Shown here piece by piece: positions 1 to 64,000 of a stretch of DNA of 64,000 bases. How positions within the stretch are numbered: the stretch's first letter is position 1; every line of letters starts with the position of its first letter. Source of the stretch: Confluentibacter lentus (GTDB lineage: Bacteria > Bacteroidota > Bacteroidia > Flavobacteriales > Flavobacteriaceae); contig NZ_NIHE01000002.1 in NCBI RefSeq assembly GCF_002806995.1, positions 434,001 through 498,000 on the forward strand, in the 5' to 3' direction. A model generated the notes under the pieces. It was not told the origin of the DNA, ran no database searches, and saw only the letters and a program-made list of their open reading frames with translations. The position numbers and the translations under genes were made by a program.

Positions 1-542
1 CACTCCTTTCTGGTTTCGCTTTAGGGTTTGTAAACGATTTAACCATAGAACCAAAAGCCAAAGCCAAACTTGAGCACAAAATAAATGCCATAAAATTAGT
101 ATTGCCCGAATTCGACAATAACCCTGTGGAAGCACAAAAATTAGTTAAGTCTGAATTTGCAAAAGACAGTATAGAAATTTACCCTGCCTATAAAAACAAT
201 GTATTTGTTGGAGCCGCAGTTATTGGTTCTTCTGAAAAAGGATTCAGTGGCTTGGTTAAAATTATGGTTGGTTTTAAACCAGACGGCACCATTCAAAACA
301 TTGTGGTTTTAGAACAAAAGGAAACCCCTGGTCTTGGAACAAAAATTAAAGACGAATCATTTTTACAACAATTCAGGGATAAAAATCCGTCAACATTTAA
401 TTTAGAAGTTAAAAAAGATGGCGGGGAAGTTGACGCCTTAACCGGAGCAACCATTAGTTCTAGAGCCTTTACCGAATCGGCTCAATTAGCGTTCGATGAA
501 TTTTTGAAAAACCTTGATGCTATCAGTTCATCTAAACAATAA
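1..542 (+). CDS. rnfG: RnfG, FMN-binding subunit of the Rnf complex (5' partial)
   Basis: The reading frame is open from the left edge, so the N-terminus lies outside the window; no ATG is needed inside it. RnfG is a membrane-anchored extracytoplasmic flavoprotein of the Rnf ferredoxin:NAD+ oxidoreductase. The C-terminal FMN-binding domain is intact and carries the covalent flavinylation motif D-x-x-T-G-A-T, with the modified Thr predicted at codon 450-452. The GLGTKI segment typical of the family is also present. The gene is followed after 5 bp by rnfE and then rnfA, which is the usual B-C-D-G-E-A order; that order separates it from the related NqrC, which would be followed by nqrD-nqrE-nqrF. 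Upstream rnfB, rnfC and rnfD are expected just outside the window. Confidence 0.9.
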   Translation, partial: LLSGFALGFVNDLTIEPKAKAKLEHKINAIKLVLPEFDNNPVEAQKLVKSEFAKDSIEIYPAYKNNVFVGAAVIGSSEKGFSGLVKIMVGFKPDGTIQNIVVLEQKETPGLGTKIKDESFLQQFRDKNPSTFNLEVKKDGGEVDALTGATISSRAFTESAQLAFDEFLKNLDAISSSKQ

Positions 543-547
543 AGATT

Positions 548-1150
548 ATGGCAGAAATGAATCAAAAACAAAATTTCCTAAAAGGCATCATTAAAGAAAA
601 CCCCATTTTCGTCATGCTTTTGGGTATGTGCCCAACTTTAGGAGTTACCTCATCTGCATTTAATGGGTTAGGCATGGGCGTTGCTACGTTATTTGTTTTA
701 TTGATGTCGAATATTGTGGTGTCGTTAGTTAAAAATTTAATCCCAGCTAAAGTCCGAATCCCCGCCTTTATCATCATCATAGCCTCTTTTGTGACCATTG
801 TTGAAATGATTTTAGAAGCGTTTGTTCCTCTTTTATATGAACAACTAGGCATTTTTATACCATTGATAGTCGTCAACTGCATCATCTTGGGAAGAGCCGA
901 AGCCTTCGCTTCAAAAAATAATGTGCTGTCTTCAATTTTTGATGCTTTAGGTATGGGAATTGGCTTTGTATTAGCGTTAACCATTTTAGGTTCTGTTCGT
1001 GAAATGTTAGGTAGCGGGAGTTTATTTGGGCTAACATTCCTTCCTGAAACTGCCAACACGTTTATATTATTTATTCTGCCCCCTGGAGCTTTTATTGCCC
1101 TCGCTTATTTAACGGTTATGTTTAATAGATTAACCAGTAAAACAACGTAG
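548..1150 (+). CDS. rnfE: RnfE, integral membrane subunit of the Rnf complex
   Basis: This 200-residue polytopic membrane protein belongs to the RnfE/NqrD family and helps form the ion-translocating membrane core of Rnf. Visible signatures are the GMCPTLGVTSSAFNG segment near residue 26, several hydrophobic helices, and the PLIVVNCIILGRAEAFASKN stretch around residue 105 (Cys in the middle of a helix). In the Rnf/Nqr family this half-helix Cys is a ligand of an intramembrane iron centre. The ATG lies 5 bp after rnfG and the stop is 2 bp before rnfA, so the three are surely co-transcribed. Confidence 0.93.
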   Translation: MAEMNQKQNFLKGIIKENPIFVMLLGMCPTLGVTSSAFNGLGMGVATLFVLLMSNIVVSLVKNLIPAKVRIPAFIIIIASFVTIVEMILEAFVPLLYEQLGIFIPLIVVNCIILGRAEAFASKNNVLSSIFDALGMGIGFVLALTILGSVREMLGSGSLFGLTFLPETANTFILFILPPGAFIALAYLTVMFNRLTSKTT

Positions 1151-1152
1151 TC

Positions 1153-1728
1153 ATGGATTATATAATCATACTTATAGCTGCCGTTTTTGTCAATAATATT
1201 GTTTTATCACAATTTTTGGGCATTTGTCCTTTTTTAGGTGTTTCGAACAAAGTATCCACATCTGTGGGCATGTCTGGAGCTGTTTTGTTCGTTATGACTA
1301 TTGCAACTACCGTTACTTATTTATTAAACCAATATGTTTTAATTCCTGCTGGATTGGATTATTTAAGAACCATTACCTTTATTTTGGTTATTGCCGCATT
1401 GGTACAAATGGTAGAGATTATTCTAAAAAAAGCGAGCCCGCCATTATACCAAGCACTCGGAGTTTTTCTGCCTTTAATAACTACCAATTGTGCCGTATTG
1501 GGAGTTGCCATATTAGCTTTAGGTTTGGAAAATGGCAGTTTGGTGAAAGCAGTATTTTTTGCCATATCAAACTCATTAGGATTTGGATTAGCTTTGGTAG
1601 TTTTTGCAAGTATTAGGGAGCAACTAGAACTTGCCAACATCCCTGAGGGCATGAAAGGGGTACCAATTAATTTATTGGTTGCAGGGCTTTTATCTTTAGC
1701 TTTTTTAGGTTTTACGGCACTGGTGTAA
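1153..1728 (+). CDS. rnfA: RnfA, integral membrane subunit of the Rnf complex
   Basis: This 191-residue six-helix membrane protein is the paralogue and partner of RnfE. Two inverted half-helix motifs are visible: NNIVLSQFLGICPFLG near residue 14 and LITTNCAVLG near residue 108. In the family these supply the cysteines around the intramembrane iron site on the electron path from ferredoxin to NAD+. It is the last gene of the rnf operon, since the next gene is about 300 bp away. No nqrF follows, which supports Rnf over Na+-NQR. Confidence 0.93.
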   Translation: MDYIIILIAAVFVNNIVLSQFLGICPFLGVSNKVSTSVGMSGAVLFVMTIATTVTYLLNQYVLIPAGLDYLRTITFILVIAALVQMVEIILKKASPPLYQALGVFLPLITTNCAVLGVAILALGLENGSLVKAVFFAISNSLGFGLALVVFASIREQLELANIPEGMKGVPINLLVAGLLSLAFLGFTALV

Positions 1729-2024
1729 AATCTAATCCGATTTTACTTATGGACTTCTAAATTCGGGTGGATGATTATGAAATATAACAATACCAAATAT
1801 ATCCGATTAAGGCTGTAAAGTGGATTCATCACGGCTTACCATCTCCTGACTTACCTTCAAAACGAATAATCATCGTTTCTAATGTTTCTGATTGGAGTTC
1901 TGTTTCTATATGCCTACAACACAATCAAATATAGTTTCTCTTTTCAAGATTAAATATGACTTTTATCATTTACTAGAAGCTTAATTAGGATTAATATTGT
2001 ATGTACTTTAAACACTTAGAAATT
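1729..2024. other. Spacer between rnfA and ferredoxin
   Basis: These roughly 300 bp contain no intact gene in either direction. A short minus-strand stretch resembling the start of a 2-oxoacid oxidoreductase subunit lies inside it and is listed separately. No clear hairpin terminator for rnf and no perfect TAnnTTTG promoter box for the ferredoxin gene were found. A TTAATATTGTATGTAC stretch just before 2005 could contribute to a promoter, but this is weak. Confidence 0.5.
1829..1912 (-). pseudogene. Possible relic of a 2-oxoacid:ferredoxin oxidoreductase alpha-subunit start
   Basis: On the minus strand an open stretch reads ...ETMIIRFEGKSGDGKP and then stops at 1829-1831. The core IIRFxGxSGDG resembles, from memory, the conserved N-terminal start of 2-oxoglutarate:ferredoxin oxidoreductase alpha subunits (VIRFAGDSGDG). 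No continuation of that family was recognised after the stop in any frame. The neighbours are a ferredoxin and pyruvate:ferredoxin oxidoreductase, so a related oxidoreductase gene once located here is plausible. It could equally be chance similarity over about a dozen residues. Confidence 0.25.
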
Positions 2025-2375
2025 ATGGCTATAATAATAACAGAGGAATGTATAAACTGTGATGCTTGTATAGCTGAATGTCCAAACAACGCCATCTATG
2101 AGCCTGATCAAAATTGGTCTTATTCTGATGAAACTGCACTAAAAGGATTAGTCACCACTCCGTATGGAAAGGAAGTTGATGCAGATGCAGAAAACGATCC
2201 AATTTCTAACGAGTTCTATTTTATTGTTCCAGATAAGTGTACAGAATGTAAAGGATTCCACGACGAACCGCAATGCGCTTCTGTATGCCCGGTAGATTGT
2301 TGCGTTTTAGACGAAAGCCATGTAGAAACCGAAGATGCTCTATTAGCTAAAAAAGCTTGGTTACACGGCGAATAA
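2025..2375 (+). CDS. Dicluster 4Fe-4S ferredoxin
   Basis: This 116-residue soluble ferredoxin binds two [4Fe-4S] clusters. The first motif, CINCDACIAECP, is classical. The second begins CTECKGFHDEPQCASVCP, with the long loop between the second and third Cys that marks the Allochromatium/YfhL-type ferredoxins. The ATG at 2025 (MAIIITEEC) was preferred over an in-frame ATG at 2001 because homologues start this way and the extra 8 residues look non-conserved. It stands alone between the rnf operon and nifJ and is the natural electron carrier from NifJ to Rnf; that link is inferred from family roles and position. Confidence 0.9.
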   Translation: MAIIITEECINCDACIAECPNNAIYEPDQNWSYSDETALKGLVTTPYGKEVDADAENDPISNEFYFIVPDKCTECKGFHDEPQCASVCPVDCCVLDESHVETEDALLAKKAWLHGE

Positions 2376-2440
2376 ACTATATTTTTAATTTGTAAATAAC
2401 CTGACAACAGCATCATTAATCTACTTTGTGGTTTATTAAC

Positions 2441-2479
2441 AAAAAGGGTATAAAATCATAATGATTTTATACCCTTTTT
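2441..2479. terminator. Perfect 19-bp hairpin, intrinsic terminator after the ferredoxin gene
   Basis: The arms at 2441-2459 and 2461-2479 are exact reverse complements around one central base. The outer part gives A5 on the left and T5 on the right, so the hairpin would work as an intrinsic terminator on either strand. It lies 65 bp after the ferredoxin stop and 137 bp before nifJ, which implies that the two genes are transcribed separately. Confidence 0.85.
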
Positions 2480-2616
2480 CATGCCATGAAGCCAGCAATC
2501 TTTTATATCGTTTATTAAAAAATAGTTTTTTATTTACCTGACATAAGTCATAGAATTAATCATATAATGTTCCTAATTTCACTAGACTTTTTTATCGGAA
2601 ACAAATTAAAAATATT

Positions 2617-5600
2617 ATGGAAAAAGTATTTGAAAAGCTCATATGTGATGCAAATGAAGCCGTAGCAAGAGTAGCCCATAAAACCAATGAAGTATGTGCT
2701 ATTTACCCAATAACACCTGCATCACCCATGGGTGAACACGTAGATGTTTACAGTTCAAAGGGACAAAAAAATATTTGGAACAATATTCCTAGAATTGTTG
2801 AAATGCAGAGTGAAGGCGGTGCCGCTGGAGCCGTTCATGGTGCATTACAAACAGGTGCACTAACCACCACATTCACAGCTTCACAAGGGTTACTCCTTAT
2901 GATTCCCAATATGTATAAAATAGCTGGAGAACTCTTACCAAGTGTTATTCATGTGGCAGCAAGAACAATTGCTACACATGCTTTATCCATTTTTGGTGAC
3001 CATTCGGACGTTATGGCAACACGGCAAACGGGTTTTGCTATGTTGTTTGGAAGTTCTGTACAAGAAGCCCAAGATTTTGCCTTAATATCACAAGTAGCAA
3101 CATTAAAATCCAGAGTGCCTTTTCTAAACATATTTGATGGGTTTAGAACATCACACGAAATTTCAAAAATAGACGCCATCCCTGATAGTATTATTAAAGC
3201 AATGATACCAGAAGATAAAATTATGGAGCACAAAAAACGCTCTTTAGATCCTGACCATCCAGTAATTAGGGGTACATCACAAAACCCTGATGTGTTTTTT
3301 CAAGCGCGCGAAGCTGCAAATGTATATTATGAAAGAGTACCAGATATTGTTCAAAAAACAATGGATGAATTTTATAATCATACTGGACGCCGCTATAATT
3401 TGTTTGATTATATCGGCCATCCTGAAGCAGAACGTGTTATTATCATTATGGGTTCTGGCGAAGGCGCCGTTAAGGAAACCGTACATGAATTGATTGAAAG
3501 AGGCGAAAAAGTAGGTGCCCTTTTAGTAAGATTGTACAGACCGTTCACGATTGATAAATTTATCGAAGTCCTTCCTAAAACAGTTAAAAAAATAGCTGTT
3601 TTAGATAGAACCAAAGAACCTGGAAGTATTGGCGAACCACTGTATTTAGACGTTATTTCAGCATTAACTGAAAGTGGTATTGACATGCCAAAAGTTATTG
3701 GTGGTCGCTATGGATTATCCTCTAAAGAATTTACCCCAAGAATGGTTAAAGGTATTTATGACGAATTATTAAAAGCAAAACCTAAAAACCATTTTACTGT
3801 TGGCATTAATGATGACGTGACTTACACCAACTTAGACATTGATGAAGATTTTACTATAAAACGAACTACTATTAATTGTATGTTCTACGGTTTGGGTTCT
3901 GATGGAACCGTAGGCGCCAACAAAAACTCCATTAAAATTATTGGTGAAACTACCGATAATTATGTGCAAGGATACTTTGTTTACGACTCTAAAAAAGCGG
4001 GTGCCCAAACCATTTCGCATTTACGGTTTGGTCCAGACCCCATTCATTCTACCTATTTAATTGATAAAGCCGATTTTATTGCGAGCCATCAATTTAATTT
4101 TATTGAAAAATATAATATGCTATCCGACCTTAAACAAGGCGGCACCTTTTTATTGAATTCCCCATTTTCAAAAGATGAGATTTGGGATGTATTGCCTGAA
4201 AAGGTTCAAAAAGAAATCATTAAAAAAGAAGCAGAATTTTATATCGTTGATGCTAGTAGAGTTGCTCAAGAAGCCAATTTAGGCAAACGGGCCAACACTG
4301 TTTTACAAACATGTTTCTTTGCCATATCAGGAATTTTACCTAAAGAAGAAGCCATACAAAAAATTAAGAATGCTATTGTAAAATCGTATTCGCACAAAGG
4401 AGAAAAAGTAATAAAAATGAACTTTAATGCGGTTGATAAAGCCATTGAAAATTTACAAAAAGTAGACTATCCTAAATCATCAACTAGTGAAAAACCATTA
4501 TTGTCTGCTATGACTGATGCACCTGATGGTTTTGTAAAAGAAGTTTTAGAAAAAATATTAGCAGGTGCTGGTGATGAACTTCCAGTAAGCGCCTTCCCCG
4601 TAGATGGTACATTCCCCACAGGAACAACACAATATGAAAAACGTGGTATTGCAGATTTTATCCCCATATGGGATGATGCCAGTTTGTGTACACAATGCAA
4701 CAAGTGCGTTGTTATTTGTCCGCATGCCGCCATCCGCTCAAAAGTGGTTTCAAATGATTTATTAGCTCATGCACCACAATCATTGAAATCCGTTCCAGCC
4801 AAAGGAAGACCATTTGATGCTGTAACAGAATCTTATGTATTACAAGTGTCCCCAGAAGATTGTACTGGTTGCGACCTTTGTGTGGCTGTTTGTCCTGCCG
4901 TAAGTAAAGAGATAGATGATTTTAAATCTATCAACATGAGAAAAAAATTGGATGTAATAACCGAAGAAGTTGCTAATTGGGATTATTTTGTGAATCTTCC
5001 TTATTACGATAGAAACGAACTTCAAATAACCAACATTAAAGGTTCCCAATTTTTAGAACCCTTATTCGAGTTTTCTGGTGCTTGTTCAGGATGTGGGGAA
5101 ACACCTTATATCAAATTATTAACTCAATTGTATGGCGATAGTATTTTAATTGCAAATGCTACAGGATGTTCTTCTATTTACGGTGGAAATTTGCCAACAA
5201 CACCTTATAAAACCAATGCTTTTGGCAGAGGTCCTGCTTGGGCAAACTCCTTATTTGAAGACAATGCAGAATTTGGTTTGGGTATGCGATTGGCGCTTAC
5301 CAAAAAACAAGAAATTGCGGTAGATTTATTAAAATCGTTAGAGCCATTAGTAGGCAGTGACATTGTGGAATCAATAGTAACAAATCCAGAAGTAACTGAA
5401 ACTGAAAAATCTAAAAAATTAGCGGACATTCAAGAACTTAAAACCATATTACATACGCTTGATAAGAACGATGATGCCATTAAATTGAATAACCTTAGCG
5501 AATACCTTCGTAAAAAAGCGGTATGGATAATAGGTGGTGATGGTTGGGCTTATGATATAGGTTATGGCGGTGTTGATCATGTATTAGCTTCAGGTGAAGA

Positions 5601-6150
5601 TATAAATATTTTAATACTGGATACGGAAGTTTACTCCAATACCGGCGGACAAACTTCAAAAGCAACCCCATTAGGAGCTAGTGCTAAATTCTCGGTTTCT
5701 GGAAAACGAACAAGTAAAAAAAGCTTGGGATTACAGGCAATTTCATATCAAAATGTTTATGTTGCCCAAGTAGCCATAGGCGCCAAAGATTTACAAACAC
5801 TAAAAGCTTTAGAAGAAGCCGCTGCTTATCCTGGACCTTCAGTAATTATTGCATATTCTCATTGTGGTGAACATGGATATGATTTAAAACATGGTCCTGA
5901 ACAACAAGAAAAAGCGGTAGATTCTGGATATTGGCCATTATTTAGATTTGACCCCTTACAACCAAAAGGGAAAAAATTTAAGTTAGATTCTAAAAAACCA
6001 ACAATCCCCTTAAGTGATTTTATGTACAATGAAACCCGCTTCACCAGAGTTGTAAAAGATGATGCGGTGTTAGGTAAATCGTTGCTTAATCAAGCGCAAG
6101 AGGAAGTGGATACTAAATGGGAACGTTTAGAACTTTATAGAGACATGTAA
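2617..6150 (+). CDS. nifJ: Pyruvate:ferredoxin (flavodoxin) oxidoreductase
   Basis: This 1177-residue single-chain enzyme converts pyruvate, CoA and oxidised ferredoxin to acetyl-CoA, CO2 and reduced ferredoxin in the cytoplasm. The length matches the homodimeric PFOR family. The N-terminal pyrimidine-binding domain begins with CDANEAVARVAHKTNEVCAIYPITPASPMGE. Two ferredoxin-type motifs occur at about residue 691 (CTQCNKCVVICP) and 749 (CTGCDLCVAVCP). CSGCGETPY at about 823 ligates the proximal cluster. GDGWAYDIGYGG at about 973 and the later DTEVYSNTGGQ form the TPP/Mg2+ site. Nothing is missing. Together with the upstream ferredoxin and rnf genes it forms a plausible low-potential electron route. 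Confidence 0.97.
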   Translation: MEKVFEKLICDANEAVARVAHKTNEVCAIYPITPASPMGEHVDVYSSKGQKNIWNNIPRIVEMQSEGGAAGAVHGALQTGALTTTFTASQGLLLMIPNMYKIAGELLPSVIHVAARTIATHALSIFGDHSDVMATRQTGFAMLFGSSVQEAQDFALISQVATLKSRVPFLNIFDGFRTSHEISKIDAIPDSIIKAMIPEDKIMEHKKRSLDPDHPVIRGTSQNPDVFFQAREAANVYYERVPDIVQKTMDEFYNHTGRRYNLFDYIGHPEAERVIIIMGSGEGAVKETVHELIERGEKVGALLVRLYRPFTIDKFIEVLPKTVKKIAVLDRTKEPGSIGEPLYLDVISALTESGIDMPKVIGGRYGLSSKEFTPRMVKGIYDELLKAKPKNHFTVGINDDVTYTNLDIDEDFTIKRTTINCMFYGLGSDGTVGANKNSIKIIGETTDNYVQGYFVYDSKKAGAQTISHLRFGPDPIHSTYLIDKADFIASHQFNFIEKYNMLSDLKQGGTFLLNSPFSKDEIWDVLPEKVQKEIIKKEAEFYIVDASRVAQEANLGKRANTVLQTCFFAISGILPKEEAIQKIKNAIVKSYSHKGEKVIKMNFNAVDKAIENLQKVDYPKSSTSEKPLLSAMTDAPDGFVKEVLEKILAGAGDELPVSAFPVDGTFPTGTTQYEKRGIADFIPIWDDASLCTQCNKCVVICPHAAIRSKVVSNDLLAHAPQSLKSVPAKGRPFDAVTESYVLQVSPEDCTGCDLCVAVCPAVSKEIDDFKSINMRKKLDVITEEVANWDYFVNLPYYDRNELQITNIKGSQFLEPLFEFSGACSGCGETPYIKLLTQLYGDSILIANATGCSSIYGGNLPTTPYKTNAFGRGPAWANSLFEDNAEFGLGMRLALTKKQEIAVDLLKSLEPLVGSDIVESIVTNPEVTETEKSKKLADIQELKTILHTLDKNDDAIKLNNLSEYLRKKAVWIIGGDGWAYDIGYGGVDHVLASGEDINILILDTEVYSNTGGQTSKATPLGASAKFSVSGKRTSKKSLGLQAISYQNVYVAQVAIGAKDLQTLKALEEAAAYPGPSVIIAYSHCGEHGYDLKHGPEQQEKAVDSGYWPLFRFDPLQPKGKKFKLDSKKPTIPLSDFMYNETRFTRVVKDDAVLGKSLLNQAQEEVDTKWERLELYRDM

Positions 6151-6182
6151 ACACGCTTTAGGCCATGTTTACATATAAAAAT

Positions 6183-6216
6183 CATTCTCCATACTATTAA
6201 AAAAGTATGGAGAATG
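6183..6216. terminator. 12-bp inverted repeat after nifJ
   Basis: Arms CATTCTCCATAC (6183-6194) and GTATGGAGAATG (6205-6216) are perfectly complementary around a 10-base A-rich loop. No T-run follows on the plus strand, so it is a weak intrinsic terminator at best. It could instead be an mRNA-stabilising structure between nifJ and the HEPN gene, which begins 35 bp later. Confidence 0.55.
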
Positions 6217-6250
6217 AATATTATTAATTATAACTATTAATTAATTTATT

Positions 6251-6628
6251 ATGGAAACTGAAGCCATCAAATACTTTGTAAATGCAGCTCAAAAATTGGA
6301 TCAAGCCAACAAAGAGTTATTCAAACCAGAAGAAGATATTGTAACTTATTTAGTTTGCAAAAACTCTCAGTATGCAATTGAAAATTACTTAAAAGGCTAT
6401 CTTTTAAGAAAGGGTATTGAACCTAATGAACACGAAACTATTGATAGTCTTTATGAGCAATGTAAAAAAATAAATAAAGATTTTGAAAAAGTAGATTTAT
6501 CAGAATTTAATTGTAAATCGTCTCTTGATTTAGACTCAAAATATTGTAACAATGTTTCAAAAGTTAACAAATGTTTTGATGCTGCAGATAGTTTGGATAC
6601 GTTTCTTAGACAGCAAAAAATCATTTAA
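6251..6628 (+). CDS. HEPN-domain protein
   Basis: This 125-residue all-alpha protein fits the HEPN fold of the PF05168 type. It shows an N-terminal helix with AAQKLDQANKELF, then the central YAIENYLKGYLLRKGIEPNEHETI segment, which parallels the usual 'E.ALKAYLL..GIEPP.THDL' core. HEPN proteins often act as RNases or as partners of small nucleotidyltransferases. Here no nucleotidyltransferase gene is adjacent, and a canonical R-x4-6-H catalytic motif is not clear, so catalytic activity is unproven. It follows nifJ in the same direction after an inverted repeat and converges on nfu. Confidence 0.7.
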   Translation: METEAIKYFVNAAQKLDQANKELFKPEEDIVTYLVCKNSQYAIENYLKGYLLRKGIEPNEHETIDSLYEQCKKINKDFEKVDLSEFNCKSSLDLDSKYCNNVSKVNKCFDAADSLDTFLRQQKII

Positions 6629-6673
6629 TTAACAGAACATATCATCAAAACCGTTTTTTTGCAGGCGAAACTA

Positions 6674-6916
6674 TTAAACTTGAATGTTAATAACCTGCTC
6701 AATTTGTGGGGCATATTTTTTTATTGTCATTTCCACTCCCGATCTCAAGGTCATTTGATTAACGCTACAACCCACACAAGCACCTTGCAACTGTACTTTT
6801 ACAAGCTTATCGTCTTCAATGGATAGCAAAGAAATATCACCGCCATCACTTTGTAAAAACGGACGAATTTCATCCAATGCTTTTTCAACATTAATTCTAA
6901 GTTCTTCTGTAGTCAT
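6674..6916 (-). CDS. NifU C-terminal (Nfu)-type Fe-S cluster carrier
   Basis: This 80-residue protein is a stand-alone Nfu domain that binds and transfers a [4Fe-4S] cluster to apo-proteins. RPFLQSDGGDI near residue 18 and the CVGC motif (Cys47, Cys50) are diagnostic. Its start lies 3 bp downstream of the mrp stop, so mrp and this gene are co-transcribed. The pairing of an Mrp ATPase with an Nfu carrier makes a functional Fe-S delivery unit that complements the SUF operon at 31-40 kb. Confidence 0.92.
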   Translation of the reverse strand: MTTEELRINVEKALDEIRPFLQSDGGDISLLSIEDDKLVKVQLQGACVGCSVNQMTLRSGVEMTIKKYAPQIEQVINIQV

Positions 6917-6919
6917 ATC

Positions 6920-8056
6920 TTATTTCTTAACTGCTGCACAACCAGCCATCGTTGTAATTTTTATTGCTTCGGTTGGTGGTAAATCCTCATTACGCCTTAC
7001 TACTTCCTGTACCACATTTTGAGTCAGTTTTTCAAAAGCCTGCTCTAATGGCGTTGCTGTTTGTAAGGCTGCTGGACGACCCACATCACCTGCTTCACGA
7101 ATACTTTGCACCAAAGGGATTTCGCCTAAAAATGGTATTTGCAAATCTTCTGCTAAATTTTTAGCCCCTTCTTTTCCAAATATATAATATTTATTGTCTG
7201 GAAGCTCTTCTGGAGTAAAATAAGCCATATTTTCTATAATTCCCAAAACGGGCACACTAATACTTTCTTGTTGAAACATGGCAACCCCTTTTTTAGCATC
7301 GGCTAATGCTACGTTTTGCGGCGTACTAACAACAACAGCACCCGTTATAGGAAGCGATTGCATAATACTTAAGTGAATATCGCCGGTGCCTGGAGGTAAA
7401 TCTATCAACATAAAGTCAAGTTCTCCCCAATGGGCATCAAAAATCATTTGGTTTAATGCTTTGGCGGCCATGGGCCCTCGCCAAACAACCGCTTGGTTTG
7501 GTTGTGTAAAAAACCCGATTGATAAGACTTTAACGCCATAATTTTCAACAGGTTTCATTTTGGATTTCCCATCAATATTCACCGCTAGCGGTCTTTCGTT
7601 TTCAACATCAAACATGATTGGAATGGATGGTCCGTAAATATCGGCATCTAACACTCCGACTTTAAATCCCATTTTAGCCAACGTTACTGCTAAATTAGCT
7701 GTCACCGTAGATTTTCCCACACCACCTTTACCAGATGCTACAGCTACTATATTTTGAATGCCTGGAATAGGATTCCCTTTTATAACATTTACTTTTGGTT
7801 TTACAGGCGCATCAACTTTTACATTCACGGTGATTTTGGCTTTTTCATAAACTAAATCGTGTATGGTTTTAAGTATATCTACTTCAGCACGTTTTTTAGC
7901 TTGTAAGCTCGGATTTTTAATAGTGATATCTACAATAACCTCGTCTCCAAAAGTCACCACGTTTGTTATTGCACCACTTTCTACCATGTTCTGTCCTTCG
8001 CCAGGAACAGTAATGGATTCAAGTGCTTTGAGTATATCTTGCTTGTTAAGTTTCAT
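6920..8056 (-). CDS. mrp: Mrp/ApbC-type Fe-S carrier P-loop ATPase
   Basis: This 378-residue cytoplasmic ATPase has an N-terminal MIP18/DUF59 domain (about residues 1-90) and a ParA/MinD-like ATPase domain. The deviant Walker A GKGGVGKST is at residues 109-117, and later GVLDADIYGPSIP and IDLPPGTGD match the Mrp family. Mrp/ApbC/Nbp35 proteins hold a cluster at a dimer interface and load apo-enzymes. The usual C-terminal CxxC is not obvious in this protein, although a Cys in MAGCAAVKK sits near the end. It leads a two-gene operon with nfu. Confidence 0.93.
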   Translation of the reverse strand: MKLNKQDILKALESITVPGEGQNMVESGAITNVVTFGDEVIVDITIKNPSLQAKKRAEVDILKTIHDLVYEKAKITVNVKVDAPVKPKVNVIKGNPIPGIQNIVAVASGKGGVGKSTVTANLAVTLAKMGFKVGVLDADIYGPSIPIMFDVENERPLAVNIDGKSKMKPVENYGVKVLSIGFFTQPNQAVVWRGPMAAKALNQMIFDAHWGELDFMLIDLPPGTGDIHLSIMQSLPITGAVVVSTPQNVALADAKKGVAMFQQESISVPVLGIIENMAYFTPEELPDNKYYIFGKEGAKNLAEDLQIPFLGEIPLVQSIREAGDVGRPAALQTATPLEQAFEKLTQNVVQEVVRRNEDLPPTEAIKITTMAGCAAVKK

Positions 8057-8082
8057 GCTTAATTTAGATTTATTCTAATATG

Positions 8083-8090
8083 CAAATATA
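8083..8090 (-). promoter_or_regulatory. Promoter -7 box for mrp-nfu (TATATTTG)
   Basis: On the minus strand TATATTTG fits the Bacteroidota primary sigma factor -7 consensus TAnnTTTG exactly. It lies about 27 bp upstream of the mrp ATG. No clear -33 TTG was seen at the expected distance. Confidence 0.55.
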
Positions 8091-8177
8091 CTGTGAATTG
8101 TTTAGAATTTAAAGTCCTTTTATTGAAATGATTTATGGGTACATTTGGTTTTGTTATGGAGAACCAAATATGTAATT

Positions 8178-8263
8178 ATTTGTAAATTTTTCCAAAATTA
8201 GGAAATAATAATATATTTTGTATATTTGATGATATTTGTAAATTTTTCAAAAATTAGTAAATA
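8178..8263 (+). promoter_or_regulatory. Twin 30-bp operator-like repeats upstream of the Fic gene
   Basis: Two near-identical 30-bp elements lie at 8178-8207 and 8234-8263 and match at 28 of 30 positions, with starts 56 bp apart. Each is itself an imperfect dyad of the form ATTTgtAAATTTTT-N2-AAAAATTagTAAAT. The second copy ends 10 bp before the Fic start codon, so a bound protein would block initiation. Likely binders are the winged-helix end of the Fic protein itself or an unlinked regulator. A further inverted repeat (ACATTTGGTT / AACCAAATaTGT) lies upstream at 8141-8173. Confidence 0.6.
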
Positions 8264-8273
8264 TTAGTGGATT

Positions 8274-9572
8274 ATGATTGAGAGAGCACCAAAAATAGAA
8301 TTAAATGAGCAAGAAGAACTAATTCGTGTTGCTAATGCACTAAACCAAATTTCTTCACAATTTAAAAAAATACAAAAAGAATATTTATACTGGGATAAAA
8401 TTAAGTATTTACAACATTCAGAAAATCTTTGGACAATAACTAAAACATTGAGAAAAATAAATCAAAGAATTATTCTTATTGAAGAATCGCAAAAATCATT
8501 GCGACTGGAATATAACACAAATGATTTTCTACAACAAAAACTCCATTACCTAGACTTCAACTTTGGGGCGGGCTTACAAAAAGAACAACTTTTAACAGAT
8601 TTAGACAAACAAGATTATCTAAAAAATGCTTTGATGGAAGAATCTATTTTTTCATCAATGATTGAAGGAGCAACGACTACGCGAGTGAAAGCAAAAGATA
8701 TGCTCCGAAAAAACAAAAAGCCCAAAAATAAGAGTGAGCAAATGATATTGAATAATTATAAAACCATTCAATATATAAGCGAGCATCAAGATGAAGCTAT
8801 TTCAAAAGAAAAACTATATGACATTCATAGATTGGTTACTGAAAACACTTTGGAAGATGAAAATATTGGTGTTTTTAGAGATAACAATGAAGTAAATGTT
8901 GTGAATGAAATTACCGGAGAAATTGTTCATACGCCACCAAATTTTGAAGAACTGGAGGAATTGATGAGCTCCTTTTGTCATTTTTTCAATAACAACCCAA
9001 AAGAAGATTTTATTCACCCCATTGTAAAAGGCAGCATTTTACACTTTTTAATAGGTTATATACACCCATTTGTTGATGGTAATGGGAGAACAGCGCGAGC
9101 CATATTTTATTGGTATTTACTTAAAAATGGTTATTGGTTAACCGAATATTTATCCATTTCAAGAGTCATTTTAAAAACAAAAACGCAATATGAAAAAGCC
9201 TATTTATATACTGAAATTGACGACATGGATGTCACCTATTTTATCCATTATCAAGTAAAAGTATTACTGCGAGCTTTTGAAGAGCTAAAAACCTATGTTG
9301 CCAAAAAGAAAAAAGAGCAATCAAAACTTTCTAAATACTTAAAACTTGAGAATATAAATGAAAGACAGGCTGTAATTCTACAAAAAATAGAAGAAGACCA
9401 TAATCGGTTTTTTACTGTTAAGGAGATAGAGAATATATTCAGTATTACAAATCAAACAGCAAGAACAGATATTGAAGAATTGGTTTCACGTGGGTTTTTA
9501 AAGAAAATAGCTGTCAATAAAAAAACCTCCAACTATTGGAAAGGAGACAAGTTTGATAATGCCTTTTTATAA
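8274..9572 (+). CDS. Fic family AMP-transferase-like protein with C-terminal winged helix
   Basis: Fic enzymes transfer AMP or other nucleotidyl groups to hydroxyl side chains of target proteins. The active-site loop HPFVDGNGRTARA begins at about residue 264 and has all key residues (His, Asp, Gly-Asn-Gly-Arg). An N-terminal autoinhibitory motif of type S-x-x-x-E-G (SSMIEG) is at about 127-132, which places it in the class with an internal inhibitory helix. Residues 355-430 form a helix-turn-helix-like end (VKEIENIFSITNQTARTDIEEL). The gene stands alone behind twin operator-like repeats, which suggests autoregulation. It converges on the ATL gene with overlapping stops. Confidence 0.92.
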   Translation: MIERAPKIELNEQEELIRVANALNQISSQFKKIQKEYLYWDKIKYLQHSENLWTITKTLRKINQRIILIEESQKSLRLEYNTNDFLQQKLHYLDFNFGAGLQKEQLLTDLDKQDYLKNALMEESIFSSMIEGATTTRVKAKDMLRKNKKPKNKSEQMILNNYKTIQYISEHQDEAISKEKLYDIHRLVTENTLEDENIGVFRDNNEVNVVNEITGEIVHTPPNFEELEELMSSFCHFFNNNPKEDFIHPIVKGSILHFLIGYIHPFVDGNGRTARAIFYWYLLKNGYWLTEYLSISRVILKTKTQYEKAYLYTEIDDMDVTYFIHYQVKVLLRAFEELKTYVAKKKKEQSKLSKYLKLENINERQAVILQKIEEDHNRFFTVKEIENIFSITNQTARTDIEELVSRGFLKKIAVNKKTSNYWKGDKFDNAFL

Positions 9573-9896
9573 TTCTCTAGCAGGATCCCAAAACACCCTC
9601 TCAAAATCTTGAATTTGGTTATCAATCACTTTAATGCCTTCACTTTCTAAAAGTTGTTGCATTAAATTAGTGCCATCAAAATGATGTTTGCCTGTTAATA
9701 ATCCGTTGCGGTTTACCACTCTATGAGCTGGCACATCTTTACCAACAGAACCATTCATGGCATAACCTACCATACGCGCACTTCTTGTGGCTCCAATATA
9801 GTTAGCAATCGCCCCATAACTGGTTACTTTTCCGTAAGGAATGAGTTTTGCAACTTCATACACTTTATCAAAAAAATTCAGGGTTTCTTGCTGCAT
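9567..9896 (-). CDS. Alkyltransferase-like protein (ATL), MGMT fold without catalytic Cys
   Basis: This 109-residue protein matches the C-terminal DNA-binding domain of O6-alkylguanine-DNA alkyltransferase: IPYGKVTSYGAIA, the RSARMVGYAM recognition segment and the active-site loop PAHRVV. The acceptor Cys of PCHRVV is replaced by Ala57, so the protein cannot accept alkyl groups. In the ATL family such proteins bind O6-alkylguanine and flag it for nucleotide excision repair. It is the last gene of a trmB-lysE-ATL operon; its ATG overlaps the lysE stop by one base. Confidence 0.9.
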   Translation of the reverse strand: MQQETLNFFDKVYEVAKLIPYGKVTSYGAIANYIGATRSARMVGYAMNGSVGKDVPAHRVVNRNGLLTGKHHFDGTNLMQQLLESEGIKVIDNQIQDFERVFWDPAREL

Positions 9897-10525
9897 TATA
9901 ATTCTTTGATAATATTTATTAAGGTTATAATAGAAATAACCCCTGTAACCGTCCCTATAACATAATTCATGTTTTTTTGGGATGTAAATGTTTTGCTTCG
10001 GATTTTATCAAAAAAGAAAATATACATGTAAAGCATCACAAATGTTCCCATGACAGCTCCAGAAACATAACTTATCACACTTATTTTATCAAACTTCAGC
10101 CAGCCAAAAGATGCGAAAGTAATAGTCATATATGCTTGATATGGAATGGGAAGCACATTAATAGCAGATAATAACATGCCTTGAAAAAACCGACTGTGTT
10201 TACTTCTTATCTTCAATTCTAATGAAGGTTTTGGTTTTTTCTTGGCGATAAATAAATAATAAATGGTTACTAAAATAAAAATGATAAATGCTACTCGCTG
10301 AAGAACTTCAATAATCTCTGGATGGTTACTAATATATCTAGCAAAAATAGCTGCTATATAGGTTTGTACAAATACAATGACACAAGCACCTACCGAAAAC
10401 ATAATGCCCCTAACATGCCCTTCCCTTAAACTAATATTCGCAGCGGTCATATTAAGCAAGCCTGGAGGCACAACCCCTATGAATGCTACAAATAATCCTA
10501 GAAAAAAGACAATCGATGTATCCAC
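9896..10525 (-). CDS. LysE/RhtB family membrane transporter
   Basis: This 209-residue protein has about six hydrophobic helices. The N-terminal VAFIGVVPPGLLNMTAANISLREG matches the P-P-G and helix pattern of LysE/RhtB amino-acid exporters, and the central region PKPSLELK is the usual hydrophilic linker. The substrate cannot be read from the sequence. It lies 3 bp after trmB and overlaps the ATL start by one base, so it is in an operon with both. Confidence 0.85.
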   Translation of the reverse strand: MDTSIVFFLGLFVAFIGVVPPGLLNMTAANISLREGHVRGIMFSVGACVIVFVQTYIAAIFARYISNHPEIIEVLQRVAFIIFILVTIYYLFIAKKKPKPSLELKIRSKHSRFFQGMLLSAINVLPIPYQAYMTITFASFGWLKFDKISVISYVSGAVMGTFVMLYMYIFFFDKIRSKTFTSQKNMNYVIGTVTGVISIITLINIIKEL

Positions 10526-10528
10526 TAA

Positions 10529-11203
10529 CTATTTAATTTTAAACCGAATATACGTAATTGGTTTGTTTATCTCCAAATACTGGGATTCGTAAAAAGTTTG
10601 AATGCTTGTAACTTCATCTGGGCTGCCTTCTTGTTTATAGATATTATGATTTGCATAAATAACCTCATGACCTTCACCATGTAACAAGCCAAGCGTGTAA
10701 CCATGCATGAACTCGCTATCTGTTTTTAAATTAACAACACCTTCTGGTTTAAGGATTTGTTTATAACGCTTTAAGAATTCTGAATTCGTCATTCTATGCT
10801 TGGTGCGTTTGTATTTAATTTGTGGGTCGGGGAAGGTAATCCAAATTTCGTCTACTTCATTTTGGGCGAATGCAAAATCTATCAATTCAATTTGTGTACG
10901 CAAAAAAGCAACATTGGGAATATGTTCTTCAACCGCTGTTTTGGCACCACGCCAAAAACGGGCGCCTTTTATATCGATACCGATAAAATTTTTGTTAGGA
11001 TATCTCTTTGCCAAAGCTATGGAATACTCGCCTTTTCCACACCCCAACTCTAGAACCAAAGGGTTTTCATTTTTAAAGAAAGTCTTGTTCCAATGGCCTT
11101 TTAATGTAAATTCTTTATTAACAAGTGTGTCTCTATTTGGTTGAAATACATTTGAAAACGTCTCGTTTTCCCTGAATCTTCTAAGTTTATTCTTGCTTCC
11201 CAA
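10529..11203 (-). CDS. trmB: tRNA (guanine-N7-)-methyltransferase
   Basis: This SAM-dependent enzyme makes m7G46 in tRNA. The SAM-binding motif is VLELGCGKGEYSIALA, followed by NFIGIDIKGARFWRGAK. The active-site region WITFPDPQIKYKRTKHRM is complete. The proposed start is the TTG at 11203, giving LGSKNKLRRF..., because family members in this group start MGSKNKL. An in-frame ATG at 11305 would add 34 residues without family similarity. It is the first gene of the trmB-lysE-ATL operon. Confidence 0.88.
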   Translation of the reverse strand: MGSKNKLRRFRENETFSNVFQPNRDTLVNKEFTLKGHWNKTFFKNENPLVLELGCGKGEYSIALAKRYPNKNFIGIDIKGARFWRGAKTAVEEHIPNVAFLRTQIELIDFAFAQNEVDEIWITFPDPQIKYKRTKHRMTNSEFLKRYKQILKPEGVVNLKTDSEFMHGYTLGLLHGEGHEVIYANHNIYKQEGSPDEVTSIQTFYESQYLEINKPITYIRFKIK

Positions 11204-11401
11204 TATGTTTAATTCTAAATTTTTTGTAAAATTAAGGAAATATGTGAGAGTAGTAATATCACTATCTTTGAATTTAGCAGGATTTTGTGTGAGGGATTGA
11301 GGCATTTGTTGAAGCTCTTAAATTATTTGCTTAAAAATAATTTAAAGCGACTGCCGAAAGCCCGACTTTTGTTCGCAAAAGGCACACCATAAAAGTACTT
11401 G

Positions 11402-12457
11402 ATGAAAAAAAGAATTTTAGTTGCTCCTTTAAATTGGGGACTTGGCCATGCCACCAGATGCATTCCCATTATAAATGCGCTTTTAAATTTTGGTTTTGAA
11501 CCCATCATTGCAAGTGATGGCGATGCTTTGGCATTATTGCAAAAAGAATTTCCTGATTTATTTTCCATTGAATTACCTTCATATAAAATAAGTTACTCTA
11601 AACAGAAAGCATATTTTAAATTGAAATTGCTCAAGGACACTCCTAAGATTTTAAAAGCCATAAAGGCTGAAAAAAAAGCAACGAAACATATTGTAAAAAC
11701 AAATGATATTGTCGGCATCATTTCTGATAACCGTTTAGGTGTTTACAGTAAAAAAGTCCCTAGCGTGATAATGACGCATCAACTAAATGTTTTAAGTGGC
11801 AATACCACATGGTTAAGCACTTTATTACATAAAAAATTCATAAAGCACTTTGATGCATGTTGGGTTCCAGATTTTGAAGATGATAACAATTTGAGTGGCA
11901 AACTTGGACATGATAATTCCATTGAAATCCCCATAAAATATATAGGTCCTTTAAGTAGATTCTTAAAAAAAGATTCTGAAATATTGAATAACCTTTTGGT
12001 AATTCTTTCTGGACCCGAACCGCAACGTACTTTGCTAGGGGAAAAACTTTTGGAAGAACTAAAAAAACACAAAGAAAAAGTCGTTCTTGTTAATGGTAAT
12101 ATTGAAGATGAACAAACCGTTCAGGTAGTTGGGAACATAACGTTGTATAATTTTATGACCACAAACCAACTTGAAAAAACCATAAATGAAAGTGAATTAA
12201 TAATTTCCAGATCTGGTTACACCACGGTAATGGATTTAGCCAAACTCGGCAAAAAAGCATTTTTTATACCAACACCAGGCCAATACGAACAGGAATATTT
12301 AGCAAAGCGATTATTGGAATTGAATATAGTGCCTTTTTGTAATCAAAATGATTTTACATTGGATAAACTTGAACAATCAAAACACTTTAAAGGTTTTGAA
12401 TCCTTTAATTATGAAACAGATTATAAAGATTTATTTAGCTTTTTCGAGCGTGAATGA
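11402..12457 (+). CDS. MurG-like (GT28-type) glycosyltransferase
   Basis: This 351-residue protein has a GT-B fold. The N-terminal APLNWGLGHATRCIPII carries the Gly-rich loop with GHATR, and the C-terminal half contains IISRSGYTTVMDLAKLGKKAFFIPTPGQYEQEYLA, which corresponds to the nucleotide-sugar site of MurG-type enzymes. The substrates are unknown; MurG itself is larger and normally in the dcw cluster. The ATG at 11402 is used, since the codon before it is only a TTG. The last 27 bp overlap the end of the convergent histidine kinase gene. Confidence 0.8.
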   Translation: MKKRILVAPLNWGLGHATRCIPIINALLNFGFEPIIASDGDALALLQKEFPDLFSIELPSYKISYSKQKAYFKLKLLKDTPKILKAIKAEKKATKHIVKTNDIVGIISDNRLGVYSKKVPSVIMTHQLNVLSGNTTWLSTLLHKKFIKHFDACWVPDFEDDNNLSGKLGHDNSIEIPIKYIGPLSRFLKKDSEILNNLLVILSGPEPQRTLLGEKLLEELKKHKEKVVLVNGNIEDEQTVQVVGNITLYNFMTTNQLEKTINESELIISRSGYTTVMDLAKLGKKAFFIPTPGQYEQEYLAKRLLELNIVPFCNQNDFTLDKLEQSKHFKGFESFNYETDYKDLFSFFERE

Positions 12458-13474
12458 AAACTCACTGCCTACACCATATTCACTTTCGACATAAATTTTT
12501 TCGTCGTGTGCCTCAATAATATGTTTTACTATGGATAGGCCCAATCCAGAACCTCCTTCTTTTCGAGAGCCGCTTTTATCTACCCTATAAAAACGCTCGA
12601 ACAAACGGGGTAAATGTTTTTTCTCTATACCTTCACCATTATCTGTTACCCTAACTATGACCTTGTTTTTAATAAGGTTTTCAATGCTTATTTCCGTAGT
12701 TCCTTTTTCCCTTCCATATTTTATGGAATTTATAATGAGATTCGCCAATACTTGCTGGATGCGTTCTTTATCGGCACTTACCATAATCGGGTTATGATAA
12801 TCAGTATCAAAAGTGAGTGTTATTTTCTTTTTGGCAGCCCTCATTTCCATCATCCCAAATACATTTTTGGCCAGGTCTACAATATCAAAAGTTTCAATGT
12901 TTAATCTTAAATCACCTACTTCCAATTTGGTAATCATATCCAAATCGCTAACAATATAACTGAGCCTTTCTACAGCTTCACTGGCACGTTGCAGGTATTT
13001 TTCCCGAATGTTTTTATCATTCATGGCACCATCAAGCAAAGTTAAAATATAGCCTTGAATGGTGAACAAAGGTGTTTTTAGTTCGTGCGACACGTTTCCT
13101 AAAAACTCTTTTCTATACTGCTCCCTAACCTTAAGAGTTTCAATTTCTAGTTTTTTATCGCGGGCAAATTTATCTATTTCTTGGGTAAGGGTGGCCATAT
13201 CTGTATTTATGGGACCCCTGGACAAATTTGTTGATTCAAGAAGCGTTAAATCGTCGTATATTTTTTTAACACGCTTGTATATAAATCTTTCGACCCTATA
13301 TTGTATGACAATGAATGAAAAAATGTAACAACTAATTGCAAACGCTAAAACAAGTTGCCATTTCGGTTCAAAAAAACAATATAAAAAAACACTCATTAAG
13401 AGCGTTATGAATATAGTTATGTACAGCGACGTTCGTATCGCGAACTTGTATGTTTTTTTAAGTTTTACCTGCAT
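12431..13474 (-). CDS. PhoR-like sensor histidine kinase
   Basis: This 347-residue inner-membrane kinase has two close helices (about residues 11-34 and 38-58) with only a few residues between them, so almost no sensor domain outside the membrane. The H-box FLGNVSHELKTPL places the phosphorylated His at 130. The N-box LANLIINSIKYG, the G1 box DNGEGI and the G2 box GSGLGLSIVK complete the catalytic domain. It begins 3 bp after the response regulator, with which it forms a two-component pair. The cue could be membrane-derived or through a partner protein, as for PhoR in phosphate sensing, but no pst genes are nearby. Confidence 0.93.
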   Translation of the reverse strand: MQVKLKKTYKFAIRTSLYITIFITLLMSVFLYCFFEPKWQLVLAFAISCYIFSFIVIQYRVERFIYKRVKKIYDDLTLLESTNLSRGPINTDMATLTQEIDKFARDKKLEIETLKVREQYRKEFLGNVSHELKTPLFTIQGYILTLLDGAMNDKNIREKYLQRASEAVERLSYIVSDLDMITKLEVGDLRLNIETFDIVDLAKNVFGMMEMRAAKKKITLTFDTDYHNPIMVSADKERIQQVLANLIINSIKYGREKGTTEISIENLIKNKVIVRVTDNGEGIEKKHLPRLFERFYRVDKSGSRKEGGSGLGLSIVKHIIEAHDEKIYVESEYGVGSEFSFTLEKAK

Positions 13475-13477
13475 TAA

Positions 13478-14158
13478 TTAATCTACAAACTTATAGCCAA
13501 CTCCTTTAATGGTTTTAAAACAATCGTCTCCAATTTTTTCGCGTAATTTTCGGATGTGCACATCAATTGTTCTACCTCCAACAACCACTTCATTTCCCCA
13601 AACTTTATCTAGAATTTCATCACGTTTGAAAACTTTACCTGGCTTAGAGGCTAGTAAAGATAATAATTCAAATTCTTTTCTTGGTAAAATTATCTCTTTT
13701 CCTTTTAAAACTATTTTATACTCATCCCTGTTTATAACTAAATTCCCAATTTTTACGGTGTCTTTAACCTCTTCTTCCTTAAAACGTCTAAGCAGTGCCT
13801 TTACTTTACTTATTAATACCTTTGGTTTTATAGGTTTTGTAATATAATCATCGGCTCCCGCATCAAACCCTGCTAATTGGGAATAATCTTCACCTCTCGC
13901 CGTTAAAAAAGTAATGACAACATCTTTTAGGTTTGGATCTTTTCTAATCAATTCGCAAGCTTCGATACCATCCATTTCAGGCATCATAACATCAAGAATC
14001 ACTAATTGGGGAAGTTCTTTTTTTGCCTTTTTAACAGCTTCAATACCATTTTCGGCGGTAATAACTTGGTAACCTTCATTTGATAGATTATAACTTACTA
14101 TTTCTAGTATATCTGGTTCATCATCTACCAAAAGTATCTTTATATCTTTTTTATTCAT
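13478..14158 (-). CDS. PhoB/OmpR-family response regulator
   Basis: This 226-residue DNA-binding regulator has a receiver domain with acidic residues at the start (VDDE), phosphoacceptor Asp56 in VILDVMMPEMDG, and Lys in YITKPIKP. A C-terminal winged helix follows (RKEFELLSLLASKPGKVFKRDEIL and GRTIDVHIRKLREKIG). It lies upstream of, and is co-transcribed with, the histidine kinase. About 200 bp of AT-rich DNA separate it from the divergent T9SS sorting-domain gene, so the two promoters share a control region. Confidence 0.94.
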   Translation of the reverse strand: MNKKDIKILLVDDEPDILEIVSYNLSNEGYQVITAENGIEAVKKAKKELPQLVILDVMMPEMDGIEACELIRKDPNLKDVVITFLTARGEDYSQLAGFDAGADDYITKPIKPKVLISKVKALLRRFKEEEVKDTVKIGNLVINRDEYKIVLKGKEIILPRKEFELLSLLASKPGKVFKRDEILDKVWGNEVVVGGRTIDVHIRKLREKIGDDCFKTIKGVGYKFVD

Positions 14159-14357
14159 TATTAAAAAATAAGTTTAATCCTTATTGTAAGGTAAAGATAA
14201 AACTAATAACATAAATTTATTAAAATTCTTAAATAAATAACAATAAGGTAACTTACAACTTACATAACATTAACTTTCGATAAATTGTTCAAATCTTTAA
14301 CATTTTTTTGGTATATGTTTTGTAGTAATTTATTACTTTTACACTAGATAGGTAAAT

Positions 14358-14699
14358 ATGAAGAAAAACTACATTTTAATTACATTATTGTTTTTAGCTT
14401 TTTTGATAACCCAACAAGGGTTTTCTCAAAGCAAAACTAGTAATGATTCTATGCAACAAAACATAGAAGGTCTATCTATTTACCCAAACCCAGTGACTGA
14501 AGGCAGGCAAATTATCTATATTACTTCCAAGAAAAACTTTGCCAAAAATATTGAAATCTATAATGTTTTAGGGAAACAAATACTATCCACCGTTTTAAAC
14601 GGCAAGGAATTAAATATATCCTCTCTTAGTACAGGCGTTTATATTTTAAAGATTACGGAAAATAAAATAAGTGAAACCAGAAAACTGGTTATTAAATAA
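14358..14699 (+). CDS. Minimal secreted protein made of a signal peptide and a T9SS type A sorting domain
   Basis: This 113-residue protein has a signal peptide (hydrophobic stretch ending near GFSQ, residue 24) and a short linker. The rest is a C-terminal T9SS type A domain: LSIYPNPVTEGRQIIYI, IEIYNVLGKQIL, ISSLSTGVYILKI and the KLVIK end. There is no cargo domain. It could be an anchored stub, a competitor or regulator of sortase/attachment steps, or a remnant of a larger secreted protein. It is monocistronic, divergent from the PhoB-like gene, and ends at a good terminator. Confidence 0.85.
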   Translation: MKKNYILITLLFLAFLITQQGFSQSKTSNDSMQQNIEGLSIYPNPVTEGRQIIYITSKKNFAKNIEIYNVLGKQILSTVLNGKELNISSLSTGVYILKITENKISETRKLVIK

Positions 14700-14754
14700 T
14701 TAAAATACTGCACCTTTAAAAATTAGGTGAACAGATTTTAAAAAAAATTAAATT

Positions 14755-14787
14755 AAACCGTTGAATTTTGTTTCAACGGTTTTTTTA
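14755..14787 (+). terminator. Intrinsic terminator of the small T9SS protein gene
   Basis: Stem AAACCGTTGAA / TTCAACGGTTT around a 6-base loop, followed by an uninterrupted T-run. It separates the sorting-domain gene from the GH9 gene. Confidence 0.85.
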
Positions 14788-14867
14788 TTTTGAAAAGTTC
14801 ACGACCTTAGTCGAATAACTCATTTGAAATGAAACCCATAGAATAAACGCATTAATATAAACCAACC

Positions 14868-16499
14868 ATGAAAAAACAAATTACAGTTACCCTAATATTC
14901 TGCATTTCATTTTTTTACATAAAAGCTCAATCTAGCCATATCCATTTCAATTCCATTGGTTTTTTACCAGATCATACCAAATCCGCTACCATTTCAAAAG
15001 CATGTGAAGCCTTTAATATTTTAGATTTAAAAGGCAAGGTGGTGTTTTCAGGAAAAACAACGGGCCCGTATGCTCAAGAAGATGTCAATCAAACCGTTTG
15101 GAAAGTTGATTTTTCTGAATTTAAAAAAACTGGAGAGTATATTATTGACATCCCAAATGTTGGTAAATCCGCTCCATTTAAAATAACCAATGACGCTTTC
15201 AATTTTGCCGCCAAAACAAGTATGCGCGGGTTCTATTTATGGCGTTGTGGTATGGAAGTCAACGATACTTTTAATGGTACACATTACCATCAAGCTAGTT
15301 GCCATTTAAAGGACGGTTTTGACGATTATATTGGCAACCCAAACTCACAACGTGACGGAACACAGGGGTGGCACGATGCTGGCGATTACGGAAAATACAC
15401 GGTTAATGCCGGAATCACAGTCGGTATGCTTTTTATGGCTTGGGATCATTTCAAACCACAAATTGAAAAACTACAGTTAGATCTTCCAGATACAGATTCA
15501 AAATTACCTGATTTTCTTAAGGAATTGAAATGGGAAACCGATTGGGTTCTTAAAATGCAATATCCTGATGGCTCTGGAAAAGTATCGCATAAATTAACAA
15601 GAGTTAATTTTGAGGGTTTTGTAATGGCAAATACAGATGAAGAAAAACGGTATTTTACAGATTGGAGTTCTGCCGCTACGGCCGATTTTGTAGCCATGAT
15701 GGCTATGGCCGCTCGCTATTTTGAACCTTATGATGCGGCTTATGCCAAAAAATGTTTGGATGCGGCTTGGGTAAGCTATCGCTTTTTACAGGAAAATCCT
15801 GAAGAAAAACGTTTTGTGCAAGGCGACTTTAAAACGGGTGGTTATCAAACCAGAGATAACGACGACAAGTTATGGGCAGCCGCAGAACTTTGGGAAACCA
15901 CAGGAGATAAAACGGTCTTGATCGATTTCGAAAAAAGAGCCGCTCAAATGGAGTATAAAATTGAGGAAAATTGGGATTGGGGCAATGTTTCAAACTTGGG
16001 GATGTTTACCTATGCCCTTTCAAAAAGAAAAGATAAAAGTCCAGACATTGACAACTTGATAAAAAACAACATCATCCAAAATGCGGATGCCTTGGTTGAA
16101 AAAGGCAAAACCGATGTGTATGCCCGTGCACTTGGCGGCACCTATTTTTGGGGTTGTAATGGTACGGTAGCACGCCAAACCATGAATCTACAAATTGCTA
16201 ATAAATTGCAACCGAAAAAAGAATACATTGAAACATCCATTGGTATTATTGACCACATTTTTGGAAACAACTTTTACAACCGTTCGTTTGTAACGGGCTT
16301 GGGGATAAACCCGCCGATGCATCCGCACGATCGCCGTTCTGGAGCTGATGGTATTGAAGCACCATGGCCAGGTTATTTAGTGGGCGGTGGACATAAAGCA
16401 ACCGATTGGATAGACGACCAAGAATCTTATAGCCACAATGAAATCGCTATTAATTGGCAAGGTGCTTTGGTGTATGCTTTGATGGGGTTTGTGGATTGA
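14868..16499 (+). CDS. Secreted glycoside hydrolase family 9 (endoglucanase-like)
   Basis: This 543-residue protein has a signal peptide (cut near IKAQ, residue 21), an Ig-like CelD_N module (about 24-105) and a GH9 (alpha/alpha)6-barrel. GWHDAGDYGKY at about residue 167 carries the two catalytic-base aspartates. NPPMHPHDRRSGAD matches the conserved HxR substrate loop. NEIAINWQGAL near residue 523 supplies the general acid Glu. GH9 enzymes hydrolyse beta-1,4-glucans or glucosamine/cellobiose-type oligomers; the exact substrate is not evident. It lacks a T9SS domain, so it is expected in the periplasm or released. Confidence 0.9.
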   Translation: MKKQITVTLIFCISFFYIKAQSSHIHFNSIGFLPDHTKSATISKACEAFNILDLKGKVVFSGKTTGPYAQEDVNQTVWKVDFSEFKKTGEYIIDIPNVGKSAPFKITNDAFNFAAKTSMRGFYLWRCGMEVNDTFNGTHYHQASCHLKDGFDDYIGNPNSQRDGTQGWHDAGDYGKYTVNAGITVGMLFMAWDHFKPQIEKLQLDLPDTDSKLPDFLKELKWETDWVLKMQYPDGSGKVSHKLTRVNFEGFVMANTDEEKRYFTDWSSAATADFVAMMAMAARYFEPYDAAYAKKCLDAAWVSYRFLQENPEEKRFVQGDFKTGGYQTRDNDDKLWAAAELWETTGDKTVLIDFEKRAAQMEYKIEENWDWGNVSNLGMFTYALSKRKDKSPDIDNLIKNNIIQNADALVEKGKTDVYARALGGTYFWGCNGTVARQTMNLQIANKLQPKKEYIETSIGIIDHIFGNNFYNRSFVTGLGINPPMHPHDRRSGADGIEAPWPGYLVGGGHKATDWIDDQESYSHNEIAINWQGALVYALMGFVD

Positions 16500-16582
16500 T
16501 TGTGTGTTGGAATTTATTATATAAATAAGTTCATTAAAAGCTGAAAAGCGATGAAAATAGAAAAATTGAAGATTTAAATTAA

Positions 16583-17350
16583 ATGAATGACTTAATTTCA
16601 AGAAAATACCAAATGAAACTTGTGAAATCAGTTCACGATGCTATTTGGGAAGAATATAAATCCTATAAAGAAGTAGGCATATATATTGATAAATGGTACG
16701 AGTCTGACCAATGGAATAATAATTGGGAAAATTTTCATATATATCTAAAAGATAGCGGAGATATTGACTTATTGCGCACTTTACACTCTATGTCTGGAAG
16801 TGATTTGTTGAAAGTAGCTATTGAAATGGGTGTTGATACACCAGATTTTATTCCTATGATTCCAACATTCAAGAATGTTTTAAAATCTGATTTTAAAACA
16901 GCTTATGACACTTTCACAAAAGCTTTCAAACAAATAGAGACTGACCCAAGTCTTGCGGTTGGCTTGGCAAATTCAGCATTGGAAAGTATAATAAAAGAAA
17001 TATTAAAAGATGAACGAATCAATAGTAAGGTAAAAGGAAATGAAACTCTTTACAAGCTAACTTCAATAATTTTAAAAGAATTTAATATTTTAGATAACAA
17101 TCACCCAATAGAAATAAAAACTATTGGAAGTTCTCTTTTATCAATTAGCCAATCAATAGAAAAATTAAGAAGTGAGAAAACAGATTTTCATGGAAAAACT
17201 AAGGATGATTACTTAATAAATGATACCGTTTTTACATATTTTGTTATTAATTCAGTTACAACTGTTGGGCTTTTTTTAAATTCATATTTTAAAACAAAGT
17301 TTCCTCAACCTACAAAAATAGATAATGAACATGATGATTTACCTTTTTAA
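16583..17350 (+). CDS. Abortive infection (Abi_C-like) family protein
   Basis: This 255-residue soluble protein has a C-terminal half that resembles the Abi_C domain. It shows GLANSALESIIKEILKDE, a central LYKLTSIILKEF, and SIEKLRSEKTDFHGK, which corresponds to the conserved 'lRnk.gd.HG' signature of that domain. The N-terminal half is charged and not recognised. Abi_C proteins are phage-defence candidates, but molecular activity is unknown. It has no partner gene and sits between a glucanase gene and the ribosomal rplM operon, a common kind of place for single accessory-gene insertions. Confidence 0.7.
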   Translation: MNDLISRKYQMKLVKSVHDAIWEEYKSYKEVGIYIDKWYESDQWNNNWENFHIYLKDSGDIDLLRTLHSMSGSDLLKVAIEMGVDTPDFIPMIPTFKNVLKSDFKTAYDTFTKAFKQIETDPSLAVGLANSALESIIKEILKDERINSKVKGNETLYKLTSIILKEFNILDNNHPIEIKTIGSSLLSISQSIEKLRSEKTDFHGKTKDDYLINDTVFTYFVINSVTTVGLFLNSYFKTKFPQPTKIDNEHDDLPF

Positions 17351-17508
17351 CTTAAACTGTAAAGAAAACAAACAATTATAAGCTGTTCTTTCTAAAGTGA
17401 TAAAGGCATTATAACCTCATCAATAAAATTTACATCCAATTTTCAACGTCCATAAAAAACACCTTGAAAATCAACCAATAAATTAACTATAAATAATATT
17501 ACTCTGTA

Positions 17509-17539
17509 TTTGGTAATCAAATATATAATTGTAAATTTG
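17509..17539 (+). promoter_or_regulatory. Promoter of rplM-rpsI
   Basis: TTTG at 17509-17512 and TAAATTTG at 17532-17539 match the Bacteroidota -33 (TTG) and -7 (TAnnTTTG) boxes with a 19-bp spacer. Transcription would start near 17545, giving a leader of about 40 bases. Confidence 0.75.
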
Positions 17540-17586
17540 CAAACTCTTTTTGAGAGAGGAATGTTTAATAAGAAAAAATTAATAAC

Positions 17587-18042
17587 GTGGACACATTAAG
17601 CTACAAAACGATTTCAGCCAATAAAGCTACTGCAGATAAGCAGTGGGTTTTAGTTGATGCTGATGGTCAATCTTTGGGTCGCTTAGCTTCAAAAGTTGCA
17701 AAACTATTAAGAGGTAAGCACAAACCTAGCTTCACACCACACGTTGATTGCGGCGATAACGTAATTGTTATCAACTCTGAAAAAGTCAACTTAACAGGAA
17801 ACAAGTGGAATGATAAAACATACATTCGTCACACAGGGTATCCAGGTGGTCAAAGAAGTTTAACAGCTACAGAATTGTTTGGAAAAGATCCAGCAAGAGT
17901 CGTAGAAAAATCGGTAAAAGGGATGTTGCCTAAAAACAAATTAGGTGCAGATTTATTCCGTAATTTAAATGTTGTTGTTGGTTCTGCACATACCCATGCT
18001 GCACAAAAACCAAAAACAATTAACTTAAACGAATTCAAGTAA
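17587..18042 (+). CDS. rplM: 50S ribosomal protein L13 (uL13)
   Basis: This 151-residue protein matches uL13: KQWVLVDADGQSLGRLAS, the GDNVIVINSEKV segment and the PKNKLGADLFRNLNVVVGSAHTHAAQKP end. The start codon is GTG (17587); no ATG is available near the conserved N-terminus. It overlaps rpsI by one base (TAATG), so the two are translationally coupled, as in most bacteria. Confidence 0.98.
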   Translation: MDTLSYKTISANKATADKQWVLVDADGQSLGRLASKVAKLLRGKHKPSFTPHVDCGDNVIVINSEKVNLTGNKWNDKTYIRHTGYPGGQRSLTATELFGKDPARVVEKSVKGMLPKNKLGADLFRNLNVVVGSAHTHAAQKPKTINLNEFK

Positions 18043-18428
18043 TGGAAGTAATTCACAAAATTGGCCGTAGAAAAACGGCGGTTGCTCGTGTATATGTTTC
18101 TCCAGGAAAAGGAAACATCACAGTCAACAAAAAGGAATTAAACGCTTACTTTACAACATCTACTTTACAGTATAAAGTTAACCAACCATTAGCAATGACT
18201 AATAACGAAGGTAACTTTGATATTAAAGTAAGTGTATTAGGTGGCGGTATTACTGGTCAAGCAGAAGCTGTTCGTTTAGCAATCTCTCGTGCTATGTGCG
18301 AAGTAGATGCAGAAAACAGATTGACTCTTAAACCAGAAGGTTTATTAACTAGAGACCCAAGAATGGTTGAGCGTAAAAAATTCGGACAGAAAAAAGCGCG
18401 TAAAAAATTCCAGTTCTCTAAACGTTAA
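18042..18428 (+). CDS. rpsI: 30S ribosomal protein S9 (uS9)
   Basis: This 128-residue protein starts MEVIHKIGRRKTAVARVYV and ends with the basic tail KKFGQKKARKKFQFSKR, whose terminal SKR contacts tRNA in the P site in known ribosomes. GGGITGQAEAVRLAISRA is also typical. It is the second gene of the rplM-rpsI operon and is followed by a 211-bp leader before rpsB. Confidence 0.98.
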   Translation: MEVIHKIGRRKTAVARVYVSPGKGNITVNKKELNAYFTTSTLQYKVNQPLAMTNNEGNFDIKVSVLGGGITGQAEAVRLAISRAMCEVDAENRLTLKPEGLLTRDPRMVERKKFGQKKARKKFQFSKR

Positions 18429-18639
18429 TAGTATCCGAAATGCCATGCTAAGCTTAGTCGAAGTACTTGCATTTCAAACAAAAAATTTAAACCAGTTATT
18501 GTTGTCCATGACCCTTAAAAGTCAGGATTTAGTTAAGCATCTAAATGAAGCCTAAAGCCAATAGTCTAAAGCATATCGCTTAAAGCCTAAAGCCTAAAAA
18601 GGAACATTGCTAATCAACAGAACGTAAACTATCACAAAC
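18429..18639 (+). promoter_or_regulatory. Spacer/leader between rpsI and rpsB
   Basis: The 211 bp hold no convincing gene. GAAATGC (18437-18443) and GCATTTC (18469-18475) can pair around a 25-base loop just after rpsI. Further on, the short unit CTAAAGC or TAAAGCCT recurs irregularly between about 18552 and 18598. The region could carry S2 autoregulation, as rpsB leaders do in other bacteria, but no known consensus was recognised. Confidence 0.35.
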
Positions 18640-19428
18640 ATGGCAGTAGAAGTAAAAGAATTACTTGAAGCAGGTGTACACTTCGGTCACCTTACACGTA
18701 AGTGGGATCCAAACATGGCTCCTTACGTATATATGGAACGCAACGGTATCCATATTATTAACCTATATAAAACAGCGGTAAAAATTGAAGAAGCAAGTGA
18801 AGCGTTAAGCAAAATTGCTAATTCTGGCCGTAAAATTTTATTCGTTGCAACAAAAAAACAAGCAAAAGATATTGTTTCTGAAAAAGCAGGAGCTATCAAC
18901 ATGCCATACATTACAGAAAGATGGCCTGGTGGTATGCTAACCAACTTTGTTACTATTAGAAAAGCTGTTAAAAAAATGGCTTCAATCGATAGAATGAAGA
19001 AAGATGGTACTTTCCAAACTTTATCTAAAAAAGAGCGTTTACAAGTAGACCGTTTAAGAGCTAAGTTAGAGAAAAACTTAGGTTCTATAGCAGATATGAC
19101 TCGCTTACCAGGTGCTTTATTTGTTGTTGACATTAAACGTGAACACATCGCGATAAAAGAAGCTCAAAAATTAAACATTCCAATATTTGCAATGGTTGAT
19201 ACCAACTCCGATCCACGTCAAGTTGATTATGTAATACCTGCAAATGATGACGCTTCTAAATCGATTGATAAAGTATTATCATACGTAACTACTGCTATCT
19301 CTAATGGTTTAGCAGATCGTAAAGCTGAAAAAGACGGTTTTGAGGATTCTGAGGATGCTGAAGAAATCGTAACAAAAACAAAATCTAAAGCGACCTCTAT
19401 AAAAGTTGCAGCGGACGAAGAAGAATAA
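18640..19428 (+). CDS. rpsB: 30S ribosomal protein S2 (uS2)
   Basis: This 262-residue protein shows the S2 signatures [36 protein letters not shown] and [19 protein letters not shown]. The C-terminal tail is acidic (EDSEDAEEI...AADEEE), a common extension in Bacteroidota S2. It is followed by tsf, the universal rpsB-tsf order. Confidence 0.98.
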
Positions 19429-19450
19429 ATAACATAAATACAACATAAAT

Positions 19451-19498
19451 AAGTCGTTTAGTTATTTTCTTTGTTGGAAATTTATTGAACGACTTTTT
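19451..19498 (+). promoter_or_regulatory. Hairpin between rpsB and tsf
   Basis: AAGTCGTT (19451-19458) pairs with AACGACTT (19488-19495), followed by TTT. It resembles a weak intrinsic terminator or attenuator that would make tsf expression lower than rpsB. Confidence 0.5.
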
Positions 19499-19513
19499 AA
19501 ATTTAAAAAATAT

Positions 19514-20488
19514 ATGGAAGCTAAAGTACAAATAACAGCAGCAGAAGTAAACAGATTAAGACAAACTACCGGTGCCGGTATGATGGATTGCAAAAAAGCC
19601 TTAGTGGAAGCTGAAGGTGATTTTGATAAAGCCATTGATGTTTTACGTAAAAAAGGACAAAAAGTTGCTGCAAACAGAGCCGATCGTGAATCGTCTGAAG
19701 GTGCTGCCATCGCAAAAGTGAATGCAGACAATACTGTTGGCGTTGCGATTGTTTTAGGTTGCGAAACTGATTTTGTTGGTAAAAACGAAAACTTTGTGGC
19801 TTTGGCAAATCAATTAGCAGATTTGGCTTTTAACTACAACAACAAAGAAGAGTTTTTGGCAGCGGATTTTGGAGGCATGACTGTTGCCGACAAATTAGTT
19901 GAGCAAACAGGTGTTATTGGTGAAAAATTAGATATCAATGCTTTTGAAAAATTAGAAGCTCCTTATGTTGGTAGCTATGTTCACATCAATAAAATTGCTG
20001 CTTTGGTAGGTTTATCTGCTAACGTTAAAAATGCAGAAACCTTGGCTAAAGATGTTGCTATGCAAATAGCATCTATGGGCGCTACAACATTATCTTATAA
20101 AGATTTTGATCCTGCTTTTATCGCTTCAGAACTTGAGGCTAGAATCGCAGTTATCGAAAAAGAAAATGAAGAATTAGCGCGTTTAGGAAAAACATTGAAA
20201 AATGTACCTCAATACATTTCTATGGCTCAATTAACTCCTGAAGTATTAGCTAAAGCTGAAGAAGCTGCCAAAGCAGAATTGAAAGCTGAAGGTAAACCAG
20301 AGCAAATTTGGGACAGGATTTTACCAGGTAAAATTGATCGTTTTATTTCTGACAACACAACTTTAGACCAAGAACAATGTTTATTAGATCAAAACTTTAT
20401 TAAAGATGATAAAATAAACGTTGCTAAATATGTAGCATCTTATGGAGATGTTGCCATTACAGGTTTTAAACGTGTTTCTTTAGGATAA
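19514..20488 (+). CDS. tsf: Translation elongation factor Ts
   Basis: This 324-residue protein is the nucleotide exchange factor for EF-Tu. The N-terminal UBA-like domain reads AAEVNRLRQTTGAGMMDCKKAL, followed by the TDFVGKNENFVALA motif that contacts EF-Tu and an extended core typical of Bacteroidota. A strong terminator follows 22 bp after the stop. Confidence 0.98.
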   Translation: MEAKVQITAAEVNRLRQTTGAGMMDCKKALVEAEGDFDKAIDVLRKKGQKVAANRADRESSEGAAIAKVNADNTVGVAIVLGCETDFVGKNENFVALANQLADLAFNYNNKEEFLAADFGGMTVADKLVEQTGVIGEKLDINAFEKLEAPYVGSYVHINKIAALVGLSANVKNAETLAKDVAMQIASMGATTLSYKDFDPAFIASELEARIAVIEKENEELARLGKTLKNVPQYISMAQLTPEVLAKAEEAAKAELKAEGKPEQIWDRILPGKIDRFISDNTTLDQEQCLLDQNFIKDDKINVAKYVASYGDVAITGFKRVSLG

Positions 20489-20510
20489 GAAAAACACATA
20501 AAATAAACAG

Positions 20511-20542
20511 AAAGCCACTATAAATTTATAGTGGCTTTTTTT
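20511..20542 (+). terminator. Intrinsic terminator of rpsB-tsf
   Basis: AAAGCCACTATAAA and TTTATAGTGGCTTT form a perfect 14-bp palindrome followed by more T residues. Confidence 0.9.
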
Positions 20543-20587
20543 ATGCAATTCAGTTTTTATATAAATTCATAAAATAAAATTTTTATG

Positions 20588-20595
20588 TAGCTTTG
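20588..20595 (+). promoter_or_regulatory. Promoter -7 box for pyrH (TAGCTTTG)
   Basis: TAGCTTTG matches TAnnTTTG and lies 20 bp upstream of the pyrH ATG, just after the tsf terminator. A -33 box was not clear because the upstream DNA is very AT-rich. Confidence 0.55.
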
Positions 20596-20615
20596 CTAAA
20601 CTTTCAAAAGCAACA

Positions 20616-21323
20616 ATGAAATACAAAAGAATCCTTCTTAAGTTATCTGGTGAAGCCCTCATGGGAAATCGCCAATACGGTATAGATCCCGAGCGTTTAG
20701 CCGAATACGCTGAAGATATTAAAACCATAATAGATAAAGGTATTGAAGTAGCCATCGTTATTGGTGGTGGAAACATTTTCAGAGGTGTTTCTGGAGCTAG
20801 TAAGGGCATGGACCGTGTGCAAGGAGACCACATGGGTATGTTGGCAACCGTCATCAACGGATTAGCGTTACAAAGTGCTTTGGAAAATGCCGGCATGCAA
20901 ACAAGATTACAATCTGCCATCAAAATCAATGAAGTGGCAGAACCTTTTATACGTAGAAGAGCGATTCGTCATTTAGAAAAAGGACGCGTGGTTATTTTTG
21001 GAGGTGGTACCGGAAACCCTTATTTTACAACAGACTCTGCGGCTGTTTTAAGAGCCATAGAAATTGAAGCGGATGTTATTTTAAAAGGCACCAGAGTAGA
21101 TGGTATTTACAATGCAGACCCCGAAAAAGACAGTACTGCTGTTAAATTTAACTTTATCTCTTTTGATGAAGTTTTGAAAAAAGGACTAAAAGTCATGGAT
21201 ACCACGGCATTTACGCTGAGTCAAGAAAATAATTTACCTATTATCGTGTTTGATATGAACAAAAAAGGAAACCTTTTAAAAGTGGTTTCTGGAGAAAAAG
21301 TAGGTACCGAAGTAAACATATAA
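20616..21323 (+). CDS. pyrH: Uridylate kinase (UMP kinase)
   Basis: This 235-residue amino-acid-kinase-fold enzyme phosphorylates UMP to UDP. Visible motifs are [13 protein letters not shown] at the start, [10 protein letters not shown], the [17 protein letters not shown] loop and [11 protein letters not shown]. The length is normal. frr follows 48 bp later, the common pyrH-frr pair. Confidence 0.97.
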
Positions 21324-21371
21324 GTTTGACATAATTTTTTGAACAATAACTTACCATTAAAGTTTAAAACA

Positions 21372-21929
21372 ATGAACGAGGAAATAGAATTTATACTAGA
21401 TGCTGCAAAAGAATCCATGGATAATGCTATTAGGCATTTTGAAAAGCAATTGGTAAATATTAGAGCTGGCAAAGCGAGTCCTGCTATGTTAGGGAGTGTG
21501 CTTGTGAATTATTATGGCAATCAAACACCCATAAATCAAGTCGCTAATATAAATACCCCAGATGGTAGAACCATTACTGTTCAGCCTTGGGAAAGAAACA
21601 TGCTGCAAGAAATTGAAAGAGGCATCATGTATGCTAATCTTGGGTTTAATCCTATGAATAATGGCGAAACCATTATTATTAACGTGCCGCCTTTAACGGA
21701 AGAGCGCCGTCGTGATTTAGCAAAACAAGCCAAGGCAGAAGCAGAAGATGCTAAAATTGGCGTAAGAAGCGCCCGTAAGGATGCTAATACTGAAATTAAA
21801 AAATCGGATGACATTTCTGAAGACCTTAAAAAGAACGCAGAGATAGACATACAACAAATGACGGATAAATACGTTAGGAAAATTGACGAAATGTTCGAGC
21901 TCAAAGAAAAAGAAATTATGACCGTATAA
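21372..21929 (+). CDS. frr: Ribosome recycling factor
   Basis: This 185-residue protein splits post-termination ribosomes together with EF-G. IRAGKASPAML, TVQPWERNMLQEIERGI and PPLTEERRRDLAKQAK are family signatures. The ATG at 21372 (MNEEIEFI) gives the standard length; an upstream TTG at 21339 would add 11 unrelated residues. A terminator follows within 10 bp. Confidence 0.97.
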   Translation: MNEEIEFILDAAKESMDNAIRHFEKQLVNIRAGKASPAMLGSVLVNYYGNQTPINQVANINTPDGRTITVQPWERNMLQEIERGIMYANLGFNPMNNGETIIINVPPLTEERRRDLAKQAKAEAEDAKIGVRSARKDANTEIKKSDDISEDLKKNAEIDIQQMTDKYVRKIDEMFELKEKEIMTV

Positions 21930-21934
21930 TTCTG

Positions 21935-21965
21935 GAAGCGACAAATAATTTGTCGCTTCTTTTAT
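21935..21965 (+). terminator. Intrinsic terminator of pyrH-frr
   Basis: GAAGCGACAAA and TTTGTCGCTTC form an 11-bp stem with a 3-base loop, followed by a T-rich run. Confidence 0.88.
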
Positions 21966-21993
21966 ATAAATTTAGTTTTACACACCGCCATTA

Positions 21994-23265
21994 ATGTCAA
22001 AATTATGTTCCCTCTCGTTTTTATTGCTTTTTTCTTGGTTGGTGCGAGCCCAATCTACAACTGAAACGAGTACAGAGCCCACTCAAGATTCCATTAAAGA
22101 AAGGCAGTTTTTAAAACAATTGGGAGATGGTTATTTACCAACCAAATACTTCAATTTTGATTTAAGATATCTGGTTAAATACAATCAATATGAAGCTTTA
22201 AGGACAGGCTTGGGCGGTATAACAAACGATGCCTTTTCAGAAAAATTTAGAATAAACAGCTATGTTGTTTATGGTTTTAAAGATCATAGATTTAAATATA
22301 GTATAGGTGCAGGTTTCAGAATAGCAGAAAAAACCAATACATGGCTTGACGTTACATATACAGATGATTTACAAGAAACGGGCAGTTATCCTTTTTTAAC
22401 CGACAAACGTTTTTTTCAACTCTTTGAACCCAGACTATTAAACATTAGTTTATTCCATAAAATTATCTCAAGAACTATTTCTTTAGAGTATCAATTAAGT
22501 CCAAATATCTTAACGGAAACACAATTATCCATAAACGATATCAATCCAACTTATGCCTATGAGTTTGCTTTAGATGGCAACAATTATAGTTCATTCGATT
22601 TGAGTATGGCAAAAATAGCCGTACAGTGGAGCCCTTTTAGTCAGTTCGAACTCGCTGAAAAAGGAGTTAATCAAATAAAAGACGGTTTTCCTAAATTCAC
22701 GTTTCAGTACACTAAAAGTTTTAAGGATGTTTTTAAAGGAGATTTCAACTTTTCGAATGTCGAATTTAAGACCATTCATCAAATAGAACATAAAAACGAG
22801 AGCCTTTCTGAAATTACTATAGTTTCAGGAATTTCCAATGGTAACACACCTTTAACACATTTGTATCACGCATATCCTAATAATATCAATAAGGAAAAGA
22901 TTTTGAGACGTTTTTCAGTTGCCGGAACTAGCAGTTTTGAAACCATGTTTTTTAATGAGTTCTTCTCTGATAAATTTACAACCATTCAAGTAAAACACGC
23001 TTTAAAACCTTTTAATATTTCTGAAAAATATAAACCTCAATTAGTTTTGATAAGCAGGTTTGCCATTGGGGATATGGACAACATCAATAGACATCAAAAC
23101 ATCACTTTTGGAACTCTAGAAAAAGGATTTACAGAATCTGGTTTTGAAATTAATAAACTACTTTTTGGTTTCGGTTTCAGCTTTGCTTACCGGTATGGCG
23201 CTTACCATTTACCTAATATTGATGATAATATTGCTTTTAAATTTACATTTAACTTAACATTATAA
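21994..23265 (+). CDS. Outer-membrane beta-barrel protein resembling the C-terminal half of DUF5686
   Basis: This 423-residue protein has a signal peptide (cut near LVRAQ) and then alternating beta strands to a C-terminal aromatic end. FEPRLLNISLFHK and YRYGAYHLPNIDDNIAFKFTFNL recall the barrel of DUF5686 proteins, which usually run to about 800 residues with an N-terminal CarboxypepD_reg-like part. That N-terminal part is absent here, so this may be a short family member. It lies 58 bp upstream of an RND-type exporter gene, with a separate -7-like box in between. Confidence 0.65.
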   Translation: MSKLCSLSFLLLFSWLVRAQSTTETSTEPTQDSIKERQFLKQLGDGYLPTKYFNFDLRYLVKYNQYEALRTGLGGITNDAFSEKFRINSYVVYGFKDHRFKYSIGAGFRIAEKTNTWLDVTYTDDLQETGSYPFLTDKRFFQLFEPRLLNISLFHKIISRTISLEYQLSPNILTETQLSINDINPTYAYEFALDGNNYSSFDLSMAKIAVQWSPFSQFELAEKGVNQIKDGFPKFTFQYTKSFKDVFKGDFNFSNVEFKTIHQIEHKNESLSEITIVSGISNGNTPLTHLYHAYPNNINKEKILRRFSVAGTSSFETMFFNEFFSDKFTTIQVKHALKPFNISEKYKPQLVLISRFAIGDMDNINRHQNITFGTLEKGFTESGFEINKLLFGFGFSFAYRYGAYHLPNIDDNIAFKFTFNLTL

Positions 23266-23296
23266 ATGTATTAATTACTTAATACATTGTTTTTTT

Positions 23297-23304
23297 TACC
23301 TTTG
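23297..23304 (+). promoter_or_regulatory. Promoter -7 box for the MMPL exporter (TACCTTTG)
   Basis: TACCTTTG fits TAnnTTTG and lies 18 bp before the exporter ATG. The T-rich DNA in front makes a -33 box hard to place. Confidence 0.45.
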
Positions 23305-23322
23305 CCAACTTTAAACTAAGGA

Positions 23323-25722
23323 ATGTTTAAGCTTTTTACAACAAATTTTTGGTCGGTTACAGCAAGACTTATATTGCGTAATAAAATTGCTATTCTTGTT
23401 GGTATTTTAATCATCACTGTTTTATTCAGTACACAATGGAAATACATGCGCTTCACCTATACAGAAGCCAATTTATTACCTGATGATGACCCCATTAATC
23501 TTACCTACGACAATTTTTTAAAAACCTTCGGTGAAGAAGGAAACCTTATTGTTATTGGAGTAAAAGATCCCACATTATTTTCTGTTGAAAAATTAAACGC
23601 TTGGAACAATTTATCGGACAGTTTTAAAACTTACGACGCTGTAGAATCTGTAATTTCTATTAAAGATTTACAAAAACTCGTTAAAGACACCCTCAATGAA
23701 AAATTCACTTTAAGTCCGTTTATAAAAGATTCTATTTCATCATCTAAACAAATTGCAATATTAGAAGATGAGCTTTTCAATAAATATCCTTTTTACGACA
23801 ATTTCCTATTCAATAACAAAACAAGAACGGTTCGTACAGCTATTTATCTAAAAAAGGATATAGTAAACACATCTGCTAGAAAAGATTTTATCCTTGATGT
23901 TTTATTGCCACAAACAGAAACCTTTGAAAACGATACAAAGTTAGATGTTAGGATTTCTGGAATGCCCTATATAAGAACCTTAAATGCGCAAAACATTGTT
24001 GATGAAATTGGATTGTTTATTATTGCCGCACTATTAGTAACATCACTTATATTCTTTTTCTTTTTCAGGTCATTAAGAGCCACATTTATATCACTTATTG
24101 TGGTTTGTATTGGCGTTATGTGGACGCTTGGTATTATAGGGTTTTTAAACTACGAGATTACTGTTTTAACGGCACTTATTCCGCCACTAATCATAGTCAT
24201 AGGTATTCCCAATTGCATTTTTTTAATCAATAAATACCAGCATGAAGTTAAATTACATGGTAATAAAGTAAAATCATTACAACGTGTTATTACAAAAATT
24301 GGTAATGCCACATTAATGACTAATTTAACGACTGCTTCTGGGTTTGCAACCTTCATTCTAACAGAAAGTAAGCTTTTAAAAGAATTTGGCGTAGTTGCTT
24401 CGTTAAGTATTGTTGGTATTTTTCTAATATGCTTGCTCATCATCCCAATTATCTATTCCTTTTTACCTTCACCAAAAGACCGTCATTTAGAACATTTAAA
24501 TAAAAGATGGATTGGTGGTTTTGTCAATTGGATCGAACAAATAGTAAAACACAGACGTATCGCTATTTATGGGACTTCAGTAATTTTACTTATAGTTAGT
24601 ATTATAGGTATTTACAAGATAAAAATTTCTGGGAGTCTTATTGAAGATATGCCCAAGAATGCTGAATTTTTTGAAGACATTCGATTTTTTGAACGTGAGT
24701 TCAATGGTATTATGCCATTGGAAATTATGGTGGACACCAAACAAAAAAAAGGTGTTATGAAGCTGCCAACGTTAAAACGAATGAATGAACTGGAAGAGCT
24801 AATTATAGAAATACCCGAATTATCAAAACCCATATCGGTTGTGGGCTTGGTTAAATACTCGAAACAGGCTTACTATAACGGAAATCCGTCATATTATCAA
24901 TTACCAACATCTCAAGAAAATAACTTTATTTTATCATACGCTAAAAATTCAACATCAAACATTGACCTGATTGATAATTTTGTTGATAGTACGGGTCAAT
25001 ACGCCCGCATCACCACTTTCATGAAGGATATTGGAACCGATAAAATGGAACGCATTGAAGAAGACCTTCAAACCAAAATAGATAAGGTATTTCCAAAGGA
25101 CAGATATACTGTTACCATGACCGGTAAAGCTTTGGTATTTCAAAAAGGGACTAAATACTTGGTGGATAATTTAATTATTTCTTTATCGCTTGCTATTTTA
25201 CTGATATCATTGTTTATGGCATTTATGTTCAGATCATTTAGAATGATTATTGTATCGCTCATACCTAACTTATTGCCATTATTAATTACAGCGGGTTTAA
25301 TGGGTTATTTAGGCGTTCCAATAAAGCCTTCAACCATTTTGGTATTTAGTATTGCTTTTGGTATTTCGGTAGACGACACCATTCACTTTTTGGCAAAATA
25401 CAGACAAGAATTACAGGCAAATAATTGGAAAATAAAAACATCTGTTTATGGCGCGTTGCGTGAAACAGGAGTTAGTATGTTCTATACGTCTATTGTTTTA
25501 TTTTTTGGCTTTTCCGTATTCACTATTTCAAGCTTTGGTGGTACAGTAGCTTTAGGAGCATTGGTTTCGGCTACTTTATTATTTGCTATGCTATCAAATT
25601 TAATTTTACTCCCCTCTCTTTTATTATCTTTAGAAAGAAGCATCGCTAATAAAGAGGTATTAAAAGAACCCGCCATCAACATCATTCCAGAAGAAGACGA
25701 TGATGACAATACCAACTTTTAA
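23323..25722 (+). CDS. MMPL/RND superfamily exporter
   Basis: This 799-residue inner-membrane protein has two repeats, each with one leading helix, a large extracytoplasmic domain and a bundle of five helices. The first helix is at about residues 20-40. AFGISVDDTIHFLAKYR in the second bundle corresponds to the proton-relay Asp pair of the family. The end is short and acidic (EEDDDD). Members carry lipids, hopanoid-like molecules or other hydrophobic cargo; the substrate here is unknown. The adjacent barrel gene suggests a cell-envelope role, by context only. Confidence 0.85.
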   Translation: MFKLFTTNFWSVTARLILRNKIAILVGILIITVLFSTQWKYMRFTYTEANLLPDDDPINLTYDNFLKTFGEEGNLIVIGVKDPTLFSVEKLNAWNNLSDSFKTYDAVESVISIKDLQKLVKDTLNEKFTLSPFIKDSISSSKQIAILEDELFNKYPFYDNFLFNNKTRTVRTAIYLKKDIVNTSARKDFILDVLLPQTETFENDTKLDVRISGMPYIRTLNAQNIVDEIGLFIIAALLVTSLIFFFFFRSLRATFISLIVVCIGVMWTLGIIGFLNYEITVLTALIPPLIIVIGIPNCIFLINKYQHEVKLHGNKVKSLQRVITKIGNATLMTNLTTASGFATFILTESKLLKEFGVVASLSIVGIFLICLLIIPIIYSFLPSPKDRHLEHLNKRWIGGFVNWIEQIVKHRRIAIYGTSVILLIVSIIGIYKIKISGSLIEDMPKNAEFFEDIRFFEREFNGIMPLEIMVDTKQKKGVMKLPTLKRMNELEELIIEIPELSKPISVVGLVKYSKQAYYNGNPSYYQLPTSQENNFILSYAKNSTSNIDLIDNFVDSTGQYARITTFMKDIGTDKMERIEEDLQTKIDKVFPKDRYTVTMTGKALVFQKGTKYLVDNLIISLSLAILLISLFMAFMFRSFRMIIVSLIPNLLPLLITAGLMGYLGVPIKPSTILVFSIAFGISVDDTIHFLAKYRQELQANNWKIKTSVYGALRETGVSMFYTSIVLFFGFSVFTISSFGGTVALGALVSATLLFAMLSNLILLPSLLLSLERSIANKEVLKEPAINIIPEEDDDDNTNF

Positions 25723-25725
25723 TTA

Positions 25726-25766
25726 GAATTCCATCATTTATAATGCATCATTGGAATTCCTTTTTT
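25726..25766 (+). terminator. Intrinsic terminator of the MMPL gene
   Basis: GAATTCCA (25726-25733) pairs with TGGAATTC (25752-25759) around a loop that itself can pair in part, followed by a T-run. Confidence 0.75.
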
Positions 25767-25825
25767 GGGCATTCTAACTAGAAAGCCAAAAGTCTTTTTT
25801 ATATTTACGTTTAAATTTTATATAC

Positions 25826-27259
25826 ATGCAAACACGTACTGTTTCAGATTTGTTATCGCAAAAAATAACACCTGCAGAAGTAGACATTAAAGGTTGGGTA
25901 AGAACCTTCCGGGCTAATAGATTTATTGCGTTAAACGATGGTTCTACCATAAACAATATTCAATGTGTAGTAGACTTTGAAAATACAGATGAAACCATTT
26001 TAAAACGTATTACTACAGGTGCGGCGGTTCATATAAAAGGCGAATTGGTTGAAAGCCTTGGTAAGGGACAAAATGTAGAAATTAATGTAAAAAGCATTGA
26101 AGTTTTAGGAGATTCAGACCCGGAAACCTACCCCATACAACCTAAAAAACATTCGTTTGAGTTTTTAAGGGAAAATGCCCACTTGCGTACCAGAACCAAT
26201 ACATTTAGTGCAGTAATGCGCTTGCGTTCTGCACTTTCTTTCGCAATACATAAGTATTTTAATGATAATGGCTTTTACTATATGCATGCACCTATTATAA
26301 CAGGAAGTGATGCCGAAGGTGCTGGAGAAATGTTTCGTGTGAGCAGTTTAGATGCTAAAAATCCGCCACTCACAGAAGATGGCCAGATAGATTATTCTAA
26401 AGACTTTTTTGGAAAAGAAACTAATTTGACGGTTTCCGGTCAATTGGAAGCGGAAACTTACGCCATGTCTTTAGGTAAAGTATATACATTTGGTCCAACT
26501 TTTCGAGCTGAAAATTCCAATACATCCAGACATTTAGCAGAATTCTGGATGATAGAACCCGAAGTTGCTTTCATGGATTTGGCTGGCAATATGGATTTGG
26601 CTGAAAGCTTTTTAAAGTATGTTATTAAATATGTTTTAGATAACAATCGAGATGATTTAGACTTTTTAAACCAGCGTCTTTTAGACGAGGAAAAAGCCAA
26701 ACCTCAAGCAGAAAGAAGCGACATGAGTTTAATTGAAAAATTAAATTTTGTAACAGAAAACAATTTTATGCGTTTGAGTTACACCGAAGCCATTAATATT
26801 TTAAGAGAAAGTACCCCTAACAAGAAAAAGAAATTCAAATATATTATTGAAGAATGGGGCGCCGATTTACAAAGTGAACACGAACGCTTTTTAGTTGAAA
26901 AACACTTTAAATGCCCTGTGATATTATATGATTATCCAGCAAACATTAAAGCCTTTTACATGCGTTTGAATGACGATGGTAAAACCGTTAGAGCCATGGA
27001 CATTCTATTCCCTGGTATTGGTGAAATTGTAGGAGGTGCTCAACGCGAAGAACGTTTGGATATCTTAAAGAAAAAAATGGCGGCACTTCATATTCCTGAA
27101 GAAGATTTATGGTGGTATTTAGATTTACGTAAATATGGAACCGCTGTGCACTCTGGCTTCGGGCTGGGTTTTGAACGTTTAGTGATGTTTGCAACAGGAA
27201 TGGGCAATATAAGGGATGTTATACCGTTTCCTAGAACACCACAGAATGCTGAGTTTTAA
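25826..27259 (+). CDS. asnS: Asparaginyl-tRNA synthetase
   Basis: This 477-residue class IIb synthetase has an N-terminal OB-fold anticodon-binding domain ([22 protein letters not shown]) and a catalytic domain. Motif 2 lies in [26 protein letters not shown], and motif 3 is [29 protein letters not shown]. The HLAEFWM signature and a short C-terminal end identify AsnRS rather than AspRS. rpoN follows 83 bp later. Confidence 0.97.
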
Positions 27260-27342
27260 TATTATTTTAAGATAAATGTTTCTAAGTTAAATCCTATAGT
27301 TAGTATAATTTTTATACTTTTATCTTAAACCAAATCATACAA

Positions 27343-28803
27343 ATGCTCAAACAACATTTACAATTTAAATTATCACAAAAACTATCTCCGCAGCAAATTC
27401 AATTAATGAAATTGATTCAGTTGCCAACACAAGAATTTGAACAACGCCTAAAACAAGAATTGGAAGAAAACCCAGCACTAGAAGGTGGTGTAGAAGAAGT
27501 TGAAAATGATTATGATTCCGATTTAGATAATTCAACTGATGATTATAATGATAGTGAAACTATAGGCAATGATGATATCAATGTAGATGAATATTTAAGT
27601 GACGACGAAATACCAGATTACAGAACTCAAGTCAATAATTATAGCAGTGATGATGAGGAAAAAACCATGCCTTATGCCGCAGGAACGTCTTTTACGCAAC
27701 ACTTAATCAGTCAATTAAATACATATAGATTAACCGATGAAGAATATGCCATTGCTGAGTTTTTGGTTGGCAATGTAGATGAAAGTGGATACATACGTAG
27801 GTCTGTAACAGATATTATGGACGATTTGGCGTTCACACAAAATGTTTACACCACGGAAGACAAAATTGAGCATGTTTTAAAAATTGTACATCAATTGGAT
27901 CCTGCTGGAGTAGGTGCTCGTAGCCTTCAAGAGTGCTTAAGTATTCAGTTACATAGAAAAGAAAAAAATCCAGATGTTGAATTGGCCATTGATATTATTG
28001 ATAATGCTTTTGATCAATTTACTAAAAAACATTACGATAAGCTCATTCAAAAATTTGATGTTACCGAACTTCAACTAAAAGATGCTATTCGGGAAATTGA
28101 ACATTTAAATCCGAAACCCGGTGGTTCTTATTCTGGGAACAATAGAATTGTTGAACATGTAGTTCCAGATTTTGCCATAAAAATTGTAGATGGTGAATTG
28201 GAATTGACACTTAATGGTAGAAATGCTCCAGAGCTTCATGTATCTAGGGAGTATAATGATATGCTTAAAGGCTATAAAGATTCCAAAGACAAATCGAAGT
28301 CCCAAAAAGATGCCGTTATATTCATCAAACAAAAATTAGATGCTGCCAAGTGGTTTATTGAAGCTATAAAACAACGCCAACAAACCTTATTCATAACCAT
28401 GAGTGCCATCATGCATTACCAAGAAGAATACTTTTTAACAGGTGATGAACGTAATTTAAGACCTATGATTCTTAAAGATATAGCGGATGAAATTTCCATG
28501 GATGTTTCTACGGTTTCGAGAGTTGCCAACAGTAAATATGTCGATACGCCTTATGGTACCAAACTCATAAAGGATTTCTTTTCAGAATCCATGAAAAATG
28601 ATCAAGGGGAAGATGTTTCAACTAAGGAAATAAAAAAAATTCTTGAAACGGTTCTTGAAGAAGAGGACAAAAGAAAACCATTAACTGATGATACATTAGC
28701 GGCTATTTTAAAAGATAAGGGCTACCCTATTGCCCGACGCACTGTTGCTAAATACAGAGAGCAATTAGATATTCCCGTAGCACGATTACGCAAAAAGATA
28801 TGA
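27343..28803 (+). CDS. rpoN: RNA polymerase sigma-54 factor
   Basis: This 486-residue factor directs transcription from -24/-12 promoters with activator ATPases. Region I is Gln/Leu-rich (LQFKLSQKLSPQQIQLMKLIQLP). A very acidic region II spans about residues 50-110. The core- and DNA-binding region III ends with the RpoN box, ARRTVAKYRE, near the C-terminus. It overlaps the next membrane-protein gene by the ATGA motif. No activator gene of the NtrC type is in the window. Confidence 0.96.
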   Translation: MLKQHLQFKLSQKLSPQQIQLMKLIQLPTQEFEQRLKQELEENPALEGGVEEVENDYDSDLDNSTDDYNDSETIGNDDINVDEYLSDDEIPDYRTQVNNYSSDDEEKTMPYAAGTSFTQHLISQLNTYRLTDEEYAIAEFLVGNVDESGYIRRSVTDIMDDLAFTQNVYTTEDKIEHVLKIVHQLDPAGVGARSLQECLSIQLHRKEKNPDVELAIDIIDNAFDQFTKKHYDKLIQKFDVTELQLKDAIREIEHLNPKPGGSYSGNNRIVEHVVPDFAIKIVDGELELTLNGRNAPELHVSREYNDMLKGYKDSKDKSKSQKDAVIFIKQKLDAAKWFIEAIKQRQQTLFITMSAIMHYQEEYFLTGDERNLRPMILKDIADEISMDVSTVSRVANSKYVDTPYGTKLIKDFFSESMKNDQGEDVSTKEIKKILETVLEEEDKRKPLTDDTLAAILKDKGYPIARRTVAKYREQLDIPVARLRKKI

Positions 28804-29408
28804 TACATCGTATCTTAAAAAGTATCTCGTACATATTTCATCCTTTAATAATGCCTTTATTGGGGGTGCTTTTTTATTTTAAAGTAAGTCCAAAATACTT
28901 TCCACAAGAAATTATTTATGCTAAAATAATCTCGCTTTTTATCTTAACAATTGTTTTACCTATTCTGCTATATTTTTTGTTGAAAACTTTAGAAAGAGTA
29001 AACTCAATAGAACTCGAAACTACCAAAGAGCGCATTATCCCTTTAGCTATCAACTGCCTTATTATCCTATTGGTTCTGGAAAGGGTTATAAGTGACAATG
29101 AAATTATAGAACTATATTATTTCTTTTTAGGAATATTGATATCTACACTTAGCTGTTTAATACTGGTTATCATGAAATTTAAAGCTAGTATACACATGAT
29201 TGCCGTTTCTGGTTTGTTCATGTTCTTTATTGCTTTAAGCATCCATTTTAGTATCAATATTAATGGCACATTGGCTTTAATGAGTATTATTACTGGTGCC
29301 ATCGCAACGTCTAGATTACACCTTAAAGCACATACTTATAAAGAACTTATTTTAGGTTTTTTTGTTGGCCTAATCCCCCAATTATTGCTAATTAGTAATT
29401 GGTTATAA
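28800..29408 (+). CDS. Conserved integral membrane protein, possibly degenerate PAP2-like
   Basis: This 202-residue protein has about six hydrophobic helices. TTKERIIPL and ATSRLHLKAHTYKELILGFFVG recall the first and last PAP2 phosphatase motifs (K-x6-RP and SR-x5-H-x3-D-x3-G) but lack parts of them, so activity is doubtful. It is translationally coupled to rpoN by an ATGA overlap and converges on a barrel gene with a 6-bp overlap. Confidence 0.55.
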   Translation: MIHRILKSISYIFHPLIMPLLGVLFYFKVSPKYFPQEIIYAKIISLFILTIVLPILLYFLLKTLERVNSIELETTKERIIPLAINCLIILLVLERVISDNEIIELYYFFLGILISTLSCLILVIMKFKASIHMIAVSGLFMFFIALSIHFSININGTLALMSIITGAIATSRLHLKAHTYKELILGFFVGLIPQLLLISNWL

Positions 29409-30095
29409 AACATAAAACATCAATCCTATTTTAACGGCATTCATATCAATAGTTTCTCCGTTTAATTTGGCATCACTAGAAAAAATAGGATTTAAAGCAT
29501 AATACAAATATAAATTCCATGTATTGTAGCCCATGCTTACTGTTAATCCGTATTGGAACTTATTAAAGTCATCAATATTGTTATATTTAAAACTCCCTAA
29601 ATCCCCTTTAAACTTTGTGGTATTAGCAAATACATACCCAATTTTAAAACCTGTATAAATACGCCAGAAATTATAATTTGTTGGGGTTGATGTCCTCCAT
29701 CTAAACTCGATGGGAAGTTCTACTAAATGCTGAGAAAATTTGTTTCTAGAAAAGGATACATTATTTTCGTCAATAATACTGTAATTGATATTACCTACAT
29801 CATCTTTTACAATGAGTAAATTTTGATTAAATGAATTGGCAGAATAGCCTAATCCAATACCAATGGCTACATTTCTATCTTTATTGATAGGCATGTCTTT
29901 TATAAACCCCGCATGAAACCCTAAAGAAAATCCGTTTTGTGAAAGATCGTTAGGTTTATTCCCAATAAGATTATAGGTTACACCAGCATAAAACTGATCT
30001 TCTTTATATAAAGAATCTACAATTTTAGTATTATTGTCTTGTGCTCCAAGGTAACTACTAACAATAAATCCTATTAAAACTAAATATTCCTTCAT
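29403..30095 (-). CDS. Small outer-membrane beta-barrel protein
   Basis: This 230-residue protein has a signal peptide (ending near GAQ, residue 19) and then alternating beta strands such as GFSLGFHAGFI, VAIGIGLGYSANSF, FWRIYTGFKIGYVF and AVKIGLMFYVL, with a hydrophobic C-terminal strand. The pattern fits the OMP_b-brl_2/PorT-like family common in Bacteroidota. It is not clearly the T9SS component PorT/SprT, whose usual neighbour is different. The ligand or role is unknown. Confidence 0.7.
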   Translation of the reverse strand: MKEYLVLIGFIVSSYLGAQDNNTKIVDSLYKEDQFYAGVTYNLIGNKPNDLSQNGFSLGFHAGFIKDMPINKDRNVAIGIGLGYSANSFNQNLLIVKDDVGNINYSIIDENNVSFSRNKFSQHLVELPIEFRWRTSTPTNYNFWRIYTGFKIGYVFANTTKFKGDLGSFKYNNIDDFNKFQYGLTVSMGYNTWNLYLYYALNPIFSSDAKLNGETIDMNAVKIGLMFYVL

Positions 30096-30173
30096 GTATT
30101 AACTATAACCTTAGAACAATAATTATTTGTACACAACAAATATACAATTTTACAGTATCACATTATTAAACAT

Positions 30174-30206
30174 AAAAAGGCGTTCTTAAAAGAACACCTT
30201 TTTTAC
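30174..30206. terminator. Hairpin between the DUF3078 gene and the barrel gene
   Basis: AAAAAGGcGTTCTT pairs with AAGAACaCCTTTTT with a single C-A mismatch and a very short loop. A and T tracts on both sides let it act on either strand; by position it ends the minus-strand DUF3078 transcript. Confidence 0.75.
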
Positions 30207-30221
30207 ATAAATTATAACTTA

Positions 30222-31169
30222 TTAAAATTTATAATTCAAACCAATCATCCAATAGGTTTGAAGTTTGTTGTTTATATTGTCAAATGTTGGCTCAGGATTG
30301 GCGCTTGTAACATCATAATTATCAACAGCATACTTTAAGGCTTCTTGTTTGTTGTTTCTAAGTCCAAAATCAAATCCAACACCAATCATTTTCCATAAGG
30401 TATATCCAAAAGAGTTATTCCAGGTCCAGTTTGATAAATTATTGCTCTTATAACTTTGGAACATAGATAAGTTGGTTTTAAAGCTAATCTCTTTAATTTG
30501 TCTGGTATAATCCACTAATATTTTTGTACCATAAGATGATTGAAAAATAGCATCATTCCTGCTAAATACCAAATTATAGTTTAAGGGATGCACCACCACA
30601 ACTAAGTCTTTAATCGGTGTCCAAGTAGCACCCACACCGACATCCAAGTAGCCTGGGTTGTTAAAGTTGTTTAAAATGGTCGTTCTGTACTCGCCTAAAC
30701 CTGAAAATGCAAACGTTTCACTTAATTTCATACCATATAAAGAGGAGATATTAAAAACATCGTTTGCCTCGCGCCACTGTGTATTATCGTTTGGGTTGTC
30801 TTTGTCATTGAATTTAACCCAAGACAAATTTAGGTTACCGGAATTTCTCCAGAAATAAAGATTTGTATTCAAATTTGCAAACGCGTTTACCGTAAAGCCA
30901 ATGTTTCCTGATCTGTTATTAGGCGATTTTTGTGCATACCAATTACTGAAATTAGAAACACTTCCACCAATAGTACCAAAAGCACCCTTTTTCCAACCGG
31001 GAAACGCATCAATTTTTCCTTGAGTGGCATCCACACGACCTTGAGCTGCTTTAAGAGAATCTTTTTGAACAGATAAAGTAGCCTTAAGTTCATCTAAAGT
31101 TTGTGCATTAACATGAATGATTCCGATAAAAAGAGTGAATAATAATAGTGTTTTTTTCATTTTCATCAT
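30222..31169 (-). CDS. DUF3078 family secreted/outer-membrane protein
   Basis: This protein of about 315 residues has a signal peptide (MMKMKKTLLLFTLFIGI..., cut near VNAQ), a short coiled-coil-like segment (LKATLSVQKDSLKAAQGRVD), then GWKKGAFGTIGGSVSNFSNWY and a beta-rich barrel. The GWK...G.....SQ/FSNW pattern marks DUF3078 proteins of Bacteroidota, which have no assigned function. The ATG pair at 31169/31166 is preferred over an upstream TTG. It is the last gene of the long minus-strand block that carries suf genes. Confidence 0.72.
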   Translation of the reverse strand: MMKMKKTLLLFTLFIGIIHVNAQTLDELKATLSVQKDSLKAAQGRVDATQGKIDAFPGWKKGAFGTIGGSVSNFSNWYAQKSPNNRSGNIGFTVNAFANLNTNLYFWRNSGNLNLSWVKFNDKDNPNDNTQWREANDVFNISSLYGMKLSETFAFSGLGEYRTTILNNFNNPGYLDVGVGATWTPIKDLVVVVHPLNYNLVFSRNDAIFQSSYGTKILVDYTRQIKEISFKTNLSMFQSYKSNNLSNWTWNNSFGYTLWKMIGVGFDFGLRNNKQEALKYAVDNYDVTSANPEPTFDNINNKLQTYWMIGLNYKF

Positions 31170-31238
31170 TTTATAAAATTTGAGCAAATATAACTACAAG
31201 AATTATTTTTTATTGTGATTTCCAAGAGTTTAATCAAC

Positions 31239-31745
31239 TTATTTCTTTTTATAAAGCGGGACAGAAGAGCATGCTTCCCCATACATAATAGATTTTGCAA
31301 TAGGTTTTAACTTATTGGAAAGCATGATATACGCATTTTGCGGCACAGGTTTTTTAGAACATCCTTTAATGATTAAAGGTTTATCTTGAAACGCTGAAAC
31401 ATCCAAATTATTGATAATATCTTGATAAATGGACGTTTCTAAAGATTCCAAATCACCAATAATAATCTTTTTCGCAAAAGGTTGTAAATGAATGGAAATG
31501 AGCATAAACGCCCAAGCAGGAATAATGGCATCGGTAGAGCAAGTTAAAGCCATATAATTATCCTGATATTGCGACCAATCATGTTGGGAAACCTGTTCCC
31601 TAAAATCTTTTTCACGCAATACCAAACCTTCAAGAAGCCAATCCTTAATATCAAACAGCATACGATTGCCTTTAGGGTAATAATCCTCTAGGTCAACGGT
31701 TACTAGTTGGCTATTTGCTACGCGATTTATGATTTCTTCTTCCAA
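31239..31745 (-). CDS. DUF2480 family protein
   Basis: This 168-residue soluble protein matches DUF2480 by its overall layout: an N-terminal ANSQLVTVDLEDYYP, then CSTDAIIPAWAFMLI, and a C-terminal GCSKKPVPQNAYIMLSNKLKPIAKSIMYGEACSSVPLYKK. Three conserved-looking cysteines (in CSTDA, GCSKK and EACSS) could bind metal or a cluster. The family is found with Bacteroidota suf genes, as here, but has no proven role. Confidence 0.75.
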   Translation of the reverse strand: MEEEIINRVANSQLVTVDLEDYYPKGNRMLFDIKDWLLEGLVLREKDFREQVSQHDWSQYQDNYMALTCSTDAIIPAWAFMLISIHLQPFAKKIIIGDLESLETSIYQDIINNLDVSAFQDKPLIIKGCSKKPVPQNAYIMLSNKLKPIAKSIMYGEACSSVPLYKKK

Positions 31746-31762
31746 GAATATTTGTTGTTGGA

Positions 31763-32167
31763 TTATTTGTCTCTTACAAATTTCACGGTTTTTATCAGTC
31801 CATTTATGACCTCATAAATAGAAACATATTTTGTATCCTTTCCTTCCTCAGTCACAATTTCATGATTAATAACATAGTTTCCATTATTCATTTGACTAAC
31901 TATTTCAACTTTTATAGATTTGGCGGCAAACTTAGGCTCAAAAATCGAAGCTAAGTTATCTGTGCCAGTTGCTAGTAATTGATTAGGATAAGTATAAATT
32001 TCAACATCGTCAGCATAGAGTTTTATAAACTCTTGGAAATCATGACTATTATATGAAGCCATCCTTTTATTTACAATTTCAAGAGGAGTTAATTTTGAAT
32101 TTTTTTCTTGCGAAAATCCAAATGTAATTGATAGAAATAATATTATTAATGTACTTATTCTTTTCAT
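31763..32167 (-). CDS. Secreted NTF2-like (SnoaL-type) protein
   Basis: This 134-residue protein has a signal peptide (ending near GFSQ, residue 19) and a cone-shaped NTF2-like domain: IVNKRMASYNSHDFQEFIKLYADDVEIYTYPN is typical of nuclear transport factor 2/SnoaL folds. Such proteins bind small hydrophobic ligands or act as isomerases; no catalytic role can be read here. It lies within the suf gene block between sufT and DUF2480 and may be a passenger. Confidence 0.75.
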   Translation of the reverse strand: MKRISTLIILFLSITFGFSQEKNSKLTPLEIVNKRMASYNSHDFQEFIKLYADDVEIYTYPNQLLATGTDNLASIFEPKFAAKSIKVEIVSQMNNGNYVINHEIVTEEGKDTKYVSIYEVINGLIKTVKFVRDK

Positions 32168-32222
32168 TTCGATCTTGATTTGTAATTTAATTGTTGTTTG
32201 GGAAAAATACTGAAAACTGCTA

Positions 32223-32549
32223 TTAAAGCATCCCCAATTCCAACTTAGCTTCTTCGCTCATTAAATCTTGAGTCCATGGTGGGTCGAATGTAATTTCTAC
32301 TTCGGCACTATGTACTTCGTTAATAGATTTAATTTTTTCCTCCACTTCCATAGGTAACGTTTCGGCTACTGGGCAGTTTGGCGTTGTTAAGGTCATCAAT
32401 ATTTTAACATCAGAATCTTCATTTACAAAAACATCATAAATCAATCCTAGTTCATAAATGTCCACAGGAATTTCCGGATCGTAAATTGTTTTTAAAACCC
32501 TAACTATTTTATCGCCTAAACTATTATCTTCTATATCTTGTTCGCTCAT
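32223..32549 (-). CDS. sufT: SufT, MIP18/DUF59 family Fe-S maturation protein
   Basis: This 108-residue single-domain protein shows VLKTIYDPEIPVDIYELGLIYDV, TLTTPNCPVAETLP with the conserved Cys, and EITFDPPWTQDLMSEEAKLELG, all hallmarks of SufT. In other bacteria SufT helps mature [4Fe-4S] enzymes under high demand. It is downstream of sufE in the same direction. Confidence 0.93.
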   Translation of the reverse strand: MSEQDIEDNSLGDKIVRVLKTIYDPEIPVDIYELGLIYDVFVNEDSDVKILMTLTTPNCPVAETLPMEVEEKIKSINEVHSAEVEITFDPPWTQDLMSEEAKLELGML

Positions 32550-32607
32550 TTTTTTAATGTTTAACTGTTGATTTGTTTAATCGTTTAAGCGATTGAACGA
32601 AAACGAT

Positions 32608-33039
32608 TCAACTTTTTAGTTGTGTTTGATACGCAATCGCATACAATTTTAGTTGTTTCACCATACTCACCAATCCATTGGCACGCGTGGGGGACAAATG
32701 TTCTTTTAACCCGATTTTATCAATAAAATCCGTTTCGGCATTGATAATGTCTTTGGGATGCTGATTTGAAAACACGCGGATTAAAATAGCTATAATGCCT
32801 TTGGTGATGATGGCATCACTATCGGCCGTAAAAACCAGTTTATCATCCTTCATTTCAGCATGCACCCACACTTTACTTTGGCAACCTTTAATAATGTTGC
32901 TATCGGTTTTGTATTGGTCGTCAATTAACGGCAAATCCTTACCCAAATCTATCATGTATTGATACCGTTCTTCCCAGTCTTCAAACATGGAAAACTCATC
33001 AATCAGTTCTTTTTGTATATCTTCAATACTCACAATCAT
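32608..33039 (-). CDS. sufE: SufE, cysteine desulfurase sulfur acceptor
   Basis: This 143-residue protein takes persulfide sulfur from SufS and passes it to SufB. The acceptor Cys53 lies in IIKGCQSKVWVHAE, and DWEERYQYMIDLGK near the start is typical. The ATG at 33039 (MIVSIEDIQ) is preferred over an upstream TTG. It lies between the META lipoprotein gene and sufT. Confidence 0.93.
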   Translation of the reverse strand: MIVSIEDIQKELIDEFSMFEDWEERYQYMIDLGKDLPLIDDQYKTDSNIIKGCQSKVWVHAEMKDDKLVFTADSDAIITKGIIAILIRVFSNQHPKDIINAETDFIDKIGLKEHLSPTRANGLVSMVKQLKLYAIAYQTQLKS

Positions 33040-33158
33040 AATTTTAAACAAAAATACAATAAGAAATGCCCATTAACAAATTTATAAACTCAACCCAAGT
33101 GTCTAAAAGGGCATTGCATCTGACCTCTAAAAAAATAAGATAGACAGATGAAATGCAT

Positions 33159-33935
33159 CTATTCAATGTTTTCTGATAATGATAGTATTTCTTTAACAAG
33201 AGGTTCTATTTCCTGAGGAGGAGTCCCGTGGTCGAAACTAGAAGATTCATAAACCGCACCATTTTTAGAGATTTTTAATGTGCCAATGGAAGCGCCATCA
33301 TAAAAACGTGCTTCTGTTGGCGATTTTAACGTAGATATACTATCTAGGGTTATAGCTTCTAAAAGTGAATTTAATTTCTTCCAAGTTTCTTTGTTGATGG
33401 CTTTTGAAATAGGTTTTGCTTCTCTATCTTTTGAGATGGAAACAAGGGAATCATTGACATTAATATCTAAAAAACGTCCTCTAGACATTGCTGAATAGTT
33501 GAACGAAACCAATTTATTATCTTGTTCTTTACTAGCCATTAAAATGATTTTTTTGTCACTTAATAGTTTCAAGATCCCATCTTCTTCTATCAATATTTCA
33601 TTTACTTTAGATAATACCTGTTGCATTTCAGATTCTATTTGATGCCTCTCTTGGCAAAACATTTTGGTAGAAGCTAAAGGGCCTACTTTTAATAAACCAT
33701 TTTCTAAAGAATATGTTCCTGTAAATCTATTACAACCTGAAAAACCAGAAATGACACTCTCTTCTTTATTGAAATTTATGGTCATGTTATTTACGGAAAC
33801 GTCGATGTTGTTTAATGTTTTTACATGGTAAGTACCATTTAAAGTCATTAAGTTAGTTTCTTTAACAGCCATTGTTTTTGAATTGCAGCAAGCATTTAAA
33901 GAGATAAAAACCGATAAAAGGATTATAATTTTCAT
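33159..33935 (-). CDS. META-domain (HslJ-like) lipoprotein
   Basis: This 258-residue protein has a lipoprotein signal (LNAC, lipidated Cys16). A META domain follows at about residues 30-130 (LNGTYHVKTLNN, ISGFSGCNRFTGTYSLENGLLKVGPLASTKMFC). The C-terminal half (FNYSAMSRGRFLDINVNDS..., DGASIGTLKI) is a separate beta-rich domain. META proteins resemble HslJ, an outer-membrane heat-shock/novobiocin-related lipoprotein of E. coli. It sits between sufS and sufE without an obvious link to Fe-S assembly. Confidence 0.82.
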   Translation of the reverse strand: MKIIILLSVFISLNACCNSKTMAVKETNLMTLNGTYHVKTLNNIDVSVNNMTINFNKEESVISGFSGCNRFTGTYSLENGLLKVGPLASTKMFCQERHQIESEMQQVLSKVNEILIEEDGILKLLSDKKIILMASKEQDNKLVSFNYSAMSRGRFLDINVNDSLVSISKDREAKPISKAINKETWKKLNSLLEAITLDSISTLKSPTEARFYDGASIGTLKISKNGAVYESSSFDHGTPPQEIEPLVKEILSLSENIE

Positions 33936-33982
33936 GGATTGTTTTTATTGTTAAATGACTATAACAAAAAAGAAGCCAAAGA

Positions 33983-35197
33983 TTAAGCCAACATCATTTT
34001 AGCCTTTTTCACGCCTTCAACCAAAGTATCAATTTCTGTTTTTGTATTGTAAAAAGCGAAAGAGGCACGAACAGTTCCTGGAATTTTAAAATAATCCATA
34101 ATGGGTTGTGCACAATGATGGCCAGTACGAACGGCAATGCCCAATTTATCTAAAATAGCACCAACATCATAAGGATGGATGCCTTCTAAATTAAATGAAA
34201 TAACTGAGGTTTTATGTTTTGAAGTGCCGTAGATTTTCAAGTCTTCAATATCCAATAATTTTTTAGTGGCATATTCTAAAAGTTCGCTTTCGTATTTTGC
34301 GATTTCATCAAAACCAATGGCATTCATATAATCGATGGCTGCCCCAAAAGCGATGCCACCACAAATATTTGGTGTGCCAGCTTCAAATTTATGCGGAAGC
34401 TCGGCATACGTTGTTTTTTCAAAGGTTACTTCGGCAATCATTTCGCCACCACCTTGGTAAGGAGGAAGTTTGTTTAACCAACTTTCTTTTCCGTAGAGCA
34501 TCCCTTCGCCTGTTGGACCACACATTTTATGAGCTGAGGCTACGTAAAAATCGACATCCAAAGCTTGAACATCTGGTTTTAAATGCGGACACGCTTGTGC
34601 GCCATCAACCAACACCGCAGCTCCAACTTCATGCGCTTTTTCAATAATATACTCAATAGGATTAATGGTTCCTAAAGCATTTGAAATATGATTCACAAAA
34701 ACAAGTTTTGTGTTTTTTGATAGGAGTTTATCGTATTCACCCATTACCAATTCGCCTTCCAAATTCATGGGAATCACCTTTAACGTTGCCCCAGAACGTT
34801 CGCATAACATTTGCCAAGGCACAATATTACTATGATGTTCTAAAGCGGACACGATGATGTCATCGCCTTTTTTTAGGATTGTTGAAAACCCATTTGCAAC
34901 TAAATTAATACCATGTGTTGTTCCCGAAGTGAATATGATTTCGTGAGCAAATTTAGCATTAAAATGCGTTTGGATTTTTTTACGGGCTTCTTCGTATTTG
35001 TCGGTTGCCTCCTGACTTAACGCATGCACGCCACGATGGATATTGGCATTGTAGTTTGAATAATAATCTACAATAACATCGATAACCTGTTTTGGCGTTT
35101 GCGATGTGGCGGCATTATCAAAATATACCAAAGGTTTACCATTTACTTTTCTGGAAAGTATGGGGAAATCTTTTCGTATGTTTTCTACGTTGAACAT
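33983..35197 (-). CDS. sufS: Cysteine desulfurase SufS
   Basis: This 404-residue PLP enzyme removes sulfur from L-cysteine. The N-terminal RKDFPILSRKVNGKPLVYFDNAATSQTP is typical. SAHKMCGPTGEG carries the PLP Lys, and RTGHHCAQP has the catalytic persulfide Cys362. Length and motifs fit the group II (SufS) class. It is downstream of sufD and works with the SufE encoded two genes later. Confidence 0.97.
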   Translation of the reverse strand: MFNVENIRKDFPILSRKVNGKPLVYFDNAATSQTPKQVIDVIVDYYSNYNANIHRGVHALSQEATDKYEEARKKIQTHFNAKFAHEIIFTSGTTHGINLVANGFSTILKKGDDIIVSALEHHSNIVPWQMLCERSGATLKVIPMNLEGELVMGEYDKLLSKNTKLVFVNHISNALGTINPIEYIIEKAHEVGAAVLVDGAQACPHLKPDVQALDVDFYVASAHKMCGPTGEGMLYGKESWLNKLPPYQGGGEMIAEVTFEKTTYAELPHKFEAGTPNICGGIAFGAAIDYMNAIGFDEIAKYESELLEYATKKLLDIEDLKIYGTSKHKTSVISFNLEGIHPYDVGAILDKLGIAVRTGHHCAQPIMDYFKIPGTVRASFAFYNTKTEIDTLVEGVKKAKMMLA

Positions 35198-35274
35198 GGT
35201 TTTATGTTTAGCACCGATTGAGGTATTTTTTGGAGATCTTTTTATTTATGGATTCCTGCCTATGCGGAAGACAA

Positions 35275-36588
35275 TTATAAATCAAACCCAATATTAACAC
35301 CTAATTTATTGGCTATAATTTTGGTAATGCGTTGTTTTATCTCTGGAATTTTAACCGAACTCAGCACATTATTACTAAAAGCATACATTAAAAGCGCTTT
35401 AGCTTCTTTTTCTGGAATACCTCGCGAACGCATATAAAACATAGCACTTTCATCTAACTGTCCAATGGTACAACCGTGCGAACACTTCACATCATCAGCA
35501 AAAATTTCTAATTGCGGTTTGGTATTTATCGTCGCTTTATCACTTATTAAAATGTTGTTGTTTGCTTGAAACGCATTTGTTTTTTGCGCTTCTTTATTAA
35601 CGATGATCTTACCATTAAAAACCCCGGTTGAGTTTTCACCAAAAATACCTTTATAATCTTGATGGCTTTCACAATTGGGTTCTATGTGATGTACCAACGT
35701 GTTATGGTCTACATGTTGTTTTTCACCAATAATGGTGATTCCTTTTAAAGTAGAATCGATGCGTTCGCCTTTCTGATAAAAATTCAGATTATTACGAACC
35801 AATTTTCCTCCAAAAGAAAATGTGTGCACGGAGGCAACACTTTCTCGTTGTTGATTAATGAATGTATTATCTATTAATGACGCATTTAAAGTATCATTCT
35901 GGATTTTATAATAATCTACAATCGCTCGTTTGTTTGCGAAAATTTCGGTAACACTATTGGTTAATACGGCATTATCTGTTAAACTTTGATGACGCTCGAT
36001 TATTTGCACATGTGAATTCTCGTCAACGACAACCAAGTTACGTGGTTGCAACATGATTGCAGATTCGTTTCCTGTTGAAAAATGTATGATTTGAATTGGT
36101 TTTGCAACCATTTTATTCTTAGGAATATGAATATAGGCTCCTTCGCTTGAAAAAGCCGTGTTAAGTGATGACAAACTGTCCTTAGTAGCCGCTTTATTGA
36201 AATAATTTTCAATAACCAAGCGGTATTTTGGTTTAGACATAGCAGCGGACATCAAGCAAATATCCATACCATCATGTGTGGTTTGGGATAAATGCGACGA
36301 ATATTTACCGTCAATAAACACTATTTTATAAGAGTCTATATCATGAATAAAATACTTTTTAACATCGCTAAATTCTATGGAATTTTCCTGTTTTGGAAAT
36401 ATGCTGTAATCTTCTTTTAAGATACTATTTAGAGACGTGTATTTCCAAGCTTCTTCCTTCTTGCTAGGAAAGCCTTTTTCTTCAAATGTTTTTATGGCAT
36501 CATTTCTAAGGTCGTTCAAATAAGCGTCATCATCAAGCTGATTTTCGAACACTAGAAATGATGATAATAATTTTTCTTTTAAATCCAT
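35275..36588 (-). CDS. sufD: SufD, scaffold subunit of the SufBCD complex
   Basis: This 437-residue beta-helix protein pairs with SufB and SufC in cluster assembly. The central core (FGENSTGVFNGKIIVNKEAQKTNAFQ) and the end DDVKCSHGCTIGQLDESAMFYMRSRGIPEKEAKALL are diagnostic; the conserved His in KCSHG is present. It lies between the S23-like gene and sufS. Confidence 0.95.
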   Translation of the reverse strand: MDLKEKLLSSFLVFENQLDDDAYLNDLRNDAIKTFEEKGFPSKKEEAWKYTSLNSILKEDYSIFPKQENSIEFSDVKKYFIHDIDSYKIVFIDGKYSSHLSQTTHDGMDICLMSAAMSKPKYRLVIENYFNKAATKDSLSSLNTAFSSEGAYIHIPKNKMVAKPIQIIHFSTGNESAIMLQPRNLVVVDENSHVQIIERHQSLTDNAVLTNSVTEIFANKRAIVDYYKIQNDTLNASLIDNTFINQQRESVASVHTFSFGGKLVRNNLNFYQKGERIDSTLKGITIIGEKQHVDHNTLVHHIEPNCESHQDYKGIFGENSTGVFNGKIIVNKEAQKTNAFQANNNILISDKATINTKPQLEIFADDVKCSHGCTIGQLDESAMFYMRSRGIPEKEAKALLMYAFSNNVLSSVKIPEIKQRITKIIANKLGVNIGFDL

Positions 36589-36647
36589 TGTTAAAATAGT
36601 TTCAAGTTTTATGTTAAAAGTTTCAAGTTGATTAATAACTCTTCTTT

Positions 36648-37035
36648 TTATTTAAACTTGTTTCCTTTGAAATCTTTTTTATTCAAATATGAAATAAAGC
36701 TAGAAATCCTTTTGCTTAGTTGTTCATATTGATTTACTAAATATTTTAATTTTTCTTCCGAAATATATTCACAATCAAAAGCTCTATATAATTGAGATCT
36801 TGTTTCACCTGCGGAACCTTTTGCGACTGAAAGGAATTGTCTAAATTCAATATTTCCATCTCTCTCAAATCCTTCAGCTATATTATCCATGACAGAACCA
36901 GAAGAACCTTTTATTTGGTCTTTAAGTCTAAAATCATTTCGCAATTCAGTCGTTTTAGCAATGGCTATGATTTCTATTGAATTTTCTGGCTTCTTGCCAA
37001 ATTTCCAAATCTTCAAAGCGTTTTATTGTAGCCAT
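36648..37035 (-). pseudogene. Four-helix-bundle (23S rRNA-intervening-sequence-like) protein, frameshifted
   Basis: The minus strand from the ATG at 37035 reads MATIKRFEDLEIWQEARK, the standard start of this family, and then runs into a stop 8 codons later. The rest of the family (IAIAKTTELRNDFRLKDQI, GSSGSVMDNIAEGFERDGN, FLSVAKGSAGETRSQLYRA) continues in the next frame down to 36648. Removing one base between about 36979 and 36984, beside an A4 run, would restore one frame of about 128 residues. This S23/four-helix-bundle family has no clear function; relatives include 23S intervening-sequence proteins. It is inserted between sufC and sufD and is flanked by short AAACTT/GTTTCAAGTT-like repeats. 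Confidence 0.75.
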
Positions 37036-37072
37036 TAGCCTGAAACTTTTGAACTCAAAACTTTAAACTTAA

Positions 37073-37825
37073 TTAAGCGTTCACTTCCTCTTTAATCCAA
37101 TCGTAACCCTTTTCCTCAAGCTCGTGAGCCAGTTCTTTACCGCCAGATTTTACAATACGGCCATTGTACAACACGTGAACAAAATCTGGAACTATATAAT
37201 CTAACAAGCGTTGGTAATGCGTAATCACAAGAACGGCATTGTCTTTACTTTTTAGTTTATTAACACCATTTGCCACAATACGAAGTGCATCAATATCGAG
37301 ACCAGAATCGGTTTCGTCAAGTATGGCTAATTGAGGTTCTAACATCGCCATTTGAAAAATTTCATTACGTTTTTTTTCACCACCAGAAAATCCTTCGTTT
37401 AGGGAACGCGATAAAAATTTCCTGTCAATTTCAAGCAATTCAGATTTCTCACGTATCAACTTAAGCATATCTTTCGCTGGCATTTCTTCCAACCCTTTAG
37501 CTTTGCGGGTTTCGTTGATGGCCGTTTTCATAAAGTTGGTTACTGAAACACCTGGGATTTCAACAGGATATTGAAAGGATAAAAAGATGCCTTTGTGCGC
37601 ACGCTCTTCGGCAGCCAAATCTTCAATATCTTCACCATTAAAAATGATACTTCCTTTAGTAACCTCGTATTCTTCTTTTCCAGCAACAACAGAAGCCAAT
37701 GTGCTTTTTCCAGAACCATTTGGCCCCATAATAGCGTGAACTTCACCTGCTTTTATTTCTAGGTTGATGCCTTTTAAAATACTTTTATCGTCAACACTTG
37801 CGTGTAAATTTTCAATTTTTAACAT
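37073..37825 (-). CDS. sufC: SufC, ABC-type ATPase of the SufBCD complex
   Basis: This 250-residue cytoplasmic ATPase has Walker A MGPNGSGKSTLA, the signature-like LNEGFSGGEKKRNEI, Walker B LAILDETDSGLD and the switch His in VITHYQRLLDYI. It drives conformational change of SufB/SufD during cluster assembly. It is 17 bp downstream of sufB. Confidence 0.97.
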   Translation of the reverse strand: MLKIENLHASVDDKSILKGINLEIKAGEVHAIMGPNGSGKSTLASVVAGKEEYEVTKGSIIFNGEDIEDLAAEERAHKGIFLSFQYPVEIPGVSVTNFMKTAINETRKAKGLEEMPAKDMLKLIREKSELLEIDRKFLSRSLNEGFSGGEKKRNEIFQMAMLEPQLAILDETDSGLDIDALRIVANGVNKLKSKDNAVLVITHYQRLLDYIVPDFVHVLYNGRIVKSGGKELAHELEEKGYDWIKEEVNA

Positions 37826-37842
37826 ATTTATTTACTAATTTT

Positions 37843-39291
37843 TTATCCTACAGATCCTTCTAAACTAATTTCCAACAATTTTTGGGCTTCTACAGCAAAC
37901 TCCATAGGCAATTTATTTAATACATCTTTACTAAAACCATTGACTATTAATGCAATGGCTTTTTCGGTATCAATTCCTCGTTGGTTGCAATAAAAAATTT
38001 GGTCTTCACCAATTTTACTTGTAGTTGCTTCGTGCTCTATTTTTGCTGTTTTATTTTTAGCTTCTATATAAGGAAACGTATGCGCACCACATTCATTCCC
38101 CATTAATAAACTATCGCATTGTGAAAAGTTACGGGCGTTATCGGCATTCGGACTAATCTTCACCAATCCGCGGTAACTGTTTTGGGATCTTCCTGCTGAA
38201 ATTCCTTTTGAAATGATTGTCGATTTGGTATTTTTTCCCAAATGAATCATTTTGGTACCCGTATCTGCCTGTTGATAATTATTTGTCACAGCAATAGAAT
38301 AAAATTCACCAACCGAATTATCGCCTTTTAAAATACAACTTGGATATTTCCATGTAATTGCAGACCCCGTTTCTACTTGTGTCCAAGAAATTTTTGCGTT
38401 CTTTTCGCACAAACCACGTTTGGTCACAAAATTGTAAACACCACCTTTACCTTCGGCATTTCCAGGATACCAATTTTGAACGGTACTATATTTTATTTCA
38501 GCATTATCAAGAGCAATTAATTCTACAACGGCGGCATGTAATTGATTTTCGTCACGACTTGGTGCCGTACAACCTTCTAAATAACTGACATAACTGCCTT
38601 CATCGGCAATTACCAATGTGCGTTCAAATTGTCCGGTTCCTGCTTGATTAATTCTAAAATAAGTTGATAATTCCATAGGGCATCTAACACCTTTCGGAAT
38701 GTAACAAAAACTACCATCACTAAAAACCGCACTATTTAAGGCAGCATAAAAATTGTCCTTTTGTGGAACGACACTACCAATATATTTTTTTACCAATTCT
38801 GGATGTTCTTTGATGGCCTCACTAATCGAGCAGAATATTATGCCTTTTTCTCCAAGTGTTTTTTTGAATGTTGTGGCAACAGAAACAGAGTCTACAACCA
38901 CATCCATAGCAACACCAGACAATTTTTTTTGTTCGTCCAATGAAATTCCCAACTTAGCAAATGTTGCTAATAATTCTGGATCCACTTCATCAAGACTATC
39001 ATATTTTGGTTTGCTATTAGGGGCTGAATAATAAGAAATGGCCTGAAAATCTGGTTTTACGTAACTAACGTTGGCCCACTCTGGCTCCATCATTTCTTTC
39101 CAAGATTTAAAGGCTTGAAGCCTCCAATTGGTCATCCATTCCGGTTCTCCTTTTTTAAGTGAAATAGCGCGTACAATATCTTCATTTAATCCCACAGGAA
39201 AGGTATCGGATTCTATATCCGTATAAAAACCGTACTCATACTCCTTGGTTTTAAGTTCTTCCCTTAAATCGTCTTCTGTATATTTACTCAT
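37843..39291 (-). CDS. sufB: SufB, scaffold subunit of the SufBCD complex
   Basis: This 482-residue scaffold builds Fe-S clusters. It shows the family's [48 protein letters not shown] (with a conserved sulfur-accepting Cys), and near the end [23 protein letters not shown]. It is upstream of sufC and downstream of the thioredoxin-like gene. Confidence 0.97.
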
Positions 39292-39438
39292 AGTTAACCC
39301 CTAGTCTTTAAAAGTTAATCCTATTAGGGGACATAGGATTGTTTAATTTCAAAATTAAATAAACAAATACATTTGTATTTTACGCCTGATGATTTTTGTT
39401 ATTTAAGCGTTTAATTTTTCAAATTTTTTTGCTTTAAT

Positions 39439-40224
39439 TTATAACTTTTCAATGATTTGATTTATCAAATTTGTTGTAGTGTTATAATCTGTATTGTTTA
39501 TTTTAGCTATTTCTATTGCTTGTTTAGCCATTTTTAAGGCTTCGGTGTAATTTCCTGTTTTATAAAGCAATGCAGCTAAAGTATCTGTATTGTTATAATT
39601 TTTATCTAATTCAATTGAACGAATTGCCCATGTTTTAGCTTTTTCAAGCAAATCTTTATCGTTTTCATTTTTATAATACGACCAAGCTAATTCGTTTAAA
39701 TCTTTAGGACTATTCCAAATGAATTTAATATCATTTATAAAACCATTTTGCACCAAAAGATAAGGGAATGCAGCCGGGCTAAACCCAATTTCTAGTATTA
39801 ATTTATTATCTAAAAATATTAACATAGGTGCATTATTTATATTAAATACAGAATCAAAACCCCCTTTTTTACCTATATTTCCATGAAAATTAAAAGATTT
39901 ATTCCATTTTAAATGATAGCCTTTTGCTAAAACTTTATCTAAATCTTTTTCGTAGTCAACATTTACTGTAATTATGTTTAGCATTGACAAATCACAACTA
40001 TTATAGCGATTAATTAACTCAACGCAAGGCAAACAAAACTCGCCACTCCAAGTTATAAGAAGGGTTGGCGCATTTTTGTTGATACCATCAATGTTATCTA
40101 TATAGCGAAATCCTGTATTTTTACCAGTTTTTAGATCGGTTAAATCAGCATCTATTTGACCAGATACACTTTGAGAATAGATTAAAAATAGATTAATTGC
40201 AATTAAAGAGACTAGCCTTTTCAT
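39439..40224 (-). CDS. Secreted thioredoxin-like protein with C-terminal TPR-like helices
   Basis: This 261-residue protein has a signal peptide (cut near SVSGQ), then a thioredoxin fold with redox motif C-L-P-C (Cys64, Cys67; WSGEFCLPCVELINRY) and cis-Pro region NINNAPMLIFLDN. From about residue 180 a helical TPR-like tail follows (LNELAWSYYKNENDKDLLEKAKTWA, AALLYKTGNYTEALKMAKQAIEIAK). It should act outside the cytoplasm, so its place between the sufA-like gene and sufB is odd. It resembles TlpA-type proteins of Bacteroidota. Confidence 0.75.
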   Translation of the reverse strand: MKRLVSLIAINLFLIYSQSVSGQIDADLTDLKTGKNTGFRYIDNIDGINKNAPTLLITWSGEFCLPCVELINRYNSCDLSMLNIITVNVDYEKDLDKVLAKGYHLKWNKSFNFHGNIGKKGGFDSVFNINNAPMLIFLDNKLILEIGFSPAAFPYLLVQNGFINDIKFIWNSPKDLNELAWSYYKNENDKDLLEKAKTWAIRSIELDKNYNNTDTLAALLYKTGNYTEALKMAKQAIEIAKINNTDYNTTTNLINQIIEKL

Positions 40225-40255
40225 TTTATTTCAAATTATTGGATTATCTAAAAAA

Positions 40256-40585
40256 CTACAAAGAAAAGCTTTCTCCACAACCACAAGTTCGGTTGGCGTT
40301 TGGATTGTTAAAAACAAATCCAGTGCCATTTAATCCTCCTGAATATTCTAAGGTGGTGCCTACTAAATATAAAAAGCTTTTTTTATCCACTATAATTCTA
40401 ACACCATTATCTTCAAATACTTTATCGCCTTCTGCTTGTTGTTTGTCAAATTTTAAATCATATGACAAACCAGAGCAACCACCACTTTTAACACCAACAC
40501 GGACATAGTCGGTAACTGGGTTATAGCCGTCGTCATTCATAAGTTCTATAACTTTCTTTTTGGCTATTTCTGAAACTTTAATCAT
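40256..40585 (-). CDS. A-type Fe-S carrier (SufA/IscA/HesB family)
   Basis: This 109-residue protein has the three cluster-binding cysteines: Cys37 in VKSGGCSGLSY and Cys101/Cys103 in RTCGCGESF. The ATG at 40585 gives MIKVSEIAKKK, the family start; an ORF open further upstream adds hydrophobic residues without similarity. It is the first gene of the suf block and has its own promoter. The symbol sufA is likely, but IscA or ErpA cannot be excluded. Confidence 0.92.
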   Translation of the reverse strand: MIKVSEIAKKKVIELMNDDGYNPVTDYVRVGVKSGGCSGLSYDLKFDKQQAEGDKVFEDNGVRIIVDKKSFLYLVGTTLEYSGGLNGTGFVFNNPNANRTCGCGESFSL

Positions 40586-40617
40586 AATTATTAAATAGAT
40601 TTTGTCTAAATAGAGTA

Positions 40618-40625
40618 CAAATATA
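40618..40625 (-). promoter_or_regulatory. Promoter -7 box for the suf operon (TATATTTG)
   Basis: On the minus strand TATATTTG is an exact TAnnTTTG match about 33 bp upstream of the A-type carrier ATG. No IscR-like or Fur-like site was recognised by eye. Confidence 0.6.
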
Positions 40626-40733
40626 CAATATATGTCATGGAATTTTGCATAACCTAACATTATATTAGCATATGGTTTTATAGCTTTTTCTTATCGATTT
40701 ACATATAAAGATGGATATATAAATAATGCTTCT

Positions 40734-40741
40734 TATTTTTG
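40734..40741 (+). promoter_or_regulatory. Promoter -7 box directly before thiL (TATTTTTG)
   Basis: TATTTTTG matches TAnnTTTG and ends 5 bp before the thiL ATG. Transcription would then start at or next to the ATG, which suggests a leaderless mRNA. Confidence 0.45.
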
Positions 40742-40745
40742 CGGT

Positions 40746-41792
40746 ATGATAGAAGATAAAAACCAAGAAAGAACGCCATTAAGTCATTTAGGAGAATTTG
40801 CTCTTATTGAGCATTTAACAAAGAATTTTAAAATAAATCATAAATCAACCATTAAAGGAATTGGTGATGATGCAGCTATTTTAAATTTTAAGGATAAAAA
40901 AGTAGTGGTTTCAACCGATTTGCTTGTTGAAAGTGTGCATTTCGATTTAAGCTATATGCCTTTAAAGCACTTGGGATACAAAGCAGTTGTGGTTAATTTG
41001 TCTGATGTTTATGCTATGAATGCGACACCTACTCAGATTACCGTTTCTATTGCCGTTTCCAACAGATTTCCTTTGGAAGCACTAGAAGATTTGTATGCTG
41101 GAATAGAAGCTGCTGCTAAAATTTATAATGTGGATTTAATAGGAGGTGATACCACATCTTCCAATACGGGGTTATTAATTTCCATTACGGCTATTGGTGA
41201 AGTTGAAGATGAAAAAATAGTGTATAGGAACGGCACTAAACCCAATGATTTATTGGTGGTTACGGGAGATTTAGGAGCTGCTTACATGGGTTTGCAAGTC
41301 TTGGAGCGTGAAAAGGAAGTTTTTAAGGTGAACCCGAATTCCCAGCCAGATTTAGAGCCTTACACTTATATTGTTGAAAGGCAATTAAAACCAGAAGCAC
41401 GTAAAGACATTATAAAATTACTGGAAGAGTTAAACGTTACCCCAACTTCTATGATTGATATTAGTGACGGCTTATCTTCTGAAATTATACACATATGCAA
41501 ACAAAGTCAGGTTGGTTGTGATTTGTACGAAGAAAAAATCCCATTGGATCCTGCTGTTATTTCCGTATGCGAAGAATTCAAGATTGATAGTACAACGGTT
41601 GCTTTAAATGGGGGGGAAGATTATGAACTTTTATTTACCATATCACAAGAGGATTATCCTAAAATTAAAGCAAATCCAAATTTTACGGTTATTGGTTTTA
41701 TGAAAGAAGCTGAAGCTGGAATGCATTTAGTAACAAGAGCAGAATCGAAAATACCTTTGAAGGCGCAAGGTTGGAAAAATTTTAATGCTTAG
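40746..41792 (+). CDS. thiL: Thiamine-monophosphate kinase
   Basis: This 348-residue enzyme phosphorylates thiamine monophosphate to the active cofactor TPP, which NifJ uses. ISHLGEFALIEHLTK-type start, KGIGDDAAIL, STDLLVESVHFD, the NLSDVYAMNATP segment and DLIGGDTTSS are family signatures. No thiamine riboswitch was seen in front. Its stop codon overlaps the stop of the convergent zinc-ribbon gene. Confidence 0.95.
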   Translation: MIEDKNQERTPLSHLGEFALIEHLTKNFKINHKSTIKGIGDDAAILNFKDKKVVVSTDLLVESVHFDLSYMPLKHLGYKAVVVNLSDVYAMNATPTQITVSIAVSNRFPLEALEDLYAGIEAAAKIYNVDLIGGDTTSSNTGLLISITAIGEVEDEKIVYRNGTKPNDLLVVTGDLGAAYMGLQVLEREKEVFKVNPNSQPDLEPYTYIVERQLKPEARKDIIKLLEELNVTPTSMIDISDGLSSEIIHICKQSQVGCDLYEEKIPLDPAVISVCEEFKIDSTTVALNGGEDYELLFTISQEDYPKIKANPNFTVIGFMKEAEAGMHLVTRAESKIPLKAQGWKNFNA

Positions 41793-42043
41793 GCAGGAAT
41801 CAATACGCCTTTTTTATTTGTAGCCTTTTTGTTATTTATTTTTTTCATCATGCGGTTATGATGAATACGCTCTAATATATCGTTTATTTCTTTAAATTTC
41901 GGAGTCAGCTCTATTAAACTTCCGTTACTGTTGGTTGTTAATTGCTTTTGACAGTTTACGCAAGTATATTCTTTAACATGAAACGTAACATCTCTAGTAA
42001 CATGAAAATCATGTCCAAACATCTTACACTGAATTTGTTTCAT
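41789..42043 (-). CDS. Small zinc-ribbon-like protein, copy 2 of a tandem pair
   Basis: This 84-residue protein has CKMFGHDF at the start and then KEYTCVNCQKQLTTNSNGSLIELTPKF, so a C-x2-C pair plus an N-terminal Cys/His pair could bind zinc. The C-terminal part is basic helices (ILERIHHNRMMKKINNKK). It is clearly paralogous to the neighbouring gene 69 bp upstream, sharing the central block at high identity. It is not assigned to a named family; a nucleic-acid or protein adaptor role is only a guess. Confidence 0.72.
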   Translation of the reverse strand: MKQIQCKMFGHDFHVTRDVTFHVKEYTCVNCQKQLTTNSNGSLIELTPKFKEINDILERIHHNRMMKKINNKKATNKKGVLIPA

Positions 42044-42112
42044 ATTTTAAACAATTAATTGGCTTAGAGGCTATTAAATTATTAATATAATTAAGGTTAT
42101 TTTAATGATTTG

Positions 42113-42379
42113 TCAATAAATCGATGAAATGACCATTTTCTCCCTTGAACGCACGGTTCTCTTTTCATGAATACGCTCTAAAATGGCATTTATCTCTTTA
42201 AACTTAGGCGTTAGCTCAATTAAATAACCATTGCTATTGGTAGTTAATTGTTTTTGACAATGCCTACAAGTGTATTCTTTTACGTAGTAGGTGACTTTTT
42301 TACTTACTTCATAATCATGGCCAAAAAGATTGCAATATATTTTTGGGATGATGTTTGGTTTTTGAGTACTTTTTTGCAT
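42113..42379 (-). CDS. Small zinc-ribbon-like protein, copy 1 of a tandem pair
   Basis: This 88-residue protein shows YCNLFGHDYEV and KEYTCRHCQKQLTTNSNGYLIELTPKFKEI, the same layout as the downstream copy. Differences are concentrated in the N-terminal ten residues and the basic tail (EKRTVRSREKMVISSIY). The two genes arose by duplication. Neither has a signal peptide, so a cytoplasmic role is expected. Confidence 0.72.
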   Translation of the reverse strand: MQKSTQKPNIIPKIYCNLFGHDYEVSKKVTYYVKEYTCRHCQKQLTTNSNGYLIELTPKFKEINAILERIHEKRTVRSREKMVISSIY

Positions 42380-42441
42380 TGGTAAATAATTTTTGGTCTT
42401 TAAATATAAAGCAAAAAATTCGATAAAACGACAAAAAGTAA

Positions 42442-43218
42442 TTAATTTTCGGTGAAATGCACTAATTTTTGAAGTAATTCACTTTCATTTTCAACATAAC
42501 TCATATGTCCATCGGGAAACTCAACCATTATTACATCTGTATTCTTAACTTGCTCAATTAAAGATAAGTAGTCTAAAGCAGGATCCTTTTTTCCAATAAC
42601 CATTAATTTTTTAAATGTACATGTATGCAATAAGAATTCTCGATTCTTTCTAATTTTCATACCTTCTAAAGCGGCAACAATACCTTGCAATGGTGTTTGA
42701 AGCGCCTCATTTATAACGTCTTTTATTCTATCAGAAAAAATAGTCCGATTTTTTGGTCTGAATAAATTAGCAATAGCCATACGCACAAACGTTCTGTGGT
42801 TTTGTTTTACAGCAACAATTGCCCTAACTCTGTTTTCTTGCTTTTCTTTAGTATCAGCCATTGCAGTTGAGTTCATTAAACATAATCCACTAATAGCATC
42901 AGGATTTTTTTCAGCAAAAGCGAGGGCAACATATCCACCCATAGAGTGACCTATTAAGATAGCTTTTTTGATATTTAAATGATTAAGAACGGCTTCAACA
43001 ACTTCTGCCATAAGCTCCATGGTATGGATGTAACCCAGACACCCCGTTTTACCATGGCCAAGTAAATCTATACAAATGACTCTGTTTTTTTCTGATAGTT
43101 TAGGAACAAAATGATTCCATATAGTAGAATTTTCTAGAAAACCATGAAGGAGAACAATAGGATTTCCTTTGCCAGAATCTGTGTAAAAGACATTGATATT
43201 TTTATAATCTAAAATCAT
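42442..43218 (-). CDS. Alpha/beta-hydrolase
   Basis: This 258-residue protein has the alpha/beta-hydrolase fold with oxyanion segment VLLHGFLENSTIWNHF, nucleophile elbow GHSMGG (Ser in the middle), an acid near KKDPALDYLS and a late His in PDGHMSYVE. The family includes esterases, haloperoxidases and MenH-like enzymes; the substrate is unknown. Its start overlaps the stop of the ACT-like gene, so they are co-transcribed. Confidence 0.88.
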   Translation of the reverse strand: MILDYKNINVFYTDSGKGNPIVLLHGFLENSTIWNHFVPKLSEKNRVICIDLLGHGKTGCLGYIHTMELMAEVVEAVLNHLNIKKAILIGHSMGGYVALAFAEKNPDAISGLCLMNSTAMADTKEKQENRVRAIVAVKQNHRTFVRMAIANLFRPKNRTIFSDRIKDVINEALQTPLQGIVAALEGMKIRKNREFLLHTCTFKKLMVIGKKDPALDYLSLIEQVKNTDVIMVEFPDGHMSYVENESELLQKLVHFTEN

Positions 43219-43874
43219 TAATTCTTCAATTTTTTAATAGCCGCAAATGCTTTATCAACAAACTCATCTTCCACTAAAATAGTAAACTCATTTGTGGTTG
43301 AAATAACTTCATATAGAACAATGCCTTCCCATGCCAACCGTTTGAAAAAGTGATAGTAAAGGCCCGAAATTTTGGAATTATCTTGAGGTAAATTGATGCT
43401 AATGGCAGATAAACCATCTTGAGACGCCAAAAAGGTTTCATTTTTTAAATTTTCTTCAATAAACTCCTTTAAACTACTTGAAATAATAAAATTACTTTCA
43501 TGAATACCTCTAGTAAACGTATAAAATAATTTGGACTCTTGATTTATGCAATCTAAAATTTTTGCATGATTATCAATGATAGTTTCAGAGTTTTTTATGG
43601 TGAAATCCGTTAAATTAGACCGAACCGTGATGTCTCCTAAATTCTGCATGTACTTTTTCATTTTTACTGAATTAGTTAATGCAACGGGGGGATTATAGCG
43701 TCTTAGCGCCATCATAATGGCTCCCGGTTTCACATCTTTTTTTAGCATATGGCTTATGGGTTCGGTAAGTTCCAAAGCCAATGCACTAAAGTTTATGATG
43801 TTTCTAGAAAGTGCTTCTTCTAGGTAAGGTTGTGTTATTAAAATGTCTTCAACACAGTTAGATACAGTTTTCAT
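43218..43874 (-). CDS. ACT-like domain protein, divergent from aspartokinase
   Basis: This 218-residue soluble protein has a helical N-terminal half (TVSNCVEDILITQPYLEEAL, LEEALSRNIINFSALA) and a C-terminal half with a beta-alpha-beta pattern like ACT domains (LASQDGLSAISINLP, GIVLYEVISTTNEFTILVEDEFVDKAF), reminiscent of the regulatory end of aspartokinases. It has no kinase domain. It is divergent from lysC (about 100 bp apart) and upstream of the hydrolase. A role in amino-acid sensing is only an inference. Confidence 0.6.
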   Translation of the reverse strand: MKTVSNCVEDILITQPYLEEALSRNIINFSALALELTEPISHMLKKDVKPGAIMMALRRYNPPVALTNSVKMKKYMQNLGDITVRSNLTDFTIKNSETIIDNHAKILDCINQESKLFYTFTRGIHESNFIISSSLKEFIEENLKNETFLASQDGLSAISINLPQDNSKISGLYYHFFKRLAWEGIVLYEVISTTNEFTILVEDEFVDKAFAAIKKLKN

Positions 43875-43975
43875 GTTAATTATTTAACAATATGTGCTAA
43901 AATAAACAATTTTTTATAAAAATATAGGTAATTAAGAATTGAAGTTTAATTTCGCATGGTATTATTTTTTGTAAA

Positions 43976-45298
43976 ATGAAGGTATTAAAGTTTGGAGGGA
44001 CTTCTGTGGGTTCCATAGAAAATATAAAAAATGTAAAAAGCATCATTAATGATGGTGAGCAAAAAGTGGTTGTACTATCGGCGATGTCCGGTATGACAAA
44101 TACTTTAGTTACTATTGCCAAGGATATTGAGAATAAAGAACCCAATAAAGCCATTGAAACCATTAACAAGTTACATGAAAATTATTTTAATGTAGTTGAT
44201 GGACTTATTACAAATCAACCTTTAAATAAAGAGGTTAAAGAATATATTACAAGTGTTTTTAATTTTTTGGTAGACTGTACTTATAAGGATTTTTCAAAGA
44301 TTATTGAAAATGCTATTTTAGCCCAAGGCGAATTACTTTCTACATATATGTTTAATTGCTATTTACAGCAAGAAGGCGTAAGTTCTGCTTTATTGCCTGC
44401 TTTAGATTTTATGCGCATAGATAAATTTAAAGACCCGGACTTAGCTTACATTAAAAAGGAAATAGCAACAGTTATAAATAAAGCCCCAAAATCGGAAATT
44501 TATATCACTCAAGGATTTATTTGTTTAGATGAAAATGGCGATATATCCAATTTGCAAAGAGGAGGCAGTGATTATTCAGCAACCATTATTGGAGCGGTTT
44601 TAAAAGCTGAAGAGGTGCAAATTTGGACAGACATTGATGGGATGCATAATAACGACCCGAGATATGTTGAAAATACGCGCCCAATTTCAAATCTGTCATT
44701 TGATGAAGCTGCTGAATTGGCCTATTTTGGAGCAAAAATATTACACCCTCAAACGGTAACTCCCGTTCGAGAAGATCATATTCCGGTGCGACTAAAAAAC
44801 ACCATGAACCCAAGTGCTTATGGTACATTAATTTCTAATGATACTAGTGAAAATGGTATCAAAGCTATTGCAGCTAAAGATAATATTACTGCCATAAAAA
44901 TTAAGTCTGGCAGAATGTTACAAGCACATGGTTTCTTAAAAAGAGTGTTTGAGATTTTCGAAGTTTATGAAACATCCATTGACATGATTACAACCTCTGA
45001 AGTTGCTGTATCATTAACAATTGATGATGATAAAAATCTAGATAAAATCATTGCTGAATTAGAAAAATTTGCTTCCATTGAAGTAGATAAAGACCAAAGT
45101 ATTATATGCTTGGTAGGACATTCAGTTGTAAATCATGAAGATACCTATAAAATGTTCCAAATACTTCAAGACGTAAAAATTAGAATGATTTCTTATGGAG
45201 GTAGCAATAATAATATATCTCTATTAGTTCATTCAAAAGATAAAATCAACACGCTAAGAAAACTAAACGATTATTTATTTGAATTAGTCACTCTTTAA
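43976..45298 (+). CDS. lysC: Aspartate kinase (monofunctional)
   Basis: This 440-residue enzyme makes aspartyl phosphate, the first step to lysine, threonine and methionine. The start MKVLKFGGTSVGS, the GGSDYSATIIGAVL segment and WTDIDGMHNNDPRYV identify the catalytic domain. Two ACT-like domains follow (ITAIKIKSGRMLQAHGFLKRVFEIFEVYETSIDMITTSE and IICLVGHSVVNHED...IRMISYGGSNNNISLLV). The gene symbol is by family; Bacteroidota have more than one aspartokinase. A terminator follows within 30 bp. Confidence 0.92.
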   Translation: MKVLKFGGTSVGSIENIKNVKSIINDGEQKVVVLSAMSGMTNTLVTIAKDIENKEPNKAIETINKLHENYFNVVDGLITNQPLNKEVKEYITSVFNFLVDCTYKDFSKIIENAILAQGELLSTYMFNCYLQQEGVSSALLPALDFMRIDKFKDPDLAYIKKEIATVINKAPKSEIYITQGFICLDENGDISNLQRGGSDYSATIIGAVLKAEEVQIWTDIDGMHNNDPRYVENTRPISNLSFDEAAELAYFGAKILHPQTVTPVREDHIPVRLKNTMNPSAYGTLISNDTSENGIKAIAAKDNITAIKIKSGRMLQAHGFLKRVFEIFEVYETSIDMITTSEVAVSLTIDDDKNLDKIIAELEKFASIEVDKDQSIICLVGHSVVNHEDTYKMFQILQDVKIRMISYGGSNNNISLLVHSKDKINTLRKLNDYLFELVTL

Positions 45299-45327
45299 AT
45301 TACACTTCAATTTAGTAAATTAGCCTT

Positions 45328-45355
45328 AGGCCGTTTTTTAAAAACGGCCTTTTTG
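45328..45355. terminator. Intrinsic terminator shared by lysC and pepP
   Basis: AGGCCGTTTTT and AAAAACGGCCT form an 11-bp stem followed by a T-run on the plus strand. It lies between the convergent genes lysC and pepP. Confidence 0.85.
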
Positions 45356-45359
45356 TTTT

Positions 45360-46652
45360 TTAAGTGTTCATTAAAGATTCAATGTCGTCAGCTTCAATCG
45401 GAATGTTTTTCATTAAATTAAATGGTTCCCCTGTTTCTTGAATAACCACATTGTCTTCTAATCGAATTCCAAATCCTTCCGCAGGAATATAAATAGCTGG
45501 TTCAACAGTAAATACCATATTCGCCTGCATAGGTTCGGTTAAAATCCCGTAATCATGTGTGTCTAAGCCCATGTGATGGGAGGTGCCGTGCATAAAATAT
45601 TTTTTATAGGCTGGCCATTCTGGATTTTCATTTTGCACATCGGCTTTATCCAATAAGCCTAAACCCAATAATTCCGAAGTCATAAGCCTGCCTACTTCAA
45701 CATGATAATCCGCCCAAAAAGTTCCTGGAGTTAACATCTTTGTTGCTTCTTTCTTTACTCTATTTACGGCATTATAAACATCTTTTTGTCTAGTTGTAAA
45801 GCTGCCCGAAACGGGAATGGTTCGGGTCATATCACTAGAATAGTTGGCATATTCTGCGGCGACATCCAACAACAACAAATCGCCTGCTTTGCATTGTTTA
45901 TTATTTTCAATATAGTGCAATACGTTCGCATTACTTCCCGAAGCAATAATGGGGGTGTAAGCAAATTTTTTGGAACGGCTTTTTATGAATTCATGAATAA
46001 ATTCCGCTTCAACCTCATACTCCCAAACATTGGGTTTTACAAAATTCAAAATACGGCGGAATCCTTTTTCGGTAATATTACAAGCTTGTTGGATTAAATC
46101 TATTTCAATTGGGTCTTTTACCGACCGCAACCTTTGTAATATGGGATTGCTCTTGGCAACCGAATGTGCAGGATATTTATTTTTAAGCCATTTAGTGAAA
46201 CGGTCTTCCCTGGTTTCGGTTTCTATGGATGATCTATAATGTTCATTGGTGTTGATGTAAATGGTCTCGCATTGCGTCATAAGTTCATGCAAGACTTTTT
46301 CCATCTCACTAAGCCAATAAACTGTTTTAATTCCAGAAACCTTAAAAGCGGCTTCTTTGGTAAGTTTTTCACCTTCCCAAATAGCAATATGCTCATTCGT
46401 TTCTTTTAGAAATAAAATGTCGCGATGTTTTTCTTTGGGGCAGTCTGGAAACAAAACCAACACACTTTCTTCTTGGTCAATCCCACTTAAATAAAAAATA
46501 TCCCTATGCTGCTCAAAAGGCAAGGTGCTATCGGCACTAATAGGATAAATATCGTTAGAATTAAATACAGCTAAACTATTAGGTTTCATTTTAGCTGTGA
46601 AATTTTTACGATTTTTTATGAATAGCGAATTATTTATCGGAGGATATTTCAT
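45360..46652 (-). CDS. pepP: Xaa-Pro aminopeptidase (M24B)
   Basis: This 430-residue metallopeptidase removes N-terminal residues before Pro. The creatinase-like N-terminal domain comes first. The two-metal site is complete: Asp in LLLDVAAEYANYSSDMTRT (both Asp), His in MHGTSHHMGLDTHD, Glu in TVEPAIYIPAEGFGIRLED (Glu and a second Glu). No signal peptide is seen, so it is cytoplasmic. Confidence 0.92.
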   Translation of the reverse strand: MKYPPINNSLFIKNRKNFTAKMKPNSLAVFNSNDIYPISADSTLPFEQHRDIFYLSGIDQEESVLVLFPDCPKEKHRDILFLKETNEHIAIWEGEKLTKEAAFKVSGIKTVYWLSEMEKVLHELMTQCETIYINTNEHYRSSIETETREDRFTKWLKNKYPAHSVAKSNPILQRLRSVKDPIEIDLIQQACNITEKGFRRILNFVKPNVWEYEVEAEFIHEFIKSRSKKFAYTPIIASGSNANVLHYIENNKQCKAGDLLLLDVAAEYANYSSDMTRTIPVSGSFTTRQKDVYNAVNRVKKEATKMLTPGTFWADYHVEVGRLMTSELLGLGLLDKADVQNENPEWPAYKKYFMHGTSHHMGLDTHDYGILTEPMQANMVFTVEPAIYIPAEGFGIRLEDNVVIQETGEPFNLMKNIPIEADDIESLMNT

Positions 46653-46797
46653 AACGTATCTGTTTCATGTAAAAGTAAAAAAAGCAAATTAAAAATTGGC
46701 GTTAATTTAAAAATCAGAGTTATTTCATAATTAAGAATTCTTTTTATTATATTAGTTTCCTTGAATGTTTTGTGTTAACCCATTTAACTCTTATTAC

Positions 46798-48600
46798 ATG
46801 AAAAAAAATACTATTTTTCTTGTTTTACTTTTGTTGTTTAATATTAAAATTGTTTTTGCTCAATCTTTTCTTAGGGAAATTCCTTTAAGCCAACAGATTG
46901 AAAATTCAAGTTTAGTTATTGAAGGAAAAGTAACATCAAAGAAATCTTTTTGGGATGCTGAACACCGACTAATTTACACATCCAATACTGTAGAGGTTTA
47001 TAAAGTATTCAAGGGTAAATATATTGAAACGGTTGAGGTAATAACAGTTGGGGGTACAGTTGGCTTAGATGCTTTAATTTCCTCAACTAGCTTAAAACTT
47101 CGCGAAGGTAATATTGGCGTTTTTATGCTGTACAACTCTAATATTAATTTATCCCAAAGCAAACAAAATAATACAAATGAATTTAGGCCTTACAGTTCTT
47201 CACAGGGTTTTTATAAATATGATTTGTATGGAAATACAGCCTCAAATCCCTTTGGAAAAAGAGATAACATCAAATCTTCATTCTATAAAGAGATAACAGA
47301 TAAAACCAGAGCCGATTATATTAATGTTAAAAGTTTTGACACTTCAATTTATGCCAAGGAAGCAACAGTAAATAAGGTTTTAGCTATTACTAATTTTACG
47401 CCAACAACAGCTACAGCAGGCACAAAATCAATTCTCACCATCAATGGGTCTGGGTTTGGAGCTAGTCCAGGAACTGTTAGTTTTGCAGATGCCGATGATG
47501 GTGGAGCTAGCTTTATGGATGCTTTAACTACTCAAATAGTATCTTGGAGCAATACTACTATTCAAGTAGAAATACCTAGTGGCGCAGGCACTGGTAAAGT
47601 TCGTGTCAATGGCGTTTCTACATTTACTTCTGCGGATGATTTAACCATAGAGTATTCAGAAACCAATGTGGAATATGATCCAGATGATGATACAGAAGAC
47701 ACCCCCCCAGGCACCAATGGACCTTTAGAAAGAAGAGCATATAATGTTCAGCATATTGGGGGAAATGCTGGCTTATGGCGCATGCAAACGGATTTTTTTA
47801 ACGATACAGAGCATCCCGGTGCTAAAGCAGCATTTGAAAGAGCTATTGAAACTTGGCGTTGTAATACTGGTATAAATTGGACAATTTCATCTTCTGCAAC
47901 ATCAATTGATATTGTAAGTGGGAGCGATGCTAATGTTGTAAGATTTGACAACGGAGCAGAACTTGATGCCGGAGTTCTAGGCACTTGTTATTCTTTCTAT
48001 CTAGGTTGTGGAAGTTACCCAAATTATAATTGGTACGTAGTAGGAATGGATATTGTTTTCGATGGTAGCACCAATTGGAATTTTGGACCAGATGGGACAA
48101 CTGCACTTGAATATGATTTCCAAACCATTGCACTTCATGAATTAGGCCATGGCCATCAATTAGGTCATGTTAATGACGCAAACGATTTGATGAATTGGAG
48201 TATTGGTTCAAATGAAGAGCAAAGGGTTCTAGCCTCAAGTAACATACTGGCCGCAAGTATTGTTCAAACTAGAAGCACTGCATCCAGTGTTTGTGGCCAA
48301 TTGGATGCAATGGATTATGCTGGTTCTTGTTCTTTAAGTGTAGTGGAAGATGAATTAAACAATAATCTCTTGGTTTATCCTAATCCTGTGAGGAATCAAC
48401 TATTTATAGAATCTGCTTCAACATCTAATTTAGTAAAGGCAATTATTTATGATATTAATGGTAGATTGATATCAGAATATAACATTTCAAACCCTTCAAA
48501 AGTTAAAACCATTGATTTGTTGAATGTTTCTAAAGGGATGTACTTTCTCAAAATTAAATCTGATACTGCTGAAGTTACCAAAAAGGTCATGGTTCATTAA
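46798..48600 (+). CDS. T9SS-secreted matrixin-type zinc protease with IPT/TIG domain
   Basis: This 600-residue protein starts at MKKNTIFLVL (signal peptide, cut near VFAQ). An N-terminal domain of unknown family (about 25-190) precedes an IPT/TIG Ig-like domain (about 200-280; ITNFTPTTATAGTKSILTINGSGFG). The protease core carries the metzincin zinc motif HELGHGHQLGH at residue 447, then LMNWS as a possible Met-turn. The last about 80 residues form a T9SS type A sorting domain (LVYPNPVRNQLFIES, DLLNVSKGMYFLKI). It is expected on or outside the cell surface. An upstream start at 46765 would disturb the signal peptide. Confidence 0.88.
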   Translation: MKKNTIFLVLLLLFNIKIVFAQSFLREIPLSQQIENSSLVIEGKVTSKKSFWDAEHRLIYTSNTVEVYKVFKGKYIETVEVITVGGTVGLDALISSTSLKLREGNIGVFMLYNSNINLSQSKQNNTNEFRPYSSSQGFYKYDLYGNTASNPFGKRDNIKSSFYKEITDKTRADYINVKSFDTSIYAKEATVNKVLAITNFTPTTATAGTKSILTINGSGFGASPGTVSFADADDGGASFMDALTTQIVSWSNTTIQVEIPSGAGTGKVRVNGVSTFTSADDLTIEYSETNVEYDPDDDTEDTPPGTNGPLERRAYNVQHIGGNAGLWRMQTDFFNDTEHPGAKAAFERAIETWRCNTGINWTISSSATSIDIVSGSDANVVRFDNGAELDAGVLGTCYSFYLGCGSYPNYNWYVVGMDIVFDGSTNWNFGPDGTTALEYDFQTIALHELGHGHQLGHVNDANDLMNWSIGSNEEQRVLASSNILAASIVQTRSTASSVCGQLDAMDYAGSCSLSVVEDELNNNLLVYPNPVRNQLFIESASTSNLVKAIIYDINGRLISEYNISNPSKVKTIDLLNVSKGMYFLKIKSDTAEVTKKVMVH

Positions 48601-48748
48601 ATTGAAAGGAAAAGACCAGTATTTTTAATGTTTCTTCAATATTTACTTCTAAAGTATAATAGGCTATGCGAGTTTCACATTATGCCTTTTATCATCAGTC
48701 AATCTTTTTTAAAATCATTCTAAATAATAAAAACAAATACTTAGTTTC

Positions 48749-48779
48749 TTGTCTAAAATAGCATCCTAACCTACATTTG
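48749..48779 (+). promoter_or_regulatory. Promoter of sdhCAB
   Basis: TTG at 48749-48751 and TACATTTG at 48772-48779 resemble the Bacteroidota -33 and -7 boxes with a 20-bp spacer. The sdhC ATG follows 27 bp later. Confidence 0.65.
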
Positions 48780-48805
48780 CATTCTTATCAAATAACTTCT
48801 AAAAA

Positions 48806-49465
48806 ATGAGTGGATTTTTTAAATCTTCGATTGGAAGAAAAGTAGCCATGGCACTTTCGGCTTTTTTTCTTATGATATTTTTAATAATGCATGTTTCTGT
48901 AAATTTATTATCTGTTTTTAGTGAAAATGCATTTAACACAGCATCGCATTTTATGGGTACAAATTGGCTTGTTCAATTTATAATGCAACCCATTTTAATT
49001 TTTGGAGTCGTTTTTCATTTTGTTATGGGATTTGTACTTGAAGTTAAAAATAAGAAAGCTAGAGATATAGCTTATGTTAAAAATAACGGTGCTGCCAATT
49101 CTACTTGGATGAGTAGAAATATGATTTATAGTGGATTGGTAATCCTGGCCTTTATCGTTTTACATTTCATTGATTTTTGGTTTCCCGAGTTAAACTATAA
49201 GTACATTGTTGGAAATCCTGAAGATCCAACACGTTATTTTCATGAATTACAAGAAAAATTTGTGCATATATGGAGAGTTGCTGCATATATCATAGCATTC
49301 ATTTTACTAGGATTACACTTGGCACATGGTTTTACATCAGCATTCCAATCATTAGGAATTACTGCTGGCAGAAAGAAAACATTACAAAGTATAGGTAAAG
49401 CGTATGCCATTTTAATCCCGTTAGGATTTATATTTATCGCTTTATACCATCATTTTAACCATTAA
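48806..49465 (+). CDS. sdhC: Succinate dehydrogenase cytochrome b subunit
   Basis: This 219-residue integral membrane protein has five hydrophobic helices and several helix-borne His residues ([34 protein letters not shown]) that would ligate two haems b. It is the single-cytochrome type found in Bacteroidota and Bacillus, so no sdhD is expected. It anchors SdhA/SdhB and passes electrons to menaquinone. sdhA follows after 10 bp. Confidence 0.95.
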
Positions 49466-49475
49466 TCTTATAAAT

Positions 49476-51488
49476 ATGGCTTTAAATTCAAAAATACCTG
49501 AAGGTCCAATTAAAGATAAATGGACAGATTATAAAAATCATATTAATTTAGTAAATCCAGCTAATAAGCGTCACATCGACATCATCGTTGTTGGAACGGG
49601 TTTAGCTGGTGGTTCTGCTGCTGCTACTTTAGCGGAATTAGGCTATAACGTAAAGGCATTTGCTTACCAAGACTCTCCGCGTCGCGCACATTCAATTGCT
49701 GCGCAAGGAGGTATTAATGCTGCAAAAAACTATCAAGGTGATGGAGATTCTACATACCGATTATTTTACGATACCGTAAAAGGAGGTGATTACCGTTCTC
49801 GTGAAGCGAATGTATATCGTTTAGCTGAAGTATCTGCCAATATTATTGACCAATGTGTTGCTCAAGGCGTTCCTTTTGCACGTGATTATGGCGGATTACT
49901 AGATAACCGCTCATTTGGAGGTGTATTGGTTTCCAGAACATTTTATGCAAAAGGACAAACCGGACAACAGTTATTATTAGGAGCTTATTCTGCCATGAAC
50001 AGACAGATTGCTCGTGGTAAAATAGAAATGTTTAACCGTCATGAAATGCTTGATGTTGTTAAAGTTAATGGAAAAGCAAGGGGTATTATAGCACGTAATT
50101 TGGTTACTGGAGAAATCGAACGTCATTCGGCTCATGCAGTTGTAATTGCGTCTGGAGGCTATGGCAATGTATATTATTTATCTACCAATGCTATGGGAAG
50201 TAATGCTACTGCAGCTTGGAAAATACACAAAAAAGGAGCGTTTTTTGCCAATCCATGTTTTACGCAAATCCATCCAACTTGTATTCCGCGTTCAGGAGAT
50301 TATCAATCCAAATTGACATTGATGTCTGAATCTTTAAGGAATGACGGCCGTATTTGGGTACCAAAACATATTGAAGATGCCAAAGCGCTGCAACAAAGAA
50401 AAATGAAACCTACAGATATTCCTGAGGAAAACAGGGATTATTTCTTAGAAAGGCGTTACCCTGCTTTTGGTAATCTGGTGCCTCGTGACGTGGCTTCTAG
50501 AGCAGCCAAAGAGCGTTGTGATGCTGGTTTTGGAGTGAATGCAACTGGAGAAGCGGTGTATTTAGATTTTGCTTCTTCAATCGAACGTTACGGAAAAACA
50601 CAAGCTAAAATTCAGAATTTAGAAAATCCTTCCAAGGAAAAAATATACGATTTAGGAAAAGCAATTGTTGAAGAGAAATACGGAAACTTATTTCAAATGT
50701 ATGAGAAAATTGTTGATGAAGATCCATATAAAACACCAATGATGATTTACCCAGCAACCCATTATACTATGGGAGGAATTTGGGTAGATTATAATTTAAT
50801 GACTACTGTTGATGGCTTATATTGTATTGGAGAAGCTAATTTCTCTGAACATGGTGCCAATAGATTGGGAGCTTCAGCATTAATGCAAGGGTTGGCCGAT
50901 GGTTATTTTGTATTGCCTTATACCATTGGCGATTACTTGTCAAATGAAATTAGAACAGGAAAAATTCCAACAAACACTCCAGAATTTGATGAGGCAGAAA
51001 ATGATGTTAAAGAACGACTAAACTTCTTCATTAATAATAAGGGAGAACATTCTGTAGATTATTACCATAAAAAATTAGGTAAAATCATGTGGGATAAAGT
51101 AGGCATGTCTAGAAATGAACAAGGCCTTAAAGAAGCTATGGCTGAAATTAAAGAACTTCGAGAGGATTTCTGGAAAAATGTAAAAGTTCCCGGGAAGTTA
51201 AACGAAATGAATCCAGAATTGGAAAAAGCGGGACGCGTTGCAGACTTTTTAGAGTTAGGTGAGCTTTTCGCCAAAGATGCATTACATAGAAATGAATCTT
51301 GTGGAGGCCATTTTAGAGAAGAATCCGTTGAAATAGATGGAGAGCAAAAAGGAGAAGCCAAACGTAATGATAAAGAGTATGCTTATGTAGCAGCTTGGGA
51401 ATATAAAGGAGAACCTTCGGCTGCTGTTTTACATAAAGAAGTACTAGAGTTTAAAGATATTGAACTAAAACAACGTAGTTATAAATAG
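49476..51488 (+). CDS. sdhA: Succinate dehydrogenase/fumarate reductase flavoprotein subunit
   Basis: This 670-residue catalytic subunit oxidises succinate to fumarate with covalently bound FAD. The nucleotide-binding start is [21 protein letters not shown], and [21 protein letters not shown] contains the His that links FAD in this family. [17 protein letters not shown] and the active-site [11 protein letters not shown] are also present. The length is that of the long Bacteroidota form. An inverted repeat separates it from sdhB. Confidence 0.97.
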
Positions 51489-51570
51489 TTGATGGTTTGT
51501 GGTTGTTAGTTGATGTTTTAAAATTTAAACATATCAAACAGCTAGCAACCAATGACCAACAACCAACAAC
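51488..51570 (+). promoter_or_regulatory. Large imperfect inverted repeat between sdhA and sdhB
   Basis: A 25-base arm at 51488-51512 pairs imperfectly with 51546-51570 (GTTG... against ...CAAC, about 18 of 25 positions). The loop itself holds ATGTTT / AAACAT. The hairpin may set the relative stability or translation of sdhA and sdhB on a shared mRNA. Confidence 0.45.
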
Positions 51571-51578
51571 TAAAACAT

Positions 51579-52319
51579 ATGAATTTAACGCTTAAAATTT
51601 GGAGACAAGAAGACTCAAAATCAAAGGGTCGAATGGTTGATTATAAAGTTACTGAGATTTCAGAACATATGTCTTTTTTAGAAATGATGGATGTTTTGAA
51701 TGAACAACTTGTTAATAAAGGTGAAGATCCAGTTGCTTTTGATCATGATTGTCGTGAAGGTATTTGTGGTATGTGCTCAATGTACATTAATGGTGAAGCA
51801 CATGGCCCAGATAGAGGTGTAACCACTTGCCAATTACACATGCGAATGTTTAAGGATGGTGATACCATAACTATCGAACCGTTTAGGGCGACTGCTTTTC
51901 CAGTCATAAAGGATTTGGTTGTTGATAGAAGTGCCTTTGAGCGCATTCAACAAGCAGGAGGCTATATTTCAGTTAATACATCAGGGAACACCCAAGATGC
52001 TAATTCCATTCCAATTTCTAAACATGCTGCCGATGAAGCGATGGATGCAGCAACCTGTATAGGTTGCGGTGCTTGTGTCGCTACTTGTAAAAATTCTAGT
52101 GCCATGTTATTTGTTGGAGCAAAAGTGTCTCAATATGCGTTGTTGCCGCAAGGACAAGTAGAAGCTGCAGACCGTGTGAGAAACATGGTGGCGCAAATGG
52201 ATTTAGAAGGCTTTGGAAATTGCACAAACACAGGTGCTTGCGAAATTGAGTGCCCTAAAGGCATTTCTTTAGAAAATATTGCTAGAATGAATAGAGAATT
52301 AATGAAGGCTTCTATTTAG
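51579..52319 (+). CDS. sdhB: Succinate dehydrogenase iron-sulfur subunit
   Basis: This 246-residue subunit carries three clusters from FAD to the cytochrome. The [2Fe-2S] site is [15 protein letters not shown] with a later Cys in TTCQLHM. The C-terminal part has [18 protein letters not shown] and [15 protein letters not shown]. The ATG at 51579 (MNLTLKIW) is preferred; the upstream ATG at 51552 falls inside the inverted repeat. A terminator follows. Confidence 0.97.
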
Positions 52320-52347
52320 TATTAGAAACATAATAAATGTAAAAAAG

Positions 52348-52376
52348 AAAGTGCGACTTTATTTAAGTCGCACTTT
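52348..52376 (+). terminator. Intrinsic terminator of sdhCAB
   Basis: AAAGTGCGACTT and AAGTCGCACTTT form a perfect 12-bp stem around a 5-base loop, followed by a short T-rich tract. Confidence 0.85.
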
Positions 52377-52408
52377 TCGTTTGAGACAGTTTTAGTAACC
52401 AATTAAAA

Positions 52409-52510
52409 CTAGAAAAAATTGACTACAATATTAATGGCAATAATAGCAATTACCATAACGATCAAAGAAATCATGATGAACGTATTCAAGAATTTGCTCT
52501 TTTTTTCCAT
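52409..52510 (-). CDS. 33-residue single-helix membrane protein
   Basis: On the minus strand an ATG at 52510 opens a 33-codon frame that ends at TAG (52409-52411). The product starts MEKKSKFLNTF and then has one long hydrophobic stretch rich in Ile/Val/Met, ending VVNFF. The positive N-terminus and single helix fit a small inner-membrane protein with the N-terminus in the cytoplasm. No family is recognised. It lies between the sdh terminator and the tandem repeat units. The coding claim rests on composition only. Confidence 0.5.
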   Translation of the reverse strand: MEKKSKFLNTFIMISLIVMVIAIIAINIVVNFF

Positions 52511-52565
52511 AGATAAATTTATTAGCTAGTCTTTGGGGCTCTCTTGAAATTTAAATTTTTTTTTG

Positions 52566-52687
52566 AAAACCCTGTACCATTACAGTACAGGGGTTTTTTA
52601 AAAAATCCTCTCTCTAAGAATTAATTAATAGCGTTGTAAAACTAAATTTTAAATAGGTGAAATAAAATACGCACTTGTAAGTATTTT
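52566..52687 (-). ncRNA. Tandem non-coding unit A (hairpin plus 24-bp dyad), possible small RNA
   Basis: Unit A holds, in minus-strand order, a 24-bp dyad AAAATACT-N8-GCGTATTTT-like element (52664-52687), an AT-rich promoter-like stretch, a conserved core over 52606-52640, and a hairpin with arms CCCTGTAC / GTACAGGG (52570-52592). It aligns without gaps to unit B at an offset of 152 bp across about 75-80 bp. No reading frame is shared, so it is probably an RNA or a regulatory repeat. The transcribed strand is less certain than in unit B because the T-run is longer on the plus strand. Confidence 0.4.
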
Positions 52688-52727
52688 ATTTTCTTAATAA
52701 AAAGCATTTTTTGATTTAAAAAAGAAA

Positions 52728-52839
52728 GCTCCAGATATATAATCCAGAGCCTTCAATAATTCTCCCTAAGAACTAATTAATAGCTCTGTAAATGTAAATT
52801 ATAGATATGTAATAAAAAATACGTAGTTCTGCGTATTTT
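52728..52839 (-). ncRNA. Tandem non-coding unit B (hairpin plus 24-bp dyad), possible small RNA
   Basis: The dyad AAAATACG-N8-CGTATTTT (52816-52839) is perfect in its 8-bp arms and overlaps the stop codon of the LuxR-type regulator. A core shared with unit A follows. The hairpin at 52728-52750 has two mismatches if read on the plus strand, but on the minus strand these become G-U pairs, giving a full 9-bp stem GCTCTGGAT / ATCTGGAGC followed by TTTCTTTTTT. That favours transcription from the minus strand with an intrinsic terminator. It may be the regulator's 3' UTR or a separate small RNA. Confidence 0.45.
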
Positions 52840-53470
52840 ATAAGAAGTCCTTATTTAAAGACGCCCAAATAGAAAGTGATGTCGGTTTATTATCAAGTTT
52901 AAGTTTGGCAACAATATGACTTCTATGTTTATGCACCGTTTTTATAGAAATACAAAGTTCATCAGCTATGTCTTGGCTTGTCTTATTTTCAGAAATTAGC
53001 TTAAGAATTTTTAACTCAGATTTAGTTAACAAATCTAAACAGTCTGGTTTATTAGACATATTATTGGTTTTTAGATGGGCCGATAATTCTTTACTAAAGT
53101 AAGGCTTATTCTGTAAGGCATTGTTAATACAAATTTCTATTTCTTCAACAGCAAACTCTTTTAAAATGTAACCATATATATCAAGTTCCATTGCCTGATC
53201 GAAGAGTTCTTCTTCTTTGTCAAAGGTTATTAAAATAATTTTTGTTTTAAGATTGTTTTTTTTACAGGCCTCTGCAATTTCCAAACCTGTTTTATGGGGC
53301 ATTCTAATATCTAGAATGGCTATATCTGGTTTATATTTTACTATTAAGCTGTAAGCAGTATTTCCATCTTGTGCACTTCCTATAATGTTGAAGTTTTTAG
53401 AAGTTAAGAAGTCTGTTAAACCTCTAAGCATAAGAGGGTGGTCGTCTGCTATTACTATAGAGATATTCAT
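52838..53470 (-). CDS. Orphan NarL/LuxR-family response regulator
   Basis: This 210-residue regulator has a receiver domain (IADDHPLMLRG, phosphoacceptor Asp54 in AILDIRMPHKTG, Lys in YILKEFAVEE) and a C-terminal LuxR helix-turn-helix (LTKSELKILKLISENKTSQDIADELCISIKTVHKHRSHIVAKL). No kinase gene is next to it. Its stop codon lies in a perfect dyad, and two tandem non-coding units follow, which are candidates for its targets. A retropepsin-like gene lies upstream in the same direction. Confidence 0.93.
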   Translation of the reverse strand: MNISIVIADDHPLMLRGLTDFLTSKNFNIIGSAQDGNTAYSLIVKYKPDIAILDIRMPHKTGLEIAEACKKNNLKTKIILITFDKEEELFDQAMELDIYGYILKEFAVEEIEICINNALQNKPYFSKELSAHLKTNNMSNKPDCLDLLTKSELKILKLISENKTSQDIADELCISIKTVHKHRSHIVAKLKLDNKPTSLSIWASLNKDFL

Positions 53471-53532
53471 TAGTTATAAGAATAGTTTGTTACTATTAAA
53501 CCCAAAAATAAGCCTTTTTTAAAAGCAATGCC

Positions 53533-53973
53533 TTACAATTTTAAATAAAGATGTTTTTTATCATAATCAATGATAGCCTTTCCCTTTTTTAAAATATCTG
53601 CACCAATAATACCGTCAACTGGCTTAGACTTATGATATGTAAGCGCTTCGTTTACATGGGTAAGATTAAACAATATTAAAGCCGTTTTATTGCTACGCCA
53701 TTTTCCGATTTTCACTTTGTTTCTTATGGACATTTTGGTATCCATATTAACAGCTCCAGCTCCAGCAGCCTTAATTTCAGAATCTTCTACATCCAATTTA
53801 AATGTCTCAATGGCTTCAAATCTCAAACAAGAACTAGAAGCTCCTGTATCTAAAATGAACAATCCTTTGCGCCCGTTAATGGTTGCCTTAATTTCAAAAT
53901 GATTCGTTTTAGTTAAATGAAGCTTAACTTTAGTATAGTTTTTTTCAAAAAGAAATTTTTCAAGTGATTGCAT
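53533..53973 (-). CDS. Retropepsin-like single-domain aspartic protease
   Basis: This 146-residue protein has the active-site motif FILDTGASSSCL (catalytic Asp42) after a GRKG turn, and the later flap/hydrophobic region DGIIGADILKKGKAIIDY typical of aspartyl-protease-family proteins that act as dimers. No signal peptide or membrane helix is seen, so it should be cytoplasmic. The substrate is unknown. It is upstream of the LuxR-type regulator by about 60 bp. Confidence 0.85.
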   Translation of the reverse strand: MQSLEKFLFEKNYTKVKLHLTKTNHFEIKATINGRKGLFILDTGASSSCLRFEAIETFKLDVEDSEIKAAGAGAVNMDTKMSIRNKVKIGKWRSNKTALILFNLTHVNEALTYHKSKPVDGIIGADILKKGKAIIDYDKKHLYLKL

Positions 53974-54049
53974 CTATTATCAATTTTAAACAAAGATAAT
54001 GATGTAAAACATTTATTTTTACATCACAAGTTTTATAACTAAAGTAAAG

Positions 54050-54817
54050 ATGATTGTCACAGATACGCACACCCATTTATATAGCGAAGCTTTTAATGAT
54101 GATAGAAATGACATGATAAAACGGGCTTTAGATGAAAATATATCCCGATTCTTTATTCCAGCAATCGATTCTACTTATACAGAAGCCATGTTTCAGCTTG
54201 AACGGGATTATCCAAATCATGTTTTTTTAATGATGGGTTTACATCCTACCCATGTGAAAGACAATTATAAAGATGAACTTAAACATGTTGAAGACATGCT
54301 CTCAAAAAGAAAATTTTACGCCGTTGGTGAAATTGGCATTGATTTATATTGGGACAAATCGACGTTAAAAATTCAGCAAGAAGCTTTTAAATATCAAATT
54401 CAACTAGCTAAAAAACATAAGCTGCCCATAGCCATTCATTGCCGTGAGGCTTTCGATGAAATCTTTGAGGTTTTGGAAACAGAAAAGAGTGATGATTTAT
54501 TTGGGATTTTCCATTGTTTTACAGGAACTTTAGAGCAAGCGCACCAGGCCATTTCTTATAATATGAAATTGGGAATAGGAGGCGTAATCACTTTTAAAAA
54601 TGGCAAGATTGACCAGTTTTTAAAAGAAATCGATTTGAAACATATTGTTTTGGAAACAGACGCGCCCTATTTAGCACCAGTGCCATTTAGAGGCAAAAGA
54701 AACGAAAGTGTTTATATTATAAAGGTTTTGGAAAAATTATCGGAGTTATATAATATGCCTTCAAAGGACATAGCAGAGATTACGACTCAAAACTCAAAAG
54801 ATATTTTTAAAATTTAA
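54050..54817 (+). CDS. tatD: TatD-family metal-dependent DNase
   Basis: This 255-residue TIM-barrel hydrolase has TDTHTHLYSEAF with two metal His, GEIGIDLYWDKS with a Glu ligand, PIAIHCREAFDE, FHCFTGTLEQA and ETDAPYLAPVPFRGKRNE with the late Asp. It matches TatD/YcfH DNases. The symbol is by family, since several paralogues exist in many genomes. The asparaginase gene begins 3 bp after the stop. Confidence 0.9.
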   Translation: MIVTDTHTHLYSEAFNDDRNDMIKRALDENISRFFIPAIDSTYTEAMFQLERDYPNHVFLMMGLHPTHVKDNYKDELKHVEDMLSKRKFYAVGEIGIDLYWDKSTLKIQQEAFKYQIQLAKKHKLPIAIHCREAFDEIFEVLETEKSDDLFGIFHCFTGTLEQAHQAISYNMKLGIGGVITFKNGKIDQFLKEIDLKHIVLETDAPYLAPVPFRGKRNESVYIIKVLEKLSELYNMPSKDIAEITTQNSKDIFKI

Positions 54818-54820
54818 AGT

Positions 54821-55849
54821 ATGAAAACCAAACCAAGCATATTGCTTATATATACAGGGGGCACTATTGGTATGATACGGGATTCGGAAACGGGATCGTT
54901 GCGTGTTTTCGATTTTAAAAATCTTTTGGATAAAATTCCTGAACTCCAACAATTGAAATGTGATGTAAAATCAATTTCATTTATAAAGCCAATAGATTCA
55001 AGCAACATGAACCCAAATCATTGGATCCAAATTGCAGAAATCATAGAATCTCATTATAATATCTTTGATGGCTTTGTCATATTACATGGAAGTGATACCA
55101 TGAGTTATACATCTTCAGCATTAAGTTTCATGCTTGAGAATTTAGCCAAACCAGTTATTTTCACTGGCTCACAATTGCCTATTGGAGATTTACGAACCGA
55201 CGCCAAAGAAAATTTGATAACAGCAGTAGAACTAGCCTCTTTATATAAGGATGGCAAACCAGTAATCACTGAGGTATGTTTATATTTTGAATATAAATTA
55301 TACAGAGCCAATAGAACTACTAAAATTAATGCCGAAAATTTTGAAGCTTTTGCGTCTTCCAATTATCCCGAGTTAGCAGAATCTGGGGTTCATTTAAAAA
55401 TTAATTATCCATATTTATGGAAGTCAAATGTAACCGACCCTTTAAAAGTTCATAAAACATTAAATACTAATATTGCTTTAATTAAACTATTTCCCGGGAT
55501 AACGGAAGTGTTTTTAAAGACCATGTTAAACACACCACAATTAAAAGGGGTTATTTTAGAAACATTTGGTGCAGGAAACTGTATGACCGAATCATGGTTT
55601 ATCAATTTATTAAAAGAAACTATTTTGAATGGAATACATATTATTAACATCACCCAATGTATTGCCGGCAAAGTTAATATGGGGCAATATGAAACCAGTA
55701 GCCAACTCAAAGAGATAGGGGTTATTTCAGGAAAAGACATGACAACAGAATCTGCCATTTGTAAACTTATGCACTTGTTATCAGCCGAAATTTCTCATGA
55801 ATCATTCAAAACAATGTATGAAATGTCTTTACGTGGAGAATTGTTATAA
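54821..55849 (+). CDS. ansA: Type I L-asparaginase
   Basis: This 342-residue cytoplasmic enzyme hydrolyses asparagine to aspartate and ammonia. The first catalytic Thr is in LIYTGGTIGMIRD; the second set is in VILHGSDTMSYTSSALSF, with Thr and Asp in the classic T-D dyad. FTGSQLPIGDLRTDAKENL is also characteristic. It lacks a signal peptide, which fits type I. It is co-transcribed with tatD. Confidence 0.93.
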   Translation: MKTKPSILLIYTGGTIGMIRDSETGSLRVFDFKNLLDKIPELQQLKCDVKSISFIKPIDSSNMNPNHWIQIAEIIESHYNIFDGFVILHGSDTMSYTSSALSFMLENLAKPVIFTGSQLPIGDLRTDAKENLITAVELASLYKDGKPVITEVCLYFEYKLYRANRTTKINAENFEAFASSNYPELAESGVHLKINYPYLWKSNVTDPLKVHKTLNTNIALIKLFPGITEVFLKTMLNTPQLKGVILETFGAGNCMTESWFINLLKETILNGIHIINITQCIAGKVNMGQYETSSQLKEIGVISGKDMTTESAICKLMHLLSAEISHESFKTMYEMSLRGELL

Positions 55850-55923
55850 AATTAACTTTTAAAGTTTTAGCATTTAACAATTTTTTCGTTATTTGCCTGC
55901 CTAAAATAAAATTCTCAGAATAA

Positions 55924-56011
55924 AGAGAGGTGGCCGAGTGGTCGAAGGCGCACGCCTGGAAAGTGTGTATACGCCAAAAGCGTATCGAGGGTTCGAATCC
56001 CTTCCTCTCTG
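55924..56011 (+). tRNA. tRNA-Ser (anticodon GGA)
   Basis: The acceptor stem AGAGAGG pairs exactly with CCTCTCT at 56004-56010, followed by the discriminator G. The D-arm contains GGCCGAGTGGTCGAAGGC, the anticodon loop is CTGGAAA with GGA, and the T-arm has GGTTCGAATCC. A long variable arm (GTATACGCC...GCGTATC) makes it a class II tRNA, as expected for Ser. The terminal CCA is not encoded. Confidence 0.97.
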
Positions 56012-56082
56012 CTGATATTTTTATTTTTTTAATGTATTTTTTTATATCTTTAACACTTTAACTAATAAATTAAGATTTGAAC

Positions 56083-56853
56083 ATGAAAAGATTATTTTCT
56101 ATCCTTGCCATATCTGGAATGATGGCTTTTGGAACTGTTAATGCAACTACAAATGCAACTACTAGCGCAGCTATAACCACAGTAGCTAGTACAACACAAG
56201 ATGACGCTCCTGTTGAAGAGGAGTTGGGATTTCATCAAGGATTAAAAAAGAGGTTTATTGAAGGAGGCCCAGGGTTTATGGGTATTGTATTATTATGTTT
56301 AATTTTTGGATTAGCCATAGCTATCGAGAGAATTATCTTTTTAAGTCTTTCTACAACCAACACAAAAAAATTAACTCAAGAAGTAGAAGACGCTTTAGCC
56401 TCTGGTGGTGTTGAAGCCGCAAAAGAAGTTTGCAGAAACACAAGAGGACCTATTGCCTCTATCTATTATCAAGGATTAGATAGAACAGACGAAGGTTTAG
56501 AAGCTGCTGAAAAAGCTGTTGTAGCTTATGGTGGTGTTCAAATGGGACAATTAGAGAAAAACGTTTCTTGGATTACATTATTTATCGCATTGGCACCGAT
56601 GCTTGGATTCATGGGTACAGTAATCGGGATGATTGATGCCTTCGATAAAATTGAAGCAGCGGGAGATATGAACCCAGCATTGGTAGCAGGAGGTATTAAA
56701 ATCGCCCTTTTAACTACAGTATTTGGTCTTATTGTTGCTATTATACTTCAAGTATTTTACAATTACATTATTGCAAAAATTGATAGCATTGTTAACGATA
56801 TGGAAGATGCTTCTATCACGTTAATGGATTTGCTAATCAGACAAAAAAAGTAA
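56083..56853 (+). CDS. exbB: ExbB/TolQ/MotA-family proton channel subunit
   Basis: This 256-residue protein has a cleavable-looking N-terminal hydrophobic segment with an Ala/Thr-rich stretch (residues 1-45) and then three core helices. VSWITLFIALAPMLGFMGTVIGMIDAFD and GGIKIALLTTVFGLIVAIILQ are the conserved pore helices of the family. The ATG at 56083 is used; a TTG two codons earlier is not needed. With two ExbD proteins it would energise TonB-dependent transport, and related units in this group support gliding or secretion. Confidence 0.93.
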   Translation: MKRLFSILAISGMMAFGTVNATTNATTSAAITTVASTTQDDAPVEEELGFHQGLKKRFIEGGPGFMGIVLLCLIFGLAIAIERIIFLSLSTTNTKKLTQEVEDALASGGVEAAKEVCRNTRGPIASIYYQGLDRTDEGLEAAEKAVVAYGGVQMGQLEKNVSWITLFIALAPMLGFMGTVIGMIDAFDKIEAAGDMNPALVAGGIKIALLTTVFGLIVAIILQVFYNYIIAKIDSIVNDMEDASITLMDLLIRQKK

Positions 56854-56872
56854 TAATTAAACAACAAAAATC

Positions 56873-57316
56873 ATGAATTCACAAAAATTATTAACTATTA
56901 TATTAGGAATTATTGGAATCATATCCATGGTGTTCCTATTTATAATAATAAATGTAGGAGATGAGGCCATCAGCGCAGGTGAAGCTAGCGGATCTGTAGA
57001 TACATTTATGTATATTTCGTACATAATTTTATTTGCAACTTTAGCCATAGTTTTATTTTTTGTTGTAAAAGGATTATTTACAGGAAACATCAAAAAGACG
57101 TTAATGTCTGTAGGTGCTTTTGTAGCAATCATTCTTATATCATACATCTTATCATCTGGAACAGATTTAGACCTAACAGCATTCAACAGTAAAGGATTAG
57201 GTATTACAGAAGCCATTTCTAAAAATGTAGGGGCAGGTTTAATTGCTTTTTATATTTTAGGGTTTTTAGCAATAGCCTCTATGGTTTATTCTGGATTTAA
57301 TAAAATATCTAAATAA
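56873..57316 (+). CDS. Conserved four-helix membrane protein between exbB and exbD
   Basis: This 147-residue protein has four hydrophobic helices (about residues 8-28, 42-62, 78-94 and 122-142) with short loops. No family name is recognised, but its place inside the exbB-exbD operon (20 bp after exbB, 2 bp before exbD) points to a structural or accessory part of the energiser. It has no obvious charged residue within the helices like the proton-carrying Asp of ExbD. Confidence 0.7.
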   Translation: MNSQKLLTIILGIIGIISMVFLFIIINVGDEAISAGEASGSVDTFMYISYIILFATLAIVLFFVVKGLFTGNIKKTLMSVGAFVAIILISYILSSGTDLDLTAFNSKGLGITEAISKNVGAGLIAFYILGFLAIASMVYSGFNKISK

Positions 57317-57318
57317 TT

Positions 57319-57927
57319 ATGGCAAAAAGAGCAGCACCCGAAGTTAATGCAGGCTCAATGGCCGACATTGCTTTCTTATTATTAATATTTTTCTTGGTTA
57401 CTACAACCATTCCTAAAGATTCTGGAATCAGCAGAAAACTGCCTCCTATTGATGAAAGCGAAACAGAACCTCCTATTATTAGACAAAAAAACATTTTCAC
57501 TGTTTCTCTTAATAATAGAAATCAAATGCTAGTTGAAGAAAATCTTATGGAAATCGAAGATTTAAGAGCGGCAGCTGTTGAGTTTCTGGATAATAATGGT
57601 GATGGAACCTGTACTTTTTGTAAAGGAAAAAGAGACCCAAACTCTTCTGATAACCCAGATAAAGCTGTAATCTCATTAAAGAACGAAAGAGAAACCTCTT
57701 ACGCCACTTACATTTCGGTTCAAAATGAATTAGTTGCAGCTTATAACGAACTAAGGAATAGAAGAGCTCTAGAAATAGGGGCACAAAAAGGATTTCCTAA
57801 CATGAACTTTATTGAAATGCAGGCTAAGCTTGATGATGTAAGGTGGAGTGGAAATAAAACGAAGTTAAAAGAAGTTATTGAGCAGATACAATTGGAGATT
57901 CCTCAAAAATTATCTGAAGTACAATAA
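57319..57927 (+). CDS. exbD: ExbD/TolR-family protein with a CxxC insert
   Basis: This 202-residue protein has the ExbD N-terminal segment EVNAGSMADIAFLLLIFFLVTTTI, whose membrane Asp (in MADIAF) carries protons in the family. The periplasmic domain is longer than usual (about 60 more residues) and has an insert with CTFC (Cys98, Cys101) in NNGDGTCTFCKGK. The Cys pair could form a disulfide outside the cytoplasm. It is 2 bp after the four-helix gene. Confidence 0.88.
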   Translation: MAKRAAPEVNAGSMADIAFLLLIFFLVTTTIPKDSGISRKLPPIDESETEPPIIRQKNIFTVSLNNRNQMLVEENLMEIEDLRAAAVEFLDNNGDGTCTFCKGKRDPNSSDNPDKAVISLKNERETSYATYISVQNELVAAYNELRNRRALEIGAQKGFPNMNFIEMQAKLDDVRWSGNKTKLKEVIEQIQLEIPQKLSEVQ

Positions 57928-57956
57928 TAACTTTCATTTGGAAAAAAACAACAATT

Positions 57957-58439
57957 ATGGCAAAATTTAATAAAAAAAAGAGTGGAGATTTACCTCCAGT
58001 TAATACAGCAGCATTGCCTGATATTGTATTCATGTTGTTATTCTTCTTCATGGTAGCTACAGTAATGAGAGAGAACACTCTTAAAATAGCTAATATTCTA
58101 CCTGTAGCAAATCAAGTAGAAAAACTTGACAAGAAGAATCCAATAAGTTATATTTATATTGGAAAACCTAGCGACAATTATGCTTCTAAATTTGGAACTG
58201 AAGCAAGAATACAATTAAACGACGACTTTGCTGATGTAAGCGAAATAGTGCCTTTTATAAACCAAGAAAGAGCTGCTTTAAGAGAAGAACTTATTCCTTT
58301 CTTAACAGTGTCTTTAAAAGTTGATAAAAAATCTAATATGGGTATTGTTGGAGATGTTAAGCAAGAACTTAGAAAAGCCAATGCTTTAAAAATTAACTAT
58401 ACCACAGGTACAGGTGATGTATCAGCAAACGCTGAATAA
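57957..58439 (+). CDS. exbD: Second ExbD/TolR-family protein
   Basis: This 160-residue protein has the same membrane motif (VNTAALPDIVFMLLFFFMVAT with the proton-carrying Asp) and a shorter periplasmic domain ending LRKANALKINYTT. It differs from the first ExbD by the lack of the CxxC insert. Two ExbD proteins in one operon are common in Bacteroidota, and ExbB:ExbD 5:2 assembly could use both. A strong terminator follows. Confidence 0.9.
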   Translation: MAKFNKKKSGDLPPVNTAALPDIVFMLLFFFMVATVMRENTLKIANILPVANQVEKLDKKNPISYIYIGKPSDNYASKFGTEARIQLNDDFADVSEIVPFINQERAALREELIPFLTVSLKVDKKSNMGIVGDVKQELRKANALKINYTTGTGDVSANAE

Positions 58440-58456
58440 TATTCCTTGTTATACAT

Positions 58457-58490
58457 AAAAAAAGCGCTTCTAAAAAGAAGCGCTTTTTTT
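58457..58490. terminator. Bidirectional terminator between exbD and hflX
   Basis: AAAAAAGCGCTTC (58458-58470) and GAAGCGCTTTTTT (58477-58489) form a 13-bp stem with A and T tracts on both strands, so it serves the convergent exbD and hflX genes. It overlaps the last bases of hflX. Confidence 0.88.
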
Positions 58491-59706
58491 ATTCTTGTGT
58501 CGCATCATAATCAGGATACAAAAACTTGTTATATGGAAAACGAGTGACGTGGATTTCCCTAACCTCATCATAAACCCGCTTTTTAAAATCTTCTAAATTT
58601 TGTTTGTTCAATGCCGAAATGAACAAAGCATTGTTTTTGCCTACTCTGCCCATCCAAGTACGTTTCCACTCATCTAAAGTATAATTTGCTTTGGTTCTAA
58701 CCGCAACTAAATCATCTTTATCAAAAGGCTCAGCTTCATAGGCGTCAATCTTGTTGAACACCATAATAGTCGGCTTATCATTACTTTTAATTTCTCCTAA
58801 TATTTTGTTTACAGATTCTATATGCTCTTCAAAATTAGGATGTGAAATATCAACCACATGAAGCAGTAAATCGGCTTCCCGAACCTCATCAAGCGTACTC
58901 TTAAAACTTTCAACCAATTGGGTTGGCAATTTTCTAATAAATCCAACAGTATCACTTAACAAAAATGGCAAGTTTTGAATCACTACTTTTCTCACGGTAG
59001 TATCTAATGTGGCAAACAATTTGTTCTCTGCAAACACGTCGCTTTTACTAATTACATTCATTAAGGTCGATTTCCCCACATTGGTATAACCCACCAAAGC
59101 AACTCTTACCATGGCTCCTCGATTACCACGCTGCACAGACATTTGCTTGTCTATGGTTTTAATACGCTCTTTTAAAAGGGAAATTTTATCACGAACAATA
59201 CGTCTATCGGTTTCAATTTCGGTCTCCCCAGGACCACGCATACCAATACCCCCTTTTTGTCGCTCAAGATGCGTCCACATACCTCTTAATCGGGGCAATA
59301 AATATTCGCACTGCGCCAATTCTACTTGTGTTCTGGCATAACTAGTTTGGGCTCGTTGTGCAAAAATATCAAGGATTAAATTGGTTCTGTCTAAAACCTT
59401 ACAATTAAGAATTTTACTAATATTACGTTCTTGGGCCGAAGACAATTCATCATCAAAAATGGCAGTTCCTATATCGTTTTCATCAATATATTGCTTTATT
59501 TCTTCAATTTTACCCGTTCCCATAAAGGTTTTAGGGTTGGGCATTTCCATCTTTTGAGTGAAGCGTTTTACGGCATAACCACCAGCGGTAAATGTTAAAA
59601 ACTCCAGCTCATCTAAGTATTCCTTAGATTTATCTTCATCTTGATCTTTAGTAATAAGACCTATTAAAACAGCTCTTTCTAAAGTAATATCTTTCTTTTC
59701 TAACAT
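58489..59706 (-). CDS. hflX: GTPase HflX
   Basis: This 405-residue ribosome-binding GTPase rescues or splits stalled ribosomes. The N-terminal HflX domain includes FTAGGYAVKRFTQKMEMPNPKTFMGTGK and AQERNISKILNCKVLDR. RLRGMWTHLERQKGGIGMRGPGETEIETDRR is the diagnostic middle region. The G domain has GYTNVGKSTLMN, DTVGFIRKLP and NKIDAYE. The length is normal. Confidence 0.96.
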   Translation of the reverse strand: MLEKKDITLERAVLIGLITKDQDEDKSKEYLDELEFLTFTAGGYAVKRFTQKMEMPNPKTFMGTGKIEEIKQYIDENDIGTAIFDDELSSAQERNISKILNCKVLDRTNLILDIFAQRAQTSYARTQVELAQCEYLLPRLRGMWTHLERQKGGIGMRGPGETEIETDRRIVRDKISLLKERIKTIDKQMSVQRGNRGAMVRVALVGYTNVGKSTLMNVISKSDVFAENKLFATLDTTVRKVVIQNLPFLLSDTVGFIRKLPTQLVESFKSTLDEVREADLLLHVVDISHPNFEEHIESVNKILGEIKSNDKPTIMVFNKIDAYEAEPFDKDDLVAVRTKANYTLDEWKRTWMGRVGKNNALFISALNKQNLEDFKKRVYDEVREIHVTRFPYNKFLYPDYDATQE

Positions 59707-59722
59707 AAAAAAATTTAATGTA

Positions 59723-59730
59723 CAAAGTTA
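59723..59730 (-). promoter_or_regulatory. Promoter -7 box for hflX (TAACTTTG)
   Basis: On the minus strand TAACTTTG matches TAnnTTTG and lies 17 bp upstream of the hflX ATG. Confidence 0.55.
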
Positions 59731-59780
59731 CATAATTACAGCCATTTTAATTTTTATATTTTTATCGTTTATTTGTACTT

Positions 59781-60752
59781 ATGACAGATTATATGGAAGA
59801 TATTTTGGTAAGGCACGATATGCAAACCATGGCATTTTATAATTGTGAAAACCTCTTTGATGTTTACGATGATAAGCGAACAAATGATAATGATTATACA
59901 CTTAATTCCTCAAGAAAATGGACGCCCCAACGGTATGAAAACAAACTTAGAAAACTAAGTTTTGCCATCTCTAATATTGGTAAGAAAGAAACTGGAAAAC
60001 ACCCTGCTTTGGTTGGATTGGCTGAAGTTGAAAACGCTAAAGTTGTTAAAGATCTTATAAGTCAAGCAAATCTCGAAGACTGTAATTATAATTATATACA
60101 TTATAATTCTTTAGACAAACGCGGTATTGATGTGGCCTTAATTTATGATAGAACCATTTTTAAAGTAACCCATTCCGAAACATTTTCTATTGATTTAGTT
60201 AATGTACTAGATGGCAATTTAGATGTTACCAGAGATATTTTATTGGTAAGCGGTTTGTTGGATGGAGAAAAAATGCATGTTATTGTAAACCATTGGTCAT
60301 CTAGAAGGGAAGGCGAAAAAGAAACCGAGCATAAACGGATGGCTTCTAGCAATAAAGTGAGTGAGATTATACGGTTTTTAAGAGCTGAAGATGCCGATGC
60401 TAAAATTATTATTATGGGCGATTTTAATGATGAACCCTTTAGCGAGAGCATTATAACTTTGATAGGCACCAACCAATTACATAACCCCATGAAAACAATT
60501 CGTTCTTTTAGTAGAGGTTCGACCATCCATGATAGAAAATGGAATTTATTTGACCAAATCATCATTTCAATAAACTTTCTTAAAAGTACTGAAAACCAGT
60601 TTGAGTTTTTTAAAGCCGATATTTTTGATGATGCTTTTTTAAAAACTTTTAGAGGACGATATAAAGGCACCCCTTTTAGAACGTATGCTGGTAAAAAATA
60701 TACAGGTGGTTATAGCGATCATTTTCCAGTGTATGCTATTTTTAAGAAATAA
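59781..60752 (+). CDS. Endonuclease/exonuclease/phosphatase-family protein
   Basis: This 323-residue cytoplasmic protein matches the EEP superfamily: AFYNCENLFDVYDD near the start, GLAEVENAKVVKDL with the metal Glu, VIVNHWSSRREG, IIMGDFNDEPFSES and a late GGYSDHFPVYA with the Asp-His pair. The substrate (DNA, RNA or phosphoester) cannot be told. Which of the starts at 59781, 59793 or 59820 is used is not certain. Confidence 0.88.
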   Translation: MTDYMEDILVRHDMQTMAFYNCENLFDVYDDKRTNDNDYTLNSSRKWTPQRYENKLRKLSFAISNIGKKETGKHPALVGLAEVENAKVVKDLISQANLEDCNYNYIHYNSLDKRGIDVALIYDRTIFKVTHSETFSIDLVNVLDGNLDVTRDILLVSGLLDGEKMHVIVNHWSSRREGEKETEHKRMASSNKVSEIIRFLRAEDADAKIIIMGDFNDEPFSESIITLIGTNQLHNPMKTIRSFSRGSTIHDRKWNLFDQIIISINFLKSTENQFEFFKADIFDDAFLKTFRGRYKGTPFRTYAGKKYTGGYSDHFPVYAIFKK

Positions 60753-60789
60753 TAAATTCAAAAGCTAAAAATCGTCTGAGATAATTAAA

Positions 60790-61182
60790 TTAATTAATTA
60801 AGGGCTTCAAAACATGATTTAAAGAATCTACAGATAATGGCTTTGAAAGTGTGTCTTTAACAAAACCATAGCTTTTAGCCCGCTTTATATCATCTAAATC
60901 GGTTGAGGATGTCACTACAAATATTGTTATATTATTATTTTGCATAATACCTTTCTTTTTGATTCCATCTAAAAATTGCCAACCATTATGTATTGGCATA
61001 TTAATATCCAACAAAATAATATATTGATCATTAATATTATAATTTTTATTTAGATATTCCAGTCCTATTTTGCCATTTAAGGATGAGTTTACGTTTAACG
61101 AAGGGTAAACCTTTTTTATCATTCTGGTAAAAATTATATGGAAAATGGGATCGTCGTCTATTAATAATACATGCTTATCCAT
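60790..61182 (-). CDS. Single-domain response regulator (Rcp1-like)
   Basis: This 130-residue receiver-only protein shows LLIDDDPIFHIIFTRMI, phosphoacceptor Asp59 in ILLDINMPIHNGWQFLD, Thr/Ser in FVVTSS and Lys in TLSKPLS. It has no output domain and probably relays phosphate. Its start overlaps the end of the REC-PAS gene by 8 bp, so the two are translationally coupled. Confidence 0.9.
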   Translation of the reverse strand: MDKHVLLIDDDPIFHIIFTRMIKKVYPSLNVNSSLNGKIGLEYLNKNYNINDQYIILLDINMPIHNGWQFLDGIKKKGIMQNNNITIFVVTSSTDLDDIKRAKSYGFVKDTLSKPLSVDSLNHVLKPLIN

Positions 61183-62197
61183 TGTTCAACCCATTTAAAT
61201 TCAATAATTTGGTTTCACTTACAATATTTCTTACTATATCGTCCATTTCATTTCCCGATAGTTTAAGCTGTCCTATCAAGTACGGTAAATCCTCAGAATT
61301 AAAGGACTCAAGTTCAATAAGATTAATGATCCCTAAAATTCGTGATAAAGGAGCACGAACCACATGGGATTGCGTCCAAGCTATATCTTTTAATTTAACG
61401 TTTTGTGCCTCAATTTGTTTTATATATTCTAATTTATCTGTTACATCATTTGCCAATACCAACCTAACAATCTTATTGTTATATTCTATGTTACTACTGT
61501 AAATCTCAACATTTATATGTTTCCCAGACTTAAGCCGGTGCACAAAAACCCCAGCAAAACCGTAGGCATCTTTAGATACCCGCTGGGCTAAGCTATCGTC
61601 TAAAGATTCCATTTCTTCTTTGGGTCTAATATCGCGTATGGTCATGTTTTTAAATTCCTCAAGGGTATAGCCATATTTGGTAATTGCCGCTTGGTTTACA
61701 TCCAAAAAAGCTAAAGAGGAAATATCGTAAAGCCACATAGGCTGTGGGCTCAAATTGAATAAATCTTGATATGTTTTTTTAGTTTTATTGAGGCCGTTTA
61801 TATAGCTTTTTCTTTCTAGTGAATAAATGATGGACTTGTATAGGATTTCTGGATTAATTTCATCTTTAATTAAAAAATCGGATACCCCCATAGAGAGTAT
61901 CTTTTGAGCCAAATCAATATCTGTATAACCCGTTAAAATTATTATAGGGATATCACCCGAATACTCTTGGATTTTTTCTACTAAAGCTCCTCCTTGGAGG
62001 TATGGTAGTATCAAATCCAAGAGGATAATATCTATTTTATTTGCAGACTTTATCTTTAAAATAGCTCCGTCAAATGACTCTTCTTGGAAAATTCGGATAA
62101 CATCAAATTTTTCAAGCAGATAATCTTCAAGTAACACAAAATCTCCAAGATTGTCCTCTATAATTAAAATTGTAAGTGGCAGGCTATCCTTACTCAT
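61175..62197 (-). CDS. REC-PAS protein ending in a HisKA-like dimerisation segment, without kinase ATPase domain
   Basis: This 340-residue protein has an N-terminal receiver (LIIEDNLGDF, Asp61 in IILLDLILPYLQGG, Lys in FLIKDEINP), then a PAS domain at about 135-255 (LFNLSPQPMWLYDISSLAFLDVNQAAITKYGY). A helical end holds an H-box-like segment AWTQSHVVRAPLSRILGIINL (His278). It stops at residue 340 without N, G1 or G2 boxes. It may dimerise and be phosphorylated by a partner kinase, for example the one encoded at the window end. The short end appears natural; no frame continues it. Confidence 0.82.
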   Translation of the reverse strand: MSKDSLPLTILIIEDNLGDFVLLEDYLLEKFDVIRIFQEESFDGAILKIKSANKIDIILLDLILPYLQGGALVEKIQEYSGDIPIIILTGYTDIDLAQKILSMGVSDFLIKDEINPEILYKSIIYSLERKSYINGLNKTKKTYQDLFNLSPQPMWLYDISSLAFLDVNQAAITKYGYTLEEFKNMTIRDIRPKEEMESLDDSLAQRVSKDAYGFAGVFVHRLKSGKHINVEIYSSNIEYNNKIVRLVLANDVTDKLEYIKQIEAQNVKLKDIAWTQSHVVRAPLSRILGIINLIELESFNSEDLPYLIGQLKLSGNEMDDIVRNIVSETKLLNLNGLNNG

Positions 62198-62230
62198 TGC
62201 ACCTGATTTTAAATTTTAACAAAGGTAAGG

Positions 62231-62656
62231 TTACTTGGCCAGTTTTGAAAGTTGTAACCAAAACTCCTCTATTTTTAAAATGACTTTTAAAAAATCCTCC
62301 ATATCAATGGGTTTGCTTACATAGCTATTACTATGATTTTCATAGGCTTTATTAACATCCTTTTGATTGGAAGACGTTGTAAGGATTATTACGGGTATTT
62401 TCTTTAGTGACACATCCTCTTTAATTTTTTCCAGAACATAATGTCCATTGTAAATTGGGATGTTAATATCAAGTAGTATTAAATCTGGACGATCTACTTC
62501 TATATACTCTCCTCTTTTAAACACAAAATCGAGCGCATCAGCACCATTTTTTACCACACTAATTTTAGTTCTTATCTTACTTTCTTCAAAAGCATCAAGG
62601 GTTAGAACAATATCTCCTTCATTATCCTCAACCAATAATATATGGACTTCTTTCAT
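62231..62656 (-). CDS. Single-domain response regulator (Rcp1-like)
   Basis: This 141-residue receiver-only protein shows LLVEDNEGDIVLTLDAFEES, phosphoacceptor Asp63 in LILLDINIPIYNGHYVLEKIK, Thr in IILTTSS and Lys in YVSKPIDMEDF. The VEDN.GD start and length fit the Rcp1-type regulators paired with phytochrome-like kinases. It lies between the kinase fragment and the REC-PAS gene in the same direction. Confidence 0.9.
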   Translation of the reverse strand: MKEVHILLVEDNEGDIVLTLDAFEESKIRTKISVVKNGADALDFVFKRGEYIEVDRPDLILLDINIPIYNGHYVLEKIKEDVSLKKIPVIILTTSSNQKDVNKAYENHSNSYVSKPIDMEDFLKVILKIEEFWLQLSKLAK

Positions 62657-62821
62657 GTGTTTCTATTTTTTTTCAACGGTCACATGCAAACATACAATTG
62701 TAATTCCCGTGAATATCAAATCTGTTGCCATGAATGTTTCATTATTATTTATATTTTAAGGGCATATGCAACATCTTATATGATCATGCTTATAAAAAGC
62801 ATTTCCATACGGGTTTCATTG

Positions 62822-64000
62822 CTATTTGTCTACATCTTTATTAATAGTAAAATAAAATGCACTTCCTTTATCCAATTCCGATTCAACCCAAATCTTACCT
62901 CCCCAGTACTCTATATGCTTTTTCGCGATTGACAAACCAATACCCGTACCTTCATATCTATCTCGATTGTGCAATCTCTGAAAGATAATAAAAATTTTGT
63001 CAAAAAACTGCGCATCGATTCCAATACCGTTATCTTCAATACTTATCTGCCAATAGGTATCTGTTTCCAATGCGCTAATTTTTATCACGGGAGGCACGTT
63101 TTCCCTTGAGTATTTAATGGCATTATCAAGCAAACAATGTAGCGTTTGCAAAAGAGGCGCTTTATAACAAGTCACATTTGGAAGATTATTAACAATAATT
63201 GTTGCTCCTTTTTCTTGAATGAGCCGCCTTCTTAAGATACCATACTCGTCGATAAGTTCGTTTAATTTAATACGTTCAAGATTTTCGGCAAGTTTCCCTG
63301 CTTTGGAATAATCCAGCAAATCCAATATGATTTGTTTCATGCGTTTGGCTCCATCGGTAGCAAAATTAATGTACTGATGGGCTTTGTCATCCAATTGATC
63401 TCCATATTTTCGTTGAATTTGATTTAAAAAACTCGAAATCATTCGTAAAGGTTCTTGTAAATCGTGAGAGGCTATAAAAGCAAATTGTTCCAATTCTTCA
63501 TTGGATATTTCAAGTTCCTTAATATGTTTTTTAAGCATTTTATTCAATTCGATCACTTCCTTTTCATACACAACACGATGGGTAATATCGGTAATCGCAC
63601 CAACCATCCTGATGGCTTTTCCTTCCTCATTTCTAATAACCACCCCTTTGTCGATAACCGTTTTTTCTTCTCCACCTTTACGAATAATTCGGTATTCTTG
63701 TCGCCAAAGATCCATTGCGGAATCCTGTAAACATTCATGTAGACTAGCTTGTATTTTGGGAAGATCTTCGGGATGGAAACTATCTTGCCAAAACACCTCT
63801 CCAGTCAATGTTTTTTTTACCTCATACCCAAATAGTTTTTCGAAACCGTCTCCACGGTAAAACACATCATTTTCAATATCCCAGTCCCAAATAGCATCGG
63901 TTGTGGCCTTGGTTACTTTTTCAAAACGTTCATTGGCTTGTAGTATGCGTATATCTGTTTCTTTACGAAGTGTTACGTCCTTAAAATAAACCGACAAGCC
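62822..64000 (-). CDS. PAS-containing sensor histidine kinase (5' partial at window end)
   Basis: The frame is open to the right edge, so the N-terminal part is outside the window; the TTG near 63997 is not the start. Visible is the end of one PAS domain (SVYFKDVTLRKETDI), a full PAS-PAC domain (FEKVTKATTDAIWDWDIENDVFYRGDGFEKLFGYE, WRQEYRIIRKGG), a coiled-coil linker, and a HisKA domain (EQFAFIASHDLQEPLRMIS). An ATPase domain follows with LDNAIKYS, DNGIGID and GTGIGLSIAKKHIEYWGG. The kinase type matches those that pair with Rcp1-like regulators, two of which follow. Confidence 0.92.
   Translation of the reverse strand, partial: GLSVYFKDVTLRKETDIRILQANERFEKVTKATTDAIWDWDIENDVFYRGDGFEKLFGYEVKKTLTGEVFWQDSFHPEDLPKIQASLHECLQDSAMDLWRQEYRIIRKGGEEKTVIDKGVVIRNEEGKAIRMVGAITDITHRVVYEKEVIELNKMLKKHIKELEISNEELEQFAFIASHDLQEPLRMISSFLNQIQRKYGDQLDDKAHQYINFATDGAKRMKQIILDLLDYSKAGKLAENLERIKLNELIDEYGILRRRLIQEKGATIIVNNLPNVTCYKAPLLQTLHCLLDNAIKYSRENVPPVIKISALETDTYWQISIEDNGIGIDAQFFDKIFIIFQRLHNRDRYEGTGIGLSIAKKHIEYWGGKIWVESELDKGSAFYFTINKDVDK

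What the first reader, a model, noticed from the sequence alone, without database searches (positions are those of the whole stretch)
52566..52839. Two tandem non-coding units with 24-bp dyads and hairpins next to an orphan LuxR-type regulator
Two units align without gaps at an offset of 152 bp over about 75-80 bp. Each has a 24-bp dyad (AAAATACG-N8-CGTATTTT in unit B; a close variant in A), a shared AT-rich core and a distinct hairpin. In unit B, two mismatches on the plus strand become G-U pairs on the minus strand and a T-run follows, which is the pattern expected of an RNA transcribed from the minus strand. The hairpin sequences differ between units while the dyad spacing is preserved, so the structure rather than the sequence seems to be kept. 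The dyad of unit B overlaps the stop codon of the regulator. A plausible reading is a pair of small RNAs or 3'-UTR elements controlled by this regulator.
Basis: partly seen in the sequence, partly recalled or inferred. Interest (0 to 1): 0.62.

Follow-up and report, generated by a model that had tools for sequence, protein, structure and literature searches.

The report
Regulator-driven small RNA genes in Flavobacteriaceae
Next to a bacterial regulator gene sit two copies of a unit that looks like a switchable promoter followed by a very short RNA, and the same RNA start recurs behind other, different regulators in many relatives, which suggests a family of small regulatory RNAs that I did not find described.

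Summary
On the minus strand each unit looks like a promoter: a dyad at -55..-32 (an activator position), a TAnnTTTA box at -12..-5, and a conserved RNA 5' end, GCUAUUAAU, at the predicted +1. Unit B then has a hairpin and a terminator: a predicted 67-nt free small RNA. Unit A has the same start but little T-run and most likely leads into an overlooked 33-aa membrane peptide (52409-52510, minus). The order regulator, units (mostly 1-3, up to 9), peptide recurs in Flavobacteriaceae. Of 299 family genomes 45 have a regulator orthologue of at least 300 bits; 44 of these carry the RNA just downstream. The same RNA start also has other operators: TACTCAA-W-TTGAGTA behind a PAS-LuxR protein (27 of 29; the other two loci are cut) and without the peptide, TACC-N8-GGTA, and TTACGG-N4-CCGTAA behind a probable kinase/regulator pair. 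Geometry and RNA start stay fixed while operator and neighbouring regulator change together. No Rfam family reaches its cut-off; eight literature searches found no description. Transcription, binding and targets are not shown; a target scan of 685 genes was negative. New variant of a known kind: sibling small RNAs under regulators, here one RNA start behind several regulators.

The parts
52838..53470 (-). LuxR/NarL-type response regulator (receiver + GerE HTH), 210 aa; predicted activator
   Evidence: Pfam Response_reg 87 bits and GerE 48 bits; matches of at least 300 bits in 45 of 299 family genomes
52816..52839 (-). Unit B operator dyad AAAATACG-N8-CGTATTTT, -55..-32, centre -43.5
   Evidence: at this register with 13/16 or more matches in 104 of 142 instances (4 of the 104 are classed as TACC type)
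52789..52796 (-). Unit B -7 box TACATTTA at -12..-5 (flavobacterial sigma-A consensus TAnnTTTG)
   Evidence: position and consensus from PMC9723704 section 15 part 1; in the 104 aligned instances T at -12 in 80%, A at -11 and T at -8,-7 in 100%, T at -6 in 99%, A at -5 in 92%
52718..52784 (-). Predicted small RNA B, 67 nt, +1 = 52784; GCUAUUAAU 5' end, hairpin SL1 (52757-52775), terminator hairpin SL2 (52724-52754), U run 52718-52723
   Evidence: fold z -4.1; model R1 E 6.4e-16 (this copy is in the model's training set); GCTATTAAT in 193 of 205 units
52664..52687 (-). Unit A operator dyad AAAATACT-N8-CGTATTTT, -55..-32
52637..52644 (-). Unit A -7 box TAGTTTTA at -12..-5
52566..52632 (-). Unit A RNA 5' region, +1 = 52632: conserved core 52609-52632, hairpin 52566-52597 followed by TTTTC and then A's on the minus strand; likely leader (122 nt) of the membrane peptide, possibly partly terminated
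   Evidence: model R1 E 3.8e-11 (in the training set); T-run statistics
52409..52510 (-). Overlooked 33-aa single-TM peptide ORF MEKKSKFLNTFIMISLIVMVIAIIAINIVVNFF
   Evidence: such an ORF in 83 of 94 regulator loci (L094 doubtful), against 8 of 94 on the opposite strand and 3 of 94 shuffled; with the [IVLMAF]N[IVLF] tail 82, 0 and 0; codon-position differences 432:188:739 over 63 non-independent pairs; no Pfam match
52343..52380 (.). Hairpin with U run on the minus strand and TTTT on the plus strand: probable terminator for the peptide mRNA (minus) and for sdhB (plus)
   Evidence: fold z -6.6 on the minus strand

Best explanation
The finding is a regulator-output module. The response regulator at 52838-53470, when activated, is predicted to bind each 24-bp dyad as a dimer, centred 43.5 bp upstream of a start site, and to switch on two promoters in which the dyad lies where a -33 element would be (class II activation). 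Promoter B makes a 67-nt non-coding RNA: an unpaired, nearly invariant 5' end GCUAUUAAU, a small hairpin with a purine-rich loop, and an intrinsic terminator. Promoter A makes an RNA with the same 5' part that runs on into a 33-aa membrane peptide. The free RNA most likely acts in trans, by base pairing through its 5' end and/or loop or by binding an RNA-binding protein, so that the regulator has two outputs: an RNA that changes other genes' expression, and a membrane peptide. In relatives the same RNA start carries at least three further operator types, so several signals may converge on one RNA activity. Shown by sequence: units, geometry, conservation, operator-regulator pairing, fold, coding pattern of the peptide. 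Inferred: transcription, activation by the neighbouring regulator, trans action. Unknown: targets and signal.
For: (1) Anchored on the core (whose own conservation there is by construction, 5 mismatches or fewer), 104 of 142 distinct instances carry the dyad at exactly -55..-32, the linker -29..-13 is weakly conserved (0.9 bits at most per position), and TAnnTTT[AG] sits at -12..-5, the published place of the flavobacterial sigma-A box (PMC9723704), so the core begins at the predicted +1. (2) Operator type goes with neighbour: CG dyad, P0001-type regulator within 400 bp upstream on the same strand in 83 of 100, PAS-LuxR in 0; TACTCAA dyad, PAS-LuxR in 27 of 29 (the other two loci are cut off), P0001 type in 0. 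Centre base at -43 in 28 of 29 TACTCAA units; about -41.5, by hand, for the two TTACGG units. (3) Regulator matches of 300 bits or more in 45 of 299 genomes, 44 of them with an R1 match within 350 bp downstream on the same strand (read off by hand). (4) Units found by dyad and box: GC[TC][AG]TTA at +1 or +2 in 205 of 261, GCTATTAAT in 193 of these. (5) TACTCAA units have no membrane-peptide ORF within 360 bp (0 of 29) whereas 79 of 80 CG loci do, so the RNA head is kept without the peptide. (6) The SL1 region of 86 divergent variants folds better than shuffles on average (mean z -1.1; linker control +0.07), with joint arm changes such as CAGUUCUU/GAGAAUUG and AUUGAUUUUU/GAGAAUCAAU. (7) Longest T run 5 or more in 51 of 78 non-last units.
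Against: No transcript was seen by any tool here. Target search negative: duplex energies against 685 start regions of the own genome (about a quarter of it) were no better than with shuffled RNAs. On alignment A1 the covariation score of SL1 does not exceed shuffles (0.080 against 0.078; 185 of 500 as high), because the core hardly varies there; it exceeds slid registers only. Of the 86 divergent variants only 26% are individually in the lowest 5% of shuffles. 56 of 261 dyad-box units lack the GCTATTA start. T runs: 27 of 78 non-last units have none of 5; 24 of 61 last and 9 of 18 single units do, so the free-RNA and leader groups overlap. CG units without the regulator within 1.5 kb: 11, of which 4 (L012, L022, L060, L131) lie in loci with ample upstream sequence. 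TACC type: a regulator within 400 bp upstream in 1 of 6. Seven of 142 instances have none of these operators by the class rule; two of them, in L052, are CG dyads shifted by a base or decayed.
Confidence: 0.8

Rival explanations
1. Cis-only: the units are duplicated promoters and 5' leaders of the membrane peptide gene. The core acts in cis on the leader (translation or RNA stability); unit B is a decaying duplicate whose short RNA has no job.
For: Three distant orthologues (55-56% identity; L234, L235, L238) have a dyad and box directly in front of a peptide ORF without the core, so the leader arrangement may be the older one (no tree was made); 23 of 94 loci have a single unit.
Against: The same core occurs behind the PAS-LuxR gene with no such peptide in 29 of 29, 23 of 29 facing a convergent Mur-ligase-like gene, and behind a probable kinase/regulator pair. 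Unit numbers rise to nine. The start is more conserved than a useless transcript should be.
Confidence: 0.12
2. 3'-UTR or attenuator elements of the regulator mRNA: the dyad works as an RNA hairpin/terminator of the regulator transcript, not as an operator.
For: The dyad overlaps the regulator stop codon, and in many loci the regulator ends 53-60 bp before +1.
Against: Second and later units have the same dyad far from the stop codon; other copies have different dyads at the same place; the dyad is fixed relative to the -7 box, 27 bp to the box end in 223 of 261 units.
Confidence: 0.04
3. The conserved core is a DNA element (a second protein site or an initially-transcribed-sequence signal for RNA polymerase), not an RNA function.
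For: The conservation begins at the predicted +1 and is strongest in the first 9 bases; formal covariation on A1 is not above shuffles.
Against: Many divergent units keep a hairpin after the 9-mer despite loop insertions and arm changes, which a DNA site would hardly need.
Confidence: 0.06

Closest known systems
csRNAs of Streptococcus (CiaR-dependent small RNAs), PMC3091779 (abstract part and passages seen)
   Same: Several related short RNAs; predicted from a response-regulator site at set spacing to a -10 region, then a terminator; two to six per genome; a short stretch found in virtually all members; two in tandem in S. pneumoniae (PMC4211561 passages).
   Different: Other phylum; one regulator (CiaR) for all copies and variable genomic location. 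Here the RNA lies directly behind its presumed regulator gene, and at least four operator types go with the same RNA start. The shared stretch here is the very 5' end. Sequences were not compared.
FopS family (paralogous sRNAs of Bacteroides thetaiotaomicron), PMC11697453 (abstract and passages seen)
   Same: Same phylum; about 65-70 nt; 14 members with a conserved 5' region and diverse sequence further on; act by pairing near start codons.
   Different: FopS genes are intergenic (9), antisense (4) or 3'-UTR-derived (1), have canonical sigma promoters, respond to bile salts through an unknown regulator, and bind RbpB. No regulator-adjacent layout or peptide in the passages I saw. I had no FopS sequence to compare.
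Rfp18 of Flavobacterium psychrophilum, PMC9723704 (abstract, section 15 part 1 and passages seen)
   Same: Small RNA in the same family Flavobacteriaceae, conserved beyond the species.
   Different: Has at least three stem-loops (targets pair with the third) and affects metalloprotease mRNAs. Unit B has two hairpins.
Qrr, OmrA/B (table of PMC4211561, passages seen) and LhrC (recalled)
   Same: Multi-copy sibling sRNAs; OmrA/B in tandem.
   Different: Other phyla, regulators and sequences (recalled); not compared by sequence.

Membership tests
Any Rfam 15 family | match at the curated gathering score | tested here: not met
   26 matches up to E 10 in 51900-53600, all below gathering
Response-regulator-controlled sibling sRNAs (csRNA-like kind) | regulator operator at activating distance from a promoter box in an intergenic region | tested here: met
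   (sequence geometry and neighbour pairing; binding not shown)
Response-regulator-controlled sibling sRNAs (csRNA-like kind) | promoter followed by an intrinsic terminator, no conserved ORF | tested here: met
   unit B. Unit A does not meet it: weak T run and an ORF downstream
Response-regulator-controlled sibling sRNAs (csRNA-like kind) | two or more related copies per genome | tested here: met
   two in the own genome; nine dyads in one locus, L209
Response-regulator-controlled sibling sRNAs (csRNA-like kind) | detected transcript, loss in a regulator mutant | not testable with these tools
   no RNA data available
FopS | FopS R1' seed, RbpB binding, Bacteroides hosts | tested here: inconclusive
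   only distribution tested: 3 of 296 class genomes match R1, two of them Flavobacteriaceae (one the own genome) and one weak; seed sequence and RbpB not tested
Rfp18 | at least three stem-loops | tested here: not met
   two hairpins in unit B; the third stem-loop is named in PMC9723704

The most novel reading that the evidence does not exclude
A plug-in RNA output: in Flavobacteriaceae one short RNA with a fixed 5' end has been placed under at least four operator types, three of them directly behind distinct regulators, at nearly the same geometry, so that different signals converge on one post-transcriptional activity. At one locus the same RNA head also forms the leader of a membrane peptide mRNA (a dual-function RNA and its non-coding twin), which would show a small RNA family born by duplicating a promoter-leader unit.
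Probability: 0.5. Interest if true: 0.78.

Novelty: new variant of a known kind. Interest (0 to 1): 0.64.

Why it matters
Flavobacteriaceae are called understudied in PMC9723704, and few of their small RNAs are described. This gives a candidate family with a sharp sequence signature, predicted 5' ends, predicted regulators and a conserved peptide partner, matched in 85 of 299 family genomes at E 1e-5 or better (106 at 0.01). It is a ready test case for how separate signalling systems come to share one RNA, and for how a non-coding RNA may arise from a leader by tandem duplication.

Tried and rejected
Rfam search: nothing at gathering. RNAalifold on the whole alignment A1 gave no pairs, as the terminators differ in length and align poorly; model R1 is therefore sequence only. 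Ungapped count on 52 of 97 distinct 28-mers (those at least 18/28 like the consensus): paired 0.736 at the true register against 0.545-0.648 when slid, but cells with both sides changed 17 against up to 21, so not decisive. The count of structure pairs on A1: see evidence against. Target prediction with three RNA segments against 685 start regions: negative. Further operator copies in the own genome: 40 sites at 2 mismatches or fewer against 30 for the reversed control pattern, so no clear wider regulon. Core pattern in the own genome with up to 3 mismatches: only the two known copies. Literature searches that found no description of this RNA: only in the open-licence PubMed Central library. 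What counts leave out: instances closer than 90 or 110 bases to a locus end, and duplicates; units without a recognisable dyad and box; regulator loci with less than 350 bp downstream, under 150 bits, or duplicate; 29 of the 69 near-consensus 36-mers were not folded. Most loci were fetched through the core or the regulator, so frequencies among them are not frequencies in nature.

Full report
What is there. Two units on the minus strand lie between the response regulator gene (52838-53470) and the end of the sdh genes. They repeat over 81 bp at 79% identity, offset 152. On the minus strand unit B folds far better than shuffles (-22.1 kcal/mol, z -4.1), with two hairpins and a terminal U run; the plus strand is weaker. 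No Rfam family reaches its gathering score.

The anatomy. Aligned on this core, 142 distinct instances show a fixed plan: a dyad at -55..-32 in 104 (13/16 matches or more), a weakly conserved linker, TAnnTTT[AG] at -12..-5, then the core. The sigma-A box of F. psychrophilum, TAnnTTTG, lies at -12..-5 (PMC9723704 section 15 part 1), so the core begins at the predicted start site. By operator the 142 are 100 CG, 29 TACTCAA, 6 TACC and 7 other. In a search keyed on dyad and box rather than on the core, 205 of 261 units have GC[TC][AG]TTA at +1 or +2, and 193 of these read GCTATTAAT. The loci had been fetched mainly through core or regulator, so this is not fully independent.

The RNA. After the 9-base 5' end comes hairpin SL1 (UAGUUCUU-AGG-GAGAAUUA in unit B). 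In alignment A1 94.9% of cells pair, against 42-70% for slid registers, but the covariation score is no higher than in shuffles. In 86 more divergent variants the region folds better than shuffles on average (mean z -1.1, 26% of them in the lowest 5%; linker control +0.07, none), and arms change together in several, for example CAGUUCUU/GAGAAUUG, AUUGAUUUUU/GAGAAUCAAU and UCAAUUUU/GAAAUUGA. Then comes a terminator hairpin of variable sequence.

The locus. Downstream of the last unit lies an ORF of about 33 aa with one hydrophobic span and ends such as INILVNFF. It was found in 83 of 94 regulator loci (L094 doubtful), against 8 of 94 on the opposite strand and 3 of 94 after shuffling; with the tail motif 82, 0 and 0. 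Codon-position differences are 432:188:739, as in a coding gene. In the window it is 52409-52510. In three more distant orthologues (L234, L235, L238) the dyad and box stand directly in front of such an ORF without the core. Dyads before the peptide number 0 in 3, 1 in 23, 2 in 55, 3 in 9, 4 in 2, 6 in 1 and 9 in 1 of 94 loci. Non-last units have longer T runs (mean 5.6; 5 or more in 51 of 78) than last units (mean 4.3; 24 of 61) or single ones (mean 4.7; 9 of 18). This fits free RNAs in front and a leader behind, but the groups overlap.

Who drives it. Of 299 family genomes (own included), 106 match model R1 at E 0.01, 85 at 1e-5, and 150 have a regulator match at 1e-30. Of 45 with a regulator match of 300 bits or more, 44 have an R1 match within 350 bp downstream on the same strand; the exception, G236, has a dyad, a box and GCTGTTAAT. 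In the class sample 3 of 296 match, two of them Flavobacteriaceae. Other copies of the core carry other operators. The TACTCAA-W-TTGAGTA type (29; centre base -43 in 28) lies behind a PAS_3-GerE protein in 27, faces a Mur-ligase-like gene in 23, and has the membrane peptide in none. The TACC-N8-GGTA type (6) has a regulator within 400 bp upstream in one. In G009 two copies lie about 182-184 bp behind the second gene of probable TPR-kinase/regulator pairs, with a TTACGG-N4-CCGTAA dyad centred near -41.5; the Pfam receiver and ATPase matches there are below the curated cut-offs. CG operators have the P0001 type within 400 bp upstream in 83 of 100 and never the PAS-LuxR type; TACTCAA operators the reverse. 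I read this as several regulators each driving its own copy of one RNA.

Function. The nearly invariant unpaired 5' end and the loop are the likely contact sites. A scan of 685 start regions (about a quarter of the own genome) gave no excess of complementarity over shuffled RNAs, so targets, or a protein partner, remain unknown. By analogy FopS RNAs of Bacteroides (65-70 nt, conserved 5' region) repress susC-type mRNAs at the start codon (PMC11697453, passages), and csRNAs are response-regulator-driven siblings (PMC3091779, passages). Membership in FopS could not be tested by sequence.

Verdict. The feature is real, conserved and most likely a small RNA family with an unusual arrangement. Transcription and regulation are predictions from comparative geometry; the effect is unknown.

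Noticed in passing
   Followed up: partly
L213:1440-1760 and around 8500-8720: Two paralogous probable kinase/regulator pairs, each followed by a standard copy of the RNA with a TTACGG-N4-CCGTAA dyad near -41.5; before the copy near 1562 lies a diverged unit with the same kind of dyad.
   Followed up: partly
window 53536-53973, minus: Small aspartyl-protease-like protein (Asp_protease_2, 47.8 bits) next to the regulator; relation to the module unknown.
   Followed up: no
L012 (G004) and L022: RNA units with CG dyads but no recognisable regulator within 1.5 kb; G004 and G044 have no regulator match at 1e-30: regulator lost, broken or moved.
   Followed up: no
L196, L197, L198: Variant RNAs with a shortened stretch between the GCTAT start and the hairpin AATTCT-TAGGG-AGAATT (L197 with two extra loop bases); the hairpin arms are kept.
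   Followed up: partly
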